Source of the DNA: a virus
Strand: one strand, 5' to 3'
IMG/VR virus record: IMGVR_UViG_3300034358_000032
Span: 1 to 64,000 of that record
Length of the DNA: 64,000 nucleotides
A model generated the notes under the pieces. The model made no database searches, was not told the DNA's origin, and saw nothing but the letters and a program-made list of their open reading frames with translations. The translations under genes were made by a program, and so were the position numbers. This document shows, piece by piece, positions 1 through 64,000 of the stretch; positions within the stretch are counted from its first letter, which is position 1, and every line of letters begins with the position of its first letter.

Positions 1-128
1 CCTGGTCCAGCCCCGCCCTGGTCCAGCCCCGCCCTGGTCCAGCCCCGCCCTGGTCCAGCCCCGCCCTGGTCCAGCCCCGCCCTGGTCCAGCCCCGCCCTG
101 GTCCAGCCCCGCCCTGGTCCAGCCCCGG
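1..128. repeat. 16-bp tandem repeat, 8 copies
   Basis: The unit CCTGGTCCAGCCCCGC is repeated eight times head to tail from the first base. The first seven copies are identical; the eighth ends in GG instead of GC. The array may continue left of the window. It contains no spacers and no convincing coding frame, so it is an iteron-like or minisatellite array of unknown role. Confidence 0.95.
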
Positions 129-136
129 ACAACAAA

Positions 137-160
137 AAGCCCCGGACATTGCCGGGGCTT
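137..160 (-). terminator. Intrinsic terminator for the small minus-strand genes
   Basis: The stem AAGCCCCGG/CCGGGGCTT has a six-base loop. Read on the minus strand it is followed by TTTTTGTTGT, the expected U-rich tail. It lies just downstream of the last small minus-strand gene and is nearly a copy of the terminator at 585-607. Confidence 0.85.
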
Positions 161-163
161 GTT

Positions 164-190
164 TGGTGGTGGTGGTGGTGGTGGTGGTGG
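164..190. repeat. (TGG)9 trinucleotide run
   Basis: Nine uninterrupted TGG triplets lie between the terminator and the stop codon of the next minus-strand gene. Shorter GGT runs occur at the matching position beside the second terminator (about 611-620) and inside the gene at 626-880, where they encode a threonine run. Confidence 0.9.
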
Positions 191-210
191 TTACCAGATC
201 ACTGGTAACC
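189..210. repeat. Perfect 9-bp inverted repeat
   Basis: GGTTACCAG and CTGGTAACC flank the four-base loop ATCA. The stop codon of the minus-strand gene at 191-388 lies inside the left arm. It may be a 3'-end RNA hairpin or a protein-binding site. Confidence 0.75.
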
Positions 211-388
211 CTTGGAGAGTCCGCACCAATATCATCATTCCCGCCGCCGCCGGGATTGCCAGCACAAAGCCGGCTATTGCCGCAAGCATGATGACATCAG
301 GAGAGTCGAACATAGCTTGCCTTGCCCGTTGCCTTGCCCGTTCCCGGTCTAACCGGCGCGACACACTATAGGATTGCCGTTTCATCAT
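191..388 (-). CDS. Small membrane protein, unknown function
   Basis: A 65-residue protein with a basic, arginine-rich N-terminal half and one predicted membrane segment from about residue 32 to 55 (Ile/Leu/Ala/Gly/Val-rich). The start at 388 is chosen because AAGGA lies eight bases upstream and only one base separates it from the stop of the upstream gene, which suggests translational coupling. It is the last gene of a three-gene minus-strand set ending at the terminator at 137-160. I recognise no family; a small inner-membrane protein is all that can be inferred. Confidence 0.55.
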   Translation of the reverse strand: MMKRQSYSVSRRLDRERARQRARQAMFDSPDVIMLAAIAGFVLAIPAAAGMMILVRTLQGLPVIW

Positions 389-389
389 G

Positions 390-557
390 TCAGTTATCCT
401 TGCCCGTTGCTTCAATCCTATCTCCGAAAATCTGGAACAAGTCCTCTTGCACTCTTAAGCCGTCCGACTCAGTCATCTTTACCCCAAAGGCTGAGTCCAT
501 AGCCTTGCCGATATCCATAATGATGGAGATCAAAGCCATGTTCTGACATTCATCCAT
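390..557 (-). CDS. Small hypothetical protein
   Basis: A 55-residue acidic protein with no recognised domain. The start at 557 is preceded by AGGAG with a nine-base gap, a good ribosome-binding site. The stop is followed after one base by the start of the next gene. A terminator (585-607) stands between this gene and the upstream gene at 626-880, so expression probably needs read-through or its own start site. Confidence 0.5.
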   Translation of the reverse strand: MDECQNMALISIIMDIGKAMDSAFGVKMTESDGLRVQEDLFQIFGDRIEATGKDN

Positions 558-584
558 GTTCGCCGACTCCTGATTGAAGCAAAA

Positions 585-607
585 AAGCCCCGGCATAACC
601 GGGGCTT
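585..607 (-). terminator. Intrinsic terminator
   Basis: A nine-base stem AAGCCCCGG/CCGGGGCTT with loop CATAA is followed on the minus strand by TTTTTTGCTTC. It sits directly downstream of the 626-880 gene. Twenty-two bases at 599-620 are identical to 152-173 beside the other terminator, so the two probably arose by duplication. Confidence 0.9.
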
Positions 608-625
608 GTTTGGTGGTGGTTGCTA

Positions 626-880
626 CTAGAAGGTTACACCGGAAGCTTCCGCCGCAAGCTTAACCCGCCGAGTCCAAGAGGACTTCATTCCCGCCGATAG
701 CTTGTCATAGTCAACATTGTTGGCCTTGCAAACCTGCTTAACCATTGCCAGCAGGGCCGAGTCCTTGGCAGTAGGTTGGACCGCAAGGGCAGCTAGAACC
801 TTGTCCAGATCAGACATTGCCGGAGCCGGGGCCGTGCCTACAGTGTTGGTGGTGGTGGTGGTCTTAGGAGCAATGGCCAT
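626..880 (-). CDS. Small hypothetical protein with Thr run
   Basis: An 84-residue protein. The N-terminal part is low complexity, with five consecutive threonines (encoded by the GGT/ACC run) followed by Ala/Pro. From about residue 22 to the end it is a predicted helical domain rich in Lys and Ala. The start at 880 is chosen to begin at the conserved-looking MAIAP; upstream in-frame sequence looks non-coding. It is the first gene of the small minus-strand set and has a strong terminator at its end. No family recognised. Confidence 0.5.
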   Translation of the reverse strand: MAIAPKTTTTTNTVGTAPAPAMSDLDKVLAALAVQPTAKDSALLAMVKQVCKANNVDYDKLSAGMKSSWTRRVKLAAEASGVTF

Positions 881-1009
881 AACACAGTACCTTATGAGGG
901 CCGTTGGCCTTGTTGGCCTCTTTAGGGGCTTGTTGCCCGTCCGGTAGCCAAGACATAGCCCCGCGCCAGCAATCCTAGCAAGTAACATAATAGAGATGGC
1001 ATACACGCT

Positions 1010-1015
1010 ATTATA
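1010..1015 (-). promoter_or_regulatory. Candidate -10 box for the small minus-strand genes
   Basis: On the minus strand this reads TATAAT, in an A+T-rich patch (TATATATAG nearby) unusual for this genome and about 130 bases upstream of the gene at 626-880. No good -35 hexamer is visible at standard spacing, so this is a weak call. Confidence 0.3.
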
Positions 1016-1369
1016 TGATGCTTGCCACTACTATATATAGCCCCGCCATTGTCCGGCGTTACTCGCCTTGCCCTTGGCCTATCCTTGCCCTTCTTGCCCT
1101 ATGCCATTGCATGACATGGCCACTAAGCCCCCTAGCAAGCCCCTACAGCCCCCTATCATACCCCCCGCCACATTACCCCATTTCCGCCGCCGGAAGCCGT
1201 GTAGCATCATTTCGGTTAGTATGTATGTCATTACAATCAGCCGTAATGACTTATCCGCGATCAGTAACCGATACAATCCGGGTGCGATATAGTCCGAACC
1301 ATTGCACCATTGCTTCAATTCGCCTGCGATTACACTATGCCGTTACTGTGTGCGATAGTGTGCGTGCAT

Positions 1370-1625
1370 GCGCCAGCGTGCGTGCGTGCCATTGCGTGCG
1401 GCCTGCGTGCGATTGCGTGCCGCGTGCCATTGCGTGCTTCACGCCTGCGATTGCGTGCGAGCGTGCGATTGCGTGCGTGCGACATACGCCCGCGTGCGAG
1501 CGGCCGGCGCTTGGCGCTCGGCGTTGCCATTGCGTGCTTCACGCCTGCGATTGCGTGCGCTCGACGTGCCATAGCGTGCGCTCGGCGCACCATGGCGTGC
1601 GCTCGACGTGCGATTGCGTGCACGC
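1370..1625. repeat. Degenerate GCGATTGCGTGC repeat cluster
   Basis: About nine copies of (C/G)ATTGCGTGC-type motifs are packed here. A 35-bp stretch at 1425-1459 is repeated exactly at 1525-1559, a 100-bp offset. The open frames through this region encode Cys/Arg/Ala-rich repetitive peptides and look spurious. The wider stretch 1016-1928 has no gene I can support. Confidence 0.8.
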
Positions 1626-1740
1626 CCCCACGGGGGCGTCGATCTCGTAACGATTACCCCCCGGACCGGCCCCGGGCCTTGGAGAAAATAGTCCGTTTTG
1701 ATATCGGGGGGGCTCAAAATCAGGGGAGGGCTTAGGTAAA

Positions 1741-1900
1741 AACCCCCATAACGGAGGCATCAACGTCCGGCACTAGCTGCAACGGATGGACGTTCTTGTT
1801 TTCGAACCCCCTTTCCGAAGGAGGCATGCCAATATCTGCGGAGCTGCCCGGTCTATCGACGCCAGTTTTCGAACCCCCTCATCCGGAGGCATAAATGTCC
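1741..1900. repeat. Three dispersed AACCCCC-n-GGAGGCAT elements
   Basis: Elements at about 1741-1768, 1804-1830 and 1871-1900 share AACCCCC, a short spacer and GGAGGCAT. The second and third also share a preceding TTTTCG, and the first and third share a GTCCG(G/C)C tail. In the second and third the C-run can pair with the GGAGG, hiding a Shine-Dalgarno-like sequence. A 13-codon frame starts five bases after the last GGAGG (1895-1936). Role unknown. Confidence 0.7.
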
Positions 1901-1928
1901 GCCGCCTCCCAATCCATGCGCCTGCCCG

Positions 1929-2180
1929 TCACTTAGTCCGGTAATTGTGCCAGGGATAGGCCGATGGCGTTTCCTCGATCCGGCCCGCCGTAACCAGGCC
2001 GCGCAGCGTGTTGTAGAGCCGCATCGTCATCTCGAACGCGCTGAATCGCCCGCCACGGACGACCTCGCGCATGACCGCTTCGGCATCGCCGTGCTGCTTG
2101 TTCTCAAGCTCGCTCTCGAAGCTATCGATGTGGAAGGTATGACCGCATGCGCGCGGCGTCGTTTCAGGCTTCGTTATCAT
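1929..2180 (-). CDS. Hypothetical protein
   Basis: An 83-residue protein with no recognised domain. The start at 2180 overlaps the stop of the upstream gene as ATGA. It is the last of three minus-strand genes (2634 to 1929) linked by such overlaps, so they are probably translated from one message. No U-tailed terminator is obvious downstream; the repeat elements at 1741-1900 follow. Confidence 0.6.
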   Translation of the reverse strand: MITKPETTPRACGHTFHIDSFESELENKQHGDAEAVMREVVRGGRFSAFEMTMRLYNTLRGLVTAGRIEETPSAYPWHNYRTK

Positions 2181-2389
2181 CGGTTGCGGTCCTCAATAGG
2201 CGAATGGCTTCTAGCTGCATGGATGGCGATCCGGTTCCAGCAGCGACGCGCGATTTCCGCGTTGATCCGCGCCAATCGGATACGCGATGCCTGCCCCTTC
2301 TCCGCGGCCCACTTGGTGTCCAACAGGATGTCCAGCACATCGCGTTGACGGCACAGCGCATCCATAATGACTTCGCGGTCTTCGATCAT
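2177..2389 (-). CDS. Hypothetical protein
   Basis: A 70-residue basic protein, mostly helical, rich in Arg, Ala and Ile, with no recognised family. A longer frame starts at 2446, but the ATG at 2387-2389 overlaps the upstream stop codon as ATGA, matching the coupling seen at this gene's own 3' end, so I chose 2389. It is the middle gene of a three-gene operon. Confidence 0.55.
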   Translation of the reverse strand: MIEDREVIMDALCRQRDVLDILLDTKWAAEKGQASRIRLARINAEIARRCWNRIAIHAARSHSPIEDRNR

Positions 2390-2634
2390 CCTCGCCTGAT
2401 CTTCCAGCCGACGCAGAACACCGCCACACGCGGATCCGCCTTCCACTCAAGGAAATAGCCGAAGCCGGTCGGATGCGAGACCGAGCCGAGGACTAATGCG
2501 AGCGATCCGATAGGATGACCGTCGCCCTCCTCGAAGGCCACCTTCACCACTCGGCTCTTGTTGGGCACAGCGCCTGGCGCCTGCTCCCGCGTGAATAAGC
2601 CCCTCCAACCGGGCTCAGGCCGTAAGTTCATCAT
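2386..2634 (-). CDS. Hypothetical phage protein
   Basis: An 82-residue protein starting MMNLRPEPGW and ending basic. The frame extends upstream to 2808 but that part overlaps the plus-strand winged-helix gene, so an ATG at 2634 (or 2631) is preferred; its ribosome-binding site is weak. It is first in the minus-strand operon 2634-1929 and overlaps the next start by ATGA. Its start is divergent from the gene at 2693, leaving 58 bases for two promoters. No function assigned. Confidence 0.55.
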   Translation of the reverse strand: MMNLRPEPGWRGLFTREQAPGAVPNKSRVVKVAFEEGDGHPIGSLALVLGSVSHPTGFGYFLEWKADPRVAVFCVGWKIRRG

Positions 2635-2692
2635 TGCTCTGCGATGGGGTATGGAACGCTTCGTTGTCAAGGATGACAAAGGAGACCTTCCG

Positions 2693-3121
2693 ATGCCACG
2701 CATTGAGATCGACGTTGACCAAATCCTCACCAGCGCCGTCAGCTTGGAGATCGACCCCGGCGACAAAGTCCTCGTAATGTCCGGCGTCATTATAGGCGTC
2801 GTCGGCAAACAGGCGATCCGACAGGCCCCCGTCGAGACCGCACCGGCGCTTGCTCCGGCCGAAAGAGAGGAGCCGGCAAGTCGGGGACGAGTGACGCTTC
2901 CGGAGAACCTGGTCCTTCAGAAGAAAACGCTGGAACTCATCCGCGCCAAGGGTCCGCTCACCGGTCGCCAACTGTCATCGTCGCTCGGAGGCAAACACCA
3001 GACGGGCATGGGGCGCATGGCCGGAGTGCTCAAGCGGCTCACGGCGGAAGGACAGATCCGCCGTGTGAACGGTGATAGATATCCAGCTTACGTCTATGCG
3101 GGCAACGGGCCCGGAACATGA
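2693..3121 (+). CDS. Winged-helix DNA-binding protein, unknown role
   Basis: A 142-residue protein. AAGGAG lies eight bases before the ATG at 2693 and decides the start over in-frame ATGs at 2558 and 2651. Residues about 1-45 form a small beta-rich domain, followed by a Pro/Ala/Glu linker. Residues about 76-135 read as a winged helix: KTLELIRAKGPLTGRQLSS resembles the first helices, with a recognition helix around the GMGRMAGVLKRL stretch and a wing ending YPAYVY. A hairpin terminator follows directly. Probably a transcription regulator; its target is unknown, though the small divergent genes are candidates. Confidence 0.65.
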   Translation: MPRIEIDVDQILTSAVSLEIDPGDKVLVMSGVIIGVVGKQAIRQAPVETAPALAPAEREEPASRGRVTLPENLVLQKKTLELIRAKGPLTGRQLSSSLGGKHQTGMGRMAGVLKRLTAEGQIRRVNGDRYPAYVYAGNGPGT

Positions 3122-3160
3122 AAACGCCTCCGCCGGTCTTGCAACCGAGGAGGCGTTTCC
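3121..3160. terminator. Bidirectional-looking terminator hairpin
   Basis: AAACGCCTCC at 3122-3131 pairs with GGAGGCGTTT at 3149-3158, with an inner CGGT/ACCG extension. It begins at the stop codon of the winged-helix gene and separates it from the convergent minus-strand gene ending at 3282. Confidence 0.75.
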
Positions 3161-3281
3161 CTGCGCGACGCGGCGAAGCGCCACACCCGAACAGCATTAA
3201 TAGTGGTCGGGATTGTCCGTCAAGCGATTCGTTGGTGGCCGACAGGGGACAAAACCCGACAGGCGATTTGTACCCTGTCGC

Positions 3282-3539
3282 TCACTCAGCAGCCGGTTCC
3301 GGCCGGAGCGTGGTCGCCGCCATGATGAGGCTGCGGGTCAGCAGCTTGAGCACGGCCGCGCCGAACTCCTCGGAGCGATCAAGCGGGACGTTCCCGGAAA
3401 GTTCCCCAAGGGCGATCGTCAGGACCGTGGTCGCCATATCGACCCGCATGCCGGCGATGGCGTCGCGGACCCTCAGCAGGGCCTCGGCTCCGGCTTCGGG
3501 ATTGGCGGAACTCCTCGGTATTTCACAGCCGTTCAGCAT
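3282..3539 (-). CDS. Hypothetical protein
   Basis: An 85-residue, predominantly helical protein with no recognised domain. AAGGA sits seven bases before the ATG at 3539, supporting this start. It is transcribed away from the XRE-like gene at 3895, and the operator-like array at 3683-3769 lies between them, so the two may share control. It converges on the terminator at 3121-3160. Confidence 0.6.
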   Translation of the reverse strand: MLNGCEIPRSSANPEAGAEALLRVRDAIAGMRVDMATTVLTIALGELSGNVPLDRSEEFGAAVLKLLTRSLIMAATTLRPEPAAE

Positions 3540-3682
3540 GGCGCAGTCCTTGTGGCTTGCCGATTAGGCGGCCAAGCCGCCGGTCAGTGCGACATAGACG
3601 CAACCGATGGTTGGCCGCAATGACGCGGATGCCTCCGGAGCCGCCGCGCCAGCCAGGGCGCCAAACCCGATTTGGGGTGAGC

Positions 3683-3769
3683 GCGCCACTGGCGCACCAC
3701 TGGCGCATTTTTAATCTCCACTATGACGAACGGGGGTTGCGCCAGTTGCGCCAGTGGGGTTATGGCGCA
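3683..3769. promoter_or_regulatory. Operator-like array TGGCGCA/TGCGCCA
   Basis: Five sites: TGGCGCA at 3690-3696, 3701-3707 and 3763-3769, and the inverse TGCGCCA at 3738-3744 and 3747-3753. GTTGCGCCAGTGG and its near-complement make the array almost symmetrical around an A+T-rich centre (TTTTTAATCTCCAC) that could hold a -10 box. It lies in the 355-base gap between divergent genes at 3539 and 3895, which otherwise holds no supported gene. Confidence 0.6.
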
Positions 3770-3894
3770 AGGCCATACACCCACACCGGCGCACCCACCA
3801 CACCCCCGGCAGCAGTTCGGCTCACAGCCTGATCTTTCTAGCACCTAAACCCTGAAACCGGGTATGGCGGTCTCGGAACATCAGGACTTTGGCC

Positions 3895-4308
3895 GTGTAT
3901 CGGATCCCGGAACCAGAAACGCCGCTCCGCCTGCCCTGCCCCTGGCGGCGGCTCCGCTACAACCTCGAATGTATCGGCTGGACGCAAAATGAGTTGGCGC
4001 GGCGAGCCCGACTCGAAGACTCGTCCGTCCGCCAGATGTGCCGAGGCGTGCGCCAGATCCCCGATCCTCTGGCGGTTTGGGTTGAGGCGCTCGCCAAGAT
4101 CCATCGCGGGCTGATCCAACCGATTCCGTGGGACCCGGTCGGGCAAAGCGCCGCAAAGTGCGTCTATCCCGAGTTCGATCCGGACGATGACGAGGTCTGC
4201 ATCACGCCGAAGCTGATCCCGCGCCACCTGCTGGAGCAGCATTTGCGCAATGATCCGCTGCGGGTTGGTGTCGATAACGAATTGGCTGTTGACACAGCGA
4301 CGAGATAA
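3895..4308 (+). CDS. XRE-like helix-turn-helix protein
   Basis: A 137-residue protein. The GTG at 3895 is preferred because AGGA lies eight bases upstream; an in-frame TTG at 3889 is too close to it. Residues about 18-65 look like an XRE/Cro-type helix-turn-helix (RLRYNLECIGWTQNELARRA then a second helix with SSVRQMCRG). The C-terminal half is acidic and has no recognised domain. It stands at the head of the late operon, just before the HNH and terminase genes, and downstream of a symmetrical operator-like array, so it could control late transcription or act near packaging. Both roles are inference. Confidence 0.55.
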   Translation: MYRIPEPETPLRLPCPWRRLRYNLECIGWTQNELARRARLEDSSVRQMCRGVRQIPDPLAVWVEALAKIHRGLIQPIPWDPVGQSAAKCVYPEFDPDDDEVCITPKLIPRHLLEQHLRNDPLRVGVDNELAVDTATR

Positions 4309-4349
4309 GCCCTCTAAATCAATAGCCTGGACGAAGTTGCGGAGACTCG

Positions 4350-4652
4350 ATGCCATTGAGGCCTCCTATCCATCGACCCGCCGGGTGGCGCCCCTCTCCC
4401 CGGGCGCCCTCTTTTTGCGACCCCTACTACAAGTCCGCCGAACATCTGGCGTTCCGAGCGGCGGTGTTGAAGCGAGATCGGTATCACTGCACCGACCCTA
4501 AATGTGAGACGCCGGGACGTGGATCGGGAGGACGACTGATCGCTGACCACATCGTGGCACGTAAGGATGGAGGCGGGAATGAGGTCTCTAACGGCCGGAC
4601 GCTCTGCCCCGCCTGCGACAACCGGCGACACCGAGAAAAGGGTTTGAGATAA
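4350..4652 (+). CDS. HNH endonuclease
   Basis: A 100-residue HNH nuclease. The core runs from about residue 40: LKRDRYHC supplies the first zinc Cys with a CxxxxC pair, then ADHI gives the catalytic His with metal-binding Asp, and LCPACDNRRH gives the second CxxC and closing His. GGAG five bases before the ATG supports the start. HNH proteins next to HK97-type terminases assist the large terminase in DNA cleavage during packaging in several characterised phages; the position directly before the terminase genes fits that. Confidence 0.85.
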   Translation: MPLRPPIHRPAGWRPSPRAPSFCDPYYKSAEHLAFRAAVLKRDRYHCTDPKCETPGRGSGGRLIADHIVARKDGGGNEVSNGRTLCPACDNRRHREKGLR

Positions 4653-4654
4653 AG

Positions 4655-4852
4655 ATGCTGCCGACGCCGCCCAAGCCTGCCGAGCACCCCCTCCTGGTGA
4701 AGTGCCGCACCAACGCCGAGTGGGCGGCCGAGCATATCAGGGTGCTGCGCGGCAAGAAGTGGAAGCGGAAGGGCGAACGACTGGCTCTGCGCTGCCGCAT
4801 GGATCCGCGTTGGGCCGCCTGGGAGATTCATCGGCGCGAGGCCAAATCGTGA
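4655..4852 (+). CDS. Small basic protein before the terminase
   Basis: A 65-residue, strongly basic protein (many Lys, Arg and Trp) with no recognised domain. It starts two bases after the HNH stop and its own stop overlaps the small-terminase start as GTGA, so it belongs to the packaging operon. Its charge suggests nucleic-acid binding, but that is inference only. Confidence 0.6.
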   Translation: MLPTPPKPAEHPLLVKCRTNAEWAAEHIRVLRGKKWKRKGERLALRCRMDPRWAAWEIHRREAKS

Positions 4853-5400
4853 GTTTGCGAGGGCGTAAACCGACACCGACGGTGCTGTTCGAGTTGCACG
4901 GCAAGCCCTCCAAAGGGCGCGCGGTCAAGAAAGCCGTGGAGCCGATGCCAACGACGGGTGACCTGTCGGAACCGCCGGAGTGGCTGAACGAGGCCCAACG
5001 GGCCGGCTGGCGATATGCGATCCAGCATGCTCCTCCGGGCGTCCTGGGGCATATCGACCGGGGCGTCCTCGCGGTGTGGATTATGGCCGAAGACCTCCAT
5101 CGGCGGGCGTCCGTCGCGCAAAACAACGCAGGAACATTGCTCGTGAAGGCCCCGAACACGGGGACGCCGCTGCAATCGCCCTATCTGGCGATCATCAACC
5201 GCCAGGGCTTGATCATGCTGAAGGCGGCCGGCGAGCTTGGTTTCAGCCCCGTCAGCCGGCCGCGGATCGGCGCCGGAGCACCAGCGGGGATACCCGCCGC
5301 ATCGCTAAGGACCTCACCGCATGCCGCCCGTGGGCAAAAGCCCAGGCCGACGCTCGACGCCTTCCTCGATAGCCATCCGGACAGCCAGGCGATTAATTGA
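4849..5400 (+). CDS. terS: Terminase small subunit, P27 family
   Basis: A 183-residue protein. The GTG start at 4849 overlaps the upstream stop (GTGA) and places the typical P27 opening RGRKPTPT at the N-terminus. The middle contains the family pattern LxxxGxLxxxDxxxLxxW-like helices (GHIDRGVLAVWIMAEDL) and a typical NPxxxxxNRQ-like element (LAIINRQGLIMLKAAGELGF). It recognises phage DNA and loads the large subunit for packaging. The C-terminal 50 residues are Pro/Ala/Ser-rich. Its 3' end overlaps the large-subunit gene by 80 bases. Confidence 0.85.
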   Translation: MSLRGRKPTPTVLFELHGKPSKGRAVKKAVEPMPTTGDLSEPPEWLNEAQRAGWRYAIQHAPPGVLGHIDRGVLAVWIMAEDLHRRASVAQNNAGTLLVKAPNTGTPLQSPYLAIINRQGLIMLKAAGELGFSPVSRPRIGAGAPAGIPAASLRTSPHAARGQKPRPTLDAFLDSHPDSQAIN

Positions 5401-7066
5401 CCCGCCGACCTTCTATGCCGAGCAAGTCCTCGGCGAGAAGATCATCGCGGGGCGACTGGCCCGGCTGGCCTGCACACGACACATAGACGACCTCACCACG
5501 GGCCATAAGCGCGGGCTGGTCTGGTCACCCGAGACCGCAAAGTTCTCGTCGGACTTCTTTCGCTACCTCAAGCACTCCAAGGGCGAGTGGGCGGGGCAGA
5601 GCATCGAGCTTGAGCCGTGGCAGGAGTTCACGGTCGGCAGCGTGTTCGGCTGGAAGCGCAAGAACAAGACCCGGCGCTTTCGGATGGTCTACGAGGAGAT
5701 CGCTCGGAAGAACGGGAAATCGACCAAGCTATCGGGGATAGGGCTCTATTCCCTGGTAGCCGACCGCGAGGCCGGAGCCGAGATATACGCCGCCGCAACA
5801 AAGAAGGATCAGGCGCGCATTATTTTCGACGAGGCGCGCCGGATGGTGCTTTCGTCGGAGGAATTGCGGCGCAAGGTCAACGTCTATCGGTTGAACCTGT
5901 CGGTAGACCTGACCGGATCGAAGTTCGAACCGCTATCGTCCGACGACCGGACGCTGGACGGCCTGAACCCGCAGACGCTGCTGGTCGACGAGCTGCACAA
6001 GCACAAGTCCCGCGCTCTGCTCGACGTGCTCGACACCGCGATGGGCTCACGGCGGCAACCGCTAATTTGGATTATAACTACATCCGGCGACGACAATCCG
6101 GAGAGCGTCTACGCCGCCGAGAACGACTACGCGATCAAAGTGCTGGAGCGGGTTGTCGAGGACGACAACTACTTCGCCTACATCGCGACGATCGACAAAG
6201 CCGACCAGTGGGACGATCCGAAGATATGGATCAAGGCCAATCCCAACCTTGGCGTCAGCGTCAAAATGGACGACCTCCAGCGCCAGGCGCTGAAGGCCAA
6301 GGGTTCGCCCCCGGCCAAGAGCGCCTTCATGCGCTTGCGGCTCAATGTTCGATCCTCCGGGGCGGACAGGGCTCTCGACATGGAGCAGTGGGCGAAAAAC
6401 AGCCTCGGGAAGTTCGATCCCGGGCACCTGGCGGGCCGCAAGTTCTACGGCGCGCTGGATCTGAGCTCCAAGATCGATTTGACGGCCTGGGTGAAGGTTT
6501 TCCCGCCAACCGGCGACAACGACCCGCGCTGGCGCATCGTCCCGCGCTTCTGGCTACCTGCTGACACCGTCGAAGAAAAATCCGACCGCGACCGCGTGCA
6601 GTACCGGCGCTGGATCGACGAAGGTTTTATCGAGACGACGGCTGGCAACACGATCGACCACAACGAGATACAGGCGGCGGTGCAAGAGGACTGCCGCATC
6701 TACGAGGCGCTTTCCATCGCCTACGACAGTTGGAACGCCGCCCAGTTGGCGAACACGTTGCTCGCCGAGGGCCTGCCCATGTTCGAGTTCATCCAGGGCG
6801 TTCGTAGCTACAACGGGCCGATGAAAGAGCTTATGGCGATGGTCCTCGCCTGCAAGTTGGACCATGGGGACAACCCGGTGCTGACGTGGATGGCGCACAA
6901 CCTGCACATCACCAAGCCCGATAAAAACCAGAATTACATGCCGTCGAAACAGCATTCGACGGGGCGCATCGACGGCATGACCGCCACGATCATGGCCATA
7001 GGCCGGTCGATGGTCGCCGAAGAAGGCGTCACGTATCTGAATACCGACGAGATCATCAGCTTCTAA
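5321..7066 (+). CDS. terL: Terminase large subunit
   Basis: A 581-residue packaging motor of the Terminase_1 (HK97/P27-associated) type. The ATPase domain shows a Walker A ARKNGKST at about 128-135, a Walker B LVDELH at 221-226, and a coupling motif ITTSG near 252. The RNase H-like nuclease starts with GALDLSSKIDLTA at about 377-389, carrying the first metal-binding Asp; a later Asp-rich strand is AYDSWN. It drives DNA into proheads and cuts headful or cohesive ends. It overlaps the small subunit by 80 bases and precedes the portal gene. Confidence 0.95.
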   Translation: MPPVGKSPGRRSTPSSIAIRTARRLIDPPTFYAEQVLGEKIIAGRLARLACTRHIDDLTTGHKRGLVWSPETAKFSSDFFRYLKHSKGEWAGQSIELEPWQEFTVGSVFGWKRKNKTRRFRMVYEEIARKNGKSTKLSGIGLYSLVADREAGAEIYAAATKKDQARIIFDEARRMVLSSEELRRKVNVYRLNLSVDLTGSKFEPLSSDDRTLDGLNPQTLLVDELHKHKSRALLDVLDTAMGSRRQPLIWIITTSGDDNPESVYAAENDYAIKVLERVVEDDNYFAYIATIDKADQWDDPKIWIKANPNLGVSVKMDDLQRQALKAKGSPPAKSAFMRLRLNVRSSGADRALDMEQWAKNSLGKFDPGHLAGRKFYGALDLSSKIDLTAWVKVFPPTGDNDPRWRIVPRFWLPADTVEEKSDRDRVQYRRWIDEGFIETTAGNTIDHNEIQAAVQEDCRIYEALSIAYDSWNAAQLANTLLAEGLPMFEFIQGVRSYNGPMKELMAMVLACKLDHGDNPVLTWMAHNLHITKPDKNQNYMPSKQHSTGRIDGMTATIMAIGRSMVAEEGVTYLNTDEIISF

Positions 7067-7081
7067 ACGGAGATCATACCT

Positions 7082-8368
7082 ATGGGGCTGCTCGCGCGGG
7101 CCAGGGCGGGAGTGCGCGCCTTCCGCGGCGGCCGTGAGGTGAAGGGTTATGTCGACGATCTGCTGGCGCTGCTCAGCAGGGGGTGGGTGGCGAAATCGGG
7201 CGCGACCGTCGATACCGATACCGCACTGCACACCGCTGTCGTCTTTGCTTGCTGCCGGGTGATCGCGGAGGGCGTCAGCATGATGCCGGTCACCATGAAC
7301 AAGACGCTGGACAATGGATCGTCCACGATCGTCCGAGACGATCCGCTGTACCGGGTGCTCGCGAAGCAGCCGAACGAGTGGCAAACGTCATTCGAGTTTC
7401 GCGAGATGCTGACTTACCACTCCATGCTCACCGGCAACGGCTACGCCTACAAAAACACCGACGCCAAGGGCAAGCTGATCGAACTGATCCCCCTCGTCCC
7501 TACCCGGGTAAGGACGGTGCAGGATCAGGAATGCAAGATTACTTACAAAGTCCGCGATGCCTACGGCGCGGAGATGACGCTGCGGCAAGATCAGGTCTTC
7601 CACCTCCGCGGCCCGTCTTGGGACGGCGTCAAGGGGATGGAATGCGTCCAGCTTGCCCGCGAGGCGATCGGCCTGAACATTGCACTCGAAGAAAGCCACT
7701 CCAGGCTCCATGCCAACGGCGTGTCCCCGAGCGGCATCTACTCGATCGAAGGCACTTTGGACAAAGACGCCCGGACCCGGTTCCGGGAGCGTATCCAGGA
7801 GATGAACGAGGGCCTGGCCAACGTCGGCCGCATCCTCATCCTCGACAGAAACGGCAAGTTCCAGCCGACCGCCATGACGGGCGTCGATGCACAGCACCTC
7901 GAAAGCCGCCGCTGGCAGCTTGAGGAGATATGCCGCTGCTTCCGCGTTTTTCCCCAGATGATCGGCTTCCAGGACAAGGCCACTACGTACGCCAGCGCCG
8001 AGCAGTTCTTCCTGGCGCACGTCGTGCACTCCCTGAACCCCTGGGTAGACCGGTGGGAATCAGCCATTTTCCGCGATCTGGTCGGCGATCGGGGCTTTGG
8101 TCCCGGCTACGAGATCGCCGCGAAGTTCAATATGTCGGGCCTCATGCGCGGCGACAGCGCCGCCCGGACCGCCTTCTACGCCGGGGGCATCGCCAACGGC
8201 TGGCTGACCCGCAACGAGGTCCGCGCCTTCGAAGGCCTGATGCACCTGCCCGGCCTCGATGAGCCGCTGACGCCGCTCAATATGGGCGGCAAGAACGACC
8301 AAAATGGCCAAAACGGCGCCAAGGACAGCGCCAAACCGCCCCCGGCGGCCGAAGGAGAAGATTCATGA
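7082..8368 (+). CDS. Portal protein, HK97 family
   Basis: A 428-residue protein of typical length for HK97-like portals. Recognisable features are the early VFACCRVIAEGVSMMPV helix, LTGNGYAY (family motif LLlGNgYay), the FHLRG strand, and the region around PQMIGF and the EQFFLAHVVHSLNPW helix. It forms the dodecameric DNA gate at one capsid vertex and docks the terminase and neck. GGAG lies about nine bases upstream of the ATG. The 3' end overlaps the protease start as ATGA. The last 30 residues are low complexity (Asn/Gly/Lys/Pro). Confidence 0.93.
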   Translation: MGLLARARAGVRAFRGGREVKGYVDDLLALLSRGWVAKSGATVDTDTALHTAVVFACCRVIAEGVSMMPVTMNKTLDNGSSTIVRDDPLYRVLAKQPNEWQTSFEFREMLTYHSMLTGNGYAYKNTDAKGKLIELIPLVPTRVRTVQDQECKITYKVRDAYGAEMTLRQDQVFHLRGPSWDGVKGMECVQLAREAIGLNIALEESHSRLHANGVSPSGIYSIEGTLDKDARTRFRERIQEMNEGLANVGRILILDRNGKFQPTAMTGVDAQHLESRRWQLEEICRCFRVFPQMIGFQDKATTYASAEQFFLAHVVHSLNPWVDRWESAIFRDLVGDRGFGPGYEIAAKFNMSGLMRGDSAARTAFYAGGIANGWLTRNEVRAFEGLMHLPGLDEPLTPLNMGGKNDQNGQNGAKDSAKPPPAAEGEDS

Positions 8369-9057
8369 GCCGCGTCGAATTTCTGTCGCTCGGGCTTGGG
8401 CAAATCGACCTGAAATTTGCCGGCGGCGCCGATGAACCCGGAACCTTCGAGGGCTACGGCTCGGTCTTCAACGTGCGGGACAGTTATGACGACGAGGTGG
8501 CCCCCGGAGCGTTCATGAACACGCTCACTCAGGCCAAGGCCTCGGGGGTTTGGCCTGCGATGCTGCTCCAGCACGGGTCATTTCTTGGCGGCGACGATGA
8601 TATGCCGGTCGGGATCTGGACCCACATGGACGAGGACGAGCGCGGCCTGCGCTGCGTCGGCAAGCTGGCCGACACCCAACGCGGCCGCGACACTTACAAG
8701 TTGCTGACGATGCAGCCGAGGCCGGCGATTTCCGGCCTTTCCATCGGCTTCATGGCCAAAAAGTTCACCTTGGGCACGAAAGCCGGGCAACCCCGGCGGA
8801 CGCTCGAGGCGGTTGACCTGTTGGAATGCTCGATTGTGACCTGGCCGGCAAACGCCAAGGCTCAAATCGACGGCGTTCGGTCAATCAGAGGATTGGAGCA
8901 AGTCCTGCGTGACGCCGGACTGTCCCGACGCGAGGCCAAGGCTCTGTTGAGCGGCGGATATCGCGAAATCGCCCCGCGGGATGTGGGAGCGGAACTGAAC
9001 TCGTTGTTGGACACGCTGCGGCGCGCCAACGGCGGGGCACTCCCCCCCATAACCTGA
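8365..9057 (+). CDS. Prohead maturation protease, HK97 (U35) family
   Basis: A 230-residue serine protease that cleaves the capsid delta domain. The N-terminal FEGYGSVFN strand is a family hallmark. Likely catalytic residues are His70 (LLQHGS), Ser126 (GLSIGF) and Glu154 (DLLECSIV), in the order seen in herpes-type assemblins. The C-terminal 50 residues look like a helical tail. It overlaps the portal by four bases and lies directly upstream of its substrate, the major capsid protein. Confidence 0.92.
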   Translation: MSRVEFLSLGLGQIDLKFAGGADEPGTFEGYGSVFNVRDSYDDEVAPGAFMNTLTQAKASGVWPAMLLQHGSFLGGDDDMPVGIWTHMDEDERGLRCVGKLADTQRGRDTYKLLTMQPRPAISGLSIGFMAKKFTLGTKAGQPRRTLEAVDLLECSIVTWPANAKAQIDGVRSIRGLEQVLRDAGLSRREAKALLSGGYREIAPRDVGAELNSLLDTLRRANGGALPPIT

Positions 9058-9067
9058 GAGTAGAACC

Positions 9068-10429
9068 ATGCCAGACGGTGGAATCGTCGATCCCTCTGTG
9101 ATTGAGGCGATCGGCAAGGAAGTCCGCGCCTTCGGCGACGGACAAAAGGTCCTGAAAGACAGCCTGGAACGCGATCTCAAGGCAGTCCGCGACCTCGCCG
9201 AAGCCAATGCGAAGGCGGTCGGCCCGGAAGTGAAGTCGCAGATCGACGCGCTGACGGAATCGGTCCTGCAGAAGCAGACCGCGCTCGAAACGGCGATGTC
9301 CGACCGCATCGGCAAGGTCGAAGCGGGCATGAATCGTCGCGGAATGGGCGGCGGAGACGAGCAGACCGAAGCTGAGCGGCTGTCCGAGCGGCGTTATGCA
9401 CGCGAATTCCACAAGATGAGCCTCGCGGCACGCGGGCAGCTCAAGGCCGGCGTCGCAATCAAGGACGAGGACATCGATTTCGCGGGAATCAAGGCGTGGA
9501 GCGACGCTTTCCCGATGTATCTACGCGCGAAAGACGATCGCGCCGTGGAGCAGCGGGCGCTTTCGGTCGGCTCCGATCCGGACGGCGGCCAGTGGGTTCC
9601 GACGCAGGTTTCGGCCCGCATTCTGACCCAGGTCTACGAATCGTCGCCCATTCGTCAGTATGCGACGGTCGAAAACATCTCCACCGACGCTTTGGAGATC
9701 CCGACTGACTTCGGTCAGGTCGATTACGGCTGGGTTGGCGAGCAGGCGCCCCGCACAACCACTGCTACCTCGCAGATCGGGACCATCCGCATCCCGACCT
9801 TCGAGATGTATGCCCAGCCGGCCGCAACTCAGAAGCTCCTCGAAGACGCCAGTGTCGACGTTGAGCGGTGGCTGTCCAACAAGATTGCCCAGCGATTCTC
9901 CCGCGTCGAGGCAACCGCCTTCTGCTCGGGAACCGGTGTGGGTCAGCCGCGCGGCTTCCTGACGTATGCCAACGGCAGCACGCTTCCGGGCACCATCGAG
10001 CAGGTCCATTCGGGTCATGCCACGGCGCTGACGACCGATGGCCTGATCAACTGCATGGTCAGCCTGAAAGAGCCCTACGTCCCCGGTGCGATCTGGCTGA
10101 TGCGGCGCGCAACGGTCGGCTCGATCATGCTGCTGAAAGACGGCGACGGTCAGTACATCTGGCGCGCCGGTATCGACGGCGGCAAGCCATCCGTCCTGCT
10201 CGGGAGCCCGGTTGTCCAGGCGGCCGACATGCAGGCGGTCGGCGCGGGCGGCCTGCCCGTGGCCTATGGCGACTTCCGCCAGGGCTACACCATCGTCGAT
10301 CGGCTCGGGATCACCACGCTCCGCGACCCGTTCACCGCGAAGCCCTTCGTCCTGTTCTACACCCGCCGCCGCGTCGGGGGCGATGTGACGAACTTTGAAG
10401 CGATCAAGCTTCAGATTGTCGCGGCGTAA
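9068..10429 (+). CDS. Major capsid protein, HK97 fold
   Basis: A 453-residue HK97 gp5-like protein. Residues 1 to about 110 are a charged, coiled-coil-like delta (scaffold) domain, expected to be removed by the upstream protease. The mature part contains the typical QWVP, ESSPIRQYATVENIS, and the P-loop/E-loop region with TFEMYAQPAATQKLLEDA followed by WLSNKIAQRF. The C-terminal strand region ends with YTRRRVGG. It builds the icosahedral shell. The helix turn and gene order (portal, protease, capsid) make this a firm call. Confidence 0.95.
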   Translation: MPDGGIVDPSVIEAIGKEVRAFGDGQKVLKDSLERDLKAVRDLAEANAKAVGPEVKSQIDALTESVLQKQTALETAMSDRIGKVEAGMNRRGMGGGDEQTEAERLSERRYAREFHKMSLAARGQLKAGVAIKDEDIDFAGIKAWSDAFPMYLRAKDDRAVEQRALSVGSDPDGGQWVPTQVSARILTQVYESSPIRQYATVENISTDALEIPTDFGQVDYGWVGEQAPRTTTATSQIGTIRIPTFEMYAQPAATQKLLEDASVDVERWLSNKIAQRFSRVEATAFCSGTGVGQPRGFLTYANGSTLPGTIEQVHSGHATALTTDGLINCMVSLKEPYVPGAIWLMRRATVGSIMLLKDGDGQYIWRAGIDGGKPSVLLGSPVVQAADMQAVGAGGLPVAYGDFRQGYTIVDRLGITTLRDPFTAKPFVLFYTRRRVGGDVTNFEAIKLQIVAA

Positions 10430-10442
10430 GGAGGCAAACCCC

Positions 10443-10922
10443 ATGGCAAACCGCGAACTCTCCACGCACATCAACCCGCGCCCGCTGATCAATCCGGCGG
10501 CTGCGGTGTCGAACAACACCGCGATCGTCTCCTCGCTGCTTGACACCCTCGGCTACGACAGCGTGACCCTGGTCATTGCCGTCGGCGCGGCCGGGACGAG
10601 CTCCGCCACGTTCACCGCGTCGCTGACCGAAGGCAACCTTGCCAACGGCTCGGACCAGGCAGCCGTGGCGGCGTATGAGGTGACCAACGGCGTGACGGTC
10701 TACTCCAACCCGCCGCCATACGCGGCGATCGGAGCCGGCCTGACGCTCGCGAGCTTCACCGGAGCCGCCACCAACAGCGTGTTCAAGCTGGCCTACGTCG
10801 GCAACAGCCGGTACATCCAGCTTACGATCACGCCAGCCGGCAACTCGGCCGCCGCCTTTATCTCCGCGGTAGCGATCCTCGGCCATCCGGACGTGCGCCC
10901 GACCCCGAACCCGCCGGCCTGA
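10443..10922 (+). CDS. Putative head decoration or minor head protein
   Basis: A 159-residue Ala/Thr/Val-rich, beta-predicted protein with no certain family. It follows the capsid gene by 13 bases with a strong GGAGG, starts MANRELSTHI, and is closed by a UUCG hairpin, so it is probably made in large amounts together with the capsid protein. The position and composition suggest a capsid decoration or cement protein; that role is inferred. Confidence 0.6.
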   Translation: MANRELSTHINPRPLINPAAAVSNNTAIVSSLLDTLGYDSVTLVIAVGAAGTSSATFTASLTEGNLANGSDQAAVAAYEVTNGVTVYSNPPPYAAIGAGLTLASFTGAATNSVFKLAYVGNSRYIQLTITPAGNSAAAFISAVAILGHPDVRPTPNPPA

Positions 10923-10950
10923 CGCTCAAGTCTGAGCCTTTGATGCCGAA

Positions 10951-10972
10951 CGCAGGCGGTTCGCCGCCTGCG
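10951..10972 (+). terminator. UUCG hairpin after the capsid genes
   Basis: CGCAGGCGG-TTCG-CCGCCTGCG is a perfect nine-base stem with a UUCG loop, followed by CTCCCCCCTCTTTTGC. It can act as a partial terminator or an RNase-blocking 3' end, keeping capsid messages abundant relative to the downstream neck genes. Confidence 0.65.
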
Positions 10973-11001
10973 CTCCCCCCTCTTTTGCAAGGAGCATCGC
11001 C

Positions 11002-11391
11002 ATGGTGGCGGATCCTACCTATCAGGCCAAAAACTACGAAGCAGAGGGCGCCGCCTCCTGGGTTGTCGGCGGCACCCTTGAGATCGCATCCGGCGGGACG
11101 CTGGTCGTAGCCTCCGGCGGCTCAGTCAGCTATGGCGGCGCCTCCAGCACCGGCGCCACCGTGGCAGGCAAGTACACGGTTACCGCGGCCGACGTGACCG
11201 CCACGCACACCGCCATCCCGACCGGCATCACGACGCTGTCGGCCCTGATTATCCAGATCCTCCGGACGGGCAAGATTACGACTACCGACGCCGCCCCCGC
11301 CCTGGTCTCCGGCGCCATCCAGGTGTCGTCCGGATCCACTTACACGCTGACCGCCGGTGACATCGTGCACTGGATCGCGGTGGGCGTCTGA
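11002..11391 (+). CDS. Putative head/neck structural protein
   Basis: A 129-residue, Gly/Ser/Thr/Ala-rich beta protein with repeated GGTL(E/V)(I/V)ASGG turns near residues 23-45, reminiscent of short beta-helical or spike segments. A good ribosome-binding site (AAGGAG) precedes the ATG. It lies between the capsid and connector genes. A decoration or spike role is plausible but not shown. Confidence 0.55.
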   Translation: MVADPTYQAKNYEAEGAASWVVGGTLEIASGGTLVVASGGSVSYGGASSTGATVAGKYTVTAADVTATHTAIPTGITTLSALIIQILRTGKITTTDAAPALVSGAIQVSSGSTYTLTAGDIVHWIAVGV

Positions 11392-11588
11392 TGTCCGCCC
11401 CGGTCCCGGTCACCGTCCTCAAGTCGTTTGTCTGGATCGACGACGGCGAGCGCAAGGTAGCCGAGGTCGGGACGAGCATCCTCGTCTCCCGGCGCATCCT
11501 TCCCGGCCTGGTTGCGGGCAAATACGTGCAGGACAACAGCCTGCCGCCGCCGAAGCCCCCTGCTCCTGCGAAAGCACCGGCAAAGTGA
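11391..11588 (+). CDS. Small hypothetical protein with Pro/Ala/Lys tail
   Basis: A 65-residue protein whose start overlaps the previous stop by one base (TGATG) and whose stop overlaps the next start as GTGA. The first 45 residues look like a small beta domain; the tail is made of Pro, Ala and Lys only. Small proteins like this are common between capsid and connector genes; function unknown. Confidence 0.6.
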   Translation: MSAPVPVTVLKSFVWIDDGERKVAEVGTSILVSRRILPGLVAGKYVQDNSLPPPKPPAPAKAPAK

Positions 11589-12262
11589 CAGTCGAAACCA
11601 TCCTGAAGGTGCTGACGCCGGCCGCCAGCTACGACCTGACGACGCTTGAAATCGTCAAGGACGAGCTGGGCATCACGGACAGCTCCTCGGACACCACGCT
11701 CGCGCGGTGGATCGCGGAAAGCAGCCACAGGATAGCCGCCTACACCGAACGGGTCTGGGGCCTCGAGACCGTCCGCCAGCTTTGGCGCTTCGATCATCAC
11801 CAGTTCCAGAACGCGTACTTCGGCTGGGAGAACCGTGCCAACCCTCAAGGGCTGCGGTTCGACCGCTATCCAATCGCGACCATCACCTCACTGGTCGAGG
11901 ATGACGTCTATACGCTGGTTGAAGGCCAGGATTACGAGGTCGATCAAGCCGCTGGCGTGGTCTACCGGATCTTCCAGGGCGGCGTGCCGAATAGCGAACT
12001 CCGCTGGCGCTGGCGGCGCAAGGTGGTCGCCACCTATACCGCCGGTTACCAGCTTCCCGCGGCCGTGCCGCTGCGCTTGCAGCAGGCGACGACCGAACTC
12101 ATCAAGGGGCGCTGGGGCAGCCGCACGCGCGACCCCGCGCTCCGCTCCTTCAGTATCCCCGGCGTCATCGAGAAGACCTATTGGGGCGGCGGTTCCTCCG
12201 ATGGAGACCTTCCGCCAGAGATCGTGTCCATCCTCGACGGCCTCATTGATCGGCAGTTCTAA
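11585..12262 (+). CDS. Head-tail connector protein (gp6-like)
   Basis: A 225-residue protein starting at the GTG that overlaps the upstream stop (GTGA). The opening LTTLEIVKDELGITDSSSDT is the classic start of HK97 gp6/DUF3168-neighbour connector proteins (LxxvKxhLrid..deD). The remainder is helical with a C-terminal helical bundle. Proteins of this type form the ring docked under the portal. It overlaps the next gene by one base. Confidence 0.75.
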   Translation: MTVETILKVLTPAASYDLTTLEIVKDELGITDSSSDTTLARWIAESSHRIAAYTERVWGLETVRQLWRFDHHQFQNAYFGWENRANPQGLRFDRYPIATITSLVEDDVYTLVEGQDYEVDQAAGVVYRIFQGGVPNSELRWRWRRKVVATYTAGYQLPAAVPLRLQQATTELIKGRWGSRTRDPALRSFSIPGVIEKTYWGGGSSDGDLPPEIVSILDGLIDRQF

Positions 12263-12615
12263 TGGCTCTTTTTATCATTCCGAACGTGGCGCCGCAGGAG
12301 ATCGAGGCGGCGCTTGCCGAGGCCGGACAGGCCGTGGTGCTGCGGCGCGTGGGCGTCCCCAACATCGACGTGGCCCTGGCCGGCCGCCTTGATGACTACG
12401 CGCCCGAGGACATCGGCGGCGGCGTGGTGCAGGGCGACCGCCGGGTGATCATCGGCAACTGGGTCATTGTCGAGGAGGGCTGGCCGGGGCCGCCCCGGCG
12501 CGGCGATCAGATCATTTGGGGCCAGGGCACCAAGACCGCGACAGTCATGGGCGTGGCCACGGTATCGGTCGGGAATGTGGACGTCCGCCATAACCTGCAT
12601 GTGCGCGGATCCTGA
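12262..12615 (+). CDS. Head-tail adaptor/stopper-like protein
   Basis: A 117-residue small beta-rich protein in the position of the head-closure (stopper) gene. Late in the sequence the pattern RRGDQIIWG resembles the PxxGDxI(x)W element of head-closure proteins. No firm family match can be made by eye; the call rests on length, that motif and gene order (connector, stopper, gp10-like). Confidence 0.55.
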   Translation: MALFIIPNVAPQEIEAALAEAGQAVVLRRVGVPNIDVALAGRLDDYAPEDIGGGVVQGDRRVIIGNWVIVEEGWPGPPRRGDQIIWGQGTKTATVMGVATVSVGNVDVRHNLHVRGS

Positions 12616-13323
12616 ATGTTCACCCAGGAGGCCATGCAAGGCTTCATCAACACGGTCTCGCTCGCCAGCCTGAACCTCCCGGCGGAGGCCTCCAAGGCGC
12701 TGCTGATCCAGACCGCCTACAAAGAACGCGACCGCGTGCTGACCGAGGCGCGGACCCGCTCGGGGCTTGTCCCGCAGTACCGCCAGATCGTTGATGGCGT
12801 GCTGGACGCGCCGATCGAGGCCGTAAAGCCTTTCGGGACCATCGTCTTTTCCTGGCATTATTTCGCCGAGGTGGTGCGCGAGATCGTGCACACTCTGGCT
12901 GATCGCTCGCCGGTTCGCACCGGGGCCTACCTCGACAGCTTCGTGGTGTTCGTCGATGACGTGCCGGCCGCCATGGGCGCGCATGACGAGATCCACCTCC
13001 GCGAGATCAACCTTGCAAGCAAGCGGATCGTCATCGTGCCGCAGGTGCCCTACAGCCGGCGCCTCGAGGTCGGCAAGCTGCGCGACCGGTTCGGGCGCGT
13101 CACCGATATCCCGTTCGTGCGCCAGGTCAGGCCGCACATCGTCGAGGAGACGGCGATCGTCTCGGCCAAGCTGTACCGGGACCTGGCCGATATCAGCTTC
13201 AACTATGTCGACCTGTCGGACCCTTGGGTGATTAAGCGGCCGTATCACCGCAGCCGGCGGCACGACCGGATGAACAGCACGGTCCGCTATCCCGCCATCA
13301 TCATCGAGCCCCGCATCCTATGA
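12616..13323 (+). CDS. HK97 gp10-like neck/tail completion protein
   Basis: A 235-residue protein. The motif SPVRTGAYLDS at about residue 95-105 is the hallmark of HK97 gp10-like proteins (P(v)xTGxLrxS), which connect head and tail. The protein is longer than the usual 120-150 residues, with an extra N-terminal helical region and a basic C-terminal part (RPYHRSRRH). It starts directly after the previous stop and overlaps the next gene as ATGA. Confidence 0.65.
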   Translation: MFTQEAMQGFINTVSLASLNLPAEASKALLIQTAYKERDRVLTEARTRSGLVPQYRQIVDGVLDAPIEAVKPFGTIVFSWHYFAEVVREIVHTLADRSPVRTGAYLDSFVVFVDDVPAAMGAHDEIHLREINLASKRIVIVPQVPYSRRLEVGKLRDRFGRVTDIPFVRQVRPHIVEETAIVSAKLYRDLADISFNYVDLSDPWVIKRPYHRSRRHDRMNSTVRYPAIIIEPRIL

Positions 13324-13634
13324 CCGCAACGCTCAACATCAAGCAAGGTGCGACGCTGCAGCTGCTGATCGACGTCCAGAACGCCGACAAGACCCCGCTG
13401 GACCTGTCCACGGTGACCGTCAGCGCGGCCGTCAATGATCAGCACGGCCAGCCGGTCGACACCCTGACGCTGACGCCGACAAGCACCGCAGGCCAGCTTT
13501 GGGTGGCGCAGGACACCGCCGCATGGCCGCTCGGGCAGCTCTACAGCGACGTCAAGTTCGTCTCCAAAGCGACCGGGTCGGTGCTGAAAAGCGATACGTT
13601 CTACATCCAGGTGCTTTCAGCGGTCACCCCGTGA
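13320..13634 (+). CDS. Small beta-sandwich structural protein
   Basis: A 104-residue protein with the pattern (I)KQGATLQLLID...DLSTVTV...WPLGQLYSDVKF, typical of a small immunoglobulin-like domain found in phage tail or baseplate accessory proteins. ATGA overlap upstream and GTGA downstream place it in the same operon. It opens the fibre-like block. Exact role unknown. Confidence 0.55.
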   Translation: MTATLNIKQGATLQLLIDVQNADKTPLDLSTVTVSAAVNDQHGQPVDTLTLTPTSTAGQLWVAQDTAAWPLGQLYSDVKFVSKATGSVLKSDTFYIQVLSAVTP

Positions 13635-14533
13635 CGCAAAACCTGACGATCACTCAGGTCGGGGCGGGCTTTACCGACTCAGCGGTTATTGCCTCCGCCC
13701 TGAGCCTGACGATAACGCAGTTCTCTACCGAGACCGAGATCCTCGGGGCCGATGCCGGCGCGAGCAACGCGCAGCTTGCCCAGTCCATCGCGCTCATTGT
13801 CGCGGTGCCGGCCGCGCCGCTCGGCATCGGCCTGACGATCGGCCCGGCAGCAACCGTCTCCCTGGCGCTGCCCGGGTCCGTCATTTGGGGCGAAGGCGGC
13901 GGGTCGGCCTATGACAATCCCGCCTATCCGGCGCTGACTACCATCAACGACGCGCTGGATTACCTGCTCTACGTGCCGCCCGCGATCACCGGCTTCACCA
14001 ACACCGTCGGCACAGTCGAAATCGGCTCCACGGTCACGGCGGTGACCCTGTCATGGCATTTCAACAAGACGATGGCCTCGGTGACGTTGAACGGCGCCGC
14101 GATCTCGCCGCTGCTGACCAGCGCCAGCCTGACCGGGCTGCACCTCACCAGCGACACCAGCTACACCCTGAGCGCGAGCGACGGGCAGCAGGCCGCGTCG
14201 GCCGGCACCAGCGTCGCTTTCCGGGCCCGGCGCTGGTGGGGCACGTCTGCGCTGACGACACTCGGCTCGGCTGACATCCTGACACTCAGCGGATCCGAGT
14301 TCGCAACTGGCCGCGGGCAGTCGCGCAGCATGTCAGCGTCGGCGGCCTATCTCTACTTCGCGTGGCCCAGCGCGTTCGGAGCGCCGACGTTCACCGTCAA
14401 CGGCCTGCCAAGCACCGCGTGGATCAAGACCACTGTCATGGCCACGAACGCCGCCGGCTACGCGCAGAACTATGACGTCTACCGCAGCCAATACATTCAG
14501 AATGGCTCCGGGATCGCGGTGGTCGTGTCGTGA
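13631..14533 (+). CDS. Appendage/fibre-like structural protein
   Basis: A 300-residue protein with a GTG start overlapping the previous stop (GTGA). The N-terminal 90 residues are low-complexity beta with LTITQ repeats; residues about 115-200 read as an Ig-like domain (ITGFTNTVGTVEIGSTVTAV, then SWHFNK); the C-terminal part is another beta domain. This architecture is common in phage fibre and spike proteins, probably for host or particle-surface binding. No receptor specificity can be read. Confidence 0.55.
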   Translation: MTQNLTITQVGAGFTDSAVIASALSLTITQFSTETEILGADAGASNAQLAQSIALIVAVPAAPLGIGLTIGPAATVSLALPGSVIWGEGGGSAYDNPAYPALTTINDALDYLLYVPPAITGFTNTVGTVEIGSTVTAVTLSWHFNKTMASVTLNGAAISPLLTSASLTGLHLTSDTSYTLSASDGQQAASAGTSVAFRARRWWGTSALTTLGSADILTLSGSEFATGRGQSRSMSASAAYLYFAWPSAFGAPTFTVNGLPSTAWIKTTVMATNAAGYAQNYDVYRSQYIQNGSGIAVVVS

Positions 14534-14988
14534 GCAACAACGTTGGCACGCTCATCACCGCGCCGGTTCGGCCGCAGTCGAGCGCCGACACCTATCCGAC
14601 CGCGTATGCGACGGATCTGCTCGGCGGGCATCAGCAGTTCGCGCTTCTCGCTGAGCGTGACGCCATCCCAGCCGAGCGGCGCCAGGAGGGCATGACGGTT
14701 TGGGTTGTCGAGACCGCCACGCTCTACGTGCTGTCGGGTGGCATCGATAACGTCAATTGGACGCCGTTCAGCGGCGGAGGAGGCGGCGGCGGTGCATCGA
14801 CTTTTGTCTTTGTGCAGGCTCTCCCGCTGGCTGACTGGAATGTGGTGCACGGGCTTAATCAGTTCCCCGCCGTGATCACCGTCGATAGCACCGGCGCGCA
14901 GGTCGAGGGCGACGTGACGTACGTCAACGCCAACGAGATCACCGTCAGCTTCGCCGGGCCGTTCTCCGGCATTGCATATCTGAATTAG
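14530..14988 (+). CDS. Fibre-associated protein with Gly hinge
   Basis: A 152-residue protein with a GTG start in a GTGA overlap. The N-terminal domain ends with a run of eight glycines and a few Ala/Ser residues (a hinge). The C-terminal domain contains WNVVHGLNQFPAVITVDSTG, matching the short 'tip' domain found at the end of many phage fibres (V.HnLg..PsV.v.d..G). Likely a small tail or neck fibre subunit. Confidence 0.6.
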   Translation: MSNNVGTLITAPVRPQSSADTYPTAYATDLLGGHQQFALLAERDAIPAERRQEGMTVWVVETATLYVLSGGIDNVNWTPFSGGGGGGGASTFVFVQALPLADWNVVHGLNQFPAVITVDSTGAQVEGDVTYVNANEITVSFAGPFSGIAYLN

Positions 14989-14999
14989 AGGTCAGGATC

Positions 15000-16421
15000 A
15001 TGGCGCGTTCATTCTTAACCGGCATCAACCTCAATCAGAACCAGATCATCAGCGGTGTTCTGGAAAGGGCGGCGACTGCTCCAAGCTCGCCGGTGTCTGG
15101 ACAGGCGTATTTCGACACGGTCCTGCTGAGCAGCTACGTCTTCAACGGGTCGACCTGGCAGCCGTGCGACGCCTCGAAATCCACGATCATCCCGGCTGCC
15201 GCGATCACCAATCTCGCGACGACCGTCAAGGCATACCACCTCAACGAGTTCGCGGCTCCGACTGCGAATATTCCAATGGCCGGGTTCAAGTTGACCGGCC
15301 TCAACACCGCGCCCAACACGGCGGGAGACAGCGCCGAGTATAGCTGGGTCGTCGGGCGTAACCTCAATACGATCGCCAACGCGACCGCCAACACAGCCAA
15401 TATCCCGATGGCTGGCTACACGCTGACTGGCCTCAATACTGCGCCAAACGCCTCCGGTCAGGCCGCGGAATATAGTTGGGTCCTGGCGCGGCCGCTCAGC
15501 GCCTTTGCTGCTCCCGCGGCTAATATCCCGATGGCGGGCTACAAGTTCACCGGCTTGGGCACGCCGACGGCAACAGGCGACAGCGCCGAATATACCTGGG
15601 TGCTCGGCCGCTCGCTCTCGGCGTTTGCGGCGCCGACGGGCAATATCCCGATGGCCGGCTACAAGCTGACCGGGCTCGGCGCGCCGAGTGCGGCGGGTGA
15701 TTCTGCGACCTATGACTGGGTGATTGCGCAAGTCCAGGCCGCCGCTGCGGGCATCGCCTCGAAGCCTCCCGTGCAGTGCATTGGAACCGCGAACCTCACG
15801 CTGAGCGGCCTACAAACGATCGACGGCTACACGACGCTGGCCAATGACCGCGTGCTCTGTGTGGGGCAGACGACGCAAAGCCAAAACGGTATCTATCTGG
15901 CTTCGGCTGGCGCCTGGACCCGCGCGACCGACGATGGCCCGCCCCCCGGCGAGCTTGAGCCCGGTGCCATGTGGCTGTCCGTCAATGGAACGGTCAACGC
16001 GGGCACCCAATGGCGGTGCAGCAATACGACCGCGATCACCGTTGGCACGACCGCGGTCACCATAGTCCAGTTCGGCGCCGCGTCGGTCTACTCGGCCGGG
16101 AACGGGATCACCTTCACCGGCTCGGTGATTTCGGCGAACGTGGTCGGCAGCGGTGGCGTGCTGGTAGGCGGCTCCGGGCTGTCTGTCGATACAAGCATAG
16201 TCGCGCGCAAATGGTCCGGCACGATCGGCGACGGCAGTGCGACGTCGTTTGTTGTGACGCATGGGTTGAATACCCAGGACGTGCACCTGAGCGTCCGCCA
16301 AGCGGCGACGCCATACGCCATCATCGACTGCGACATGGCGGCGACCAGTACGACGACCGCGACGATCGCTTTCGCGACAGCGCCGACGTCAGGCCAGTAT
16401 CGTGTGACGGTCATCGGCTGA
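15000..16421 (+). CDS. Phage fibre protein with NIPMAGxxLTGL repeats
   Basis: A 473-residue fibre. The first about 55 residues (MARSFLTGINLNQNQI) are paralogous to the N-terminus of the next gene and probably anchor the fibre. Residues about 85-245 hold four repeats of NIPMAGxK(L/F)TGL followed by AEYSW, spaced by about 40 residues, a typical fibre-shaft pattern. The end carries a HGLNTQDVHLSV tip domain like that of the upstream gene. It follows the operon with good spacing (AGGTCAGG upstream). Confidence 0.8.
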   Translation: MARSFLTGINLNQNQIISGVLERAATAPSSPVSGQAYFDTVLLSSYVFNGSTWQPCDASKSTIIPAAAITNLATTVKAYHLNEFAAPTANIPMAGFKLTGLNTAPNTAGDSAEYSWVVGRNLNTIANATANTANIPMAGYTLTGLNTAPNASGQAAEYSWVLARPLSAFAAPAANIPMAGYKFTGLGTPTATGDSAEYTWVLGRSLSAFAAPTGNIPMAGYKLTGLGAPSAAGDSATYDWVIAQVQAAAAGIASKPPVQCIGTANLTLSGLQTIDGYTTLANDRVLCVGQTTQSQNGIYLASAGAWTRATDDGPPPGELEPGAMWLSVNGTVNAGTQWRCSNTTAITVGTTAVTIVQFGAASVYSAGNGITFTGSVISANVVGSGGVLVGGSGLSVDTSIVARKWSGTIGDGSATSFVVTHGLNTQDVHLSVRQAATPYAIIDCDMAATSTTTATIAFATAPTSGQYRVTVIG

Positions 16422-16424
16422 TCG

Positions 16425-19400
16425 ATGTCGCGCCCGTTCCTCACATCGATTGATCTGAACAAAAATCAGATCCTTAACGCGGCGTTCCAAAGCCTTGCGG
16501 CCGCGCCGAGTTCGCCGGCGGTCGGGCAGGTCTACTACAACACGGTCAATGCTCAGCCCTATTGCTGGAATGGCACGACATGGCTGTCGCTGAGCGCAGT
16601 CGGGACCTATTTGCCGCTGAGCGGCGGGACACTCAGCGGCGGGGTGACGATTAACGATCCAAGCACCACGTCGCTCGGATCGTTCCAAGTGGCGGCCACG
16701 TCCGACACAAACGGCGTCAATATAAAATTCACCGGCAACGGCACCACCACGCCATCAAAATACATCCGGGTCATCGGTGGCTCGTTCCAGATCCTGAATA
16801 GCAACTATTCGCAGGCAATCCTCACCCTCAGCGATGGCGGCGATCTCGCCGTAGCGGGCGGAACGACGCTGCTGGGCACGCTTTCGGTTACCGGCGCAGT
16901 AAGCGGGGCTGGATTTACCTCGCTGCTGGGCGGCTATCTACCGCTGTCGGGCGGGACGCTGTCGGGCCAGCTACAGGGAACGTCGTTTCGCGCAGCGGGG
17001 GCGTGGCAGGGTTTCCAGTGTTACGACGGCACCCAAGGCGCTAACGCTAAATACTCGGATATAGTCGAGCATGGCGGTATTGTAGACTTTCGGCTGGTCG
17101 ATGACGCTTACAGCACGTCTACTTCGTATCTCACTGTAAGCCGCACCGGCTATACTGTCGACGCTGTCAATATCTATGGCGCGTCCATCAACCTCAATGG
17201 CCCCGTTAACTCAACCGGCGAAATATCCGGCGTGACGCTGTCTTGGAGCAACAACCAGAGCGGGGTGATCCCCGGCACAAACACGCTTGGCGGGCGGATA
17301 ACCGAAAACTTTTCCAGCGGCTGGGGCGAGACGGACTTTTGGAACCTCTACGCAAGCGCTACGCAGTCGTTTGCTTGGTATCAGCGCACCGGCACGCCGA
17401 CCGCCTCACTGCTGGCCACACTCTCGCCTGTCGGTAACCTAGCCGTTTCCGGCGTGCTCAATGTCAACGGCGGGTGGGCGGGCATCAGCGGCGTGGCCGG
17501 GTCCTGGCGGGCGCTGGCGTTCTCGTCGGTCGGGTCTACGCGCTGGAATGTCTTTGCCGACAGTGCGGCCGAAGCCGGGAGCAACGCGGGGTCGAACTTC
17601 CAGATATCCAGCTACAACGATGCGGGGAACTGGCTCGCGTCTCCGCTGACGATCAATCGCGCGTCCGGCGTCGTGACGCTGGCCTCGCTCTCGACTAATA
17701 ACGGCACGTTCACCGGCTACGATTCCGGGGCGTTCAACTGGCGCGTCATCGGCGGTAGTTACGGCGCTGGCATCCGCAACGACGGAACAACCGTCTATCT
17801 GATGTCCACCGCATCCGGTTCGCCGAACGGCAGCTACAACGGGCTGCGGCCGTTTTATTGGAATTTGTCGACCGGCACTGTCGGCATCGCGGGAGATGGC
17901 GCGGCTACATCGGTTGGTGGTTCGCTCGCGGTCGCGGGTACGTCCTTGACCGTGCTCGGGGCTTCAAATGTCACGCTGACGTTCCGTCAGACCGGCGGCG
18001 CGGCAGATGCCAAAGCCTATGACTATATTTACGACTCTGGCACCGCTTACTTCCGCTTCGTCAACGACGCCGGGACGGCCGCCACAAACTGGCTGACCGC
18101 GGAACGGTCGGGTTATGCTGCGTCGCTGGTCACGATCAATTCGCCGACGCAGATCAGTGGCACGATGGGAGTTAGCGGCTTTTTCTCCCTCGTGAACGGG
18201 GGCACTATCGGCGGTGCGGGGGCGTGGTTCGGCTCGAACGCCGGTTATGCGGCTGGCTGGAAATACGTCAAAACCGATTTTGCGTGGTATCTGCGCTCCG
18301 GTGGCTGGACCGGGGATGTTGTCTCGCTGAATGTGGCCCCGAGTGGCACCGCTGGCGCGACCATGACGCCGATCAACGTCTTTACGGTCGATCAGACAGG
18401 CGTCGTGACGTTCTCGCAGCCCATCGTCGGCGCTGGCGTCACGGCCAACTTCGCCGCCCCGCCACCGATCGGTAGTACAACGCCGAACAGCGGCGCGTTC
18501 ACAACGCTCAGTGCGACCGGGAACCTGACGGCTGGTGGCACCGTGACTGCGAGCGGCGGCACTGTCACGGCAATTTATGCAAGTTCCGGCTATATCGACT
18601 TGCAAGCAGGGAACCCGACAAACACTGGCTATATCGCGCTCTATAACGCCGCCGGGGTGCGCCAGGGCTACATCGGTTACGCCGCCGCCAGCGGATTGAT
18701 CCAGCTTGCGAGTGAAGGCACCGCGACCGGATACAACGTCTCGGGCAACCTCAATGTCGTCGGGAGCATCAACGCCGCATCGGGCAATGTCTTCAACGCC
18801 ATCGGCCGCAACCGCGTCGATAACGGCGATATGTCCCTCGCGCAACGAACCCTACCAATAACAGCTAATTCCTCCCATAATCTCGACCGCTGGATACACA
18901 CGTTCAGCGCCGGGACGGCATCGATTTCTCAGTCCAGCACGGCGGGATATACCAGCCGAAACCAGCTACGAGGCGTGTTCACGGGATTGACGGCTGGTGC
19001 GGTCGCTACTTTTACCCATCGCATCGAGGCAGCGCGTAGCTATGATTTGGCCGGGCAGCAAGTTACGATATCGCTCAATACGGCGTATACCGTCTCGGCC
19101 GGTTCGACGAGTTTTGCTGTGCGGCTCTACTACTGCAACGTAGCGGACACCTTTTCCGCCGTGACGGCGATCGGCTCAGCAATCGGATTTACGCCGAGCG
19201 CGACGCCGGGTACGTATTCGGCGACGTTCACCCTACCGTCGGCGGCAACAACAGGGCTTCAGATCGGTATCGCTGCTACGCAGGCAACTGCGACCGGAAC
19301 ACTGACTTGGGCGATTACGTCGGTGCAGCTAGAGCAGGGGACGGTCGCCACCCCCTTCGAACGGATAGATCCTCAGCTTAACAGGATTCGGTGCTGGCGT

Positions 19401-19664
19401 TTCTATCAAGCGATCAACGCGCTTTGTCACGGGTATACACAGGCCGCGAATACCTTTTACTCGTGGGCTCCGTTTACCGGCGGCCCGATGCGGTCAGGTC
19501 CGACGATTACCTATGTCTCAAGTTCCGGGTCGTTGAACGCCAACACATTAGCCGCCTCGGCCAACGACAATCGCGGCGCAACGCTGTCGGCCGTCAACTC
19601 CACTATCGGGCCTACATACTGCTGGGCCTGGATCTCGTTCACAGCCAGCGCGGATCTCACATGA
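16425..19664 (+). CDS. Large fibre/receptor-binding protein
   Basis: A 1079-residue fibre. The N-terminus (MSRPFLTSIDLNKNQI) is closely related to that of the preceding fibre. The shaft is Gly/Ser/Thr-rich with repeated LPLSGGTLSG-type motifs (about residues 63-75 and 170-182), seen in many phage fibres. From about residue 785 (IGRNRVDNGDMSLAQR, then NLDRW) begins a carbohydrate-binding-like jelly-roll of a type common in tail-fibre C-termini, ending VQLEQGTVATPFER. It overlaps the next gene as ATGA. Probable main adsorption protein of this block. Confidence 0.8.
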   Translation: MSRPFLTSIDLNKNQILNAAFQSLAAAPSSPAVGQVYYNTVNAQPYCWNGTTWLSLSAVGTYLPLSGGTLSGGVTINDPSTTSLGSFQVAATSDTNGVNIKFTGNGTTTPSKYIRVIGGSFQILNSNYSQAILTLSDGGDLAVAGGTTLLGTLSVTGAVSGAGFTSLLGGYLPLSGGTLSGQLQGTSFRAAGAWQGFQCYDGTQGANAKYSDIVEHGGIVDFRLVDDAYSTSTSYLTVSRTGYTVDAVNIYGASINLNGPVNSTGEISGVTLSWSNNQSGVIPGTNTLGGRITENFSSGWGETDFWNLYASATQSFAWYQRTGTPTASLLATLSPVGNLAVSGVLNVNGGWAGISGVAGSWRALAFSSVGSTRWNVFADSAAEAGSNAGSNFQISSYNDAGNWLASPLTINRASGVVTLASLSTNNGTFTGYDSGAFNWRVIGGSYGAGIRNDGTTVYLMSTASGSPNGSYNGLRPFYWNLSTGTVGIAGDGAATSVGGSLAVAGTSLTVLGASNVTLTFRQTGGAADAKAYDYIYDSGTAYFRFVNDAGTAATNWLTAERSGYAASLVTINSPTQISGTMGVSGFFSLVNGGTIGGAGAWFGSNAGYAAGWKYVKTDFAWYLRSGGWTGDVVSLNVAPSGTAGATMTPINVFTVDQTGVVTFSQPIVGAGVTANFAAPPPIGSTTPNSGAFTTLSATGNLTAGGTVTASGGTVTAIYASSGYIDLQAGNPTNTGYIALYNAAGVRQGYIGYAAASGLIQLASEGTATGYNVSGNLNVVGSINAASGNVFNAIGRNRVDNGDMSLAQRTLPITANSSHNLDRWIHTFSAGTASISQSSTAGYTSRNQLRGVFTGLTAGAVATFTHRIEAARSYDLAGQQVTISLNTAYTVSAGSTSFAVRLYYCNVADTFSAVTAIGSAIGFTPSATPGTYSATFTLPSAATTGLQIGIAATQATATGTLTWAITSVQLEQGTVATPFERIDPQLNRIRCWRFYQAINALCHGYTQAANTFYSWAPFTGGPMRSGPTITYVSSSGSLNANTLAASANDNRGATLSAVNSTIGPTYCWAWISFTASADLT

Positions 19665-20098
19665 CACAACCATATCAAATGCTCGCCCCGTTCATGGGCC
19701 AGCCGCCGAATGTCCTGCGCATCGATGACGGCGCGGTGATCCCGCCCGATGAGGATAACGGCGACTACCGGGCGTTCCTAGCTTGGGTTGCCGAGGGCAA
19801 CGAGCCTGACCCCGCGCCCGCACCGCCCCCTGCCGCTGTTCCGTCGCAGATCAGCAGATGGCAGGCGTGGCAGATCATGCTTCAGACCCCGAGCAAGATC
19901 CACCCGGCCCCCGCAACGCTGTTCAGCGATGTCCAGGCGATTGTCACGGCGACCGGCGGGCTGATGCAACTGGCATGGGTCAATCAGCAATACCTCTACC
20001 GCAACGGCCCGTTCATCGGCCCCTTCAAGGCGCAGGTCGGTCTTTCAGACGAAGAAATCGATGCGCTGTTCATCGCCGCGCAAAGCCTGCCGCTTTAA
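19661..20098 (+). CDS. Fibre-associated protein, possible assembly factor
   Basis: A 145-residue protein directly coupled (ATGA) to the large fibre gene. The N-terminal part (IPPDEDNGDYRAFLAWVAEG with NEPDPAP) is the pattern of tail-fibre assembly and small fibre-linked proteins: 'I..d..n.dy..yl.Wva.GN.p.pa'. The rest is helical. Such proteins help fold or attach the adjacent fibre; the role here is inferred from motif and position. Confidence 0.65.
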   Translation: MTQPYQMLAPFMGQPPNVLRIDDGAVIPPDEDNGDYRAFLAWVAEGNEPDPAPAPPPAAVPSQISRWQAWQIMLQTPSKIHPAPATLFSDVQAIVTATGGLMQLAWVNQQYLYRNGPFIGPFKAQVGLSDEEIDALFIAAQSLPL

Positions 20099-20110
20099 GG
20101 AAAATCCTCA

Positions 20111-20509
20111 ATGGCCCTGCAATTTTCCACTTTGGATCGGACGGCGTTCGCCGCGCAACTCGTCGGTGCCCTCGCCGGCGGCACCGTCAAGTTCTTCTCC
20201 GGCGCGGAACCGGTGAATTGCGCCGCGTCCGATCCGTCCGGTCTGCTGGCCACCGGCACCCTGCCCGCCACGGCCGCGGCCGCGTCGTCCGGGGTGCTGA
20301 CGCTCTCTGGCGTATGGCAGGCCGTGGGCTCCGCTAGTGGCACGATAGCCAGCTTCCGCCTCTACGACAGCGGCTCAGTCTGCCGCATGCAGGGATCAGC
20401 CGCGATCACGGGCAGCACGGGTTTTGACATGCTCGTCGATAATCCGTCGATCACGCCAAGCCAGATCGTCACGGTGGCAACCTTCACGATCACCATGGGC
20501 AACGCCTGA
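20111..20509 (+). CDS. Structural protein of the fibre block
   Basis: A 132-residue beta-rich protein beginning with a helix (STLDRTAFAAQLVGAL) and containing KFFSGAEP, a pattern found in small phage head or tail surface proteins. AAGGA lies about nine bases before the ATG. It overlaps the next gene by one base. Exact role unknown. Confidence 0.55.
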   Translation: MALQFSTLDRTAFAAQLVGALAGGTVKFFSGAEPVNCAASDPSGLLATGTLPATAAAASSGVLTLSGVWQAVGSASGTIASFRLYDSGSVCRMQGSAAITGSTGFDMLVDNPSITPSQIVTVATFTITMGNA

Positions 20510-21702
20510 TGGCCGACAACAACGAGAGTTTCGTCCAGCTTCCGGCCGACGGCGACGGTAAGGCGGTCGATGGCTTCCTCGTCGATCCCGGAGAAGGCGC
20601 TGACCCGCAGTTTCGGCAGACTGTGGTTGTCGGCGATCCGGCCGACGCCAAGCGTGTCGCGAACGTCAAGGCACCCGGTGAGAGTGCTGACGGCAGCGAA
20701 TACGGGCTGGTGGTGCACGTCAGCCCGGACACGCCGCTAAAGCTCGACCCGACCGTGCCAGCGATCATTGGTGGCATCGGGCCGGACGGGGCGACGCGAC
20801 GCGCTAGGGTTGGAATGGACGGCGGCTTGCAGCCGACGGATGCGGTGTCGCCAGGGACGTACGTCGGCAACGCGATCGGCAATCTGTGTATTCTCGACAC
20901 GACGGGCTACAATTCGATCTCGCTGCAATTGGTGGCAAGCTCCAACTGGACCGGCACGTTCCAGTTCTCGATTAGCAACGATGGGCAGACCTGGGTTAAC
21001 CAACTCGGCTCGTCGATCAGCAATCCCGGCTCGTATAACGTCCAAGCATCGACATCCAATATTTTCCTGTTCGCCGTGTCAGCCCGTTGGTTCCGAGTGT
21101 CCATCGTCGCCTACACCGCCGGTCAGACAGTCGCTATTCCATACTTGCGGTCAAATCCAAGCCCGCCGATCGCGATGAATATCGGTGCAATCAACAGCGT
21201 CCCGATATCGACCCTTGGTGCTGGCGTCGGAAATTCGTCGCTCCCGGTCGGCGGCAGCGATGTCAGCTCGGCGCTGCGCACGCTCAGAACAGATCCTCTC
21301 GGCAACCAAGTCGCGGCAGGAGGTCTCACTCAGGGCTATCAGATCGGCGCGTACAACGTCACGTACACGCCCTACACAACGGCCATCTCAACTCTGACGA
21401 CGTTCAATGCCGTGCAAAGCGCCCTCTCGCCGGTCGTTGTCGGCGGCACGGATCAGACTAATGCGGTGCGCCGGATGCTAACCGATAACCTCGGGAACGT
21501 TCAGGTCACCTCGGCCCCGGCAAACCAAGCGCAGCAGTCGATCCAAGACCTTCTGGCGCAGATCGTCGGGCTGTTGCGCGTCAATAACCACTACCTCTAC
21601 GAAATCCGCTCGGCAGCCGCCGGCGTGACGGGCGATGAGCCGGACTCATTGCTCGGCGACTACACAAACCCGGCCGCGTCGCTCGTCAACATGATTAACT
21701 AG
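20509..21702 (+). CDS. Putative structural/appendage protein
   Basis: A 397-residue protein. The acidic N-terminal domain (about 1-115) is followed by a beta-sandwich-like domain (about 125-215, SSNWTGTFQFSISNDGQTWV, a motif seen in discoidin-like phage domains) and a Gly/Ser/Thr-rich C-terminal region ending in a helix (QQSIQDLLAQIVGLLRVNNH). It lies inside the fibre-like block. Function inferred as virion structural. Confidence 0.55.
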   Translation: MADNNESFVQLPADGDGKAVDGFLVDPGEGADPQFRQTVVVGDPADAKRVANVKAPGESADGSEYGLVVHVSPDTPLKLDPTVPAIIGGIGPDGATRRARVGMDGGLQPTDAVSPGTYVGNAIGNLCILDTTGYNSISLQLVASSNWTGTFQFSISNDGQTWVNQLGSSISNPGSYNVQASTSNIFLFAVSARWFRVSIVAYTAGQTVAIPYLRSNPSPPIAMNIGAINSVPISTLGAGVGNSSLPVGGSDVSSALRTLRTDPLGNQVAAGGLTQGYQIGAYNVTYTPYTTAISTLTTFNAVQSALSPVVVGGTDQTNAVRRMLTDNLGNVQVTSAPANQAQQSIQDLLAQIVGLLRVNNHYLYEIRSAAAGVTGDEPDSLLGDYTNPAASLVNMIN

Positions 21703-21711
21703 GAGATTACG

Positions 21712-22353
21712 ATGCTCATCCAATCGCAAGCAGGCTCGCTACCGAGCTCCCGCCAGAGCGCGGGAACGCCGAACAACCCGGCCGGGGGCTTCGGCGAAGC
21801 GCTGATGTCGGAACTCGCACCTCAGTATTATACGCTGCTCAAAGCCGGTCGCGTCTTCACCGTATCGTCGCTCGCGGTCAATCCCGCCGCATTTGTCGGC
21901 GCTGCGGCCGGCACGCCTTTGATCGGTCTTTACAACCCCGTAGCATCCGGCGTCGATCTGGTGATGTTGCAAGCGCGCATTGTGGTGCGCACCACAGGCA
22001 CCGCCGCAGCATCGACCGGGCTGTCATTCTTTGCGTGTAACCAAGGCGGGGTCGCGGTCACCGGCACTCAGACCCAGTGCCGAAATATGTATTCACAGGC
22101 GAACACGGGGTCGGTGATCTACGCGATGGTCAACACGGCCAACACCGCCGCATTGGCGAGCACGCTGGTGGCCCCGTCTCTGTCGATCGGCACGGTGACG
22201 ACAACCCCAGGCGTTATTGCGGGCAACCTGGTGGACGAAATTCGCGGCGTGATCGTACTGTCCCCGGGGTGCTATCTCGCCTATGGGCTGGCCGCCGCAC
22301 TGACTGCCGGCTCACTCGACGCTTCCCTGATGTGGGCTGAAATCCCGGCCTAA
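21712..22353 (+). CDS. Putative structural protein
   Basis: A 213-residue protein, Ala/Gly/Thr/Val-rich, predicted beta, no signal peptide. GGAG precedes the ATG. The FVGAAAGTPLIGLYNP and VMLQARIVVRTTG segments resemble small phage surface proteins. Part of the block between neck and tail-terminator genes; no specific function. Confidence 0.5.
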   Translation: MLIQSQAGSLPSSRQSAGTPNNPAGGFGEALMSELAPQYYTLLKAGRVFTVSSLAVNPAAFVGAAAGTPLIGLYNPVASGVDLVMLQARIVVRTTGTAAASTGLSFFACNQGGVAVTGTQTQCRNMYSQANTGSVIYAMVNTANTAALASTLVAPSLSIGTVTTTPGVIAGNLVDEIRGVIVLSPGCYLAYGLAAALTAGSLDASLMWAEIPA

Positions 22354-22357
22354 GCTG

Positions 22358-22840
22358 ATGCTGCTCGTCCTACGATCGTTATTCGCCTGGGCGAGCCGCA
22401 ACGCTGTTCTCAACGAGGCTGCGGCCGATGCTACCCTCACGGCAACCGCTCAGGCCGCCGTCAGTGCGACGGAAGCCAGCGCCGCCGCCAACGCCACCTT
22501 TGCGTCAACCGCTCAGACCGCCGTCTCGGCAGCCCTCACCAAGACAGCGGCCAACGCCGTTCCGGCGGCAACCGCGATGGTGGCCGTCAGTGCGGCGGAA
22601 ACCGGCGTCGCGGCCGACGCCACCCTGGTTGCCGCTGCCCATGCGGTGCCGCAGGCCAGCCTCACCGCGACGGCTGCCAGTGCAACGCTTTCGGCAGCCG
22701 GGACCGTGGCTATCGCGGCTCGAACAGCCGCAGTGGCCGCAAGTGCGGTGCTCGCCTCAACGGCATTCGCGACAGCCAACATAGACCCGAACGTCCGAGT
22801 GCATATCACCATCCGACTGCCTCCGACGCTGTCACCGTAA
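22358..22840 (+). CDS. Alanine-rich repeat protein
   Basis: A 160-residue protein in which about half the residues are alanine. Degenerate units of about 15-30 residues of the type (A)ATAxxAVSAxExxxAAxATxxxxA repeat through residues 20-140, with the recurring strings AVSA and ADATL. The last 18 residues (VRVHITIRLPPTLSP) form a distinct end. It could be a long helix or a beta-solenoid-like rod. It may instead be low-complexity sequence of little function, but the preserved frame and its place inside the operon support a gene. Confidence 0.55.
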   Translation: MLLVLRSLFAWASRNAVLNEAAADATLTATAQAAVSATEASAAANATFASTAQTAVSAALTKTAANAVPAATAMVAVSAAETGVAADATLVAAAHAVPQASLTATAASATLSAAGTVAIAARTAAVAASAVLASTAFATANIDPNVRVHITIRLPPTLSP

Positions 22841-22855
22841 GGGAACCTGCCTGTC

Positions 22856-23308
22856 ATGACGGGGCTATATACCGATGTCCGGGCGCTCATCCTGGCGCAG
22901 TGGGCGGCCGGCTGGACCCGAACGGACGTGCCAGCCCACTGGCGCGACAACGACCCGGAACCACTGCCGGACCCGTCCACGACCCCGTATTTCTTCCGGA
23001 ATGAGATAGACTTCGGGCGAGAACGGGTGCGGGCGTTCGGCGGCGGCCGGTTCGCCAATGAGCGCGTGAAATACGGCTCGGTCCTGCTGCGGGTCTTCGC
23101 AGCGAGATACCTGCAAACCGATACCGAAGCCCTGGACTTGCTGTGGGCGGCGGAGAGCATCTTTAGGTCTACCCGACAGGGCAACCTGTCGTTCATCGGC
23201 GGAGCTTCGGGGTTCGACGTGGACACCGAGCAGAAGCCGGAATGGGAAGCGGGCAACTGGTACATGCGCGCGTCCTTGGTTGTCTTCGAGTACCGCTTCA
23301 TCGGCTGA
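22856..23308 (+). CDS. Tail terminator-like protein
   Basis: A 150-residue protein beginning with a helix (YTDVRALILAQW) and followed by a beta-sheet core with RVFA, of the size and position of siphophage tail-terminator proteins (between neck and tail-tube genes). These cap the tail tube and set its end. The motif support is modest; gene order is the main evidence. Confidence 0.6.
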   Translation: MTGLYTDVRALILAQWAAGWTRTDVPAHWRDNDPEPLPDPSTTPYFFRNEIDFGRERVRAFGGGRFANERVKYGSVLLRVFAARYLQTDTEALDLLWAAESIFRSTRQGNLSFIGGASGFDVDTEQKPEWEAGNWYMRASLVVFEYRFIG

Positions 23309-23356
23309 TCAGCGCGGTAAGCGCCCGCCTCCCCTACAAACTGAAAGGAATTCGCT

Positions 23357-24604
23357 GTGTCTCTCGCAGAAGGCGTATCCGCGCGCGTAGCCTACAAATT
23401 CTACACGTCCGGAGCCATCACCACCAACGCACTCGACGATATCGCAACCGCTCCCGGTGCTACCGGCGGCCAGATTCTTCGCCGCGTGTCGAGCACAATC
23501 GCGCTGAAGAAGGCGACATACCAGTCGGCCGAAGTCCGTATCGACCGCCAGATTGCCGACTTCCGCCACGGCGTCGGGCACGTCGAAGGCAATATCTCCG
23601 GAGAGCTGTCGCCGGAGACTTACATGGACTTCTTCGAGGCCGTGCACCGCGATACCAAAACAGCGTCGCTCACCCTGCTCCCAGCCACGCTTACCTCCGT
23701 CGCCTTCTCGCACTCGTCCTCGACGATCACCTTCGCCGCCGGCAATCCGGTCACCGCCGGGCTGTTCGTCGGCGACATCATCAACTTCACCGGCCTGACC
23801 ACGACACCGGCCAACAACAACGTCAACTTCACCATCATCAGCTTCGGCGGCACTACCAACGAGACGCTGACCGTCACGCCGGCGCCGACCGTAGGGGTTG
23901 CGGATACGACCTTCACGCTGACCCGCCCGGGTGCAGCCACCATCGTTCCGCGCACCGGCCACGTCTCGCGCAAGCTGGCGGTCGAGGTCTACCACGAGGA
24001 TCTGGATATCGCCCGGCTGTACCAGGAGAACCGGCTCGGCAGCTACAAGATCACCGTCCCGGCCTCGGGCATGATCACCTGTGAATTCGGCGTCCTCGGC
24101 CGGGCCGCGACCTCTCTGACCAGTGGTGCCGCGCCCTACTTCACCGCCCCCGCCCTGCCGCCTTCCGCCCCGGTCGTAGCCTCGGTCAACGGGGTTCTGC
24201 TGCTCAACGGGGTGAGCGTCGGCGTCATCACCGCCATCGACTTCACCATGAACCTCAACCCCAGCCAGGCCGACGTGGTCGGGCAGAACTTCTCCGCCGA
24301 AATCTTCCTCGGGCGCTCCAACCTCTCGGGCCAGATTTCCGCCTTCCTCGCGGATACCACGCTGTTCGATGACTTCACTAACGAGAGCAGCCTGCAAATC
24401 CTGCTGACCCTGACCAGCTCGTCAGCGGCCAACAGCCCGGCGATTACGTTCTTCCTCCCCTACGTCAAGCTGGGGAGCGCCGATCTGAACCTGACCGGCG
24501 AGGCGCAGCAGACCATCTCGTCGTCGTTCCAGGCCCTGCTTTACCAGGGCACCACGCCCGGCGTGCCGATTACGACTGTCCGGATCCTCGACACCGCGGC
24601 TTAG
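23357..24604 (+). CDS. Major tail (tube) protein
   Basis: A 415-residue protein with a GTG start, AAAGGAA six bases upstream. The N-terminus (LAEGVSARVAYKFYTSG) and the RVSSTIALKKATYQSAEVR region match phage tail-tube proteins of the 'stand-alone' large type. The middle (about 105-205) may be an inserted domain, and residues about 270-400 hold a second beta-rich half with FTMNLNPSQADVVGQNFS. A strong hairpin follows the gene, in keeping with the high output needed for a tube subunit. Confidence 0.75.
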   Translation: MSLAEGVSARVAYKFYTSGAITTNALDDIATAPGATGGQILRRVSSTIALKKATYQSAEVRIDRQIADFRHGVGHVEGNISGELSPETYMDFFEAVHRDTKTASLTLLPATLTSVAFSHSSSTITFAAGNPVTAGLFVGDIINFTGLTTTPANNNVNFTIISFGGTTNETLTVTPAPTVGVADTTFTLTRPGAATIVPRTGHVSRKLAVEVYHEDLDIARLYQENRLGSYKITVPASGMITCEFGVLGRAATSLTSGAAPYFTAPALPPSAPVVASVNGVLLLNGVSVGVITAIDFTMNLNPSQADVVGQNFSAEIFLGRSNLSGQISAFLADTTLFDDFTNESSLQILLTLTSSSAANSPAITFFLPYVKLGSADLNLTGEAQQTISSSFQALLYQGTTPGVPITTVRILDTAA

Positions 24605-24649
24605 GACAGTCCGCAATCTCGCCGACACGGGAGACTTGGTGCCAAGCCG

Positions 24650-24677
24650 GACGAGGCGGGTGTCGGCCCGCCTCGTC
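24650..24677 (+). terminator. Strong hairpin after the tail-tube gene
   Basis: GACGAGGCGGG-TGTCGG-CCCGCCTCGTC is a perfect 11-base stem. No U-tract follows (ACAACCCC), so it may be an mRNA-stabilising 3' structure or a partial terminator that lowers transcription of the chaperone and tape-measure genes. Confidence 0.6.
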
Positions 24678-24705
24678 ACAACCCCTCCGACAAGGGACAA
24701 ATCAC

Positions 24706-25188
24706 ATGAGCAGCCTTCGCGACCAGCTTTCGTCGCTGATGATCAGCGTCGATCCGCCTAGCCGTATGACCATCATCAACCCCTACACACGCCAGCCCGT
24801 GCGGGGAAAGGACAACGAGGACACCGCTTGGGTGGAAGTCCTGTCCGAAAGCAGCGGCCCCGGCCGCGCCTTCCTCCGCGACCAGACCGACCAGATCATG
24901 ATGCGCAAGGGGCGCGTGGCCCGGTCCGAGGACCTCGAGGCGAACCTTTCCGACAAGGCCGCCCGGCTGACCGTGGGCTGGCATCTGCTCGGGCTGGATG
25001 GCGGTGCCCCGCTGCCCATTCCCTTCTCCCTCGGCAATGCCCGCGACCTCTATGCCATGCCGGAAATGGCCTGGCTGCGCGATCAGGTACTTGAGCATGC
25101 GGCCGACCTGGGAAACTGGCGCCAGACGAGCTTGACGACCTCGTCGCATACGCAGAGCACCAATTCCGTCTCGACAGAATCGGCGTAG
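24706..25188 (+). CDS. Tail assembly chaperone, short form (gpG-like)
   Basis: A 160-residue protein starting MSSLRDQL after AAGGGA. The first about 135 residues form the real domain; after the slippery site the 0-frame tail is Ser/Thr/Gln-rich (SLTTSSHTQS) and looks like filler. In lambda-like phages two proteins, G and the frameshift product GT, chaperone the tape measure and recruit tail-tube subunits and are absent from the virion. Its place between tube and tape-measure genes fits. Confidence 0.8.
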   Translation: MSSLRDQLSSLMISVDPPSRMTIINPYTRQPVRGKDNEDTAWVEVLSESSGPGRAFLRDQTDQIMMRKGRVARSEDLEANLSDKAARLTVGWHLLGLDGGAPLPIPFSLGNARDLYAMPEMAWLRDQVLEHAADLGNWRQTSLTTSSHTQSTNSVSTESA

Positions 25189-25514
25189 ACGGAACCTCCG
25201 AGCGCGATCACCTCGAAAGCGCACAGCGGCAACTTGGTAAGCCGCTGGACGCCCTGATCGGCCCGCCGCTACCGCCGATCTGCCGCCACCTCTGGCGCTG
25301 GTTCACTGAGCTATCAGTCGCCAGGGGCGGCAACGGCTTCGGCCCCAACCCCATCCGCTATGTCGATATCGCCGCATGGTCCGACACCATGGGCACGGTG
25401 ATTCACCCCGGCGAGGTCCGCGTCCTGCTCCGGCTGGATCAGGTCTACCTCACCGCCGTGGCAGTGGCGCAGCCGAAGAAACCCGCTCCCAAGCCTCCCG
25501 CTAAAGGGCGCTGA
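24706..25514 (+). CDS. Tail assembly chaperone, -1 frameshift product (gpGT-like)
   Basis: Ribosomes that slip back one base at GGGAAAC (25110-25116) leave the 0 frame after Asn137 and read on in the -1 frame from 25116 to the TGA at 25512-25514, giving about 269 residues. The extension starts LAPDELDDLVAYAEHQ and contains ICRHLWRWFTELS and AAWSDTMG before a Lys/Pro/Ala-rich end. The -1 frame has no plausible start of its own at its left end, which is why it is easily missed. The arrangement exactly matches the G/GT logic of siphophages. The T domain normally binds tail-tube subunits. Confidence 0.82.
25110..25116 (+). promoter_or_regulatory. -1 programmed frameshift site GGGAAAC
   Basis: The heptamer reads G GGA AAC in the chaperone frame, a canonical X_XXY_YYZ slippery sequence. 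Both tRNAs can re-pair at GGG and AAA after a -1 slip. Downstream, the second reading frame stays open for 132 codons, overlapping the 0-frame stop at 25186-25188. Confidence 0.82.
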
Positions 25515-25529
25515 AAAGGCAAACTCACC

Positions 25530-28500
25530 GTGGCACTATCGGTCGAACAGCAAACCATCATCACCGCGACGATGAATGCGTCTGGCTACGTCACCCCGGC
25601 GCAGAAGGTGGCAGCGGCGAATAAGGAGATGGCGGCCAGCGGCGAGGTCGCCGTCTCCACCACGGCCAAGCTGACGAAAGCACTGCTCGAAGGCCGCAAT
25701 GCCTACGAGCGATTCGCCCTTCAGTTGGATACTTCCATCCGGGCGGCGAACTCCTATGACGCCGTCATCAACCGCATGGCCAAGAGCCACCAGAACGGAT
25801 GGTCGACACTCAGCCAGGTCAACGCCGTCCTCGGCGTAGCGGCTGAGAAATACGCCCAGGTCACGGCCGCATCCTCCCGCACCATCGAGCAGCTCACCAC
25901 CCTCTCAGCGGCCAACAGCGCCCGCGCCGCGCAGCAGGCCCGCGCGATGGACGCCACGGCCAGGGAGATTGCCCTCCTGCAGAACTATGGCGCGTCGCTG
26001 GATAAGGTCCGCGCCTCCTACAATCCGCTGTTCGCGGCCGCGCAGCAGTTCACCCTGGCCCTCGCCCGGGTAGATGACGCGCAGCAGAAGCAGGCGATCA
26101 CCGCGCGAGAAGCCGGGCTTGCCCGCGATCGGGAGACGGCCGCCTACCGCGCCGCCATCGCTGCCCATCGCGAGTATGCCGCATCGCTTGGCGGCACTAT
26201 CGGGGCAAAGACGCTCTCCGGGATTGACGACTTCGAAGCGGCAGGTCTCGACGCTTCCAAGATCAAACTGATGCGGAGTGAGTTCGCCAAGGGCATGGCC
26301 CCGCCGAAGCCTCCGCTCGAGGACCTCGATGCACTGAAGGCCCGCTACGACCGGCTGACCGATGCATCCAACCGATATCTCAAGGCACTTAGCGATATCG
26401 ACAAGCTGGCGCAGGCCGGGCTGGTCAATCCGTCGCAAGCCAAGATGATGCGCGAACGGGCGGGCGAGGATCACCCGCTATCCCCCAAGAACACCGCCAA
26501 GGCCGATGACGACCTCGAAGGCCTGAAGCGGAAGTGGGACAGCCTCTATGCGGCGTCCATGCGCTATGCCGAGGCCGTCGAGGATATAGACAGGCTGCAA
26601 GCCAGAGGGGCGGTATCCCCGGCTCGCGCTCAATTCCTGAAGGACCAGGCGGCGCAGGAGCATCTCGCGCCCGGCAAGATGGCGGTCGAAAAGGAAAAGA
26701 CCGAGGACCTCGACAAGCTGCGGATGCAATACGACAGCATCTACGCCGCATCCAAGCGGTACGAGCGGGCGCTTGCCGATATCGAAAAGCTGGAATCCTC
26801 CGGCACCGTCAAGGCCGCGACAGCCGAGCGGCTGCGGGAGGCCGCGGCGACGGATCACTTGACTGAAACCACCAAGCGCGCGGGCAAGGAAGCCGATAAG
26901 ACCCGGTATCTGACCGGCGGCGCGATCCGCGAAATGCTCGTCCTCGGCCATGAGTCGCTGTTCGGCTACTACTCCCGAATCCCCGGCTCGCTCTGGGTGC
27001 TGATGGAACGCTTCGGCGCCATGGAAAAGATCATGGGCCACGCCAAGCAATGGCTGGTCACTCCGTTCGCCATGGCCACCGTCGCGATCACCGCGACCGT
27101 CGCCGCAATGGCGCTGCTGGGCTATTACGCCGAGGTCAACGAGCGCCGTCTCAACACTCTCCGCGATCGGCTGTCAGGCATCCGCACCGATTCCACTGCG
27201 ATGGCATCGGCGGTTGATTCGTCCGCCCGTTCGATGGCCCGCGATCTGCCCGGCGTCTATCGGGACGACGCCCTGGCCGCCGCACAGTCGTTTGCTCAGC
27301 AGCCGAACTTCCATGGGGGCGCGAAGCAGCTTGCTACCCTCGGGGCGCTCACGCTGCAATTGTCCCGCGCGCTCGGCGAGGACTTCACTGAAGCCGCCAA
27401 GAAGATGGCCGAGAGCTTCAGCGATCCGGTCAAGGCAACGCAGGATATGATCGGCCACCTGCGCGGGTTCGATCAGGCCCTGGTCGATACCGTCAAGGCG
27501 GAGGAGGCGTTGCACGGCAAGGACGCGGCAACCGTCATGTTCCTCAATGCGGTTCGGCAGGCGGCTGACCAGGCCGGGCCGACGCTGACGCGACTGCAAA
27601 CGGCGCTGCATGACCTCTATGTCGAGTTCAAGGGCACCAAGGATAGAGGGGTGGACTTTGCTCACGCCCTCGGCGGCCTGGTGGATGCCGGCGCCGCGGT
27701 TGCGATCGAAACCCTGACCGGCCTGCTCCGCGATACGCGCGAGATGTATAACCTGATCAAAGGCCTCGTTCCCGGGCTGCCGAACATCGGCTCGGGACCG
27801 TCTTTCAGCGATGCCCTCCGGCTGGCGATCAATCCGCTCGGCACAGTGATCGGCGGGATCCGCACCGCACAGCCGAATGTCGCGACCGGCGATCCCGGCG
27901 GGATACCGGTGTATGGACCCAACGTGCACCACCAGGTGCATGGCCAGATGGTCGACGAAAGGGCCGTCGGCGCGTTTCAGGTCCTGCCGAGCACGGCGGC
28001 CGGCATGGGCATGTCGGAGACTGACATCGCCACGATTGGCGGCAACGTCACCGCCGGGATCAACGACCTCGTGCAGAAGTTCGTCCGGGCGGGCGGTAAC
28101 CTCTCCCCGCAGCCAGGCATGGATCAGTCTGCCGCGCTCTTTCAGGCGATCAAGGGATACTCCGGCAATTCGACGGACGCAGGCGCCGCCGGCTATCTGG
28201 CCAAGGTCAAGGCCGCCAGCCCCGACGCGGTAGACCCCGCCGTCAAGGCCGCGATCGACGCCGCCCTGGCCACGCGCCAGCTTCCCCCGGAACTCGAAGG
28301 CCTCATCCGTCGCATCCCCATGGTTGAGTCGAGAGGCGGGCGGCAATACCAGAACCCCGGCGCGGGGATGGTAGGCCCCGAGGCCGGGCCCGGCCGGACC
28401 GGCAGCAGCACCGGCAGCGCCGGGCTCAACGCCAATGACCTCGGCACCGGCTATGACAGCGACCAGCGGCAGCAGGACGCCGCCGCAGCCCGGGAGACCA

Positions 28501-30197
28501 TGGGCCTGCTGACCCGCCAGCGGCAGGCGAACCTCGAGGCTCAGCAGAAGCAGGAAGCGGCGATGAAGGACGCCGCGGGCTCGATCTTCGATCCGGCGAA
28601 ACCGAACTCCGCCAAGCAATACGCCGAGGCATACGAGGCGCTTCAGAAGCTCCGCGGCGAGATGACGAACCTGATCACCGCGCAGGAAATGCTCGCGCGC
28701 TCCGCGACCGACGCAACCCACCAGCTATCCGCCGAGGCAGGCGCAGCACGCGAGATGGCCGCCGTGCGCCAGCAGTTCGAGGAAGCCAGCCGAGCCTCCG
28801 GACAGCCGATCGATCAGGTGGCGTTGCAAGCCGCTCTGGCCGCCAAGCAAATGGAGCTGACGACCGCAGCGAACGACGCCACCGCAGCCATGAATCGCCA
28901 GAGCGACGGCGAGGCGCGGCTGATTGCGCTGCATGAGGCCGGCGGCGCGACATTGGAGCACGCGATCAACCGCGAGCACGCCCTGATCGAAGCCCGCAAG
29001 ACGGCAGAGCCGGGCACCGCCGAATACAGGCGTCAGGTGGACGCGATCACCGCCGCACTCGACCGCCAAGGCCGGATCAAGCGCGACATCGCCGCGGCCG
29101 AGGACATTCGTCGGCTGCGCGAGGAAATCCAGTTCATCAGCGAGGAAACCCGCCTCCTGACGGCCTCGGTCGAAGTCCGCACCCGCGAACTCGCCATTCT
29201 TCGGGCACGCCAGTCGCTTCACCTGGCCCCCGGCCAGAAGCCGACCGGCGAGGAACAGAAGAAACTCGACCTTGCCGGGCAGGAAGCAGACCGCCAGACC
29301 CAGCTTATGAAGACCGAGGACAGCCTTAACGAACTGGAAAGCTCGACCAGCCGGATCGCGGACACCATCGGCAACGGCCTACAGGAAGCCTTCCACAAAG
29401 GCCGCGATGGCGCGCAGTCGCTAAAGGACACGGCGGTCACCGTCCTCAAGGAGATCGAGGCCCAACTCATCAAATTGGCGATCATCAACCCGATCATGAA
29501 CGCCCTGTTTCCCCAAAATCACCGCCAGACGATCGGCGACATGGGGGATGCGATCTCCCGTCAGTGGGGCGGCGGCAAGGATGCCTGGTCCTCCCCGGGA
29601 GGCGGCAACGGCTCCGGCAACGGATCCAACGACAATGGCTCTAATGGCTCCAACGGCTCCGGCTCGAACAGCAGCAGCATATTCGGCGGCGCCGGACTGC
29701 TCGGCAACCTCATCAACAAGGTCGGCGGCGCCGGGTTCTATCAAGGCGGCGGCTTGATCGGAAAGCTGTTCGGCGGAGGAAGCAGCGCCGCCAGCAGCAT
29801 GGTCGATACCGGGACGTGGGACTTGGGCAGCGCCGCCAGCGGCGCGATCGGCGGCAGCTTCGCCATGCACAGCGGCGGCCTGGTCGGCACGGATGGCTCC
29901 CCGAGATCCGTCCCGGCCTACCTGTTCGCCGGAGCCCCGCGCTACCACAGCGGTCTCAACAACGACGAGTTCGCCACCATTCTGCAACGGGGCGAGCGCG
30001 TGCTGACCGCCAATCAGAACAACCAGGCGACCGGCCAGCTAAGGGCGGCGGCGAGCGGCGGGGGTGGCGGCACCGTCAACCACCACTGGAATATCACGAC
30101 GCCGGACGCCGACTCCTTCCGGTCCTCACGCCCGCAGCTCACCGCGAAGTTCGCTGCCGCGATGGGCCGCACCAACGCGCGGAACTCCATGACATGA
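25530..30197 (+). CDS. Tape measure protein
   Basis: A 1555-residue protein with a GTG start. The N-terminal about 460 residues are Ala-rich helical, with repeated domains of the kind KAxYDxLxxAxxRYxxALxDIxxLxxxGxVxPxxAxxxxxxA at about 270-310, 335-375 and 395-440. Hydrophobic segments lie near 510-535. Transglycosylase-like boxes occur at about 811-826 (GAFQVLPSTAAGMG) and 931-936 (VESRGG). Further coiled coils follow, then a Gly/Ser/Asn-rich end. It sets tail length and is threaded into the tube; the lysozyme-like part may help cross the wall. It overlaps the next gene as ATGA. Confidence 0.93.
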   Translation: MALSVEQQTIITATMNASGYVTPAQKVAAANKEMAASGEVAVSTTAKLTKALLEGRNAYERFALQLDTSIRAANSYDAVINRMAKSHQNGWSTLSQVNAVLGVAAEKYAQVTAASSRTIEQLTTLSAANSARAAQQARAMDATAREIALLQNYGASLDKVRASYNPLFAAAQQFTLALARVDDAQQKQAITAREAGLARDRETAAYRAAIAAHREYAASLGGTIGAKTLSGIDDFEAAGLDASKIKLMRSEFAKGMAPPKPPLEDLDALKARYDRLTDASNRYLKALSDIDKLAQAGLVNPSQAKMMRERAGEDHPLSPKNTAKADDDLEGLKRKWDSLYAASMRYAEAVEDIDRLQARGAVSPARAQFLKDQAAQEHLAPGKMAVEKEKTEDLDKLRMQYDSIYAASKRYERALADIEKLESSGTVKAATAERLREAAATDHLTETTKRAGKEADKTRYLTGGAIREMLVLGHESLFGYYSRIPGSLWVLMERFGAMEKIMGHAKQWLVTPFAMATVAITATVAAMALLGYYAEVNERRLNTLRDRLSGIRTDSTAMASAVDSSARSMARDLPGVYRDDALAAAQSFAQQPNFHGGAKQLATLGALTLQLSRALGEDFTEAAKKMAESFSDPVKATQDMIGHLRGFDQALVDTVKAEEALHGKDAATVMFLNAVRQAADQAGPTLTRLQTALHDLYVEFKGTKDRGVDFAHALGGLVDAGAAVAIETLTGLLRDTREMYNLIKGLVPGLPNIGSGPSFSDALRLAINPLGTVIGGIRTAQPNVATGDPGGIPVYGPNVHHQVHGQMVDERAVGAFQVLPSTAAGMGMSETDIATIGGNVTAGINDLVQKFVRAGGNLSPQPGMDQSAALFQAIKGYSGNSTDAGAAGYLAKVKAASPDAVDPAVKAAIDAALATRQLPPELEGLIRRIPMVESRGGRQYQNPGAGMVGPEAGPGRTGSSTGSAGLNANDLGTGYDSDQRQQDAAAARETMGLLTRQRQANLEAQQKQEAAMKDAAGSIFDPAKPNSAKQYAEAYEALQKLRGEMTNLITAQEMLARSATDATHQLSAEAGAAREMAAVRQQFEEASRASGQPIDQVALQAALAAKQMELTTAANDATAAMNRQSDGEARLIALHEAGGATLEHAINREHALIEARKTAEPGTAEYRRQVDAITAALDRQGRIKRDIAAAEDIRRLREEIQFISEETRLLTASVEVRTRELAILRARQSLHLAPGQKPTGEEQKKLDLAGQEADRQTQLMKTEDSLNELESSTSRIADTIGNGLQEAFHKGRDGAQSLKDTAVTVLKEIEAQLIKLAIINPIMNALFPQNHRQTIGDMGDAISRQWGGGKDAWSSPGGGNGSGNGSNDNGSNGSNGSGSNSSSIFGGAGLLGNLINKVGGAGFYQGGGLIGKLFGGGSSAASSMVDTGTWDLGSAASGAIGGSFAMHSGGLVGTDGSPRSVPAYLFAGAPRYHSGLNNDEFATILQRGERVLTANQNNQATGQLRAAASGGGGGTVNHHWNITTPDADSFRSSRPQLTAKFAAAMGRTNARNSMT

Positions 30198-30835
30198 CCA
30201 CGTTTGCAGAAATCCAGTTCCCCCCTGATATCTCCCAGGGGGCAACCGGCGGGCCGAAGTTCAGCACCTCCATCATCGTCCTTTCCAGCGGCGCCGAGCA
30301 GCGCAACCGGAACTGGACGACGGCGCGGGGCGAATGGGATGTCTCCAAGGCGCTGCAAACCCAGGCCCAGGTTGAAGCCCTCATCGACTTCTTCACCGCC
30401 CGCGCCGGCCGGGCGGTCGCGTTCCGCTTCAAGGACTGGACGGACTATCAGTTGCCGCGATGGATCAACACCCCCGGCGATCTGGTGGCCCTGCCGACGC
30501 TGTTCACGACCGACGGCCACACCGCGACGTTCCAACTGATCAAGGTCTATGGCGACATCATCGCGACCTATTCCCGCGTGATCACCAAGCCGGTCGCGGG
30601 AACCCTGGTGCTCTACAATAACGGGGTGGTCACATACGATTTCACGGTCAACACCGCGACCGGGGTTGTCACCCTCGGCGGCACCACGACCGCCACGACA
30701 GGCCATGTCATCACCGGCCACTGCGAGTTCGATACCCCGGTCAGGTTTGACGTGGACGAGCTCAAGATCACCATCGACACCCTCGACATCCTGAAGTGGA
30801 ACGCGATCCCGGTTGTTGAGGTGCGTGATGTCTAA
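30194..30835 (+). CDS. Distal tail protein, DUF2460 family (GTA gp12-like)
   Basis: A 213-residue protein recognisable by EIQFPPDISQGATGGPKFST and RFKDWTDYQ, hallmarks of the DUF2460/TIGR02217 family, the first of the four conserved genes after the tape measure in rhodobacterial GTAs. The family acts as the distal tail ring joining tube and tip. It starts within the tape-measure stop (ATGA) and slightly overlaps the next gene. Confidence 0.88.
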   Translation: MTTFAEIQFPPDISQGATGGPKFSTSIIVLSSGAEQRNRNWTTARGEWDVSKALQTQAQVEALIDFFTARAGRAVAFRFKDWTDYQLPRWINTPGDLVALPTLFTTDGHTATFQLIKVYGDIIATYSRVITKPVAGTLVLYNNGVVTYDFTVNTATGVVTLGGTTTATTGHVITGHCEFDTPVRFDVDELKITIDTLDILKWNAIPVVEVRDV

Positions 30836-32174
30836 GGCGATCTCCACGGCGCTGAAGACGCACCTGGCCGGCGCGGTCACCACGCTCGCTACCTGCTGGC
30901 AGATCATCCGGCTCGACGGCGCGGTGTTCTCGTTCACCTCCTGTGACCGGGACCTCGTCATCGAGGGCACCACCTATTCGTCGATCATCGGCTTTTCCCG
31001 CACCGCCATCATCTCCGGCTCAACCGGACAGGTCGATAATCTGGAAGTCATCGGCATGTTTGCCGAGGGCGGCGTCACCGAACAGGACATGAAAAACGGC
31101 TTGTTCTATTGGGCGACGATCTACGTTTTCATCGTCAATTGGGCCGACCTCACCCAAGGCATCCTGCGCATGCGCCGGGGCTGGCTGGGCGAGACCACCC
31201 GCCTGCCCAATGGCACGTTCAAGGCCGAGCTGCGCGGGCTCACCCAGGCCTTGGTGCAGGAGACCGGCAACGTGATCTCACCGCTCTGCCGCGCTGATCT
31301 CGGCGACCGGAAGTGCCAGGTCCCGATCCTTCCCGGCTCGTGGACGGCCACCACCCCCAAGGCCGCCGGAGACTGGATCTCCCCGGCCGTCAAATCGACG
31401 TCGGCGCTGAAGGTCGCAATCTTCGAGTGCACGTCCATCGGCACGACCGGCACCACTGAGCCGTCCTGGAACACGGCGATTGACGCCACCACCAGCGACG
31501 GCACCGCGGTCTGGACATCGCGGGCGCCGATGCGGCTCATCGGCACCGTCGGCACGCCGATCTCCCGGCACCAATTCACCTGTTCCCCTGCTCTGGTTTA
31601 CCCGGCGGGCCAACTCGGCACCGAGGCGGCGATCGACGTCCACAACAACGTCTCGGGCGGCACCGCGCTTGAGGTCAGCGACGGCGTCAACACGGCCAAC
31701 GCGATATGGCTGTTCGACGTGTCGGGAAGCCTGGCCGCGATGCAGCTTGTCGATCAGATCATTGCCGCCGGGCTCAACATGACCGTGGTCAACGATTCCG
31801 GCAGGATCACGCTGACGAACCACACCGGCAAGCAGGGCCACATCAGCAAGACCGGCGATATCGCTGACCCGCCCGCCTTCCTCATCAACGACTTTGCGCC
31901 GTTCTATCTCGACCAGGGGACAATTGTCTGGATCACGGGCTACAATGCCGGGGTCGCCTGCGAGTTGAAAACCTATGACATCAACACGACCTCGGTCGTC
32001 TTGTGGCTCGGGATGCTGTTCCCGATCACGGCCGGCGACACGTTTTTCTACTATCCCGGCTGCGACAAGAAGCGCGAGACGTGCCTGCAAAAATTTAACA
32101 ACATGCTGAACTTCCGCGCCGAGCCCGACGTGCCGGGCCTGGATCGCATGCTCGGCTATCCGGACGCGACATAG
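30828..32174 (+). CDS. Tail tip protein, DUF2163 family (GTA gp13-like) with insertion
   Basis: A 448-residue protein. The N-terminal domain (about 1-165) and the conserved LCRADLGDRKCQV region are typical of DUF2163/TIGR02218; the C-terminal BR0599-like part carries CDKKRETCLQKFNN and NFRAEPDVPG. Family members are normally below about 300 residues. Here about 120-190 extra residues lie between, and part (about 175-227: AGDW..., TEPSW, GTAVW) resembles a small carbohydrate-binding-type module found in phage fibres. Role: hub of the tail tip, perhaps with added surface binding. Confidence 0.85.
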   Translation: MSKAISTALKTHLAGAVTTLATCWQIIRLDGAVFSFTSCDRDLVIEGTTYSSIIGFSRTAIISGSTGQVDNLEVIGMFAEGGVTEQDMKNGLFYWATIYVFIVNWADLTQGILRMRRGWLGETTRLPNGTFKAELRGLTQALVQETGNVISPLCRADLGDRKCQVPILPGSWTATTPKAAGDWISPAVKSTSALKVAIFECTSIGTTGTTEPSWNTAIDATTSDGTAVWTSRAPMRLIGTVGTPISRHQFTCSPALVYPAGQLGTEAAIDVHNNVSGGTALEVSDGVNTANAIWLFDVSGSLAAMQLVDQIIAAGLNMTVVNDSGRITLTNHTGKQGHISKTGDIADPPAFLINDFAPFYLDQGTIVWITGYNAGVACELKTYDINTTSVVLWLGMLFPITAGDTFFYYPGCDKKRETCLQKFNNMLNFRAEPDVPGLDRMLGYPDAT

Positions 32175-32605
32175 TGCTCAGACAAGAGGTGGTAGCCGAG
32201 GCCCGAAGCTGGCTCGGCGTGTCCTATCGCCAAAAGGGGCGCACCGGTAACGGTCTCGACTGCATAGGCCTTATCGTCGTCGTGGGTCAGACCCTCGGCG
32301 TGGAGCATATCGACGAGCAGCACTACACCGACTGGCCGGACCCTGAGCGGCGCATGATCTACACCCTGGACCGCTACTTGAACCGAACGTCTGCCGACGA
32401 GCCGTGGGACGGCACCATCGGCGTGTTCGCGCAGAACGGCTTGCCCGGGCACCTTGGTTTCTTCACCACCAAGCACGGCGTGCGTCACCTGGTGCATGCA
32501 GCCATGGCTCATCGCCGGGTGCTGGAGGAACCGTACGACAACGATCCCGTCACGCGCAAATACCGGCTGATCGTTCGGTATCGCTTCCCCGGCTTGGAGG
32601 GTTAG
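32174..32605 (+). CDS. NlpC/P60 family peptidase (GTA gp14-like)
   Basis: A 143-residue cysteine peptidase with a GTG start overlapping the previous stop by one base. Cys30 in NGLDCIGLI is the expected nucleophile and His93 in PGHLGFFT the base; a third polar residue follows around His108. These tail-tip enzymes cut stem peptides in peptidoglycan to let the tail through. The position between DUF2163 and the large tip gene is exactly the GTA order. Confidence 0.9.
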   Translation: MLRQEVVAEARSWLGVSYRQKGRTGNGLDCIGLIVVVGQTLGVEHIDEQHYTDWPDPERRMIYTLDRYLNRTSADEPWDGTIGVFAQNGLPGHLGFFTTKHGVRHLVHAAMAHRRVLEEPYDNDPVTRKYRLIVRYRFPGLEG

Positions 32606-35600
32606 ATGGGTCAGCAGATAGGGCCGATGATCTTCCAGATGGGCGGCACGCTCGTCGGAAGCTATCTCGGCGGGCCCATCGGCGGCGCGATCGGCGGCAT
32701 GATCGGCGGCATCGTGGGCGGGCTATTGTTCCGCGCGAAAAAGCCGCTCATCACCGATACGCAGAGCATGAACAGCACGTATGGCAATCCCATACCTCTG
32801 CTCTACGGGACCGCAAGGCTGCCGGGCGTCATGATCTGGCAGACCAAGATCCAGCGCAGCGGCGGCACCGGCAAAGGCATGCCCGGCCCTCCGTCCTCCC
32901 ACCAGTCCGCCGCCCTGGCGTTCTGCGAGGGACCGGCCCGATGCGTGAAAATCTATCTGGACGGCAAGCTGTTCTGGGATTCGACTTCTCCCACGCCGCA
33001 CGAGCTGACCAAGCACACGTTCATGATCCGCGGCTACGAGGGGACTGAAGACCAGCTTCCCGACTATCAGATCGCGGTGTGGTGCGCTGACTTCGTGGAC
33101 GTCGGGATCATGGGCACGCCGGCCTATCGCGGCCTCGCCTACTTCGTCATGGACCGCATCAACCTCGAGTACTATGGGGGGCGCTTCCCCCAGGTGACGG
33201 CCGTCTATACGTCCAACGGCGAGTCCACTACGTTCTTTCACCCCACCATTCCGTTCACCCCCGATGTCACCGGCAGCACTAACCCGATGGGCGGCGGCAT
33301 GGGGGTCGCGGTCGATTGGACCCGCGGCGTCGTCTATCAGCTTTCCTCAGACGAATCGCTGCGCGCCTACAGCACCACCACGTATCAATGCCTGCTCGCC
33401 AAGCCGGTGACCGAACTGCTCAACAGCGGCGCCACCCTGATAGCCGATCCCGACTATGCCGTGCCGCTGCATGGCGTGGTCTGCGGCAGCGGCGGCAACG
33501 TCTTCGTTTGGGGCCGCAAGGAAACCGGGCCGTTCTCATCGCAGAGCACGATCTACGAGTTGGACCCCAACACGTTCGAGGTCCTCAAGGTGATGTCGAT
33601 CCCCTGCGACGGGGAAATCTGGTCCGTCGTATGTTGGACGACACCCATTACGCAGGCCGGCGGCACCGGGGACATGCTGGCCTGCTCGCTCTACAACGGC
33701 AGTGGCGACGTCTACGCCTGCATTGTGGTGCCGTCGTTCTACATGGACCCGGCCACGGTGCCGCAGGCGAAACCGACATGGTTCGTCCATCTTCCCGGCC
33801 AATACGGCAGCGGGACCAGCTCACTCCGCTACACGACATTCGGCATCGGCACGCCCGATCCGATCACCGCAACAACCACGCTCTACACGCTCAACACCGG
33901 CTGGATCGCCGGGTTTGATAATGCCCCGCAATACTTTTCCTCGTTCTCCGTCGCCGGGGCGACCATCACCCCCAACTTCGGCCCCGTGCAGATCAAGGCG
34001 GAAACCTTTGGCCTGGCGCCGCCGACGAGCGGCGGATTCACCGCACCCATGCGGATGATCGTGGATCCGGCCGATGGCAACGTGGTCTTTTTCGAGGTGC
34101 CCTGGTTCCCGGGAACGCAGCAGCCGGTCACCGTCAAGATCGTCCCCGACAGCCAGACCGTCGTCTGGACCGCACGCAATTCCCCGAACCTGAGTGCGTT
34201 GACAGGCGACCTCGTGAACACCGAGGCCGGGGCCGGGACCTTCGCCGGGTTCAACAATACCGGGGCGGGGTTCCCGGTCCTCAACCTCGAAACCGGAACC
34301 TTCTCCTACAGCCCGATCTCGATAGAGGACGCCGGCATCTACTGCTCGGGCGGCTACGGCGCGATCGGCGCGCGGTCCTGCTCGGCCGTGGGCGCGATGA
34401 TCTACTCGAACGGCGGCGCACCGATCATCGTCAAGCTGAAGGGGGTCACCATCAGCGGCGTCTCCGTGGCGTCAATCCTGCTGGATTTGTGCAATCGGGT
34501 CGGGGTCACCGCCGACATGGTCGATGTGTCCCTCGTGACCCAGACGATCGATGGCTATGTGGTGCGCGACAACAAAGCGGCCGGCTCAGCGATAGCGGAA
34601 ATCTGCAACATCTTCCTCATCGACATGGTGGAGACCGACTACGTCCTGAAGTTCGTCCCGCGCGGCAGGCCGTCCGTCGCGACCATCACTCAGGATCACC
34701 TCGCCTCCATCGACGGCACCGATCCAAGCCATTTCTGGATGGCGGTCGAGGCGCAGGAGCAGGAAATGCCTCTGCAGATCAATCTGAAGTATCTCGATCC
34801 GGCGCTCGACTATCAGCCGGGCTCGGCCTACTTCCGCCGGACGGCGCTGCCGGTTCCGACCGTCTGGTCCAAGCGCAAGCTCACCATGGACATCCCGGCG
34901 ATCGTCAACAACCAGGTTGCGACCGGGCTCGCCGCGGCGATGCTCTACTCCACCTGGGCCGCGCGCGAGACCTATGACACCTCGCTCGGGCCGCAATATC
35001 TCTGGCTCGATCCGACCGACAACATCACGGTCAATCTCGATAACGGCGACAGCTACACCGTTCGCATCGAGAGCATTGAGACCGGCGCCGACCTGACGCT
35101 GAAGCTGCACACCGCCGGCGAAGACATCACCGTCTACGAGCCGATCACCGCCACAGGGGTTACCTATGGCAACGGCGGACAGGTCATCACCCCCTCGGGC
35201 TTCGCCACGCTGCTGCCGCTGAACCTGCCGCTTCTGCAAGACAGCGATGCCGCCGCGCCCGGAGCCAGCCGCATCTACTACGCCGCCCTGGCCTCGCTCG
35301 CGGGCTGGAACGGGGGGAACGTCGACAAGTCCACCGACGGCGTCAACTGGAACGAAATCGGCACCCTGGCCTCCGGTTCCAACTATGGAACGGCCGTGAC
35401 CGCGCTGCCCGATGTCGTGGCGAAGTTCGCAACCGATCGCGTGAACAGCGTCCGGGTCAGCTTCGCTCCGGGAAGCTCGCTGCCGCACTCCTGCGCCTAC
35501 TCCGAACTGATGAACGGAGCCAACGCCGCCGTAATCGGGCAGGAAGTGATCCAGTTCCAGACCGTCGTGGACAACGCCGATGGGACCGTCACGCTCTCGG

Positions 35601-36184
35601 ACATCATCCGGTCCCGGCGGGGCACCGACTGGGCGACCGGGCTGCATACCGCCGGAGAGACGGTCCTCCTGCTGCAACCCGGGTTAGTCGTGGGCAACGT
35701 GGTGACCACAGGCGAGATCGGGGTTTCCGAACTCTGGCGACTGGTGCCGCTCGGCCTCGAACCGTCCCAAGCGCAGGCGCGCAACTTCACCCCGCGCGGC
35801 TACGACCTGTTCCCGTATGCGCCGGTGCACTTCGCGCGGGCGGCAGCCGGGTCAGACCTGGTGGCAACCTGGGTGCGCCGAACCCGCATCGGCGGGCTGC
35901 TGGTGGACGGCTCGGATACCGCGCCGCTCGCCGAGGATGCCGAAGCTTATGACGCCTACATTCTTCCCTCGGCCGGCGCGCTGGCGACCTTCGATCCCGC
36001 CAACAGCGCAACCTACACCCGCGCCTTCGCTACGCTGACCTCGGCCACCCTGACCTATACCGCGGCCATGATGACGGCCGACAGCTTCACCCCGGCAACC
36101 AGCACCCTCTATCTCGTGGTCTACCAGCGTTCCGGCGTCGTCGGGCGGGGGTTCCGCGGATATCAGGCGTTGCCCGCGTTCTAG
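32606..36184 (+). CDS. Large tail tip/host specificity protein (GTA gp15-like)
   Basis: A 1192-residue protein. The N-terminus has a glycine-zipper-like stretch (GGPIGGAIGGMIGGIVGG, about 23-40), then GNPIPLLYGTARLPG, the usual start of GTA gp15 and related tail proteins. A middle insert (about 215-600) is beta-rich. Residues about 640-860 contain the Phage-tail_3-like domain (VASILLDLCNRVGV, KFVPRG), followed by smaller fibronectin-like domains. It forms the tail tip and contacts the host; the N-terminal glycine zipper may contact the membrane. Confidence 0.85.
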   Translation: MGQQIGPMIFQMGGTLVGSYLGGPIGGAIGGMIGGIVGGLLFRAKKPLITDTQSMNSTYGNPIPLLYGTARLPGVMIWQTKIQRSGGTGKGMPGPPSSHQSAALAFCEGPARCVKIYLDGKLFWDSTSPTPHELTKHTFMIRGYEGTEDQLPDYQIAVWCADFVDVGIMGTPAYRGLAYFVMDRINLEYYGGRFPQVTAVYTSNGESTTFFHPTIPFTPDVTGSTNPMGGGMGVAVDWTRGVVYQLSSDESLRAYSTTTYQCLLAKPVTELLNSGATLIADPDYAVPLHGVVCGSGGNVFVWGRKETGPFSSQSTIYELDPNTFEVLKVMSIPCDGEIWSVVCWTTPITQAGGTGDMLACSLYNGSGDVYACIVVPSFYMDPATVPQAKPTWFVHLPGQYGSGTSSLRYTTFGIGTPDPITATTTLYTLNTGWIAGFDNAPQYFSSFSVAGATITPNFGPVQIKAETFGLAPPTSGGFTAPMRMIVDPADGNVVFFEVPWFPGTQQPVTVKIVPDSQTVVWTARNSPNLSALTGDLVNTEAGAGTFAGFNNTGAGFPVLNLETGTFSYSPISIEDAGIYCSGGYGAIGARSCSAVGAMIYSNGGAPIIVKLKGVTISGVSVASILLDLCNRVGVTADMVDVSLVTQTIDGYVVRDNKAAGSAIAEICNIFLIDMVETDYVLKFVPRGRPSVATITQDHLASIDGTDPSHFWMAVEAQEQEMPLQINLKYLDPALDYQPGSAYFRRTALPVPTVWSKRKLTMDIPAIVNNQVATGLAAAMLYSTWAARETYDTSLGPQYLWLDPTDNITVNLDNGDSYTVRIESIETGADLTLKLHTAGEDITVYEPITATGVTYGNGGQVITPSGFATLLPLNLPLLQDSDAAAPGASRIYYAALASLAGWNGGNVDKSTDGVNWNEIGTLASGSNYGTAVTALPDVVAKFATDRVNSVRVSFAPGSSLPHSCAYSELMNGANAAVIGQEVIQFQTVVDNADGTVTLSDIIRSRRGTDWATGLHTAGETVLLLQPGLVVGNVVTTGEIGVSELWRLVPLGLEPSQAQARNFTPRGYDLFPYAPVHFARAAAGSDLVATWVRRTRIGGLLVDGSDTAPLAEDAEAYDAYILPSAGALATFDPANSATYTRAFATLTSATLTYTAAMMTADSFTPATSTLYLVVYQRSGVVGRGFRGYQALPAF

Positions 36185-36193
36185 GACACCTCC

Positions 36194-37420
36194 ATGCCAA
36201 CCCCGATCCTGAACATTCCCGAGATTTCGCCGACGCAGACCGACAAAACCACGACGATGAACGACATGGTTCTGGCGGTCGAGAACGCGACCCAAAACCA
36301 GATGGCCGTATCCTTCGCCGGCGGCAATGTCAGCCTGAGCAACGCGCAGTTCGTCGGCTACACCGGCTTCATCTGCGGCGGAGCCACGGCCGCGCGCGAC
36401 CTGATCGTGCCGCTCACCAAGCGCAACTTCTTCGTCGACAACACGGCCGGCGGCTATCCGATCACCACCAAGGGCGCGAGCGGGGCAACCGTCGTTGTTC
36501 CCGCCGGGCAGTTTATGCAGATCCTATGCAATGGGACCGACTGCAAGACCACGACCATAGCCTCTGCGTCCGGCACGGTCACCCAGGTCACCGCCGGGGC
36601 CGGGCTGTCGGGCGGCCCGGTCACCACGACCGGCACCCTGGCGGCCGACTGGCATGCCGGGACGGTGTCTGCCCTTGGGGCAAACCTCACCCTCACCAGC
36701 GGCACCCTGGCCGCTACGGGCGGCGGAGGCAGCAGCATATGGAACGCCGGCACGGTCACCGCGCTTGGAACCGATGTCTCAGCGAGCGGCGGAACGCTCA
36801 CCGTGGCGCAGCACTGGAACGGAGGCACGGTGTCTGCCCTCGGGGCAAACCTCACGCTGACATCCGGAACACTGGCCGCGACCGGCGGCGGCGGCAGTAG
36901 CGACTGGAACGCCGGAACAGTCACCGCACTCGGGGCGAACCTGAGCCTCACCAGCGGCACGCTCAGCGCCTCGGGCGGAGGTGGTAGTAGTGACTGGAAC
37001 GCCGGGACGGTGACCGCCGTCTCCGATCTCCTGACAGTCAGCGGCGGCACGCTGGACGTGGTAACCGCGATGCGCAGTGTCCCGCTGCCGTTCAGCTTCT
37101 CCGGCAAGCCCGCCGGCGGCCAGATGGTGCATGTCGCGCTTCTGAATGACGTCCCGCTTAACATCCCGGCCAGCCTCGCGGGGACCGCTACCTACGTCGG
37201 TTCCGCCCCCTACGCGACCGCCGACTTCGTGCTGGCCAAGGTGAACAGCGGCACGGTGACGACCATAGGCACGATCTCGATTGCTGCGTCCGGTTCGATC
37301 ACCCTGACCGGCTCAGCCTATACCGGCGGCAGCGGCGACACCCTGCGCCTGACCGCACCCAGCCCGCCCGACACGACGCTGTCCGACGTCTGCATCACCA
37401 TCGAGGCCAAGCGCCCATGA
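36194..37420 (+). CDS. Tail appendage protein with WNAGTV repeats
   Basis: A 408-residue protein. An N-terminal beta domain (about 1-125) resembles the GTA-like appendage fold. From about 150 to 290 there are five repeats of (D/I)WNAGTVxALGxxxxxxSGTLxATGGGGSS, each about 30 residues, likely forming a shaft or beta-solenoid. The C-terminal part is a compact beta domain. It follows the tip gene and is coupled to the next gene by ATGA. A side-fibre role is likely. Confidence 0.65.
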   Translation: MPTPILNIPEISPTQTDKTTTMNDMVLAVENATQNQMAVSFAGGNVSLSNAQFVGYTGFICGGATAARDLIVPLTKRNFFVDNTAGGYPITTKGASGATVVVPAGQFMQILCNGTDCKTTTIASASGTVTQVTAGAGLSGGPVTTTGTLAADWHAGTVSALGANLTLTSGTLAATGGGGSSIWNAGTVTALGTDVSASGGTLTVAQHWNGGTVSALGANLTLTSGTLAATGGGGSSDWNAGTVTALGANLSLTSGTLSASGGGGSSDWNAGTVTAVSDLLTVSGGTLDVVTAMRSVPLPFSFSGKPAGGQMVHVALLNDVPLNIPASLAGTATYVGSAPYATADFVLAKVNSGTVTTIGTISIAASGSITLTGSAYTGGSGDTLRLTAPSPPDTTLSDVCITIEAKRP

Positions 37421-37881
37421 GCACCCCGCACAGGTGGTGGCGCATTGCGATTGCCAGCACGACCGACAACTCCTACGCGACGTTGACCAACGTCGTCATG
37501 TCAACCACCCCCGGCGGCACCAATCTGATCGGGTCCGGCACGGCCTCCGCGCAGAACGATTTCGGTTCCCCCTACGTGCCGAGCGCCGCTGCAACAACCA
37601 ACCTCAACGACTTCTGGCTGAGCGGCGGCGGCATCCCGGTTTGGTGGCAATACGACTTCGGCACCCCGGTCGATATTTGGGAGGTGCAGATATCGGCAAC
37701 CACCTTCACGACCTACAACGAGTTGCCCCACCAGCCGAATAACTGGTCGCTGCAATACTCCGACGACGGCACAACGTTCACCACCTTGAAAGCGTTTTTC
37801 TCCGGCGTCTGGTCTGTCGGATCGACGCAAGTATTTCAGGTGTCCGCAGCAGGTTCCGGCCGCGCGTTCTTCATCATCTGA
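37417..37881 (+). CDS. Discoidin (F5/8C)-like tail protein
   Basis: A 154-residue single-domain protein. The pattern HRWWRIAI..., PVWWQYDFGTPVDIWEVQI and WSLQYSDDGTTFTTL is that of F5/8 type C (discoidin) sugar-binding domains used by phage appendages. It is coupled to the repeat protein upstream (ATGA), so it may be its tip or a separate adsorption subunit. No stalk or trimerisation motif is obvious. Confidence 0.75.
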   Translation: MSTPHRWWRIAIASTTDNSYATLTNVVMSTTPGGTNLIGSGTASAQNDFGSPYVPSAAATTNLNDFWLSGGGIPVWWQYDFGTPVDIWEVQISATTFTTYNELPHQPNNWSLQYSDDGTTFTTLKAFFSGVWSVGSTQVFQVSAAGSGRAFFII

Positions 37882-37949
37882 AACGCCTATTCGGAAGACT
37901 TCGACTGCCCGGGGGTATAGATACGATCGCGAAAGAGAGAGCGACCGTG

Positions 37950-38384
37950 ATGGGCATCGAACCGGGTTATGACCATGGACCGCCGCAGCGGCGTGGCAAC
38001 CTCATCACCACACTCGGCCTCCCCGGCATCATCAACGCCGTGGTTGTAACCGTAGCCCTCATCGCGTGGCTGGTCACCACGCACAACCAGGCCGAAACCG
38101 CACCGCGCGATCTGGCGCGAATGGAAGCCGCCCTCACCGAGAAGATCGCCGACCTCCGGGCCGTGGTCACCTCCGGTCAGTCGGATGTGCGCCAGCAGAT
38201 TTCGGTGCTTCCCGATCAACGCGCGCGGATTGAAATCCTCGAACAACGCATGGCCGACCTGGATCAGCGGATCAGCTCAGTCGGCTCGATCGTTGCCAGC
38301 CAGGAGAAGACCCAGGCGGAGCACGGGGCGAACCTGAACATCCTCATGAGGACGGTCAACACTCCGCTCGGGAGGACCCGATGA
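37950..38384 (+). CDS. Membrane-anchored coiled-coil protein, possible inner spanin or holin-like
   Basis: A 144-residue protein. GTG at 37947 and ATG at 37950 are both possible; GAGAG lies upstream. A single membrane segment spans about residues 18-43, followed by a coiled coil (about 55-125, rich in Leu/Ile heptads with ARIEILEQRMADLDQR). The next gene is a lipoprotein and then comes an endolysin, so an inner spanin or lysis-accessory role is likely; it could also be a generic membrane protein. It overlaps the next gene as ATGA. Confidence 0.6.
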   Translation: MGIEPGYDHGPPQRRGNLITTLGLPGIINAVVVTVALIAWLVTTHNQAETAPRDLARMEAALTEKIADLRAVVTSGQSDVRQQISVLPDQRARIEILEQRMADLDQRISSVGSIVASQEKTQAEHGANLNILMRTVNTPLGRTR

Positions 38385-38665
38385 CGACGGGAAAGTGGAC
38401 TCTACTCGCGCTTTGGCTGCTCGGCGGCTGCGTCAACCAGCAGATCAACACCCAAACGAACATCATCCCTGACGACCTTACCTCGTGCGCAACGGTGCGC
38501 CCGCTGCCGCTGCCGCCCCCGACACCCCGCACCCCGCAGCAACTCATCGACTGGGCGAAGAAGCTGCAATCGGTTGCGATCGTGAACACTGCGAATCTGA
38601 TGCAGTGCGAGGACCGTCTGCTGCGTCTGAACTTATGGATAACGGAACGCAAGGATTCCCGCTGA
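38381..38665 (+). CDS. Outer-membrane lipoprotein, Rz1/o-spanin-like
   Basis: A 94-residue protein with a signal peptide ending in the lipobox LLGG-Cys17. The mature part has a Pro-rich stretch (PLPLPPPTPRTP) and a C-terminal helical region with a Cys. Prolipoproteins of this size and composition next to an endolysin commonly act as outer spanins, fusing the two membranes at lysis together with the preceding coiled-coil protein. No overlap-embedded Rz1 arrangement is seen; the genes are sequential. Confidence 0.65.
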   Translation: MTTGKWTLLALWLLGGCVNQQINTQTNIIPDDLTSCATVRPLPLPPPTPRTPQQLIDWAKKLQSVAIVNTANLMQCEDRLLRLNLWITERKDSR

Positions 38666-38666
38666 C

Positions 38667-39293
38667 GTGTTGAAAATGAACCCGGCGAAAGCCTGCCTGC
38701 TGGCCGTCCCCCTGGTCTTCGACGTCGAGGGCTGCGAGCTGCGCGCTTATCTGGACAAGCTGGCGAGCCGGCCGACGTGGACCATCGGGCATGGCACCAC
38801 GCGCATTCGCGGCTTGCCGGTGCAGCCCGGCCAGACCTGTACTCGAGCCGAGGCCGACGCCTGGGCCGCCGAGGATCTACGCTCCGCCGCCAGCCAGGTT
38901 CTTGCCGTCGTGACGGTCCACCTCAATGACCGCCAACTCGCAGCGTTGACCTCGCTCGTCTACAACATCGGCATCGGCACCTTTATGCGGTCGTCGGTTT
39001 TGCTATGGCTGAACAACGGTCATTACGCTGAAGCCGCCGCTGGTTTCCTGCTATATGACTGCGCCGGCGGCGTGCCCCTCGAAGGCCTCCTGACACGCCG
39101 GAAACGGGAGCGGGCGCTGTTCCTGTCCGCTCCCGACGAGGTTCTCCCCCTGATCAAATCTACGGTCAAACCATCGGTACAACCAGCGCGCAAGAATTCC
39201 TTGCAAACTCAGGACGACAGCGACGAAACAGACCGCCTCAACCAGCGCGAACTGGATCGGCTGACGCGCAAACGTATTGGAGAATTCGAGTGA
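38667..39293 (+). CDS. Endolysin, GH24 phage lysozyme
   Basis: A 208-residue muramidase of the T4/lambdoid lysozyme type. Glu21 (DVEGCE), Asp30 (AYLD) and Thr45 (WTIGHGTT) form the catalytic set, with the E-to-D spacing of nine as in T4 lysozyme. Later blocks LNDRQLAALTSLVYNIG and LLTRRKRERALF are typical of the family. The last about 40 residues are a charged tail unlike the family core. No signal peptide is obvious, so export probably needs a holin. The start may be GTG (38667) or ATG (38676). Confidence 0.92.
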   Translation: MLKMNPAKACLLAVPLVFDVEGCELRAYLDKLASRPTWTIGHGTTRIRGLPVQPGQTCTRAEADAWAAEDLRSAASQVLAVVTVHLNDRQLAALTSLVYNIGIGTFMRSSVLLWLNNGHYAEAAAGFLLYDCAGGVPLEGLLTRRKRERALFLSAPDEVLPLIKSTVKPSVQPARKNSLQTQDDSDETDRLNQRELDRLTRKRIGEFE

Positions 39294-39724
39294 GCAGCTT
39301 TGCCGACTTTCTGCTGGCGGCCGAGAAGGGCGCCGGAGCGATCTACCACCAGGTGCTGGCGACCGGCGCGGAAATCCATACCTGGACGGAAAGCCCGGCC
39401 GTGGCTCCGCTGGTAGCAGCCGGGGTGGAACTGGCGAACGGCCTCCTCGAGCGCGTCGGCATCTCGCACAGCACTCTGGCCATCATCGAGGCCGACATCC
39501 ACACTGCGCTGAAGGTCATCGCCGCAGCGGATCCGACCGTGCCGTCTTACTCGCTGAGCGCCCTGACCGGGCTCGGTGCCCGCGTGGCAACTGCCCTGGT
39601 GCCCGGCGCCGCGCCGATCGCCACCGGCGCCGCCGCAGTCGTGACCGTCGGCGAGGGCATCGCCAAGACCATTGCCGGGATCAGGGCGATGGACGTCTCC
39701 AGCGACGAGCGCGCCGACTCCTAA
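39290..39724 (+). CDS. Hypothetical protein after the endolysin
   Basis: A 144-residue Ala-rich protein with a GTG start overlapping the endolysin stop (GTGA). Two moderately hydrophobic helices (about 38-55 and 90-120) could cross the membrane, which would allow a holin-like role next to the lysozyme, but the match is weak. Its stop overlaps the convergent gene at 39721 by four bases, marking the end of the late operon. Confidence 0.5.
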   Translation: MSSFADFLLAAEKGAGAIYHQVLATGAEIHTWTESPAVAPLVAAGVELANGLLERVGISHSTLAIIEADIHTALKVIAAADPTVPSYSLSALTGLGARVATALVPGAAPIATGAAAVVTVGEGIAKTIAGIRAMDVSSDERADS

Positions 39725-40281
39725 AGCGGGTCGATCCCCGCCGCCTCCGCCAACTCTAGCCAGCGGGTGACGTCCGTCCTGCTGGCTATCTCGTCAGCCG
39801 CCGTGCGGAGGGGATCGATCAGCGGTCCCTTCCAGCCGGGATCCGCCATCCACTGCCGCAGGTAAAGCCGGATGGCCACGATCTGCGCCGTGGTAAGCGG
39901 CTCGTGCGCAAGGTAGGCGCTCACCGCCGGGGCCAGCACTCCGCCCTCCTCGTGCATCCAATAGCCGGGCCGACTTGGCATCTGGCGCTGATACGTATAC
40001 GGCAGCACCGAGACCGTGTAGGCGGTCAACGGCCTGTTCGGCCGGCCATCGCACCGGAACGGCGTCGTCTGGCTTTGCGTCTTCCAATAGGCAACGGCCG
40101 CTTCGGTGCTCTTGAAGCGCGCGGCCTTGGCCATGTCCGGCGTCGTCTTGATAGTGCCGCGGCCCTTCCGGGCATCGGCATCCAGCGATATCACGAACTG
40201 GCCGCTCTGCTCGCACGGCGAGTAGCCCGGAAACGCCGGGTTCGCGAGCCCCATGATCCGGATGACGACCTCGTCTGTCAT
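39721..40281 (-). CDS. Hypothetical phage protein
   Basis: A 186-residue protein with no recognised domain. It contains a conserved-looking core (PGYSPCEQSGQFVISLDAD, ARKGRGTIKTTPD) and a Trp/Tyr-rich region. The last of a four-gene minus-strand set that begins with the primase; genes overlap by ATGA, so this gene is probably translated with the primase message. Function unknown. Confidence 0.65.
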   Translation of the reverse strand: MTDEVVIRIMGLANPAFPGYSPCEQSGQFVISLDADARKGRGTIKTTPDMAKAARFKSTEAAVAYWKTQSQTTPFRCDGRPNRPLTAYTVSVLPYTYQRQMPSRPGYWMHEEGGVLAPAVSAYLAHEPLTTAQIVAIRLYLRQWMADPGWKGPLIDPLRTAADEIASRTDVTRWLELAEAAGIDPL

Positions 40282-40733
40282 AGCCGTGCCCGCCCCGCTC
40301 CCAGCGGCACCTGCCCGATGCGCTCGCCGATCGCCGACTGTAGCCGTTCCCGCAGCGCGTTGGCGGCCTTGGCCTGACCGGGCGACAGGCGAGGATCCCC
40401 GTCGTCCATGCTCGAAAAATAGTCATTCCGTTCGATAGCATCGGTGACGATCAGCTTCTCCAGCGGCCCGATCAGCAGCAGCGTGTGCTCACTCCGCAGC
40501 GTCTTGACCATCTCGCGGGTCCGCCGCACCACGGCCTCGCGCGGCCAGGGCGACACCATCTCGCCCGGCTTAGGGTTGTGGCAGATGGCATCGACCACGC
40601 GGCTGACGTCTGCCATGCGGTACAGCATGAAGGCCCGTTCTGCTTTGCTGAGCGGGATGGTGACCGGTTTCGTCGAGTGCCGATGTCGGCGCACCGGATC
40701 GATCGGTATCTCGATCCCTGGAATATAGTTCAT
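40278..40733 (-). CDS. Hypothetical phage protein
   Basis: A 151-residue, mixed charged and helical protein. Its stop overlaps the next start as ATGA and it starts one base from the stop of the upstream gene. An MLYRMADVSRVVDAICHNP helix and a Thr-Arg-rich stretch (VVRRTREMVKTL) are seen; no family is recognised. Possible DNA-replication accessory by operon context only. Confidence 0.6.
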   Translation of the reverse strand: MNYIPGIEIPIDPVRRHRHSTKPVTIPLSKAERAFMLYRMADVSRVVDAICHNPKPGEMVSPWPREAVVRRTREMVKTLRSEHTLLLIGPLEKLIVTDAIERNDYFSSMDDGDPRLSPGQAKAANALRERLQSAIGERIGQVPLGAGRARL

Positions 40734-41341
40734 CAGGCGTCACCCTCTAGCCCGAGGAACAGGTTCGAAAAGATCGGGTTGCTGAAGTGGATTGCCTTGT
40801 CCGTGTCGCCGGGTTCCCGCTTGCCGACTGAGGCGCGGCCGTCGAGGTCCCGCTCGATCGGGAACATCCGCACCACATGCTCAGTTCGGTTTGCCGCCGC
40901 GACTACGACGACTTCCCGCCGGTCCATGCGCTCACAGGGCGACAGGGCGTTGACCGCATCATCAAGCCCCGCGGTCGCAACCCAGGCCTCCGAGGTCACG
41001 AAATATCCGTCAACGCCCGCCAGTGTGATCAACGTGGCATATGACGCCGCAAGGTGCATCATCGTCTCCGGGTCGCTGTCGTCGAGGGTATCCATCATGA
41101 TCTCAGCGACCGATCCGCTCCGGCGAGCGTAAAACCGGATCACCGGCCTTGCGACTTCCGAACCGACATCAAGCCACGTCTGCGCGGCTTCACGCCCATG
41201 CTCGGCAAGCAAATCGGCGGCGGCCGTCACCGCATTGACGGCTTTGTCGGGCTTGTCCGGAGCCGTTTGGAACTCGTGGATTATCCTCGTGCACAGGCTG
41301 GACAAGCCCTGCGTGGTCTCAACAATTATGTCGTCAGCCAT
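40733..41341 (-). CDS. Hypothetical phage protein
   Basis: A 202-residue protein, mainly helical, starting MADDIIVETT. No recognised domain. It overlaps the primase gene by 16 bases and the next gene by one base, so it is co-translated with the primase. A replication-linked role is inferred from the operon only. Confidence 0.6.
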   Translation of the reverse strand: MADDIIVETTQGLSSLCTRIIHEFQTAPDKPDKAVNAVTAAADLLAEHGREAAQTWLDVGSEVARPVIRFYARRSGSVAEIMMDTLDDSDPETMMHLAASYATLITLAGVDGYFVTSEAWVATAGLDDAVNALSPCERMDRREVVVVAAANRTEHVVRMFPIERDLDGRASVGKREPGDTDKAIHFSNPIFSNLFLGLEGDA

Positions 41342-42588
41342 CGGCTTCCTACCTCATCGAAATAGTGGTTCAGCATCAGCCGGCGCACGGTCTGCGCCGT
41401 CGCGGGATCGGCAATGGCATCGCCCGCCATGGCCAGTCGGTTGCGCCAAGTGCTTAGCGCCAGGTGGTCGGCCTCGCCGGGCGGCCGGAGGGCTACGACA
41501 AGGGCGGGCTCCAGCGGCATGGCGCCAGCCAGCACGGTCCGCAACGCCTCCTGGCCGCCTGACTTCAGCAGGGAGTCGGGATCCTCGGGGTCCGGCAGCT
41601 TGGCGACCTTCAGCGTGCGGTCCGGCGCCAGCTTCGGCAGCGCCAGTTCCATCGCATGCAGCGCCGCCCGCTGCCCCGGAGGATCGCCGTCGAACAGCAG
41701 CACCGGGGCGGGCGAAAGCCGCCAGAGTTCGTCTAGCTGTTCCTCGGTCAAGGCCGAGCCGAGCGGCGCGATGGTTCCCGTTTCCCCGGCTTGATGCATG
41801 GAGATCACGTCAAGGTAGCCCTCGACCACGACCAGGGGCCGCCCCATGCCCAAGCCCTCGCGCGCCTTGTCCGCGCCATACAGAGCCCGGCGCTTGGAGT
41901 AGAGCGGGGTTTCCGGCCCGTTGATGTATTTCGGCTGACCGTCGCCCATCGTCCGCCCGCCGAAGCTGATCACCCGTCCGGCCTGATCGCAGATCGGGAA
42001 CATCAGCCGGTCCCGGAAGAAGTCGATGGCCACCCCGTCGTCAGCCCGCCGCGTCATCAGCCCGGCTTCGATCATGTCGGCGATCTGGACCCCGATGGCC
42101 TCGGCCAGCACGCCCCTGCCCCGGCCTGACCAGCCGAGCCCGAACGCCTTGACGCTGTCTCGGGTAACGCCGCGAGCCTCAAGATAGCTGCGCGCCGGGG
42201 CGCCGGCCTCATCGTCTAACCGCTGGGCAAACCACCTCTGCGCTTCGTCGAGGATGTTGCCGAGTTCCTTGAGCTGCTGACGGGTGGCGGCTTGAACCTG
42301 GTCCTGCGGCACCGGCAAGCCCGCTTCGGAGGCGAGCCGGTCTACCGCTGCGAGAAAGTCCAATCCCTCGGCCTGCATGACGAAACTGATTGCATCGCCG
42401 TGGGCGCCGCAGCCGAAACAGTGAAAGTGGTCGGTATAGACGTAGAAACTCGGTGTCTTCTCGCCATGGAACGGGCAACAGCCTTTGGCTTCTCGACCTG
42501 AGCGAACCAGTCTGACCTTGCGGCCAACCAATTCGTTCATGGGCGTCCGCGCACGCAGCTCCTCAAGGAAATTCGCGGGTAGCGCCAT
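41326..42588 (-). CDS. DNA primase, DnaG type (CHC2 plus Toprim)
   Basis: A 420-residue primase. The zinc-binding CHC2 finger uses Cys38-Pro-Phe-His41 and Cys57/Cys60 (HFHCFGCGAHGD). A Toprim domain follows with Glu256 in VVVEGYLD and Asp300/Asp302 in LLFDGD, the metal-binding set. The DnaG helicase-binding domain is short. It primes phage DNA replication on the lagging strand. It is the first gene of the minus-strand set; upstream are about 95 bases shared with the divergent RlpA-like gene, which should hold both promoters. Confidence 0.93.
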   Translation of the reverse strand: MALPANFLEELRARTPMNELVGRKVRLVRSGREAKGCCPFHGEKTPSFYVYTDHFHCFGCGAHGDAISFVMQAEGLDFLAAVDRLASEAGLPVPQDQVQAATRQQLKELGNILDEAQRWFAQRLDDEAGAPARSYLEARGVTRDSVKAFGLGWSGRGRGVLAEAIGVQIADMIEAGLMTRRADDGVAIDFFRDRLMFPICDQAGRVISFGGRTMGDGQPKYINGPETPLYSKRRALYGADKAREGLGMGRPLVVVEGYLDVISMHQAGETGTIAPLGSALTEEQLDELWRLSPAPVLLFDGDPPGQRAALHAMELALPKLAPDRTLKVAKLPDPEDPDSLLKSGGQEALRTVLAGAMPLEPALVVALRPPGEADHLALSTWRNRLAMAGDAIADPATAQTVRRLMLNHYFDEVGSRWLTT

Positions 42589-42683
42589 ATTTTTACCGAG
42601 CGTTCATCGCGCGCTTCTCGCCGTCGTCGCGCGATCTGTCAACTGCGCGTTGCACGCAAGAAACTACCCTGCGTCATAGATCC

Positions 42684-43148
42684 ATGATGACTTTGGTAAC
42701 CCGTTTCGATACAAACCCATTCCGGCGACGTTTGGTGATTCATGTGTCCCTATTACGTGCTGTGGCGATTGTGCTGGCGTGCGCGGTTGTGGGGAACGGT
42801 GACACAAGGGCAGCGCCGGGAAAACCGCTTGTGGCCTCAAAAACCGTGGGCATTGCTTCCTGGTATGGTGCGGATTTCGAAGGTAAGCCGATGGCGAACG
42901 GCCACCCGTTTCGTCGCCACGCTCTTACTGCCGCATCTCGTGTCATCCCGCTCGGCGAACGGGTTCGCGTTCGCTACAGGAGAAAAACCATTCTCGTCAC
43001 AATTACCGACCGCGGACCGTATGTCAGCGGGCGAATCATTGATTTGAGCGAAGCGGCGGCAGCGAGGCTCGGGATTAAAGACCTGGGCCTCGCGACCGTC
43101 GAAATAGAGCGTCTGAACCGCCGTCGTATCCACCCCCCAAGCCGATAG
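42684..43148 (+). CDS. Exported RlpA-like (double-psi beta-barrel) protein
   Basis: A 154-residue protein with a signal peptide: basic residues to about 16, hydrophobic VSLLRAVAIVLACAVVG, likely cleavage after TRA (about 43). The mature part is an RlpA DPBB domain: GIASWYG at 56-62, ANGHPF at 71-76, LTAASRVIPLG at 81-91, DRGPY at 109-113, and RIIDLSEAAA. Most RlpA proteins have GE where this has Gly73-His74 and TAAH where this has TAAS85; the DRGP Asp is kept. It may bind peptidoglycan without the usual transglycosylase set. Start may be 42684 or 42687. Confidence 0.85.
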   Translation: MMTLVTRFDTNPFRRRLVIHVSLLRAVAIVLACAVVGNGDTRAAPGKPLVASKTVGIASWYGADFEGKPMANGHPFRRHALTAASRVIPLGERVRVRYRRKTILVTITDRGPYVSGRIIDLSEAAAARLGIKDLGLATVEIERLNRRRIHPPSR

Positions 43149-43155
43149 GCAAGCC

Positions 43156-44193
43156 GTGCTTCACGCAAACCATTCCGGACGCCCGATCCAGGCAAGCGAC
43201 CTTCACGTCATCGGTGTCTACAGCAACCCCAACCGCTACAAGGTGCGTCCCCGCCTGCTGCGCGAGTGGTTGCCCAAGGTGCAGGCCTCCGGCGCGTCGC
43301 TCACTCTGGTCGAGTATGCCTTCGGGGACCGGACCTACGAGTTCACCCAGGCGGAAATGCCGGACGTTAACCTGCTGCAAGTCCGCGGCAGTCAGGAGAT
43401 TTGGCTGCAATACGCGCTCTACAATTTCGGCATCGCGCACCTGCCGAACCATGCGCGCTACATCTGCGTCCAGGACACCGATGTCGAACACGTCCGCGAG
43501 GACTGGGCGCTCGAGGCGGTGCATATGCTCCAGCACCACAAAGTCGGCCAGACCTGGGGGACGAGCGTCGATCTCAACCCGTCCCACGACGCCGAGCCCA
43601 ACGAGCATAAGAACTGGGTTGACCGTTCATTCTGCGCGGCTTGGCTGGTGGGCGATGTCGATCTCGGCAAAGGCCCCTACATTCCCCGCTACAGCCGGGC
43701 GATGCTGCCGAACAAGGACAAGGATTGGCGCTCGCACACCGGCTATAGCTGGGCGTTCCGCCGCGAGGTGCTGACCGGCCTCGGCCGCCTACCCGACTGG
43801 CTGATTGCCGGATCCTCGGACTGGCACATGGCGTCCGGCTTCTGCGGCAAGCTGCGCCAGATGTGTGACACCGAGCTCGGCAAGGGCGGGGCGGGGCGCT
43901 ACTCCCAGGGCTACTACGACCGGCTGATTGAGTTCGCGCTGCTGTGCGACAAGCACGTTGGCATGGATATCGGGTGCGTCTCCGGCCTGCTGCTGCACTC
44001 GTGGCACGGCTCCAAGCGCCTGCGGTTCTACGGCGGCCGAGAGGCGATCCTGACCGAAGCGAAGTTCGATCCCTACAAGCACATGGCCTATGACGTCCAC
44101 GGCCTGCCCTACATCACCGCGACAGACCCGGCGTTGCGTGAAGGGCTGCGGCGCTACGGGCGGATGCGGAATGAGGACTCGATTGATCTCTGA
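43156..44193 (+). CDS. GT-A fold glycosyltransferase-like protein
   Basis: A 345-residue protein with a GTG start eight bases after the RlpA-like stop. It opens with a Rossmann-like strand (DLHVIGVYSNPNRY). The DxD-type Asp107-Thr-Asp109 (YICVQDTDVEHV) would bind metal and nucleotide sugar. GYSWAFRREVL (197-207), GSSDWHMA (219-226) and LLHSWHGSK (279-287) match conserved C-terminal blocks of phage and bacterial GT-A glycosyltransferases. The acceptor is unknown: host surface sugars, virion protein or DNA are all possible. No membrane segment. Confidence 0.75.
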   Translation: MLHANHSGRPIQASDLHVIGVYSNPNRYKVRPRLLREWLPKVQASGASLTLVEYAFGDRTYEFTQAEMPDVNLLQVRGSQEIWLQYALYNFGIAHLPNHARYICVQDTDVEHVREDWALEAVHMLQHHKVGQTWGTSVDLNPSHDAEPNEHKNWVDRSFCAAWLVGDVDLGKGPYIPRYSRAMLPNKDKDWRSHTGYSWAFRREVLTGLGRLPDWLIAGSSDWHMASGFCGKLRQMCDTELGKGGAGRYSQGYYDRLIEFALLCDKHVGMDIGCVSGLLLHSWHGSKRLRFYGGREAILTEAKFDPYKHMAYDVHGLPYITATDPALREGLRRYGRMRNEDSIDL

Positions 44194-44194
44194 G

Positions 44195-44479
44195 ATGCGC
44201 TTGATGCTCCCGGCCCTTTTCCTGTTCCTCGCGGCAGCGGCTATGGCGCTGGCCGGTTGGCGGATCATCGTTGATGGCCGCCAGACGCAGCACGAGATTG
44301 TCGCTAACGAGGCCATCATCCAGGCCCTTCAAATCGACGCGGCGGGTCACACGAAACGGATTGAGTTCCAGGATCGGGAGCTTGCGGCGCAGCGGCAGTT
44401 GCTCCTGGCGGCGGAGGCGTGGATGGCGGCGCGGAAAGCCTTGCCGGCGCCGTCGCCACCCGGGGAACCCGCCCCCTAG
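44195..44479 (+). CDS. Small membrane-anchored coiled-coil protein
   Basis: A 94-residue protein starting one base after the glycosyltransferase stop. A single membrane segment (about residues 4-22) is followed by a coiled coil and a short Pro/Ala end. The last 164 bases overlap, on the opposite strand, the 3' end of the convergent gene at 44316-45113. Real gene by its coupling to the glycosyltransferase; an anchoring or spanin-like role cannot be told apart. Confidence 0.5.
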   Translation: MRLMLPALFLFLAAAAMALAGWRIIVDGRQTQHEIVANEAIIQALQIDAAGHTKRIEFQDRELAAQRQLLLAAEAWMAARKALPAPSPPGEPAP

Positions 44480-45113
44480 CCGTCCCGAGCATAGAGGCTT
44501 TGACCCGCGCCATGATCTCGCGGACGCTCGTGCCTTTTCGGGCGATGATGGGCAAACAGCTAGAAGAAGAAGAAGAATCTAATACATTGCCCATCAGGCC
44601 GTCAGGCGGTTCCACGGAGTAGCGTTCGCTACCCTCATCGTACTGAGAACCTACCGTTTGGTTGCCCGGCGAAGGTAAAGGCGGCTCGGGAAGGGGAGCG
44701 GGCGGAACCGGCGCGGTGACCACGATGTCCGGCTCGGGTGCGGGGTCTGCGGGGTCAGACTCGGGCTCGGGAAGCAGGAGCACGTAACCGTTGGTGGCTT
44801 GGTCGGCCTTGACCCGGCGCATCATCCAGTTGAGCAGCCCGGCGGCCTTCAGCGCCTTGATGGCCCGCTCCACGCTCGGCTCCGACCGGCGAGCCAGTTC
44901 ACCCAGGCGGGCGTATCCGGGACAGCAGATCCCCTCCAGCGACAGACAGGACAGCAGAGCGCGGGCGACATCCGCCGTGGCCGAGGCCGTCCCGAAGCGG
45001 ACGTGAACCTGAAAGGTCCAGCGAGCCCGTTCCCAGGCGTGAAGCGGTTGGCGGGGAGCCGGGGACTCTACTGATCCCGGTCTGTAGCGACGGCGTGGTG
45101 ACTGATCTGACAT
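44316..45113 (-). CDS. Winged-helix DNA-binding protein, possible replication protein
   Basis: A 265-residue protein. Residues about 33-100 are a winged-helix (FQVHVRFGTASATADVARAL, then CPGYARLGELARRSEPSVER and IKALKAAGLLNW). The rest is Pro/Ala/Glu- and then Ser-rich, without clear structure. Such N-terminal winged helices are common in phage replication-initiation and helicase-loading proteins and in plasmid Rep proteins. Its start faces the 367-base gap at 45114-45480. Its end overlaps the gene at 44195-44479. Confidence 0.6.
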   Translation of the reverse strand: MSDQSPRRRYRPGSVESPAPRQPLHAWERARWTFQVHVRFGTASATADVARALLSCLSLEGICCPGYARLGELARRSEPSVERAIKALKAAGLLNWMMRRVKADQATNGYVLLLPEPESDPADPAPEPDIVVTAPVPPAPLPEPPLPSPGNQTVGSQYDEGSERYSVEPPDGLMGNVLDSSSSSSCLPIIARKGTSVREIMARVKASMLGTARGRVPRVATAPARLSAPPSTPPPPGATAAAPQAPDPGTQSVSCDPPRRFEGPG

Positions 45114-45480
45114 CCGAACCTCCTGGCGAGGCCGGGTCGTCTCCGTTCACGAAAGGCGGAACCACACAAAGAGCGCACTTTCCCGGAGCAACGAGGGGTT
45201 GCTTTTGCGGGGTGAGTTGGCGATATTCGGGGGGAAGGGTTGTTCTTTCCTCGTGGCGCTCTTGCAAAGCGTTCCCGAAAATCTTTCTAGGTTTTCTTTG
45301 TGTGGGTCGTCTCCGTCGTGGGGGACGGCCCAAACTCTTTCTAGGGTTGTAAACTCCGATAACGTTGCGCGCATCCTGCCGAAGTTCCGGGCGGCCCGCA
45401 AACCTTCTGTTGTCATCTGCGGGATTGTCAGCCCCCCGAATCGCCGAATCCGCGGCGACTCGGCGTCAACAACCGGTGAT
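45114..45480. promoter_or_regulatory. Intergenic region with a repeated TCTTTCTAGG
   Basis: A 367-base gap without a gene. TCTTTCTAGG occurs at 45282-45291 and 45336-45345, 54 bases apart, in an A+T-rich context, suggesting paired binding sites. GGGTCGTCTCCGT occurs at about 45125-45137 and 45304-45316. An imperfect hairpin spans about 45304-45331. It probably holds the promoter of the minus-strand winged-helix gene and perhaps a replication origin. Confidence 0.4.
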
Positions 45481-45696
45481 CTACTCCGGCGGAAGCAGCT
45501 CGGTATGACACGCCCGCGCAAGAACCAGCAGCCGGGCGCCATGCAGGGCGATGAAGGAACAGGTCTCGCCGGTCTGCATCTGCGTGCAGAGGGGAACCAT
45601 TTCCGCGAAGGTGTCGAGGATGAGCCGGTCCTTCAGCGCGCGAACGTCGATCTCTGCGCTGGTGCGTTGCTTGGCCGGACGAATGGGCGTGTCCAA
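45481..45696 (-). CDS. Small hypothetical protein
   Basis: A 71-residue protein. A TTG start at 45696 is chosen because AGGAAGG lies six bases before it; an earlier TTG at 45720 has no such site. The protein has a helical first half (EIDVRALKDRLILDTFAEMV) and two Cys. No domain recognised. It is separate from the next operon upstream by about 62 bases. Confidence 0.5.
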   Translation of the reverse strand: MDTPIRPAKQRTSAEIDVRALKDRLILDTFAEMVPLCTQMQTGETCSFIALHGARLLVLARACHTELLPPE

Positions 45697-45758
45697 AATA
45701 AACCTTCCTTCTGCGATCAAAACTTATACCGCCGGAAAGGTCTAATAAGTCACTGAAG

Positions 45759-45986
45759 TCATTGTTCCGGACGGGCCGATTTCTCAACCGCCACGATCCG
45801 GTTCGTGACTATGGATCGATAGGCGCCATCGGCCCCGAGAAGCAAGGGAATGACATCGATGTGCCCCTGGAAGATGCCATCGAAGTGCACCATTAGGGAA
45901 GCACCGTTCGGCGACGCGAGACCGATCCAGGCGTCCATGGACTGCCCATCCGAAAAGATCGTGACGCCGTCGCCGCGGGCCCACAT
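45759..45986 (-). CDS. Small hypothetical protein
   Basis: A 75-residue protein starting at the ATG (45986) that overlaps the upstream stop as ATGA. Mainly beta (GVTIFSDGQSM, SLMVHFDG, HIDVIPLLLGADG). A longer frame to 46097 lies inside the neighbour gene and is rejected. No family recognised. Confidence 0.55.
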   Translation of the reverse strand: MWARGDGVTIFSDGQSMDAWIGLASPNGASLMVHFDGIFQGHIDVIPLLLGADGAYRSIVTNRIVAVEKSARPEQ

Positions 45987-46231
45987 CAATGTTGTGACCG
46001 GAACCAGCTCATAGCGGCATCGGAGGCCATGAACACGCGGTAGAGCCGGTTGTCCTCGCCGACCGCGAGCGGGGTGACGTCGATCAGCCGGACCCAATCC
46101 TCCATCAGCAACGCCTCGAAAGCCTTCTGTTCCTCGGGGGTGCCGAACCCGGCGCCGAGCGGGATCGCGAACTTGCCGCCATCTGTCGCCAGCTTCAACA
46201 CCGCAAAGCGGGCGGTCTCATCCTCGGTCAA
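45986..46231 (-). CDS. Small hypothetical protein
   Basis: An 81-residue protein starting MTEDETARFAV. Mixed helix and strand, no recognised domain; DWVRLIDVTPLAVGE and the C-terminal helix look globular. ATGA overlaps join it to both neighbours in the operon 46659-45759. A regulatory or accessory protein is possible, unproven. Confidence 0.55.
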   Translation of the reverse strand: MTEDETARFAVLKLATDGGKFAIPLGAGFGTPEEQKAFEALLMEDWVRLIDVTPLAVGEDNRLYRVFMASDAAMSWFRSQH

Positions 46232-46659
46232 TGAGCGGCCCCGTTGAGCCGCTCGTGGTCAGCCTCGAGGTGCTCGATGGTCTTCGGCCGACGTGACCCG
46301 GGGGCTTTCTCGGGGAGGCCGCGTGCCACACGCAGGTATAGGCGAACCGTCGATGCCGAATCCCTGGCAAGGCTGGCCGGAGGGTTCTTGCCGACAGCCT
46401 TGTGCGCCTCAAGCGACGCTTGGATGGCCGCCGCGATCCCGACCAGATCAAGGTTCAGGATGTGGTCATCGGGGTGCGGCTGGCGGTCTTCCTCGGTCTT
46501 CGGCGGGATCACCATGCCGGCTTGCTCTCCGGCCAGTTTGTGGACGGCATCGGCCATCCATTCGGCCATCGTCTGGTCCTGTGCGTTGGCGCATTTAAGG
46601 GCGAGTTGGCGCACTTTGACCGGCACGTTCTTGATCGTCCACGGGGCTGTTTCGCGCAT
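46228..46659 (-). CDS. Possible ribbon-helix-helix protein
   Basis: A 143-residue protein. The first 45 residues (WTIKNVPVKVRQLALKCANA, then QTMAEWMADAVHKLAGEQ) have the strand-helix-helix pattern of Arc/MetJ-like DNA-binding proteins. A middle stretch contains ILNLDLVGIAAAIQASLEA and the C-terminal half is basic. It is first in its operon and sits behind the promoter-like motif at 46691-46735, so it could be an autoregulator. The start at 46659 has AAGGA eleven bases upstream. Confidence 0.55.
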   Translation of the reverse strand: MRETAPWTIKNVPVKVRQLALKCANAQDQTMAEWMADAVHKLAGEQAGMVIPPKTEEDRQPHPDDHILNLDLVGIAAAIQASLEAHKAVGKNPPASLARDSASTVRLYLRVARGLPEKAPGSRRPKTIEHLEADHERLNGAAH

Positions 46660-46690
46660 ATTGGCGGGTTCCTTGCGGTTCCAGGCGGCT

Positions 46691-46735
46691 TAAAAGGATT
46701 CGGGGTTTGCCCGACAGTCAAACCGCTTTAGTGCG
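46691..46735 (-). promoter_or_regulatory. Promoter candidate with ACTAAAGCGG-TTGAC motif
   Basis: Minus-strand reading gives ACTAAAGCGGTTTGACT, containing a TTGACT -35-like box (46716-46721), then CTTTTA at about 46691-46696 (19-base spacer). The same 15-base motif occurs at 49904-49918 (14 of 15 identical) upstream of the recombination operon, with TTGACA and CTTTTA 17 bases apart. The pair suggests a phage early promoter type. Confidence 0.5.
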
Positions 46736-46774
46736 CGTATCGGCCGAAAATGCAACCTTCTGAACGTGACGTTG

Positions 46775-47002
46775 TCATGCTCGTGATCTGACACGGCGCC
46801 GTTTAGGTGGGGCGCGTTCCTCTGACTTGAGCCATGGAAACCCGTCCACCTTGGCGCAATCGAAGCCGCACCAGCAGCGTTCGTAGGCGTGGCGATCTTG
46901 GCCCCACATAGTGACAATCGTCACTCCCTGCCTGCCGCACACTGCGCAGTGCGCGGCCGCCAGGGTGAAGCGGGGCGCCGGTGTCGGCGCTGCCACGTTC
47001 AT
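46775..47002 (-). CDS. Small zinc-finger-like protein
   Basis: A 75-residue protein with a CxxC pair (HCAVCGRQ) and a later CxC/C set (ERCWCGFDC), a probable single zinc-binding unit, followed by a very basic tail (PPKRRRVRSR). Such proteins are common in phage early operons. Overlaps the next upstream gene as ATGA. Nucleic-acid binding inferred. Confidence 0.6.
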   Translation of the reverse strand: MNVAAPTPAPRFTLAAAHCAVCGRQGVTIVTMWGQDRHAYERCWCGFDCAKVDGFPWLKSEERAPPKRRRVRSRA

Positions 47003-47238
47003 GCCGTCTCGATAGCCGCTTTCCGCCCGCGCGCCGGGCGCTCGATCGGCTTGGGCTCGGTCCGCTCAGCAGCGCGAAGCACATCGACGGCCGACCAATG
47101 GACGCGCGGGCCGTCCTCGCTGCCGAGGCGAGCCACCGGAAGTTCCTCGAGGTGACGTTGCAGGTGACCGGTCAGGTCCGACACGCTCACCGAATCATCG
47201 ACCGGAACTCGTACGCGAACATCCAACAGCTTGGTCAT
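46999..47238 (-). CDS. Small hypothetical protein
   Basis: A 79-residue protein starting at an ATG (47238) overlapping the stop of the ATPase gene. Beta-rich N-terminal half (LLDVRVRVPVDD), then a helix and a basic end. It is part of the recombination operon and may be an accessory; no domain recognised. Confidence 0.5.
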   Translation of the reverse strand: MTKLLDVRVRVPVDDSVSVSDLTGHLQRHLEELPVARLGSEDGPRVHWSAVDVLRAAERTEPKPIERPARGRKAAIETA

Positions 47239-48398
47239 GATGCCATTTCCTTTACTTCTGTCCGCGCCCAACTCGCCTTGATGGCGACGTCCAACTGCGC
47301 GTGCATTTCGGGTTTGTTCTTCTTCAGCCAAGCGACCCGATCCCGGTTCGCCTTGTCGTCCACGATGGCGTAGTGCTCGGCCCGGAGCTTCACGCCCTCG
47401 AACTTGGCGATCAGCTCCGCAAGCGCGGCCTCGGTCTTGGTCGGCGGCTTGGCTCCCTGCTCGGGCTGACCGGCGGGCAAACTCGGGGGCGTTTCGGGCA
47501 AACCTTCAGGAGTTCCGCCGGGCGGCGGGGGGTCATCGAACCGGTCGGGCGGGGCTTCGTCAGGCTCCGGGGGCGGGGCGCCCCTGGCCTGGACGGCCGT
47601 GGGCCTCGGCTTCTCCGCCTTGGCCTGGCCGTCCGGCTTCTCGCCGCGGGCCCATGCGCCAAGCCTCCGCCCGGTCTCCTCGTCCATCTGCGCGTTGAGG
47701 TCGATCAGGCCGTCCAGCTTGTCGAAGTGCTTGAGCCATGCCGGGACGCCAGGGCGCTTGCCGTCGAAGATGAAGGAGGCGGTCATCGCGTAGGGGATGT
47801 CGCCGCCGCAAATCGGCTGATAGCCGGCATCGGTCGGTTTGGTCTTGACCCGGCCTTGCGCGTCGGTCGTCTGGACCATCTCGATCTTCTTGTCCGCATG
47901 GCAGCAGAGGATGACGTGCATGTTCAACTGCCAGAGCCTTTGCAGCAGGTGCTTATGCTCGCCCTTCGGCTTGATCCAGGCAGCCATCTTGCAGGCCTCG
48001 CGCCGGGCCCAATCGTTGTTCGGGACCATCCGCTGCAACTCGGCCTCGAACATATCTAATAGACCACCAGGCCCTACGTGCTCGTGCGTGAAGCTGTCGC
48101 AGATCCAGACCGCAGCCTTGGCGCGCTGAGCGGAGACGGCCGCCAGTTCGAACTTGGCCGGGTTGAACGGCTCTTTTAATTCGAGGTGGAGAAACTCGAA
48201 GTCGTCGGCGTAGTGCAGCATCCGGCCGTGCTCGGTGTCGCAGCCGAGGATGGGACCGCCATTCGCGAGCCCGGTCGCCACGCGCAGCGCCGACTTGGTC
48301 TTGCCGCTGCCGGACGGCCCCGCGAACATCATCAGCAGGCCGCTGTTGCGGCGCTTGGCCGGGCTGTAAATCAGGTCGCTATCGGGCGCTTTGCTCAT
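47235..48398 (-). CDS. RecA/Sak4-like ATPase (AAA_24 type)
   Basis: A 387-residue protein. The start at 48398 (MSKAPDSD) gives a Walker A GPSGSGKT at residues 27-34. A Walker B-like AAVWICDSFT and a strand VILCCHADKK follow, the pattern of short RecA-like phage recombinases and AAA_24 ATPases. The C-terminal about 150 residues are Pro/Glu/Ala-rich with a terminal helix. Next to a RecE-like nuclease, it may load annealing activity or act as a RecA-like strand-annealing factor. The precise subfamily is not certain by eye. Confidence 0.72.
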   Translation of the reverse strand: MSKAPDSDLIYSPAKRRNSGLLMMFAGPSGSGKTKSALRVATGLANGGPILGCDTEHGRMLHYADDFEFLHLELKEPFNPAKFELAAVSAQRAKAAVWICDSFTHEHVGPGGLLDMFEAELQRMVPNNDWARREACKMAAWIKPKGEHKHLLQRLWQLNMHVILCCHADKKIEMVQTTDAQGRVKTKPTDAGYQPICGGDIPYAMTASFIFDGKRPGVPAWLKHFDKLDGLIDLNAQMDEETGRRLGAWARGEKPDGQAKAEKPRPTAVQARGAPPPEPDEAPPDRFDDPPPPGGTPEGLPETPPSLPAGQPEQGAKPPTKTEAALAELIAKFEGVKLRAEHYAIVDDKANRDRVAWLKKNKPEMHAQLDVAIKASWARTEVKEMAS

Positions 48399-48718
48399 GG
48401 GAAATAGGTGATCGGGAGCGTGAGCTGCTGTTGCAGGTAGAGAGCAACGCACCGGGCGCTACGCCGCTCGTTGTTGGTCCAGAGCGGTGAGGCCTCGGCC
48501 GCCTTGATGGCGCGGTCGATCGCGGCCGCAACCTCGGAACGCTCAACCCATCTGGCGGTATCGAGTGGGGGCGGGGGCTCGGTGCGAACGACGCGCAACG
48601 TGGGTTCCTGGCGGCGCCGGTCGGGCTGGACACAGAAGGTGGCGAGCACATCGCCATGGCCCGCTTCCGCCAGTTCCGGCGGCCGGCGGAAGAACGTCAG
48701 CAGGCGGTTGAGGGTCAT
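48395..48718 (-). CDS. Hypothetical protein of the recombination operon
   Basis: A 107-residue protein starting MTLNRLLTFF at 48718, overlapping both neighbours (ATGA). Central part rich in Arg/Pro, C-terminal half helical with several Trp/Leu. No domain recognised. Placed between the nuclease and ATPase, it may be an accessory of the recombination system. Confidence 0.5.
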   Translation of the reverse strand: MTLNRLLTFFRRPPELAEAGHGDVLATFCVQPDRRRQEPTLRVVRTEPPPPLDTARWVERSEVAAAIDRAIKAAEASPLWTNNERRSARCVALYLQQQLTLPITYFP

Positions 48719-49824
48719 CCGGCAAAGTCTCCTGTTTCCACCATCTGAACGCCGATCGGTATCTCGCGCGCCTGACGCATCAGGTCTTGCACCCGGGGCG
48801 ACAAGCCCGCCCGTTCCTCCCACTCGCGCACGATCCACGAGGGCGGATGCACGTACTGAGGCTCGTCCGGGTAGCCTGGCCAGATGCCGGTATCGAGGCA
48901 GTTTTCCCATAGGGACAACCCGGCGCGAACCTTCTGGCCGGCGATGTCCAGGGCAACCGGCGTCATCTCGAACACCGCAATCGCATGGGGCGGGTTCTGC
49001 TCCACCACGCAGAACTTCATGCCGTCAGGCGGCTCACCGCGCACCATCTCGACGCCGCGCGCGTAGAAGCTGGCTTGCAGATCGCCGCCGTTTTCGAATG
49101 CGGCCCGCGACCACTTGCCGAGGCTGGCCGCGCCCGCGGTCGTCTTCAGGTCCCATAGCGCGGCCTCGGGGTTATCGGGCAACCAATCGACCCGAGCACG
49201 GCACCAGATCGGACCGTCTCGCCAGATCACGGTCTGCTCCGCCTTGCCCTGGGTGAAGGCTCCGGTCCTGGCGCGAAAGGCCTCGAGGACATCGATCAGC
49301 CGCATGGCTCGGCCGTAGGCCTTGGTCAGCAGCGGGATCATGCCATCGACATAGGCTGCGGCGCGGGCCTCCTTGGCGAGCTTGGTGCGCCAATCGGGAA
49401 AGTCCACGCGCTGAATGATCGACCGGTTTTGCAGGAACGAAGCATGCGCGGCGGAGCCGACATCCATCACTTCGTCATCGCTGCCGGCGTCCGGATTGTT
49501 GAGGCCGCCGAGCCGGGGATGCAGGCAATACGCATGGGCCGGAGACAGGTCCACCAGGCGCTTGAGAATCGACCGGGACAGCGACGGCTTGACGCAGGGG
49601 TCGGCGTGATAGTCGGCCTCGTGCATCTCGTAGATGCCGGGCTCACGAATGATCAACGGCTCCCGAACAGGGATTGTTATGATATCGGATGTTTCCGGTT
49701 TCTGATCCGTGGGAATATCTACCACGGCGGAACGATCCACGTTTTTGGTGTCCCACCAGTCCGTAAGTGCAGGTTTAACCAATGGTTTGACCGCTGTTTC
49801 TCGTGGAGCGTTTTTTCGAGCCAT
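48715..49824 (-). CDS. RecE-like PD-(D/E)XK exonuclease
   Basis: A 369-residue nuclease of the RecE/DUF3799 type. The DYHADPCVKPSLSRSILKRL region (about 71-90) and GSAAHASFLQ (about 123-132) are family blocks; catalytic residues are Glu196 (or nearby), Asp213 (RARVDWL) and Asp225-Leu-Lys227 (LWDLKTT). It degrades double-stranded DNA 5'-3' to create single strands for annealing. It is first in the operon; the promoter-like motif lies at about 49880-49920. The N-terminal 50 residues are an unstructured extension. Confidence 0.85.
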   Translation of the reverse strand: MARKNAPRETAVKPLVKPALTDWWDTKNVDRSAVVDIPTDQKPETSDIITIPVREPLIIREPGIYEMHEADYHADPCVKPSLSRSILKRLVDLSPAHAYCLHPRLGGLNNPDAGSDDEVMDVGSAAHASFLQNRSIIQRVDFPDWRTKLAKEARAAAYVDGMIPLLTKAYGRAMRLIDVLEAFRARTGAFTQGKAEQTVIWRDGPIWCRARVDWLPDNPEAALWDLKTTAGAASLGKWSRAAFENGGDLQASFYARGVEMVRGEPPDGMKFCVVEQNPPHAIAVFEMTPVALDIAGQKVRAGLSLWENCLDTGIWPGYPDEPQYVHPPSWIVREWEERAGLSPRVQDLMRQAREIPIGVQMVETGDFAG

Positions 49825-49879
49825 AGCCTACCTTTTTCAGATAAAGCGCGATCCGGAACAAACGGCATCGTGAGCGCCT

Positions 49880-49960
49880 AAAAGCAATGCTGCGTTGTCA
49901 TTGTCAAGCCGCTTTAGTTGGGCCTTGCAAAAATGAACGATCCGTTGTCATTAGCGGCGC
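49880..49960. promoter_or_regulatory. Divergent promoter/operator region
   Basis: CGTTGTCATT occurs at 49893-49902 and again at 49943-49952, exactly 50 bases apart. Minus-strand TTGACA (at 49902-49907) with CTTTTA 17 bases on gives a promoter towards the RecE-like gene, and the shared motif ACTAAAGCGGCTTGA overlaps it. The site separates the nuclease gene from the divergent Cro-like regulator, so these are good candidate operators for that protein. A related CGTTGTCAT lies at 46770-46778. Confidence 0.55.
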
Positions 49961-50305
49961 ATGCCTGAGAAAGCCAACAAGACGTTCCTCGACGGCTGGA
50001 TGCGACAGCACGGTGTGACCAGCATCGCGATGGCTGAAACGTGCCAGACGACGCGGCAGTCGGTGCAGATATGGCGCCAAGGCAAACGCAGGATCGGCGT
50101 CGAATACGCGCGCCGGATCAGCGAGGCATACGAGATCCCTCTGCACATGCTGCGACCGGACGTTTGGGACGATCCAGCCAAAGCCGAGGGCGAGATTCAC
50201 GCCGCGAGAGGGCAATCCCCCTTGTCCTGTGCTGTGCGTGACGGCGGCGGTCGAAGCCGCAAGGGTCCGGCTCCTGTCCCGGGGTCGACCGCCGCCAACG
50301 CTTAG
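49961..50305 (+). CDS. Cro/YdaS-like helix-turn-helix regulator
   Basis: A 114-residue protein. Residues about 5-55 form a Cro-like HTH with the recognition helix around TTRQSVQIWRQGKRRI and the closing SEAYEIPLHMLRPDVW typical of YdaS/Cro-type proteins. The C-terminal 45 residues are Gly/Arg/Pro-rich and look disordered. It is divergent from the recombination operon and the paired CGTTGTCATT sites lie in between, so it is the likely regulator of that switch. Whether it is a repressor or anti-repressor cannot be told. Confidence 0.65.
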   Translation: MPEKANKTFLDGWMRQHGVTSIAMAETCQTTRQSVQIWRQGKRRIGVEYARRISEAYEIPLHMLRPDVWDDPAKAEGEIHAARGQSPLSCAVRDGGGRSRKGPAPVPGSTAANA

Positions 50306-50337
50306 TTCCCAACTTCAAAGTCAGAAAGAAGCTCGCA

Positions 50338-50976
50338 ATGGTAGCAAACCTGTCCGAAGCCCGCTCCCACAACGTCGCGCCGGAGTTGTTCCTCAAGCAT
50401 TTCCGGGAAATCCGCGATTGCCAAAGAGCGCACGAAGACAGCGGAATGGCTCTGGCCAGGGCGAAGAAGTCGGCGAAGACCTCGGGCATCGACATGGATG
50501 CCCTCAAGATGTTGGAGCGGCTGGCTAAGAAGGATGACGACGAGGTCGAGGTCCAGCTTCGCCACGCCCGCGAATACGCTGTCTGGCTCGACATGCCGCT
50601 TGGTACGCAGCTTGGGCTGTTCGCCCCCAAGCTGGTGGACCTGCCGGTCGCAGCGGTGAAGCACGGGACCAAAGAGACACAGAAGATATGGGAAGCCGGC
50701 GCCCAAGGCCTGAAGGCCGGTCGCGACGGCGAAGGTGCGATGGATAATCCCTATCCGGCCGGCACCCCCGGCTTCGTCGAATGGTCCAAGCAGCATACCC
50801 TCGGCCTGGCCGAGCGCGCGACCGCCGCCCGCATGGGTGAGGACACCGAAGACGAGCGCCCCGCCGACATCGCCCCGGCAACACGCCGCGGCAAGCCCGC
50901 AGCACCGCGTGGCGCCAAGGCGCAGGCGGCTCTCGACAAGGCCCGTAGCCACCTCGGCGGCTCCGCCCTGAACTGA
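50338..50976 (+). CDS. Hypothetical protein with RMF-like motif
   Basis: A 212-residue protein. The N-terminal about 90 residues are helical and charged (coiled coil), starting MVANLSEARSHN. From about 120 the pattern GLKAGRDGEG, DNPYPAGTPGFVEW is the RMF (ribosome modulation factor) type repeat 'G..A...G....NPYP.GT....W' seen in several alphaproteobacterial phage proteins. Then a Lys/Ala-rich tail. No catalytic site. Possible ribosome- or nucleic-acid-binding role, inferred. Confidence 0.6.
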   Translation: MVANLSEARSHNVAPELFLKHFREIRDCQRAHEDSGMALARAKKSAKTSGIDMDALKMLERLAKKDDDEVEVQLRHAREYAVWLDMPLGTQLGLFAPKLVDLPVAAVKHGTKETQKIWEAGAQGLKAGRDGEGAMDNPYPAGTPGFVEWSKQHTLGLAERATAARMGEDTEDERPADIAPATRRGKPAAPRGAKAQAALDKARSHLGGSALN

Positions 50977-50982
50977 TGGGGC

Positions 50983-51417
50983 ATGGCCGTGGCGCGGCGG
51001 GCCCCCCTTACTCTCTACGCTCCACAGCAGAGCGAGCATCAACTGCAGGTGGACTGCACGAAGATGCTCAATCTCGTGCTGATCCCGGACGTGGTGTGGT
51101 CTGCGATCGATCATGCCCATTCTCTGGATCGCCGGGCCGGTCGGTACGGGGTGCCGATCGGCCTGATCGAGATGCAGAAGCGTAAGGCTCGCGGTGTTAA
51201 GGCCGGGATCTTCGACTACATCTTTTTCTATCAAAGGCGTGCGTTTCACATCGAACTGAAGCGCGACGCCGACGGCGATCTCTCAGCCGATCAGATCACA
51301 TGGGCCAAGGGCCTGATCGCCCAAGGCTTCGAGATCAAGATTTGCTGGACCAAGGATCAAGTCTTCAACACCGTCGCAGGCTGGGGCCTGACGCGGCCGG
51401 GAACCAAACTTCAATGA
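50983..51417 (+). CDS. VRR-NUC domain nuclease
   Basis: A 144-residue protein of the VRR-NUC family (PD-(D/E)XK fold). Catalytic Asp78 (GIFDYIFF), Glu91 and Lys93 (HIELKR), and Gln104 (SADQITW) are in order and spacing. Members cut branched or flapped DNA and, in phages, act in replication or recombination. It sits in the early plus-strand operon and overlaps the next gene as ATGA. Start 50983 follows the previous stop by six bases. Confidence 0.88.
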   Translation: MAVARRAPLTLYAPQQSEHQLQVDCTKMLNLVLIPDVVWSAIDHAHSLDRRAGRYGVPIGLIEMQKRKARGVKAGIFDYIFFYQRRAFHIELKRDADGDLSADQITWAKGLIAQGFEIKICWTKDQVFNTVAGWGLTRPGTKLQ

Positions 51418-51668
51418 TGAGTTGGACAGCACGCGCGCAACGTCGTGGCGCCGGAGTAACCTTCTTTCGCCCGCCGCTGGAACACATGCGGGAAAGCGGA
51501 TGGCACACCGTCGATACTCCGGATGGCATGAAGTCGCTGCAATGGCGGCCGGGGGTTGACCGATGGATCGACAGTTTCGGGCGTAAATATACAAGCGAAT
51601 ACGCCGGCGCTAACGGCTGGGTTTACGTCGCGTCGGCTGCCCCGCCGGATCACGCAGCCTCACGATGA
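51414..51668 (+). CDS. Hypothetical protein
   Basis: An 84-residue protein with a Trp/Arg-rich composition, starting MMSWTARAQRRG, and no recognised domain. It is coupled to both neighbours by four-base overlaps. Probably a small accessory of the early operon. Confidence 0.55.
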   Translation: MMSWTARAQRRGAGVTFFRPPLEHMRESGWHTVDTPDGMKSLQWRPGVDRWIDSFGRKYTSEYAGANGWVYVASAAPPDHAASR

Positions 51669-52132
51669 TACCAGAGCGGGACCTGCTGCGAGAACCAGCG
51701 GCCCCGCGCGCAACCGCGAGCGCAGCCGATCGCGTGCAATGGCTGCGCAACCGCATCCGTCATGTCGCTCGCGATCTGGCGGTACTCGAGGTATTGGCCA
51801 TCTTGCCGCCGGATCGGTCCGGCGAAGAACTGGGCATGATAGCCGACGCCTGGGGCGACAAGATCGGCGCCAATGACGACGTTATCCGCGCGGCCGTGCA
51901 GGCTGAGCGGGAAATCTCCGGCCAGGTAGCGGGCCGTCTCGTAGACCAGTTGCAGCGGACCGTGTTTGCGCTCGGTCGCGAGCACGCACCTGGACCGGAG
52001 ATTATGGCAGCGGCGGAGTCACTGTGTGAGCGACTGGCGGTGTTCGTGCCCGCCAAGCTGCTCCTCCGCCGCTGCCAGATGATAGCCAACCGCGCGTCCG
52101 CGCCCGCATCGCGGAGGCGTCGCTTTGGTTGA
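51665..52132 (+). CDS. Hypothetical helical protein
   Basis: A 155-residue Ala/Arg/Leu-rich helical protein with ATGA overlap upstream. Its end overlaps the next start (TTG at 52125) by eight bases, so it is co-translated with the ATPase. No domain recognised; a helicase-loading or DNA-binding role would fit the position but is not supported by motif. Confidence 0.55.
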   Translation: MIPERDLLREPAAPRATASAADRVQWLRNRIRHVARDLAVLEVLAILPPDRSGEELGMIADAWGDKIGANDDVIRAAVQAEREISGQVAGRLVDQLQRTVFALGREHAPGPEIMAAAESLCERLAVFVPAKLLLRRCQMIANRASAPASRRRRFG

Positions 52133-53372
52133 TACCGGGGATCCGTTTTGGGACGACATGCCGGAGGACATCCGCAAGGGCGGGCATCTGCGGGCAATCG
52201 ATGGCGTCGACACCGAACTGGTGTTCCGCGAGGCGCGGCTCCCTGATCCGACTACGATCCCGCCACGTCCCTGGCTCTACGGCACGCAGCTCCTACGCGG
52301 CTTCGTCTCCGTGCTGGTGGCGCCGGGCGGGGTAGGGAAGACAGGCTACGCAATGGGGGTGGCGTTGGCCCTGGCGTCCGGCCGCCCGATCTTCGGAGAA
52401 AAGATTTTCGTCCGCTGCAACGTCGCGGTGCTGAACCTTGAAGACCCGCTGGATGAACTCGAACGCCGGCTCGCGGCGCTGATGATCCACCACAACATGG
52501 ACCGCGAGGAGATCAAGGGCCGCTACTTCCTCTACTCCGCCGATGACCGCCGCATCACCATTGCCTCCCTGTCTGACGACGGCTCGGACATCGTCCACCC
52601 CGACGAAGCCGCGATGATCCGGGAGATCACCTCGCACAAGATCGGCGTGCTGGTGGTCGATCCATTTGCCGAGAGCCACGCCCTCGACGAGAACAGCAAT
52701 CCGCAGATGATTCGCGCGGCTGCGGCGTGGCGGCGGATCGCGCGCGCGACCGGCTGCGCAATCCTGCTGATCCATCATGTCCGCAAGGGCCTGGTCACCG
52801 ACATCGACAGCGCCAGAGGGGCCAAGGCTTTGACCGACAGCGCCAGGGTCGGCCTGTTGCTGGCACCGATGACGGTCGAAGAAGCCCACGAATTCGATAT
52901 CCGCATGGAGGACAGGACCGGGTTCGTGCGCCTCGATGACGCCAAGGCCAACATGGCCAAGAAGGCCGGCGTCGCGCGCTGGTTCCAGCTTGAGACCATA
53001 GAACTGCGCAACGTCTCGGAGGACTATCCGAACGGCGACCGGGTTGCCGCCATCGCCCGCTGGACCCCGCCATCCGTGATGGGCGAACTGACCACGGCTC
53101 AGTGCTGCGACGCACTGGACGCGATCGACAAAGGCCCGCGCCCCGGCGTCCGCTACACCAACCATTCGTCCGCCAAGGCGGCCAAGCGTTGGGCCGGACA
53201 AGTGCTCATCGAGCTCTACGGCGTCTCCGAGAGTCGGGCGGCCATTATCGTCCTGACGTGGATCAAAAGCGGGGTTCTGGAAGCCCGGCAATACCACGAC
53301 GACGAACAGCGCAAAGAGCGTTCCGGTTTGTTCTCAGTCGCAGCTAAGCGTCCGGGGAATGAGATCCGATGA
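52125..53372 (+). CDS. RepA/DnaB-like AAA_25 ATPase
   Basis: A 415-residue RecA-like helicase or ATPase. TTG start, GGAGG seven bases upstream. Walker A APGGVGKT at 66-73, Walker B GVLVVDP at 174-180 and the finger IHHVRKG at 216-222 are the usual RepA/AAA_25 pattern. The C-terminal 130 residues are a separate alpha-rich part. With the primase at 41326-42588 it is a good candidate for the replicative helicase or its loader. It overlaps the next small gene as ATGA. Confidence 0.82.
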   Translation: MVDTGDPFWDDMPEDIRKGGHLRAIDGVDTELVFREARLPDPTTIPPRPWLYGTQLLRGFVSVLVAPGGVGKTGYAMGVALALASGRPIFGEKIFVRCNVAVLNLEDPLDELERRLAALMIHHNMDREEIKGRYFLYSADDRRITIASLSDDGSDIVHPDEAAMIREITSHKIGVLVVDPFAESHALDENSNPQMIRAAAAWRRIARATGCAILLIHHVRKGLVTDIDSARGAKALTDSARVGLLLAPMTVEEAHEFDIRMEDRTGFVRLDDAKANMAKKAGVARWFQLETIELRNVSEDYPNGDRVAAIARWTPPSVMGELTTAQCCDALDAIDKGPRPGVRYTNHSSAKAAKRWAGQVLIELYGVSESRAAIIVLTWIKSGVLEARQYHDDEQRKERSGLFSVAAKRPGNEIR

Positions 53373-53515
53373 CGTTCCGTGCCGAATGTGCATACCGGCG
53401 CAGAGACGGCCGTTCACACCATAAAAACGCCGAGTATCGGCGCGTAAAGGCGGGTATTTCGGCGCAGAAAATCCGGGTCAAATCGGGCCCTGGCGCATTC
53501 GCAAATGGCCCGTAG
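53369..53515 (+). CDS. Very small basic protein
   Basis: A 48-residue basic protein (ATG at 53369 in an ATGA overlap; TAG at 53513-53515). Rich in Arg, Lys and His (YRRRDGRSHHKN), with the last bases overlapping the start of the next gene. No domain recognised. Coding is supported by the tight coupling on both sides rather than by similarity. Confidence 0.45.
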   Translation: MTFRAECAYRRRDGRSHHKNAEYRRVKAGISAQKIRVKSGPGAFANGP

Positions 53516-54242
53516 CAAGACCGGCGAAGACCTGAATCTGGTGGCGTCGCCCCTCCTGATTTCGATCGGAATCCGCGACCAGCAGGCGCTTGGTTGGATC
53601 AAGGTCAAAGCACCGGTGCTGCTGGCGATTGCGATGCAGCCGTTGCGGGACAGCAAGGCCGAGGCTGCCGCCGAACAGCAGGCGAGGGTGCAGCGAGTCG
53701 GCCGCGATCCGCTCGGCGTGGTTGACCTGGCCGACTACGGCCACTCGATCCGGCAGGTCGCGGTGCTGGACCATCGCGGGGTGACGCTGCGCGGGCCGGA
53801 CGTCGAACTGTCGGAGGCCGCCGACGTCTCCGCGCCCAATCGCTGCGTGCGCCGGGCCCGCCGTTCCGATCCGCTGCTGACCCTCGAACGCACCGGCTGC
53901 ATCTCCTCGCTTCAGCTCGAGGCCGCCGAGCGGCTACGCGACGACATCGAACGCAGCGCCGCCAGCATGCCGGCCGGGACGATGCCGGCGGCCCGCACGC
54001 CGCCGTGGGACAGGACGGGGGTCAGCGAGGCCCAGGTCGGCGCGATGGCTGCCGTCCGCGACGCAATAGCCGAGGTCGATGAGAACGACCGCCTGGCGCT
54101 GCTGTGGATGCTGGCAGGGGGCTCCGTAGCCGGGTTCTCCCGCATAGCCCGCCAGCACCACCAAACCGTCACCAATAGCCTGAGAACCGCCCTGGCGGCT
54201 CTGGTCAGGCATTACCGACTGCACCGATGGAGAGAGACTTGA
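53505..54242 (+). CDS. DUF6456-like HTH protein
   Basis: A 245-residue protein. An N-terminal region (about 1-50) with a helix is followed by PLLTLERTGCISSLQLEAAERLRDD and, at the end, a helix-turn-helix (ALLWMLAGGSVAGFSRIARQ) like the alphaproteobacterial DUF6456 family, which pairs an N-terminal segment with a sigma-like C-terminal HTH. Likely DNA-binding. Its stop overlaps the ParB-like start by TTGA. Its specific role is unknown. Confidence 0.6.
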   Translation: MARSKTGEDLNLVASPLLISIGIRDQQALGWIKVKAPVLLAIAMQPLRDSKAEAAAEQQARVQRVGRDPLGVVDLADYGHSIRQVAVLDHRGVTLRGPDVELSEAADVSAPNRCVRRARRSDPLLTLERTGCISSLQLEAAERLRDDIERSAASMPAGTMPAARTPPWDRTGVSEAQVGAMAAVRDAIAEVDENDRLALLWMLAGGSVAGFSRIARQHHQTVTNSLRTALAALVRHYRLHRWRET

Positions 54243-54865
54243 GCGAGACCAAACGAAAGCCTGCGACACGACCGCGGCTGTCCGACATTTCCATACCGAC
54301 GATCGAGATGGTGGCCGTTGCGGATCTCCGGCCGAACCCCAAGAACCCCAACAAGCATCCCGAGACGCAAATCCAGATGCTAATGGCGTCGCTGCAAAAG
54401 GACGGTCAGACCCGGCCGATTGTCGCCCGGCTCGCCAACAAGTCGATCATCGCCGGACATGGGGTGACGACAGCGGCGCGACGCCTCGGCTGGACCGAGC
54501 TGCGTACCGTGCTGCTGGACGTCGATGCGGAGACCGCCAACCGGCTGATGCTGGCGGACCAAAAGCTGACGACCCTGTCCGAACTGGAACGCGGCCGCGT
54601 CGCCGAACTGATGAGCGAGATCGGGGAAGGGGACTGGTTCTCGACCGGCTATTCGATCGAAGAAGCGGCGAAGGTCCTGCAAGGGTTTTCGGAAAAGGAA
54701 TTGGAAGTCTTCGAAATCGAAACCGCCACGGTGACCGATCTCTACTGGATCACGCTGCGCGGGCCACTGGCGGATCAGGCCATCGTCCTGCAAGCGGTTC
54801 GTAAGCTGGTCAAGGAACGCTTCCCTTCTGCGTCGATTGAACTCGGCACGACGGAGGATCAGTGA
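54239..54865 (+). CDS. ParB-like nuclease-fold protein
   Basis: A 208-residue protein. TTG at 54239 is chosen because it overlaps the previous stop (TTGA) and follows GGAGAG; an ATG at 54227 is an alternative. After a basic leader the ParB core reads LRPNPKNPNKHPETQIQ, SLQKDGQTRPIV, SIIAGHGVTTAARRLG and MLADQKLTT. The C-terminal half lacks the HTH of chromosomal ParB. Phage relatives of this type often accompany DNA methyltransferases; the SAM-binding protein nearby fits that. ATPase or CTPase activity is not inferable from motif alone. Confidence 0.85.
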   Translation: MSETKRKPATRPRLSDISIPTIEMVAVADLRPNPKNPNKHPETQIQMLMASLQKDGQTRPIVARLANKSIIAGHGVTTAARRLGWTELRTVLLDVDAETANRLMLADQKLTTLSELERGRVAELMSEIGEGDWFSTGYSIEEAAKVLQGFSEKELEVFEIETATVTDLYWITLRGPLADQAIVLQAVRKLVKERFPSASIELGTTEDQ

Positions 54866-54866
54866 T

Positions 54867-55133
54867 GTGGCAAGACGGGCTGCGCCGGTCAAACCCGTCG
54901 CGAAACCGACGCCGCACGGAACAGCGGGGGCTGACGACGTCCAAATCTGCTTTGCCTGCATGCGATGGCACCACGGACCGATCCCCTGCGACCATGATGC
55001 AACGCTGCCGTGCTTTACTTGTGGGAAGCCACGAGGTTACCGCTTCTCCGGCCCCACGCGCGAGCTGCTCGGCCGCGCCAACGAGTGCTTCAACTGCTGG
55101 TGGGCTGCGCAGCCGCCCGGCTCAATCCGGTAG
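54867..55133 (+). CDS. Small zinc-binding protein
   Basis: An 88-residue protein. GTG at 54867 is chosen for its position one base after the ParB-like stop and GGAGG nine bases before; the longer frame from 54837 overlaps ParB. Three CxxC pairs: ICFACMRW, PCFTCGKP and CFNCWW, suggesting two zinc sites. No specific family recognised. It may bind nucleic acid or join a complex with the neighbouring ParB and methyltransferase-like proteins. Confidence 0.6.
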   Translation: MARRAAPVKPVAKPTPHGTAGADDVQICFACMRWHHGPIPCDHDATLPCFTCGKPRGYRFSGPTRELLGRANECFNCWWAAQPPGSIR

Positions 55134-55137
55134 GAAC

Positions 55138-55419
55138 ATGGCAGACACACCACGTCTCTGCGACCACTGCGGCTACCTGATGACCGTCAACCACGCGGTT
55201 GACCCGGAGGCGAGGCCTCCCGGGGACGGCGACATCTCGGTCTGCGGCGGGTGCGGCTATCCGTACAGGCGGAACGCCGGGGCATGGGAGGCGATGACGC
55301 TTACCCACCTGCTGACGCTGAGCAGTGCCGAGCTGCACGAAATCGTGGAACTGCGCCTCATCGTCCTGAACTGGCGAGAGACCCAACCGGTGCCTGAGCC
55401 AAAAGGGAAACCGTCATGA
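55138..55419 (+). CDS. Zinc-ribbon protein
   Basis: A 93-residue protein. ATG at 55138 follows TAGGA. CDHCGYLM (CxxC) and VCGGCGYPY (CxxC) make a four-Cys zinc ribbon in the N-terminal half; the C-terminal half is helical. It resembles small phage zinc-ribbon proteins of unknown role. It overlaps the next gene by ATGA. Confidence 0.65.
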   Translation: MADTPRLCDHCGYLMTVNHAVDPEARPPGDGDISVCGGCGYPYRRNAGAWEAMTLTHLLTLSSAELHEIVELRLIVLNWRETQPVPEPKGKPS

Positions 55420-55562
55420 TAGTCACTCTCGGGATCGGCTTTGTCCTGGGCTACTGCTGGAGCGTGGCCCTGGACAACATGGAGGACGGCGGGGTTCTGG
55501 TCTTTATCATGCTGGCGTCGATCGGCGTGCTGGCGCTGATCTTCCTGTGGTCGGCGCAGTAG
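55416..55562 (+). CDS. Two-segment small membrane protein
   Basis: A 48-residue protein too short to be picked up easily. Two hydrophobic segments (about 2-18 and 27-45) with a charged turn (DNMEDGG) in between, so both ends probably face the same side. It is coupled to the zinc ribbon (ATGA) and to the methyltransferase-like gene two bases downstream. Role unknown, possibly membrane anchoring of the neighbouring complex. Confidence 0.6.
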   Translation: MIVTLGIGFVLGYCWSVALDNMEDGGVLVFIMLASIGVLALIFLWSAQ

Positions 55563-55563
55563 C

Positions 55564-56190
55564 ATGGACATCTCCGGCGACCTGCTGCGTTACGGGAAAA
55601 CCGACAACTCCCCGGCGGCGAACACGGCAAAGATACGGATCCGCGAAAACGTCCTGCAGATGCTCGGCGAGCAGCAAAGCCATGTGTTCGATGCCTTTGC
55701 GGGCGAAGGCACGATGTATCGCGGGGTCTGGAACCGGGCTGCTTCCTATATCGGGTGCGATAAGGGCGAGTTCGACGACGGCCGGCTCGCTTTCGCAAAG
55801 CTGGACACCCATCGCGTGCTTCGCGCCGTCGATCTGAGCCGGTGGAACCTGTTCGACATCGATCACCACGGTTCGCCCTGGGAAGCGGCCTACATCATCG
55901 CCCGACGCCGGCCGAGGCTTGAGCCGGGCGAGCTGCTCGGGGTCATCCTGACCGAAGGCACCGGGCTTAAGATGAACATGGGCGGGGTATCGAAAGCTCT
56001 CGCGACCATGGCGAAGATCCGCGTGCAGATGCCCGGGATGGGCGCCGCGCGCGGGGAGATCATCGACCGGGCGTTGATCGAATTGGGGCGCATGATGAAC
56101 GGGGAGATTGTCAAACGGTGGCAGGCTAACAGCGGCAAGGGGTCGCGCGTCGCGTATATCGGCCTGGTTTTCAAAGGTATTGGCTCATGA
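55564..56190 (+). CDS. SAM-dependent methyltransferase-like protein
   Basis: A 208-residue protein. HVFDAFAGEGTMYRGVW (about 41-57) is a class I SAM-binding motif I (D.f.G.G). IGCDKGEFD (about 62-70) would be motif II, and FDIDHHGSPWEAAY (about 96-109) occupies the catalytic motif position, resembling the DPFGSP of Trm1-type rather than DPPY of amino-methyltransferases. No target-recognition domain is visible. It could methylate DNA or RNA; next to a ParB-like protein a DNA target is the better guess. Confidence 0.65.
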   Translation: MDISGDLLRYGKTDNSPAANTAKIRIRENVLQMLGEQQSHVFDAFAGEGTMYRGVWNRAASYIGCDKGEFDDGRLAFAKLDTHRVLRAVDLSRWNLFDIDHHGSPWEAAYIIARRRPRLEPGELLGVILTEGTGLKMNMGGVSKALATMAKIRVQMPGMGAARGEIIDRALIELGRMMNGEIVKRWQANSGKGSRVAYIGLVFKGIGS

Positions 56191-56630
56191 GTAGCGCGGC
56201 AACCGTTGTGCGGGAATTCGAGACGCTGGCGAACTCGCCCGCGATGACGATGGCAGTCACCGCCTGGCGTGATCTGCTGATCGCAAACCACATGGACAGC
56301 GACCAGTTCCCGGTCGGCTGGGACCATCGGGCGCTCATCGCCTTTCGGGAGGAAAAAGCGATCGGCTTCCTGACATGGTCCGACCTGGCGTGGTCCAACA
56401 CGCTCCACGTCGTGCTGGCCTATGTCGTGCCCGCGTGCCGCCGTCAGCACGTCCATACGCTGATGTTCGGCGAGCTGGTGCGCCGAGCGCAGGAGTTGCA
56501 GCGGCCGGTCATCACCGGCGGGACGAGCATCTACAACAAGGCGATGCGTGCGACCTTCGCCGCTCAAGGCCGACAGGAAACCGCGGTGATGACGCGCTTT
56601 GTGGTGCCTAAGCCGGGAGCCCGACCGTGA
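56187..56630 (+). CDS. GNAT-fold acetyltransferase-like protein
   Basis: A 147-residue protein with the GNAT layout: HRALIAFREEKAIGFLTWSD (strands 2-4), HVVLAYVVPACRRQHVHTLM (motif A; here the acetyl-CoA loop Q/RxxGxG/A is replaced by RRQHVHT, so binding is uncertain), and a typical alpha4 with NKAMRATFAAQG. Overlaps its neighbours by ATGA and GTGA. It could modify a protein, a small molecule or, as the phage Mu Mom protein (also GNAT-like), DNA. The last is a speculation prompted by the methyltransferase and ParB neighbours. Confidence 0.65.
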   Translation: MSSAATVVREFETLANSPAMTMAVTAWRDLLIANHMDSDQFPVGWDHRALIAFREEKAIGFLTWSDLAWSNTLHVVLAYVVPACRRQHVHTLMFGELVRRAQELQRPVITGGTSIYNKAMRATFAAQGRQETAVMTRFVVPKPGARP

Positions 56631-57136
56631 GCAAAATGCCGTGGATTGACGATCCGGTCACGACGCCGCCCAGCCTGACGGGGCACTCGCGGGCATGGCG
56701 GGTTGACCTTGCGAAGATCAAGGCGTCCGGCCTCACGGTCGACAACGGGTGCGTGGCGTGCTGGCTGGTCGAGGCCCCTTGGGCGCATCCGATCTGGCAC
56801 AGCTATCGGATTTCGGTGGCCCACCTGCACCCGCTCGCCCGGGTGCCTGATCCGGTGATTTACCGGCCGGGGGCGACGCACGAAATGGTCGTCCTGGCGC
56901 TGGATCCGAGGGCGCCACGACAGCCCTTGCTCGATCGCGGCGAGGGGGAGCCGCTGTTCCCGGTGAACTTCGCAGCACAGATGATCGAAACCAATGACGC
57001 AACGGCTGCGCTAAAAGTTGAACGGGCAGTCGAAATGATAGTGGCTGGTCGCCTCAGTCCTGATACTGACTTTTTGAGCCATTGGAGCGCCCTTTTTGGC
57101 GACGACATGATGCTCGATCGGAGACTGAAACAGTGA
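56627..57136 (+). CDS. Hypothetical protein
   Basis: A 169-residue protein with a GTG start (GTGA overlap). Core strands such as CVACWLVEAP and HSYRISVAHLHPLA with Trp and His-rich patches; no known domain. It follows the GNAT protein and belongs to the same operon. Possible partner or substrate protein of unknown function. Confidence 0.55.
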   Translation: MSKMPWIDDPVTTPPSLTGHSRAWRVDLAKIKASGLTVDNGCVACWLVEAPWAHPIWHSYRISVAHLHPLARVPDPVIYRPGATHEMVVLALDPRAPRQPLLDRGEGEPLFPVNFAAQMIETNDATAALKVERAVEMIVAGRLSPDTDFLSHWSALFGDDMMLDRRLKQ

Positions 57137-57474
57137 ACATGATCGAACCGAAAGACATCGGGCGACCGGTGATTTATCGGAGCCACGGCGGCGACAAGAA
57201 CGAAGCAGGGATCATCTGCGGACTGAACAGTGCGGTAATCTTCGTCAGGTATGCAGGGCGCCAGCATTTGGAGGCGACCTATCCGCGAGACCTGGAATTT
57301 ATCCAGCCCGCGACGTTGTGCAGCGGCGGCTCGGCTGAGCAGAAGGCACGGCACTTCTACGACCAGGTGCTGGCGAAGACGTCGCTTGACCCCTCGCAAA
57401 TCTCAAACGCGATTGATCAGGACTGGACTGCGTATCTGCCTCTGGTGGTGGATGCGATGCCAGTAGCGGCCTAA
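57133..57474 (+). CDS. Hypothetical protein
   Basis: A 113-residue protein with a GTG start (GTGA overlap). The first half (KDIGRPVIYRSHGGDKNEAGIICG, with IFVRYAG following) looks like a small SH3-like or tail-associated barrel; the rest is helical. Similar small proteins occur in many phage early regions. No function assigned. Confidence 0.55.
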   Translation: MNMIEPKDIGRPVIYRSHGGDKNEAGIICGLNSAVIFVRYAGRQHLEATYPRDLEFIQPATLCSGGSAEQKARHFYDQVLAKTSLDPSQISNAIDQDWTAYLPLVVDAMPVAA

Positions 57475-57699
57475 ATGAGCTACCGCGTTTCAACCCATCG
57501 CGCCGGTCACTCGCTCTGGTGGTGGCGCGATAACACACCCATTCCAGCCGATCACGACAGTATCCGCCCGGCGACGCAGGCGGAGGCGGCGCTGATGGAC
57601 AAGATAGTCGAACAGGACGCCCGCCTCGGGGCGCCGCCGCTCGACATCTCGATCAGCCTGCTGGCGCTGATGGGCAACGCCAAACGACGAATCAACTAA
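57475..57699 (+). CDS. Small hypothetical protein
   Basis: A 74-residue protein starting MSYRVSTHRAGH, directly after the upstream stop. Trp-rich first half and helical C-terminus. Its stop overlaps the convergent gene at 57696 by four bases, closing the plus-strand operon 49961-57699. No domain recognised. Confidence 0.55.
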   Translation: MSYRVSTHRAGHSLWWWRDNTPIPADHDSIRPATQAEAALMDKIVEQDARLGAPPLDISISLLALMGNAKRRIN

Positions 57700-57926
57700 A
57701 GCGAGTCGATTTCTTCGGCGGCAAGGTCAAACCGGGCGAGCCTCATCGGAAACCCGGTTTGCTCCTTTACCAACTCAGCGTATGGGCGCAGGGAGCGCAT
57801 CCGGTCGAGATCGGCGCCGACCAGGGGCATCCACACCGGCTTTCCATCGACCATCAGCGCAGCTCCGGCGACGCCCTCGCCGTCGGGTTCGGTCACGACC
57901 CAGGCGTAGAGGCTGGTGATGATCAT
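57696..57926 (-). CDS. Small hypothetical protein
   Basis: A 76-residue protein, the last gene of the long minus-strand set that enters from the right of the window. Beta-rich (AWVVTEPDGEGVAGAALMVDG), no known domain. It overlaps the upstream gene by ATGA and the convergent gene at its end by four bases. Confidence 0.55.
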   Translation of the reverse strand: MIITSLYAWVVTEPDGEGVAGAALMVDGKPVWMPLVGADLDRMRSLRPYAELVKEQTGFPMRLARFDLAAEEIDSL

Positions 57927-58165
57927 GGCTCGTATTCCACAAAGAAAATCTCACCGGTCGTGGTGTTGGCAGCGTATTTCCGGCCTTCCGGCAGGCCGTG
58001 CTCGATAGCCGCCTCTCGGACCCGGTGATGCGGCAGCGTCTTGTCGATGATCGTTATCCCGGTCTCGAGGTTGACGGTGAACGTTGGGTTCTTAGCGGCA
58101 TCCTTGATGCGCGTGGCCTGCTCGGGCGTCAGGCGCTTGCCCGTGTCGGTTAACTTGGGTGTCAC
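57923..58165 (-). CDS. Small hypothetical protein
   Basis: An 80-residue protein starting MTPKLTDTGKRLTPEQATR. A helix is followed by a small beta sheet (TFTVNLETGITIID). Overlaps both neighbours by four bases. No family recognised. Confidence 0.55.
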   Translation of the reverse strand: MTPKLTDTGKRLTPEQATRIKDAAKNPTFTVNLETGITIIDKTLPHHRVREAAIEHGLPEGRKYAANTTTGEIFFVEYEP

Positions 58166-58794
58166 TGCGACATCTCCACCCGAACGGCCTTCTGCATGAT
58201 GGCGCGTTCCTGATCCGTGCGGGCAACCACCTGGCCGTCACGCACCTCGTGCCATTTCCCATCTTCGGACATAGCCGGCGGGAACACCGTCATGGCCCGG
58301 CGGCTGCTCCAGCGGACGATCGTGGCGTAGCCGTGCTTCTCGCCCATCATCGCCATGAACTCGCGCAGCTTCGGATCTTTGTGCGCGTCGGGAAATGCCG
58401 GATCGACCCATACCTGGATGACGTCGATCTTTTGCGTGCCGCGCTCGCCCGTTATCGTGACGTAGTCAACCTCCATGTCGATCACGTAGTGGACGCGATC
58501 CGGTCGCTGCAAGCCGGCGGCTTCGGGATCAGATAACCAGCGGCATGCCCAGGTCTTGCAGGCGTTTGGCCGCCGCGGATAGATCGTGCATCCACGCCCG
58601 GCGCTCGAATGCTTGCACTTCTGCCCGGCGGCCTTGTTCAGCGGGAACACCGGCACCGGTAAGAGCTTGCAGCACAAGGTGCACGTTCCGCAGACACGGC
58701 CCGTTCCCTTATCGTCGAACGTCACTGTAAATCCGCCGTCGGCATCCGTGGTAATCTTCATGCGGTCGCCCGCCAGTTCGAATGACGGGGTCAT
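58162..58794 (-). CDS. YkgJ-family cysteine cluster protein
   Basis: A 210-residue protein. Cys at CGTCTLCCKLL and later KCKHSS, RGCTIYPRRPNACKTWACRW form the classic YkgJ set (CxxCxxCC ... C ... C.iY..RP..C). The family is thought to bind zinc or an Fe-S cluster; its biochemical role is not settled. The C-terminal half is a beta-rich domain. Phage copies are known but their function is unknown. ATGA overlaps on both sides. Confidence 0.85.
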   Translation of the reverse strand: MTPSFELAGDRMKITTDADGGFTVTFDDKGTGRVCGTCTLCCKLLPVPVFPLNKAAGQKCKHSSAGRGCTIYPRRPNACKTWACRWLSDPEAAGLQRPDRVHYVIDMEVDYVTITGERGTQKIDVIQVWVDPAFPDAHKDPKLREFMAMMGEKHGYATIVRWSSRRAMTVFPPAMSEDGKWHEVRDGQVVARTDQERAIMQKAVRVEMSQ

Positions 58795-59009
58795 TTGAAG
58801 CTCGCGATCCAGTCGCGCACGGAGGCCGGGCCCTTCAGCGCGGCGATTGTTCCAGCGCGGATCACGGCGAGGGGCGTGAACTGGCCCCTGAGTTCGTCGT
58901 GCTTGTTGATGTCTGAAACCAGAGAGGCGGCAGCAGCCGCCGCCTCTCCGGCGTTGAGATGCTCTGCCGCCCTGGCTTTCGCCCAGGCAAGGTGTTCGTC
59001 GCGGGTCAT
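58791..59009 (-). CDS. Conserved small phage protein
   Basis: A 72-residue protein starting MTRDEHLAWAKARA, a pattern frequent in small phage proteins ('dehl.WAk.RAlEyl..gd...A.asm.sDl..h'). Helical throughout. It overlaps neighbours by ATGA. No biochemical role known. Confidence 0.65.
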   Translation of the reverse strand: MTRDEHLAWAKARAAEHLNAGEAAAAAASLVSDINKHDELRGQFTPLAVIRAGTIAALKGPASVRDWIASFK

Positions 59010-59359
59010 AATTTGAACCTCGTCAGGATTGCTTTAGCTGAGTCGATCTTGCTCTGCGGAACTTCCATGCACGCCGCCCAGGCCGACGCGACCTCGCTTA
59101 GCAGCCGATAGTCCGATCCGCTCATCTCAAGTTTCCAGCGTTGCGCGCAGGCCAGGCAGCGGTCGTGCAGGCCCTTGTTGACCTGCACCCATTTGTCGTC
59201 ATCGCTCATCGGGGGTTCTCGTTTCCGATCTTCGCAGTGGTCGGCCCACAGCTTGCCAAATGCACCGACGTTCCAGTGGTATTGGCACTTGCCCTGACCG
59301 GCGATCAGTCCGGGGACGCCGGGCTGACCGCAGATCGTGCATGGGTTGTTCGTCGTCAC
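59006..59359 (-). CDS. Small protein with zinc-finger-like N-terminus
   Basis: A 117-residue protein. NPCTICGQPG and KCQYHW form a possible CxxC...CxxxH zinc site in the first 30 residues; DRCLACAQRW adds a second CxxC pair. Overlaps both neighbours. Nucleic-acid binding is possible, unproven. Confidence 0.6.
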   Translation of the reverse strand: MTTNNPCTICGQPGVPGLIAGQGKCQYHWNVGAFGKLWADHCEDRKREPPMSDDDKWVQVNKGLHDRCLACAQRWKLEMSGSDYRLLSEVASAWAACMEVPQSKIDSAKAILTRFKL

Positions 59360-59841
59360 GGTTGCTTCTTCGCCGGATCGAACTGCCCAAAGACTTCGCC
59401 CGTCCTGGCGAGAACCGCCTTCTCGACCGTGCCATCCGGGTTGAACGAGTAGATTGTCGACGCCGGCTCCGAGGCGTTCGCCTTGGCCCAGGAACTCACC
59501 TGTTCCGGCGATCGGAACTCCACCATGTCAGCGACCTGCTCAACGGTCAGAGCCACGTCAGCGTTGCCCATGTAGTCGCCGTCGGTGTCGTTGATCTCAA
59601 GGCCGACGATCACGCCGTTGCCCGCAAGCGGCTGATCCGGCCGGACGGTGATGCGGAAGAACTTATCGGGGGCCTTCAACAGCCCCTCCTCGTCCACGAA
59701 CAGCACATCGCCGCTTGGCCAGCCGTAGGCGGCCTGGATGTAGCCGCCGACCAGGGTCCGCAGCGCAGTCCAGTCCGAGGTTTTCAGTTCGACGAGGCTG
59801 ATCTCCCGCTTCGTCGCGTCGATGAAGATTACTTTGCTCAT
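59356..59841 (-). CDS. DUF3846-like protein
   Basis: A 161-residue protein. VGGYIQAAYGWPSGDVLFVDEEGLL matches the DUF3846 core ('VgG.ie......d..l.vNEegl...'), followed by a beta-sheet region (FFRITVRPDQPLAGNGVIVG). The family occurs in plasmids and phages; role unknown. ATGA overlaps on both sides. Confidence 0.65.
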   Translation of the reverse strand: MSKVIFIDATKREISLVELKTSDWTALRTLVGGYIQAAYGWPSGDVLFVDEEGLLKAPDKFFRITVRPDQPLAGNGVIVGLEINDTDGDYMGNADVALTVEQVADMVEFRSPEQVSSWAKANASEPASTIYSFNPDGTVEKAVLARTGEVFGQFDPAKKQP

Positions 59842-60143
59842 TGGATGATCCTTGGCTTGGCGTAGCGCGGCGTGAACAGGCCATCGAGGCGGCCCTTGTC
59901 GCGGTCCATGTGTGCGCTGATGCCATAGATATCGTGGACGAAATTGACCTCGTCAGCATCGCGCAGGTCCAGCAGCCGTAGCGGCGTGGTGGCGTGGCAG
60001 GCCGCCAGGTCAAGCGCGAGCGTAAAGGCGTGCAGCGGATGGCCCAGCCGGTCGGCCGTCTCCATCGCGCGGCGATGGATGTCGCGGATGATCTCGGCCT
60101 CCTGCTTGGTGACGGCGAAGTTGAACTGGCACGGATCGATCAT
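59838..60143 (-). CDS. Conserved phage protein (DUF6874-like)
   Basis: A 101-residue helical protein starting MIDPCQFNFAVTKQEA and containing HDIYGISAHMDRDKGRLDGLFTPRYA, a conserved phage motif around a His-Asp helix. No known activity. It overlaps both neighbours by ATGA. Confidence 0.6.
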   Translation of the reverse strand: MIDPCQFNFAVTKQEAEIIRDIHRRAMETADRLGHPLHAFTLALDLAACHATTPLRLLDLRDADEVNFVHDIYGISAHMDRDKGRLDGLFTPRYAKPRIIQ

Positions 60144-60394
60144 GACGGCCGAACCAATTCTTCAAGCATGGACATGCACTCCGAAACCTTGAGCCGGGCG
60201 AGTGTTTTCTCCGCGTCAGTGGCGGCCAGCATCCTGCCGACCGCTTCGTATTGCTCCATTGCTTCATGGATGATCATGCGGCGCAGATCGATGTTCATTG
60301 TGATAGCCCTTGTTCCATCGCCGGGTATGTGTGGCTGCTTCGAAGCCCAGGCTCTGGCGACCGCAAGAACCGTTTCTTTCGGAAAGCGTCTCAT
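60140..60394 (-). CDS. Small hypothetical protein
   Basis: An 84-residue protein. The start at 60394 (MRRFPKETVL) has GGAG with a seven-base gap; a shorter frame from 60298 is possible. Helical, no recognised domain. Its leader (60399-60413) is identical over 15 bases to that of the gene at 60455-61324, including the ribosome-binding site. Confidence 0.5.
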   Translation of the reverse strand: MRRFPKETVLAVARAWASKQPHIPGDGTRAITMNIDLRRMIIHEAMEQYEAVGRMLAATDAEKTLARLKVSECMSMLEELVRPS

Positions 60395-60414
60395 GCCTTC
60401 TCTCCATGCGCAGT

Positions 60415-60445
60415 GACCGGCCGGGGCGCGCAACCCCGACCGGTC
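60415..60445 (-). terminator. Strong hairpin between minus-strand genes
   Basis: GACCGGcCGGGG-CGCGCAA-CCCCGaCCGGTC has 12-base arms with one mismatch. It lies between the stop of the gene at 60455-61324 and the start of the next, so it could limit read-through. No U-tract follows on the minus strand. Confidence 0.55.
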
Positions 60446-60454
60446 GTTGTGGTC

Positions 60455-61324
60455 TCACATCAGCGGCGGTTGAGCCAGCAGAAGGTGCTCCGGCATCGGC
60501 ACCGGATCACGCGGCCCCGCCCGTAGCGCCTCCCATAGCCACGGGTTGGCATCCAGCCGCAGCCGCGCCGCGTCGGTCGCCTCGGCCTCCAAGTGGTGCA
60601 GGCGCATCATCGGCACCCGCTTGCCCTTGCGGTCGTGGACGGTCTGCTCGGCCCGAACTCTGAGCACATACCGCAGCGCATCCACCGGGCTCGCGTGATC
60701 CGGCATGATGCCGTCCGGCACATCGATCCGCGGCTCGGCACCGATCCACATCAGCCGCGGATCAATGGCTTCCAGAAAGGCCTCGTCGGCAAATACCCCG
60801 CGCCAAACGCCGAGAACCGGGATGAAGCCGAACCACAGCAGGAAAGCGCCGGGGCGCGACCAGGACGGCACCGTCCCCAACTCGGCCCTCAACTCCGCGA
60901 TCAGATACTCCCTCGGGTTGCGGTATTTGCGCTCAACCTCCTCCTCGACCTCGTTCGGATCAGGTTCGGGCGCTTCGGGATCGACAACCGGCGTCGGGTT
61001 GAGCAGCCGTTCCACGATGTCGATCAGCGGCTCCAACCGCTGCTTGCGCAGCTTCCACAGCGGCGAATCGTAGTAGGGCCTGCCCATTGAGACGCGATCC
61101 CGCCGGGGCTTGTTCAGTAGCTCATCGATCTCGTCGCAGACCTGACTTATGGCGATCACACAAGAGGCCAGATCGACCGGCAAAGCAGGCTTTTCGGGCT
61201 CCGCGGGAACGCTGACCACATCAGCAGGTTTGCCCGATTTGGCCCTCGGTTTGCCGGGCGGTTTGCCCTTGCTGAGCGGCTTGCCCTTCCAGACCGGGGC
61301 GGTCTTGATTGCACGTTTAGCCAT
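60455..61324 (-). CDS. Hypothetical phage protein
   Basis: A 289-residue protein. The start at 61324 (MAKRAIKTAP) has GGAGAGA upstream. A Lys/Pro-rich basic tail (1-40) leads into a helical domain, with several Trp/Tyr (YYDSPLWKLRKQ, FLLWFGFIPVLGVW) and a Pro/Glu-rich linker near 115-130. No family recognised. It may bind DNA or RNA through its tail. Confidence 0.6.
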   Translation of the reverse strand: MAKRAIKTAPVWKGKPLSKGKPPGKPRAKSGKPADVVSVPAEPEKPALPVDLASCVIAISQVCDEIDELLNKPRRDRVSMGRPYYDSPLWKLRKQRLEPLIDIVERLLNPTPVVDPEAPEPDPNEVEEEVERKYRNPREYLIAELRAELGTVPSWSRPGAFLLWFGFIPVLGVWRGVFADEAFLEAIDPRLMWIGAEPRIDVPDGIMPDHASPVDALRYVLRVRAEQTVHDRKGKRVPMMRLHHLEAEATDAARLRLDANPWLWEALRAGPRDPVPMPEHLLLAQPPLM

Positions 61325-61423
61325 GACGCATCTCTCCATGCGCAGATGCCGGGAACCGCCCGGCGCGGGTGCCGGAGGCACACAGAGGGAGGCAGCGAAC
61401 CGCCTCGCTCCGCGCGCTCCCGG

Positions 61424-62308
61424 TCAGAGCAGGCCTGTCGGGTTCATCGCCGCCTTGATGTGCTCGAAGGCCTCCGGCAGTTCCCGGAAAATGCTCTTGT
61501 CGATGGTCGCCCCGCCCTTCTCGTCCGGCAGCAGTTCCCATCCATTTTCCACCAACCAGGCGAACTTGCCCTTTACGCCATAGTGGTGCGGGGCTTGGTC
61601 GAGGTTGGGGTGACTGCCGATCGTGCCGTGCTGCTTGAGCCAGACCGCGGACCCCACCATGGCGGCGGCCTCGAGCGCGCCGACCAGCGCATGCCGCGAC
61701 ATCCGCCGGGCGCGCGGGCCGCTCTCCCCGCCGATGATCACCCAATTCATGTCGGTGAAGTTCAGCTTGTCCGAAGTGCCGATCAGCGGCTCGGCACTGA
61801 CAAAGAACGTCCCTGCCCCGACCCGCTGCTTGACCGTGCGCCAGATGTCCAACCGCTTGGCAACCTCGTCTCCCTCGACGGTCACCCCGACCCAGATATG
61901 CCGCGGAATGCCTAAGCCGCCGTAGCGTTGCACCAGCAGCTTGCGCGCCCGCACCGGCCGCTTCGTCAGGATCTGGAACACGATGGTCGGGTGCTCCTCC
62001 ATCACGTCCAGGCACCGGAAAATCACGTCATCGGGGATAGCGTCATGCCAAAAGTCGGACAGGGAATTGACGAAGACCATGTGCGGCCGCAACCCCCTCT
62101 CCGTTCTCATCGGCTTGAATTTCCTAATATCCGCGAGCCGTTCGAGCCGCAGGCGCACCTCGTCAAACTTCTGGCGAAATGTCGCGGGCCGCAGGTTGAC
62201 CAGCGTTTCCGCGTAGCAATTATCGCAGCCAGCCGAGACCTTGGTGCAGCCGATGGCGAGCCCCCATGTCGAATCACACCAACTGATATTCGAACCTATG
62301 TTCGTCAC
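61424..62308 (-). CDS. Gp37/Gp68 family protein (DUF5131)
   Basis: A 294-residue protein. GTG at 62308 (AAGGAG five bases upstream) gives the typical short N-terminus; a longer frame from 62407 is rejected. The motif GCTKVSAGCDNCYAE has Cys21, Cys28 and Cys31 (CxxxxxxCxxC), the mark of the phage Gp37/Gp68 family, related to radical SAM proteins. Further family blocks are FVNSLSDFWHDAIP, QILTKRP, WVGVTVEGDE and IIGGESGP. Its reaction is not established. Phage copies are frequent; a role in DNA or RNA modification has been suggested by context only. Confidence 0.85.
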   Translation of the reverse strand: MTNIGSNISWCDSTWGLAIGCTKVSAGCDNCYAETLVNLRPATFRQKFDEVRLRLERLADIRKFKPMRTERGLRPHMVFVNSLSDFWHDAIPDDVIFRCLDVMEEHPTIVFQILTKRPVRARKLLVQRYGGLGIPRHIWVGVTVEGDEVAKRLDIWRTVKQRVGAGTFFVSAEPLIGTSDKLNFTDMNWVIIGGESGPRARRMSRHALVGALEAAAMVGSAVWLKQHGTIGSHPNLDQAPHHYGVKGKFAWLVENGWELLPDEKGGATIDKSIFRELPEAFEHIKAAMNPTGLL

Positions 62309-62423
62309 GTCGACTCCTTCTTTGAACTCCGCCCCGCTATAGTCCACAGCGTCCCATGAGGGATCGCCGCGCGCAGCGGTGCGTAATGCCTGTTCCTCGG
62401 CAGACACCGGGCATTGCGAGGTG

Positions 62424-62450
62424 CGGCGCCGGTCTCTCCACCGGCGCCGC
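62424..62450 (-). terminator. Strong hairpin after the 62458 gene
   Basis: GCGGCGCCGGT-CTCTCC-ACCGGCGCCGC is an 11-base perfect stem (about 62423-62450). It lies directly downstream of the gene at 62458-62763 on the minus strand, and upstream of the Gp37/Gp68 gene. No U-tract is obvious. Confidence 0.6.
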
Positions 62451-62457
62451 TATCGCC

Positions 62458-62763
62458 TTACTCGATTATGCTGCCGCCCAGATCTTTCAGATCGTCGGGA
62501 AGGTCGTGCCCATTCCGGAACAGCCATGCAGCCGCTTCGCTTGGGGTCAGCCAGCGGGCCGCATCAGGTTTGTTGGCCCACTGAGACGTTGAGACAACGT
62601 AGTAACGGCCCTTGGAACTGACGTGCAGCTTTTCGTGGTCAAGGTTCGATCCGGTAGCCTTGCTGACGTTGTTGGAACCGTCGAACCAAGTGTCCTCATC
62701 CCAACTATCGGTAGCGAGAAAGGTGTCGACCACCTTCCCGTCATCCATTGCGTAACGTGCCAT
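62458..62763 (-). CDS. Hypothetical protein
   Basis: A 101-residue protein. ATG at 62763 (MARYAMDDG) is preferred; GAGGGG lies at the right distance and an ATG six bases earlier is possible. Predicted alpha/beta, with SKGRYYVVSTSQW and LTPSEAAAWLFRNG as distinct blocks. No family recognised. It has a short gap from the following gene and its own hairpin downstream. Confidence 0.6.
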   Translation of the reverse strand: MARYAMDDGKVVDTFLATDSWDEDTWFDGSNNVSKATGSNLDHEKLHVSSKGRYYVVSTSQWANKPDAARWLTPSEAAAWLFRNGHDLPDDLKDLGGSIIE

Positions 62764-62776
62764 AATCATCCCCTCG

Positions 62777-63844
62777 TTAGTGAACAGTGCTCGGGCTATC
62801 CGTCCCGGCCGGCATCGGCAACTCCTCGGCCTCCGGAGCCTCGATCTGCGGAGCCGCCGGAGCCTCGATCTTGACCGTCGGGGTCCGCCCGATCAGGTCA
62901 TCGACCCTGGCTTTGAACCCTGCAGCTTTGGCGAGCGCGATTGCCTTCTCGCCCTCGTCCGTGCTGGCCTCCGCCCGGTCCAGCCAGCGGGTTTCATGAG
63001 CCCGCAGCGCCGCAACCGTCAGCTTGACGGCCGGGGCGAGCACCGGCTGCGTCTCCTTGTCGATCGGGAGATACCCGGCCGGAATGGGTTGCAACAGCAG
63101 CAGCGCACCCGGCCATTGCGGGAAGTCGAACACCTTCAGCGAGTGCTCGGAGCCAGTGAAGGCCCGGATCACCATGCCCTCTTTCGGCCGGCGATCCTTG
63201 GGCAAGCCCGCCTCGAGCAGCTTGGCGATGTCCCCGCAGTATTTCAGCGACTTGCTGCTAAACCCCACGGCTTGCCAGTCGCGGCCGGAGGCCTCGCCGT
63301 CCATGTCCATGTTCGTAAAGGACGCCGCGGTCAGCAGGTGCTCGTATGGGGGAAACCGTCCCACATGCACGGTAGCCGCCTTCATGGTCGCCGACTTGCT
63401 GGTGTCCGACAGCTCGGCGCCCATGGTGCCCTTGGCATGGGTGACATTGACGATCAGCGCCCCCTCGACCTTGGCCAGCATGCCAACCCGGGCCTTCAGG
63501 TCGTCCCGGTGCAGCATCAGCCCCGAGGCCAGCCAGCTAGGCGTGGTGCCGGAGATCGGGAATGAGCCGATGAACACCCTTCCCGCGTCCCGGGCAATGA
63601 TCCGCGCCTTGCCCTGGTCCACCTGGTGCAGCACCACGCCGTGCAGCCGGTCTTCTTCCTTCGGGGCCTTGGCCGCCACGCTTTCGGCCGCCAGCAGCAG
63701 CGCCGCCGGCACGGCCAGGGTTTCCATGATTGTCGCTTTGGGGGTCTTGGCCTTGGCCGGGACCTTGCTGCGCTTGGCCGAGGTATCTTGCAGCAAAGCC
63801 TTTGCGGCGGGCTTCCGCCCTGCCGCTTGCGTTCGTTTAGCCAT
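62777..63844 (-). CDS. Possible sliding-clamp-like protein
   Basis: A 355-residue protein. The start at 63844 follows GGAGAG. Lys/Ala-rich N-terminal tail (about 1-40), then alternating strand/helix blocks such as RIIARDAGRVFIGSFPISGT, LIVNVTHAKGTMGAE, AVGFSSKSLKYCGDIAKLLE and VFDFPQWPGALLLLQPI. The last resembles the closing block of the DnaN-type clamp (...W.G...lm.m). The C-terminal 80 residues are Ala/Glu/Pro-rich. This would provide a phage processivity factor, but the similarity is weak by eye and needs a profile search. Confidence 0.4.
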   Translation of the reverse strand: MAKRTQAAGRKPAAKALLQDTSAKRSKVPAKAKTPKATIMETLAVPAALLLAAESVAAKAPKEEDRLHGVVLHQVDQGKARIIARDAGRVFIGSFPISGTTPSWLASGLMLHRDDLKARVGMLAKVEGALIVNVTHAKGTMGAELSDTSKSATMKAATVHVGRFPPYEHLLTAASFTNMDMDGEASGRDWQAVGFSSKSLKYCGDIAKLLEAGLPKDRRPKEGMVIRAFTGSEHSLKVFDFPQWPGALLLLQPIPAGYLPIDKETQPVLAPAVKLTVAALRAHETRWLDRAEASTDEGEKAIALAKAAGFKARVDDLIGRTPTVKIEAPAAPQIEAPEAEELPMPAGTDSPSTVH

Positions 63845-63907
63845 CTCACTCTCCGGATTACGGCGGGCTAGTTCCCGGCCGTTCTGCGCTTTCCTGGCGC
63901 ATACCAA

Positions 63908-63931
63908 GCGGGGCGACCGAAGCCGCCCCGC
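63908..63931 (-). terminator. Hairpin between the last two genes
   Basis: GCGGGGC pairs with GCCCCGC, with ten bases between. It lies downstream of the partial gene at 63942-64000 and upstream of the 62777-63844 gene on the minus strand. No U-tract follows. Confidence 0.5.
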
Positions 63932-63941
63932 GCCGTATGCG

Positions 63942-64000
63942 TCAGATTGCCAGTGGTTTGAGGATGATGTTCTCCTCGTCCGTCAGCCGAGCCTCGATAG
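63942..64000 (-). CDS. 3' end of a minus-strand gene, partial
   Basis: Reading the minus strand from the window edge gives the C-terminal residues IEARLTDEENIILKPLAI and a TGA at 63942-63944. The gene continues to the right. Nothing can be said about its function. A terminator-like hairpin follows its stop codon. Confidence 0.5.
   Translation of the reverse strand, partial: IEARLTDEENIILKPLAI

Follow-up and report, generated by a model that had tools for sequence, protein, structure and literature searches.

We analysed a 64,000-nt stretch of viral DNA (the window), in which a first-pass annotation had picked out six coupled genes at 54239-56630 as a possible undescribed DNA- or RNA-modification system. 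Reading of the open reading frames bore out this gene content, as all six are present and translationally coupled. The coupling runs past both ends of the cluster, upstream to the gene at 53505-54242 and downstream to those at 56627-57136 and 57133-57474, and the limits of a six-gene cluster at 54239-56630 are arbitrary. The ParB-like frame starts with TTG, an ATG at 54227 being the alternative. The features of the locus, including those of a third component encoded farther downstream, are collected in Table 1.

Table 1. Features of the locus, with positions in the window
Feature	Position	Strand	Basis
DUF6456-like protein, upstream of ParB	53505..54242	+	Kept in the four closest relatives with upstream sequence
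ParB-like protein, 208 aa: ParB/Srx-fold N-domain and module-specific C-terminal tail	54239..54865	+	Pfam, PHROG
ParB C-terminal tail, consensus V.EI.T..V.D.FWISVRGPL..QA.ALQRL...M...P.V.VELGT	54701..54850	+	Alignment A5
Zn1, small CxxC-rich protein, accessory; one relative (locus L023)	54867..55133	+	Locus comparison
Zn2, small protein with two CxxC pairs, accessory	55138..55419	+	Locus comparison
Hydrophobic two-segment protein, 48 aa, accessory	55416..55562	+	Segments read from sequence
Compact Trm1-like class I SAM methyltransferase, 208 aa	55564..56190	+	Alignment A1 of 51, AlphaFold2, Foldseek
SAM-binding motif I, DAFAGEG	55690..55710	+	D43, G47, G49 invariant in A1
Motif IV DIDHHGSPW (in FDIDHHGSPWE); family consensus DLDAYGSPW, Trm1 type	55855..55881	+	A1
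GNAT-fold protein, accessory	56187..56630	+	Acetyltransf_1
g71, adjoins DUF5131 in close relatives	60455..61324	-	Comparison with relatives
DUF5131 (Gp37/Gp68, three-Cys-motif) radical-SAM-like protein, third component	61424..62347	-	PF07505, TIGR04471, AlphaFold2
DUF5131 Cys motif CTKVSAGCDNC (C34, C41, C44), presumed [4Fe-4S] ligands	62216..62248	-	Sequence
g74, adjoins DUF5131; relative in locus L105 matches DNA polymerase III beta clamp	62777..63844	-	Comparison with relatives

Conserved and variable genes of the flagged cluster

Within the cluster, only the ParB-like and methyltransferase genes are associated beyond chance, and this pair, rather than the six genes, is what is conserved. 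Of 60 testable nonredundant loci, 55 have a ParB-like gene just upstream of the methyltransferase gene and in the same orientation. A search pattern chosen from alignment A5 for the ParB tail alone, scanned against viral_contigs, recovered 59 loci, and the methyltransferase was present at 57 of them; the link between the two genes that the first-pass annotation had drawn is thus very strong. In contrast, among about 270 loci searched there was no relative of the GNAT, Zn2 or membrane protein, and Zn1 had a relative in one, so that the six-gene unit is rejected: of the gene set predicted to recur in other phages, the ParB-like and methyltransferase genes do recur and the remainder do not, and a membrane link is not supported. 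Neither Zn1 nor Zn2 has a family match above cut-off. The GNAT protein narrowly passes the Acetyltransf_1 cut-off (E=4e-4, 21.0 bits versus 20.7) and is 26-27% identical to proteins from three other phages, and a PDB search with it returned nothing. These four genes may represent variable cargo of a ParB-methyltransferase operon.

The methyltransferase, the ParB-like protein and their radical-SAM partners

The methyltransferase is Trm1-like by its motifs and its predicted fold. Residues D98, D100, G103 and P105 of motif IV are invariant in alignment A1 (n=51), and D98, D100 and P105 remain so in the wide alignment A4; the window protein has T for N82 and A for Q108, both of them nearly invariant in the family. 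With the AlphaFold2 model (pLDDT 93, pTM 0.89), Foldseek placed the Trm1 structures 3axs, 2dul and 2ejt on top, followed by other class I methyltransferases with similar E-values. The TRM1 models TIGR00308 and PF02005 each match weakly in 6 of the 51 relatives (E=5.6e-4 at best and E=0.003-0.0045 for the best relatives, respectively); the protein of Dulem virus 36 scores 17.2 bits against PF02005, below the cut-off of 27, and the window protein, taken as a single sequence, has no match in Pfam, PHROG or NCBIfam, these two models included. The motif noted by the first-pass annotation is therefore real, and the enzyme shares with tRNA (guanine-N2) methyltransferase Trm1 the fold, motif I and the DxDxxGSP motif IV. 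Unlike Trm1, it is phage-borne, has ParB and radical-SAM partners, and is of half the size (208 aa compared to Trm1 chains of 365-387 aa), the C-terminal domain of Trm1 being absent.

The family was found only by scanning its motifs as degenerate DNA patterns, which yielded ~100 more loci with the methyltransferase, nearly all of them in phages. Searches with the window protein gave no match at E<=0.01 in INPHARED phages, chance-level matches only at E<=10 in phages and plasmids, and no match as a single sequence in viral_contigs; in the PDB, the single sequence had no match and the family profile only weak motif-I matches. It should be noted that a marine-type subfamily (GCPWEQ) has the ParB and methyltransferase genes with no radical-SAM partner found. 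The ParB and methyltransferase genes are separated by a cold-shock-domain gene in 15 loci.

The ParB-like protein matches phrog_620 (E=2.5e-27) and, barely above the gathering cut-off, ParB_N (PF02195, E=5.3e-6, 26.8 bits versus 26.3). Box II, the nucleotide-binding GxxRxxA motif, reads GHGVTTA in the window protein, V replacing R across its clade, and the arginine is retained by 41 of the 68 module ParBs in the alignment; its loss abolished NTP binding in tested ParB homologues (PMC12704722). In phages, fusions between ParB-fold proteins and DNA methyltransferases are frequent (PMC12704722; cf. phrog_498, and PF02195 with PF01555). The module resembles these fusions in coupling a ParB-fold N-domain to a methyltransferase, but its genes are separate, its enzyme is Trm1-like rather than of the N6/N4 type, and its ParB has a tail of its own.

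The most informative partner, the DUF5131/radical-SAM component, lies outside 54239-56630 and was missed by the first-pass annotation. In the window it is a DUF5131 protein, the gene of which is on the opposite strand to the methyltransferase gene at a distance of 5.2 kb, and we infer from relatives that it belongs to the module in the window. The protein matches PF07505 (1e-53, 182.8 bits versus a gathering score of 28.9) and TIGR04471 (radical SAM mobile pair A, 8e-13). C41 and C44 are invariant in alignment A2 and C34 nearly so, with Cx6Cx2C spacing as compared to the CxxxCxxC-like cluster motif of the radical-SAM superfamily. For the AlphaFold2 model (pLDDT 92.7), the top five PDB matches are spore photoproduct lyase (SPL), with E from 5e-4 to 6e-3 and TM about 0.4. 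SPL is a radical-SAM enzyme that acts on DNA. Profile alignment of DUF5131 with the SPL-like family found in other module loci gave E=4.7e-4 with a probability of 32%. The two families resemble radical SAM mobile pair A (TIGR04471) and B (TIGR04470), respectively; however, the mobile pair is by its name co-present, whereas the module types are mutually exclusive, with scores far below the equivalog cut-offs.

DUF5131 as a module-specific protein was ruled out, as a search with DUF5131 alone gave 79 loci, of which only 8 contain ParB or the methyltransferase. A TcmP neighbour is present in 34 of these 79 loci. In DUF5131-TcmP (TIGR04474; the uncharacterised PADLOC candidates PDC-M30/PDC-M41), as in the module, DUF5131 adjoins a SAM methyltransferase with a DPYG-type motif IV. 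The module differs in that its methyltransferase belongs to a smaller, separate Trm1-like family, with no match to TIGR04474 or PDC-M30A/M41A, in the addition of a ParB-like protein, and in that DUF5131 can be replaced by an SPL/PA0069-like enzyme. The methyltransferase loci yielded no TcmP. Homology of the methyltransferase to TcmP is not claimed, the profile match being weak and confined to the surroundings of motif IV (E=0.0014, probability 17%).

Exchange of the radical-SAM component

DUF5131 or the radical-SAM gene lies downstream in 37 of 50 loci, compared to 1 of 37 upstream (Fisher p=3e-12). Among the long phage records in which the methyltransferase occurs (n=47), 25 have DUF5131, 17 have an SPL/PA0069-like radical-SAM enzyme, none has both and 5 have neither, each partner-bearing record having a single copy of its type; the hypergeometric p for this one-of-two pattern is about 1e-8, uncorrected for relatedness. 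Conversely, the radical-SAM enzyme searched alone gave 65 nonredundant loci, 40 with the methyltransferase and 47 with ParB, mostly adjacent and convergent. Mapping the partner type on the methyltransferase tree requires 10 changes, at least 4 of which are forced by supported branches. Thus, DUF5131 and the SPL/PA0069-like enzyme are shown to be interchangeable, repeatedly exchanged partners. The association persists across changes in gene order, strand and phage type. In Dulem virus 36, the module forms a differently ordered, co-directional operon, and Bradyrhizobium lablabi SZCCT0422, B. oropedii Pear76 and B. elkanii WSM2783 (loci L103, L104 and L108) have it within prophage-like regions.

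Proposed function and alternative explanations

Our leading proposal, for which belief and doubt are about evenly balanced, is a three-part phage module, consisting of the ParB-like protein, the Trm1-like methyltransferase and one radical-SAM enzyme, that modifies nucleic acid, most likely the DNA of the phage itself. The methyltransferase has no recognition domain, and the ParB-like protein, via the conserved tail, would guide it to its target. The methyltransferase would act on a base, at an exocyclic amine by analogy with Trm1; the substrate of the radical-SAM enzyme would be either that base or its methylated form, and the resulting modification may protect against host nucleases. This model is supported by the resemblance of the DUF5131 model to SPL and by the frequency of ParB-fold/DNA methyltransferase fusions in phages. 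Counted against it are the tRNA substrate of Trm1 itself, the cold-shock-domain genes, which could indicate RNA, the GCPWEQ subfamily and, for the window itself, the substitutions at N82 and Q108, the missing box-II arginine and the distant location of DUF5131 on the other strand. More tentatively, we suggest an undescribed hypermodification pathway, in which the ParB-guided methyltransferase and the interchangeable SPL-type enzyme possibly build a new base in phage DNA, which would be the first function for DUF5131. The literature searched contains no description of a ParB-methyltransferase-radical-SAM module, in agreement with the claim of an undescribed system, nor any mention of DUF5131, PF07505, TIGR04470, TIGR04471, TIGR04474 or the radical SAM mobile pair; a survey of ParB-fold proteins covers the ParB-methyltransferase fusions with radical SAM unmentioned (PMC12704722).

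The same three genes could act on RNA (host or phage tRNA, rRNA or mRNA), with a guanine amine methylated and then further modified by the radical-SAM enzyme, and with the ParB and cold-shock proteins presenting the RNA. Trm1 enzymes, which act on tRNA, are the best structural matches, the TRM1 and PF02005 matches exist even if weak, and the cold-shock-domain genes within the module could point to RNA; however, the Trm1 C-terminal domain is missing, the ParB-fold and SPL-type partners indicate DNA, and no tRNA gene was found in the window, so that we consider an RNA substrate unlikely. A phage-carried defence or superinfection-exclusion module equivalent to PDC-M30/M41, which would attack or shut out competing phages while marking self, appears more doubtful still: the window DUF5131 does match PDC-M41B (1.2e-51) and PDC-M30B (1.9e-50), and TcmP, with which DUF5131 is usually paired, matches PDC-M30A/M41A, but these systems are candidates only, no conserved nuclease or toxin effector was found in the module, and in several groups the module lies beside phage terminase genes.

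The original reading, of six genes as one modification system, possibly membrane linked and with the GNAT protein acting like Mu Mom, is largely refuted by non-co-occurrence and is now highly improbable, nucleic-acid modification being the part of it that stands as the best guess. Tight coupling of the six frames and the existence of bacterial ParB-acetyltransferase fusions (PMC12704722) speak for it, whereas ParB is followed directly by the methyltransferase, with no genes between, in one relative (L058), and the GNAT protein, although likewise a GNAT-fold phage protein, is not conserved with the module and has no sequence similarity to Mom (blastp E=2.3). Similarly, we give very little credence to the view that the genes stay together because their order is conserved in a single phage lineage, without being linked in function: many loci share a neighbourhood upstream of terminase genes and are non-independent, but the unlike radical-SAM families are strictly one-of-two and repeatedly exchanged, and the association is kept in the differently ordered operon and with very diverged methyltransferases.

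Neither DUF5131, a large family of phage proteins, nor its partner TcmP has so far been explained. The pattern of one radical-SAM type or the other, together with the exchange with SPL-like enzymes, suggests a role for DUF5131 in radical-SAM chemistry beside a methyltransferase. The module supplies a short list of genes, the removal of which should abolish the modification, and it is experimentally accessible because named Bradyrhizobium strains carry prophage-like copies. If the substrate is DNA, the three-part module would add a new way in which phage DNA comes to be modified and would be a candidate for an anti-restriction function.

Gene content of the reported cluster

All six open reading frames of the first-pass annotation are present in the window sequence (the source IMG/VR virus record is 69,580 bases long) with tight translational coupling, which runs past the limits then given, as one gene before and two genes after also overlap their neighbors. 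The ParB-like assignment is borne out (ParB_N, 26.8 bits versus a cut-off of 26.3; phrog_620, 2.5e-27); for the GNAT assignment, the Acetyltransf_1 match is at a borderline score only. No family was matched by the two Cys-rich proteins (Zn1, Zn2), the hydrophobic 48-residue protein, or the methyltransferase queried as a single sequence.

The proposal that the six genes form one unit did not survive the search for the same gene set in other loci. At E<=0.01, Zn2, the membrane protein and the GNAT protein have no relative in the module loci, and Zn1 has a single one, in the related locus L023, alongside a relative of the first gene after GNAT. In L058, 2 bases separate the end of ParB from the methyltransferase start, and L096 has two unrelated genes in this interval. 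This distribution indicates that Zn1, Zn2, the membrane protein and GNAT are variable cargo.

An AAA_25 ATPase gene (E=1.2e-41), upstream and in the same direction, is probably part of the replication region. A gene downstream carries the Cys-rich stretch CGTCTLCCKLLPVP, with a by-eye likeness to zinc/iron-chelating YkgJ-type proteins.

Window positions of the genes and the ParB motif discussed
Feature	Position	Strand	Remark
AAA_25 ATPase	52125-53372	+	
DUF6456-like	53505-54242	+	overlaps neighbor
ParB-like	54239-54865	+	
ParB box II	54461-54484	+	nucleotide-binding Arg replaced by V
Zn1	54867-55133	+	
Zn2	55138-55419	+	
Hydrophobic protein	55416-55562	+	48 residues
Methyltransferase	55564-56190	+	
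GNAT	56187-56630	+	
First gene after GNAT	56627-57136		overlaps neighbor
Second gene after GNAT	57133-57474		overlaps neighbor
Cys-rich gene	58162-58794	-	
g71	60455-61324	-	
DUF5131	61424-62347	-	
g74	62777-63844	-	

A conserved ParB-methyltransferase pair

Ordinary sequence searches with the window methyltransferase did not recover its family. Motif I and motif IV, written as degenerate DNA and scanned against viral_contigs, matched 52 and 75 contigs, in many of which both patterns occur at a constant distance, and the open frames at these matches confirmed one methyltransferase family, present in 107 loci (83 nonredundant), counting 11 loci from GTDB genomes. R27, D43, G47, G49, D98, D100, G103 and P105 are invariant in a 51-member alignment. 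The methyltransferases reached through the radical-SAM search described below span a much greater diversity (scores from 23 up) yet keep K23, R27, G47, G49, D98, D100, P105 and Y198, usually starting with K-x-D/N-N.

For the AlphaFold2 model of the methyltransferase (pLDDT 93, pTM 0.89), the top Foldseek hits were the Trm1 entries 3axs, 2dul and 2ejt (E about 1e-6, TM 0.56-0.58), with other class I methyltransferases close behind; 6 of the 51 members weakly matched the TRM1 model (best 5.6e-4), and six matched PF02005. These results agree with the earlier Trm1-like reading and point to a protein that is Trm1-like, rather than a Trm1.

Of the nonredundant loci, 60 have 1.5 kb or more of sequence upstream of the methyltransferase; in 55 of these 60, a ParB-like gene of the same orientation lies in those 1.5 kb. 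The ParB relatives are 26-57% identical to the window protein overall, with a diverged N-domain and a strongly conserved C-terminal tail, FWISVRGPL..QA.ALQRL. A scan with this tail pattern alone yielded 59 loci, 57 with the methyltransferase; of the two others, L321 stops about 130 bases past ParB, while L310 and L068 are on one contig, and the methyltransferase of L068 lies about 7 kb off, outside the flank covered. In 15 loci, a cold-shock-domain gene stands between the two (e.g., L053:6368-6583, L104:5740-5964, L103:5237-5458).

In 27 of the 68 module ParBs, those of the window clade among them, V, T, I, L or M stands in place of the nucleotide-binding Arg, which suggests that their NTP binding is lost or changed. 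Among ParB-fold proteins examined experimentally, NTP binding was abolished when this box-II Arg was replaced (PMC12704722). The window ParB has V at this position; the window methyltransferase keeps all invariant residues but differs at N82 (T) and Q108 (A). The window copy may not be fully active.

One of two radical-SAM-like partners

Neighbor clustering revealed two more families. One is DUF5131 (PF07505) and the other a radical-SAM protein carrying NPYRGCGHGCAYCYVP; the genes of both normally run toward that of the methyltransferase. The radical-SAM protein is similar to PA0069 (3.7e-20) and to radical SAM mobile pair B (7.8e-13), and the window DUF5131 to radical SAM mobile pair A (8e-13), all with scores under the model cut-offs. 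Among loci with at least 4 kb of downstream sequence, 37 of 50 have a partner within 4 kb downstream (21 DUF5131, 16 radical SAM, none both), compared to 1 of 37 for the upstream flank (Fisher p=3e-12). Searched whole, 47 long records contained one DUF5131 (25), one radical-SAM gene (17) or neither (5), and never both; the chance of zero overlap is about 1e-8 assuming independent records, which these are not entirely. Partner type changes 10 times on the methyltransferase tree, and supported branches account for at least 4 of these changes. Since the loci were collected by pattern scanning, they do not amount to a random sample; many of the contigs are fragmentary, and the statistics are uncorrected for relatedness.

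The radical-SAM family searched alone gave 79 loci (65 nonredundant, some on contigs already found), with the methyltransferase in 40/65 and ParB in 47/65, mostly adjacent and convergent. In Dulem virus 36, the genes for ParB, the methyltransferase (annotated hypothetical) and a PA0069-family radical-SAM protein follow one another in the same direction. A subfamily whose motif IV contains GCPWEQ (L014, L017, L024, L025, L036, L064, L067, L075) has ParB and the methyltransferase; no DUF5131 or partner like spore photoproduct lyase (SPL) was found in the locus stretches or in three long records (G043-G045).

DUF5131 is not specific to the module: searched alone, only 8 of 79 loci had ParB or the Trm1-like methyltransferase, marking it as generic. 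Another methyltransferase, TcmP (TIGR04474), is its neighbor in 34 of these 79 phage loci (L198-L276; about 43%); in Gordonia phage Angelique (L115:3980-5832), the two are convergent with overlapping ends. The five best PDB matches of the window DUF5131 model (AlphaFold2, pLDDT 92.7) are all SPL, at modest scores (E-values 5e-4 to 6e-3, TM about 0.4), followed mostly by other TIM-barrel proteins, including lipoyl synthase and NifB. A profile alignment with the SPL-like family extends over 202 columns and matches up the Cys motif and the motifs after it (E=4.7e-4, but probability 32%). DUF5131 is predicted to be SPL-like.

In the nearest relatives (L096, L031, L058, L023), a DUF6456-like gene is followed by ParB, optional genes and the methyltransferase. 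The opposite strand downstream carries g71 and DUF5131 in L096, L031, L058 and L032, with g74 also in L096 and L031; in L023, DUF5131 is further away. The window has the same gene set, with 5.2 kb between DUF5131 and the methyltransferase, which places it in the DUF5131 version of the module. The g74 protein, encoded next to DUF5131, has a phage relative (L105:9399-10424) with a match to the DNA polymerase III beta sliding clamp (PF02767, 7.7e-9), and is perhaps a diverged phage clamp.

Known relatives and proposed function

Among known arrangements, the DUF5131-TcmP pair comes closest; PADLOC carries it solely as the candidate defense systems PDC-M30/M41. In the literature searched, which took in few subscription journals and no preprints, DUF5131 and the accessions of the relevant models do not occur, and no function is given for DUF5131 or TcmP; two papers mention TcmP, one of them as an entry in a table. 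Phage ParB-methyltransferase fusions are already known (PMC12704722). The combination of ParB, a Trm1-like methyltransferase and a radical-SAM-like partner, with exchange of the two partner types, appears to be undescribed in that literature.

The gene association, the conserved ParB tail, the one-of-two rule for the partner and the predicted folds are established here, and we consider it very probable that these genes form a real functional module. SPL acts on DNA; because of this, the Trm1-like fold and the phage fusions of ParB-fold proteins with DNA methyltransferases, the substrate is likely to be a nucleic acid, more probably DNA than RNA, with about even overall odds for DNA. In the proposed mechanism, ParB would be the targeting subunit, a methyl group would be transferred to an exocyclic amine, and radical chemistry would follow; the benefit to the phage may be protection against host nucleases.
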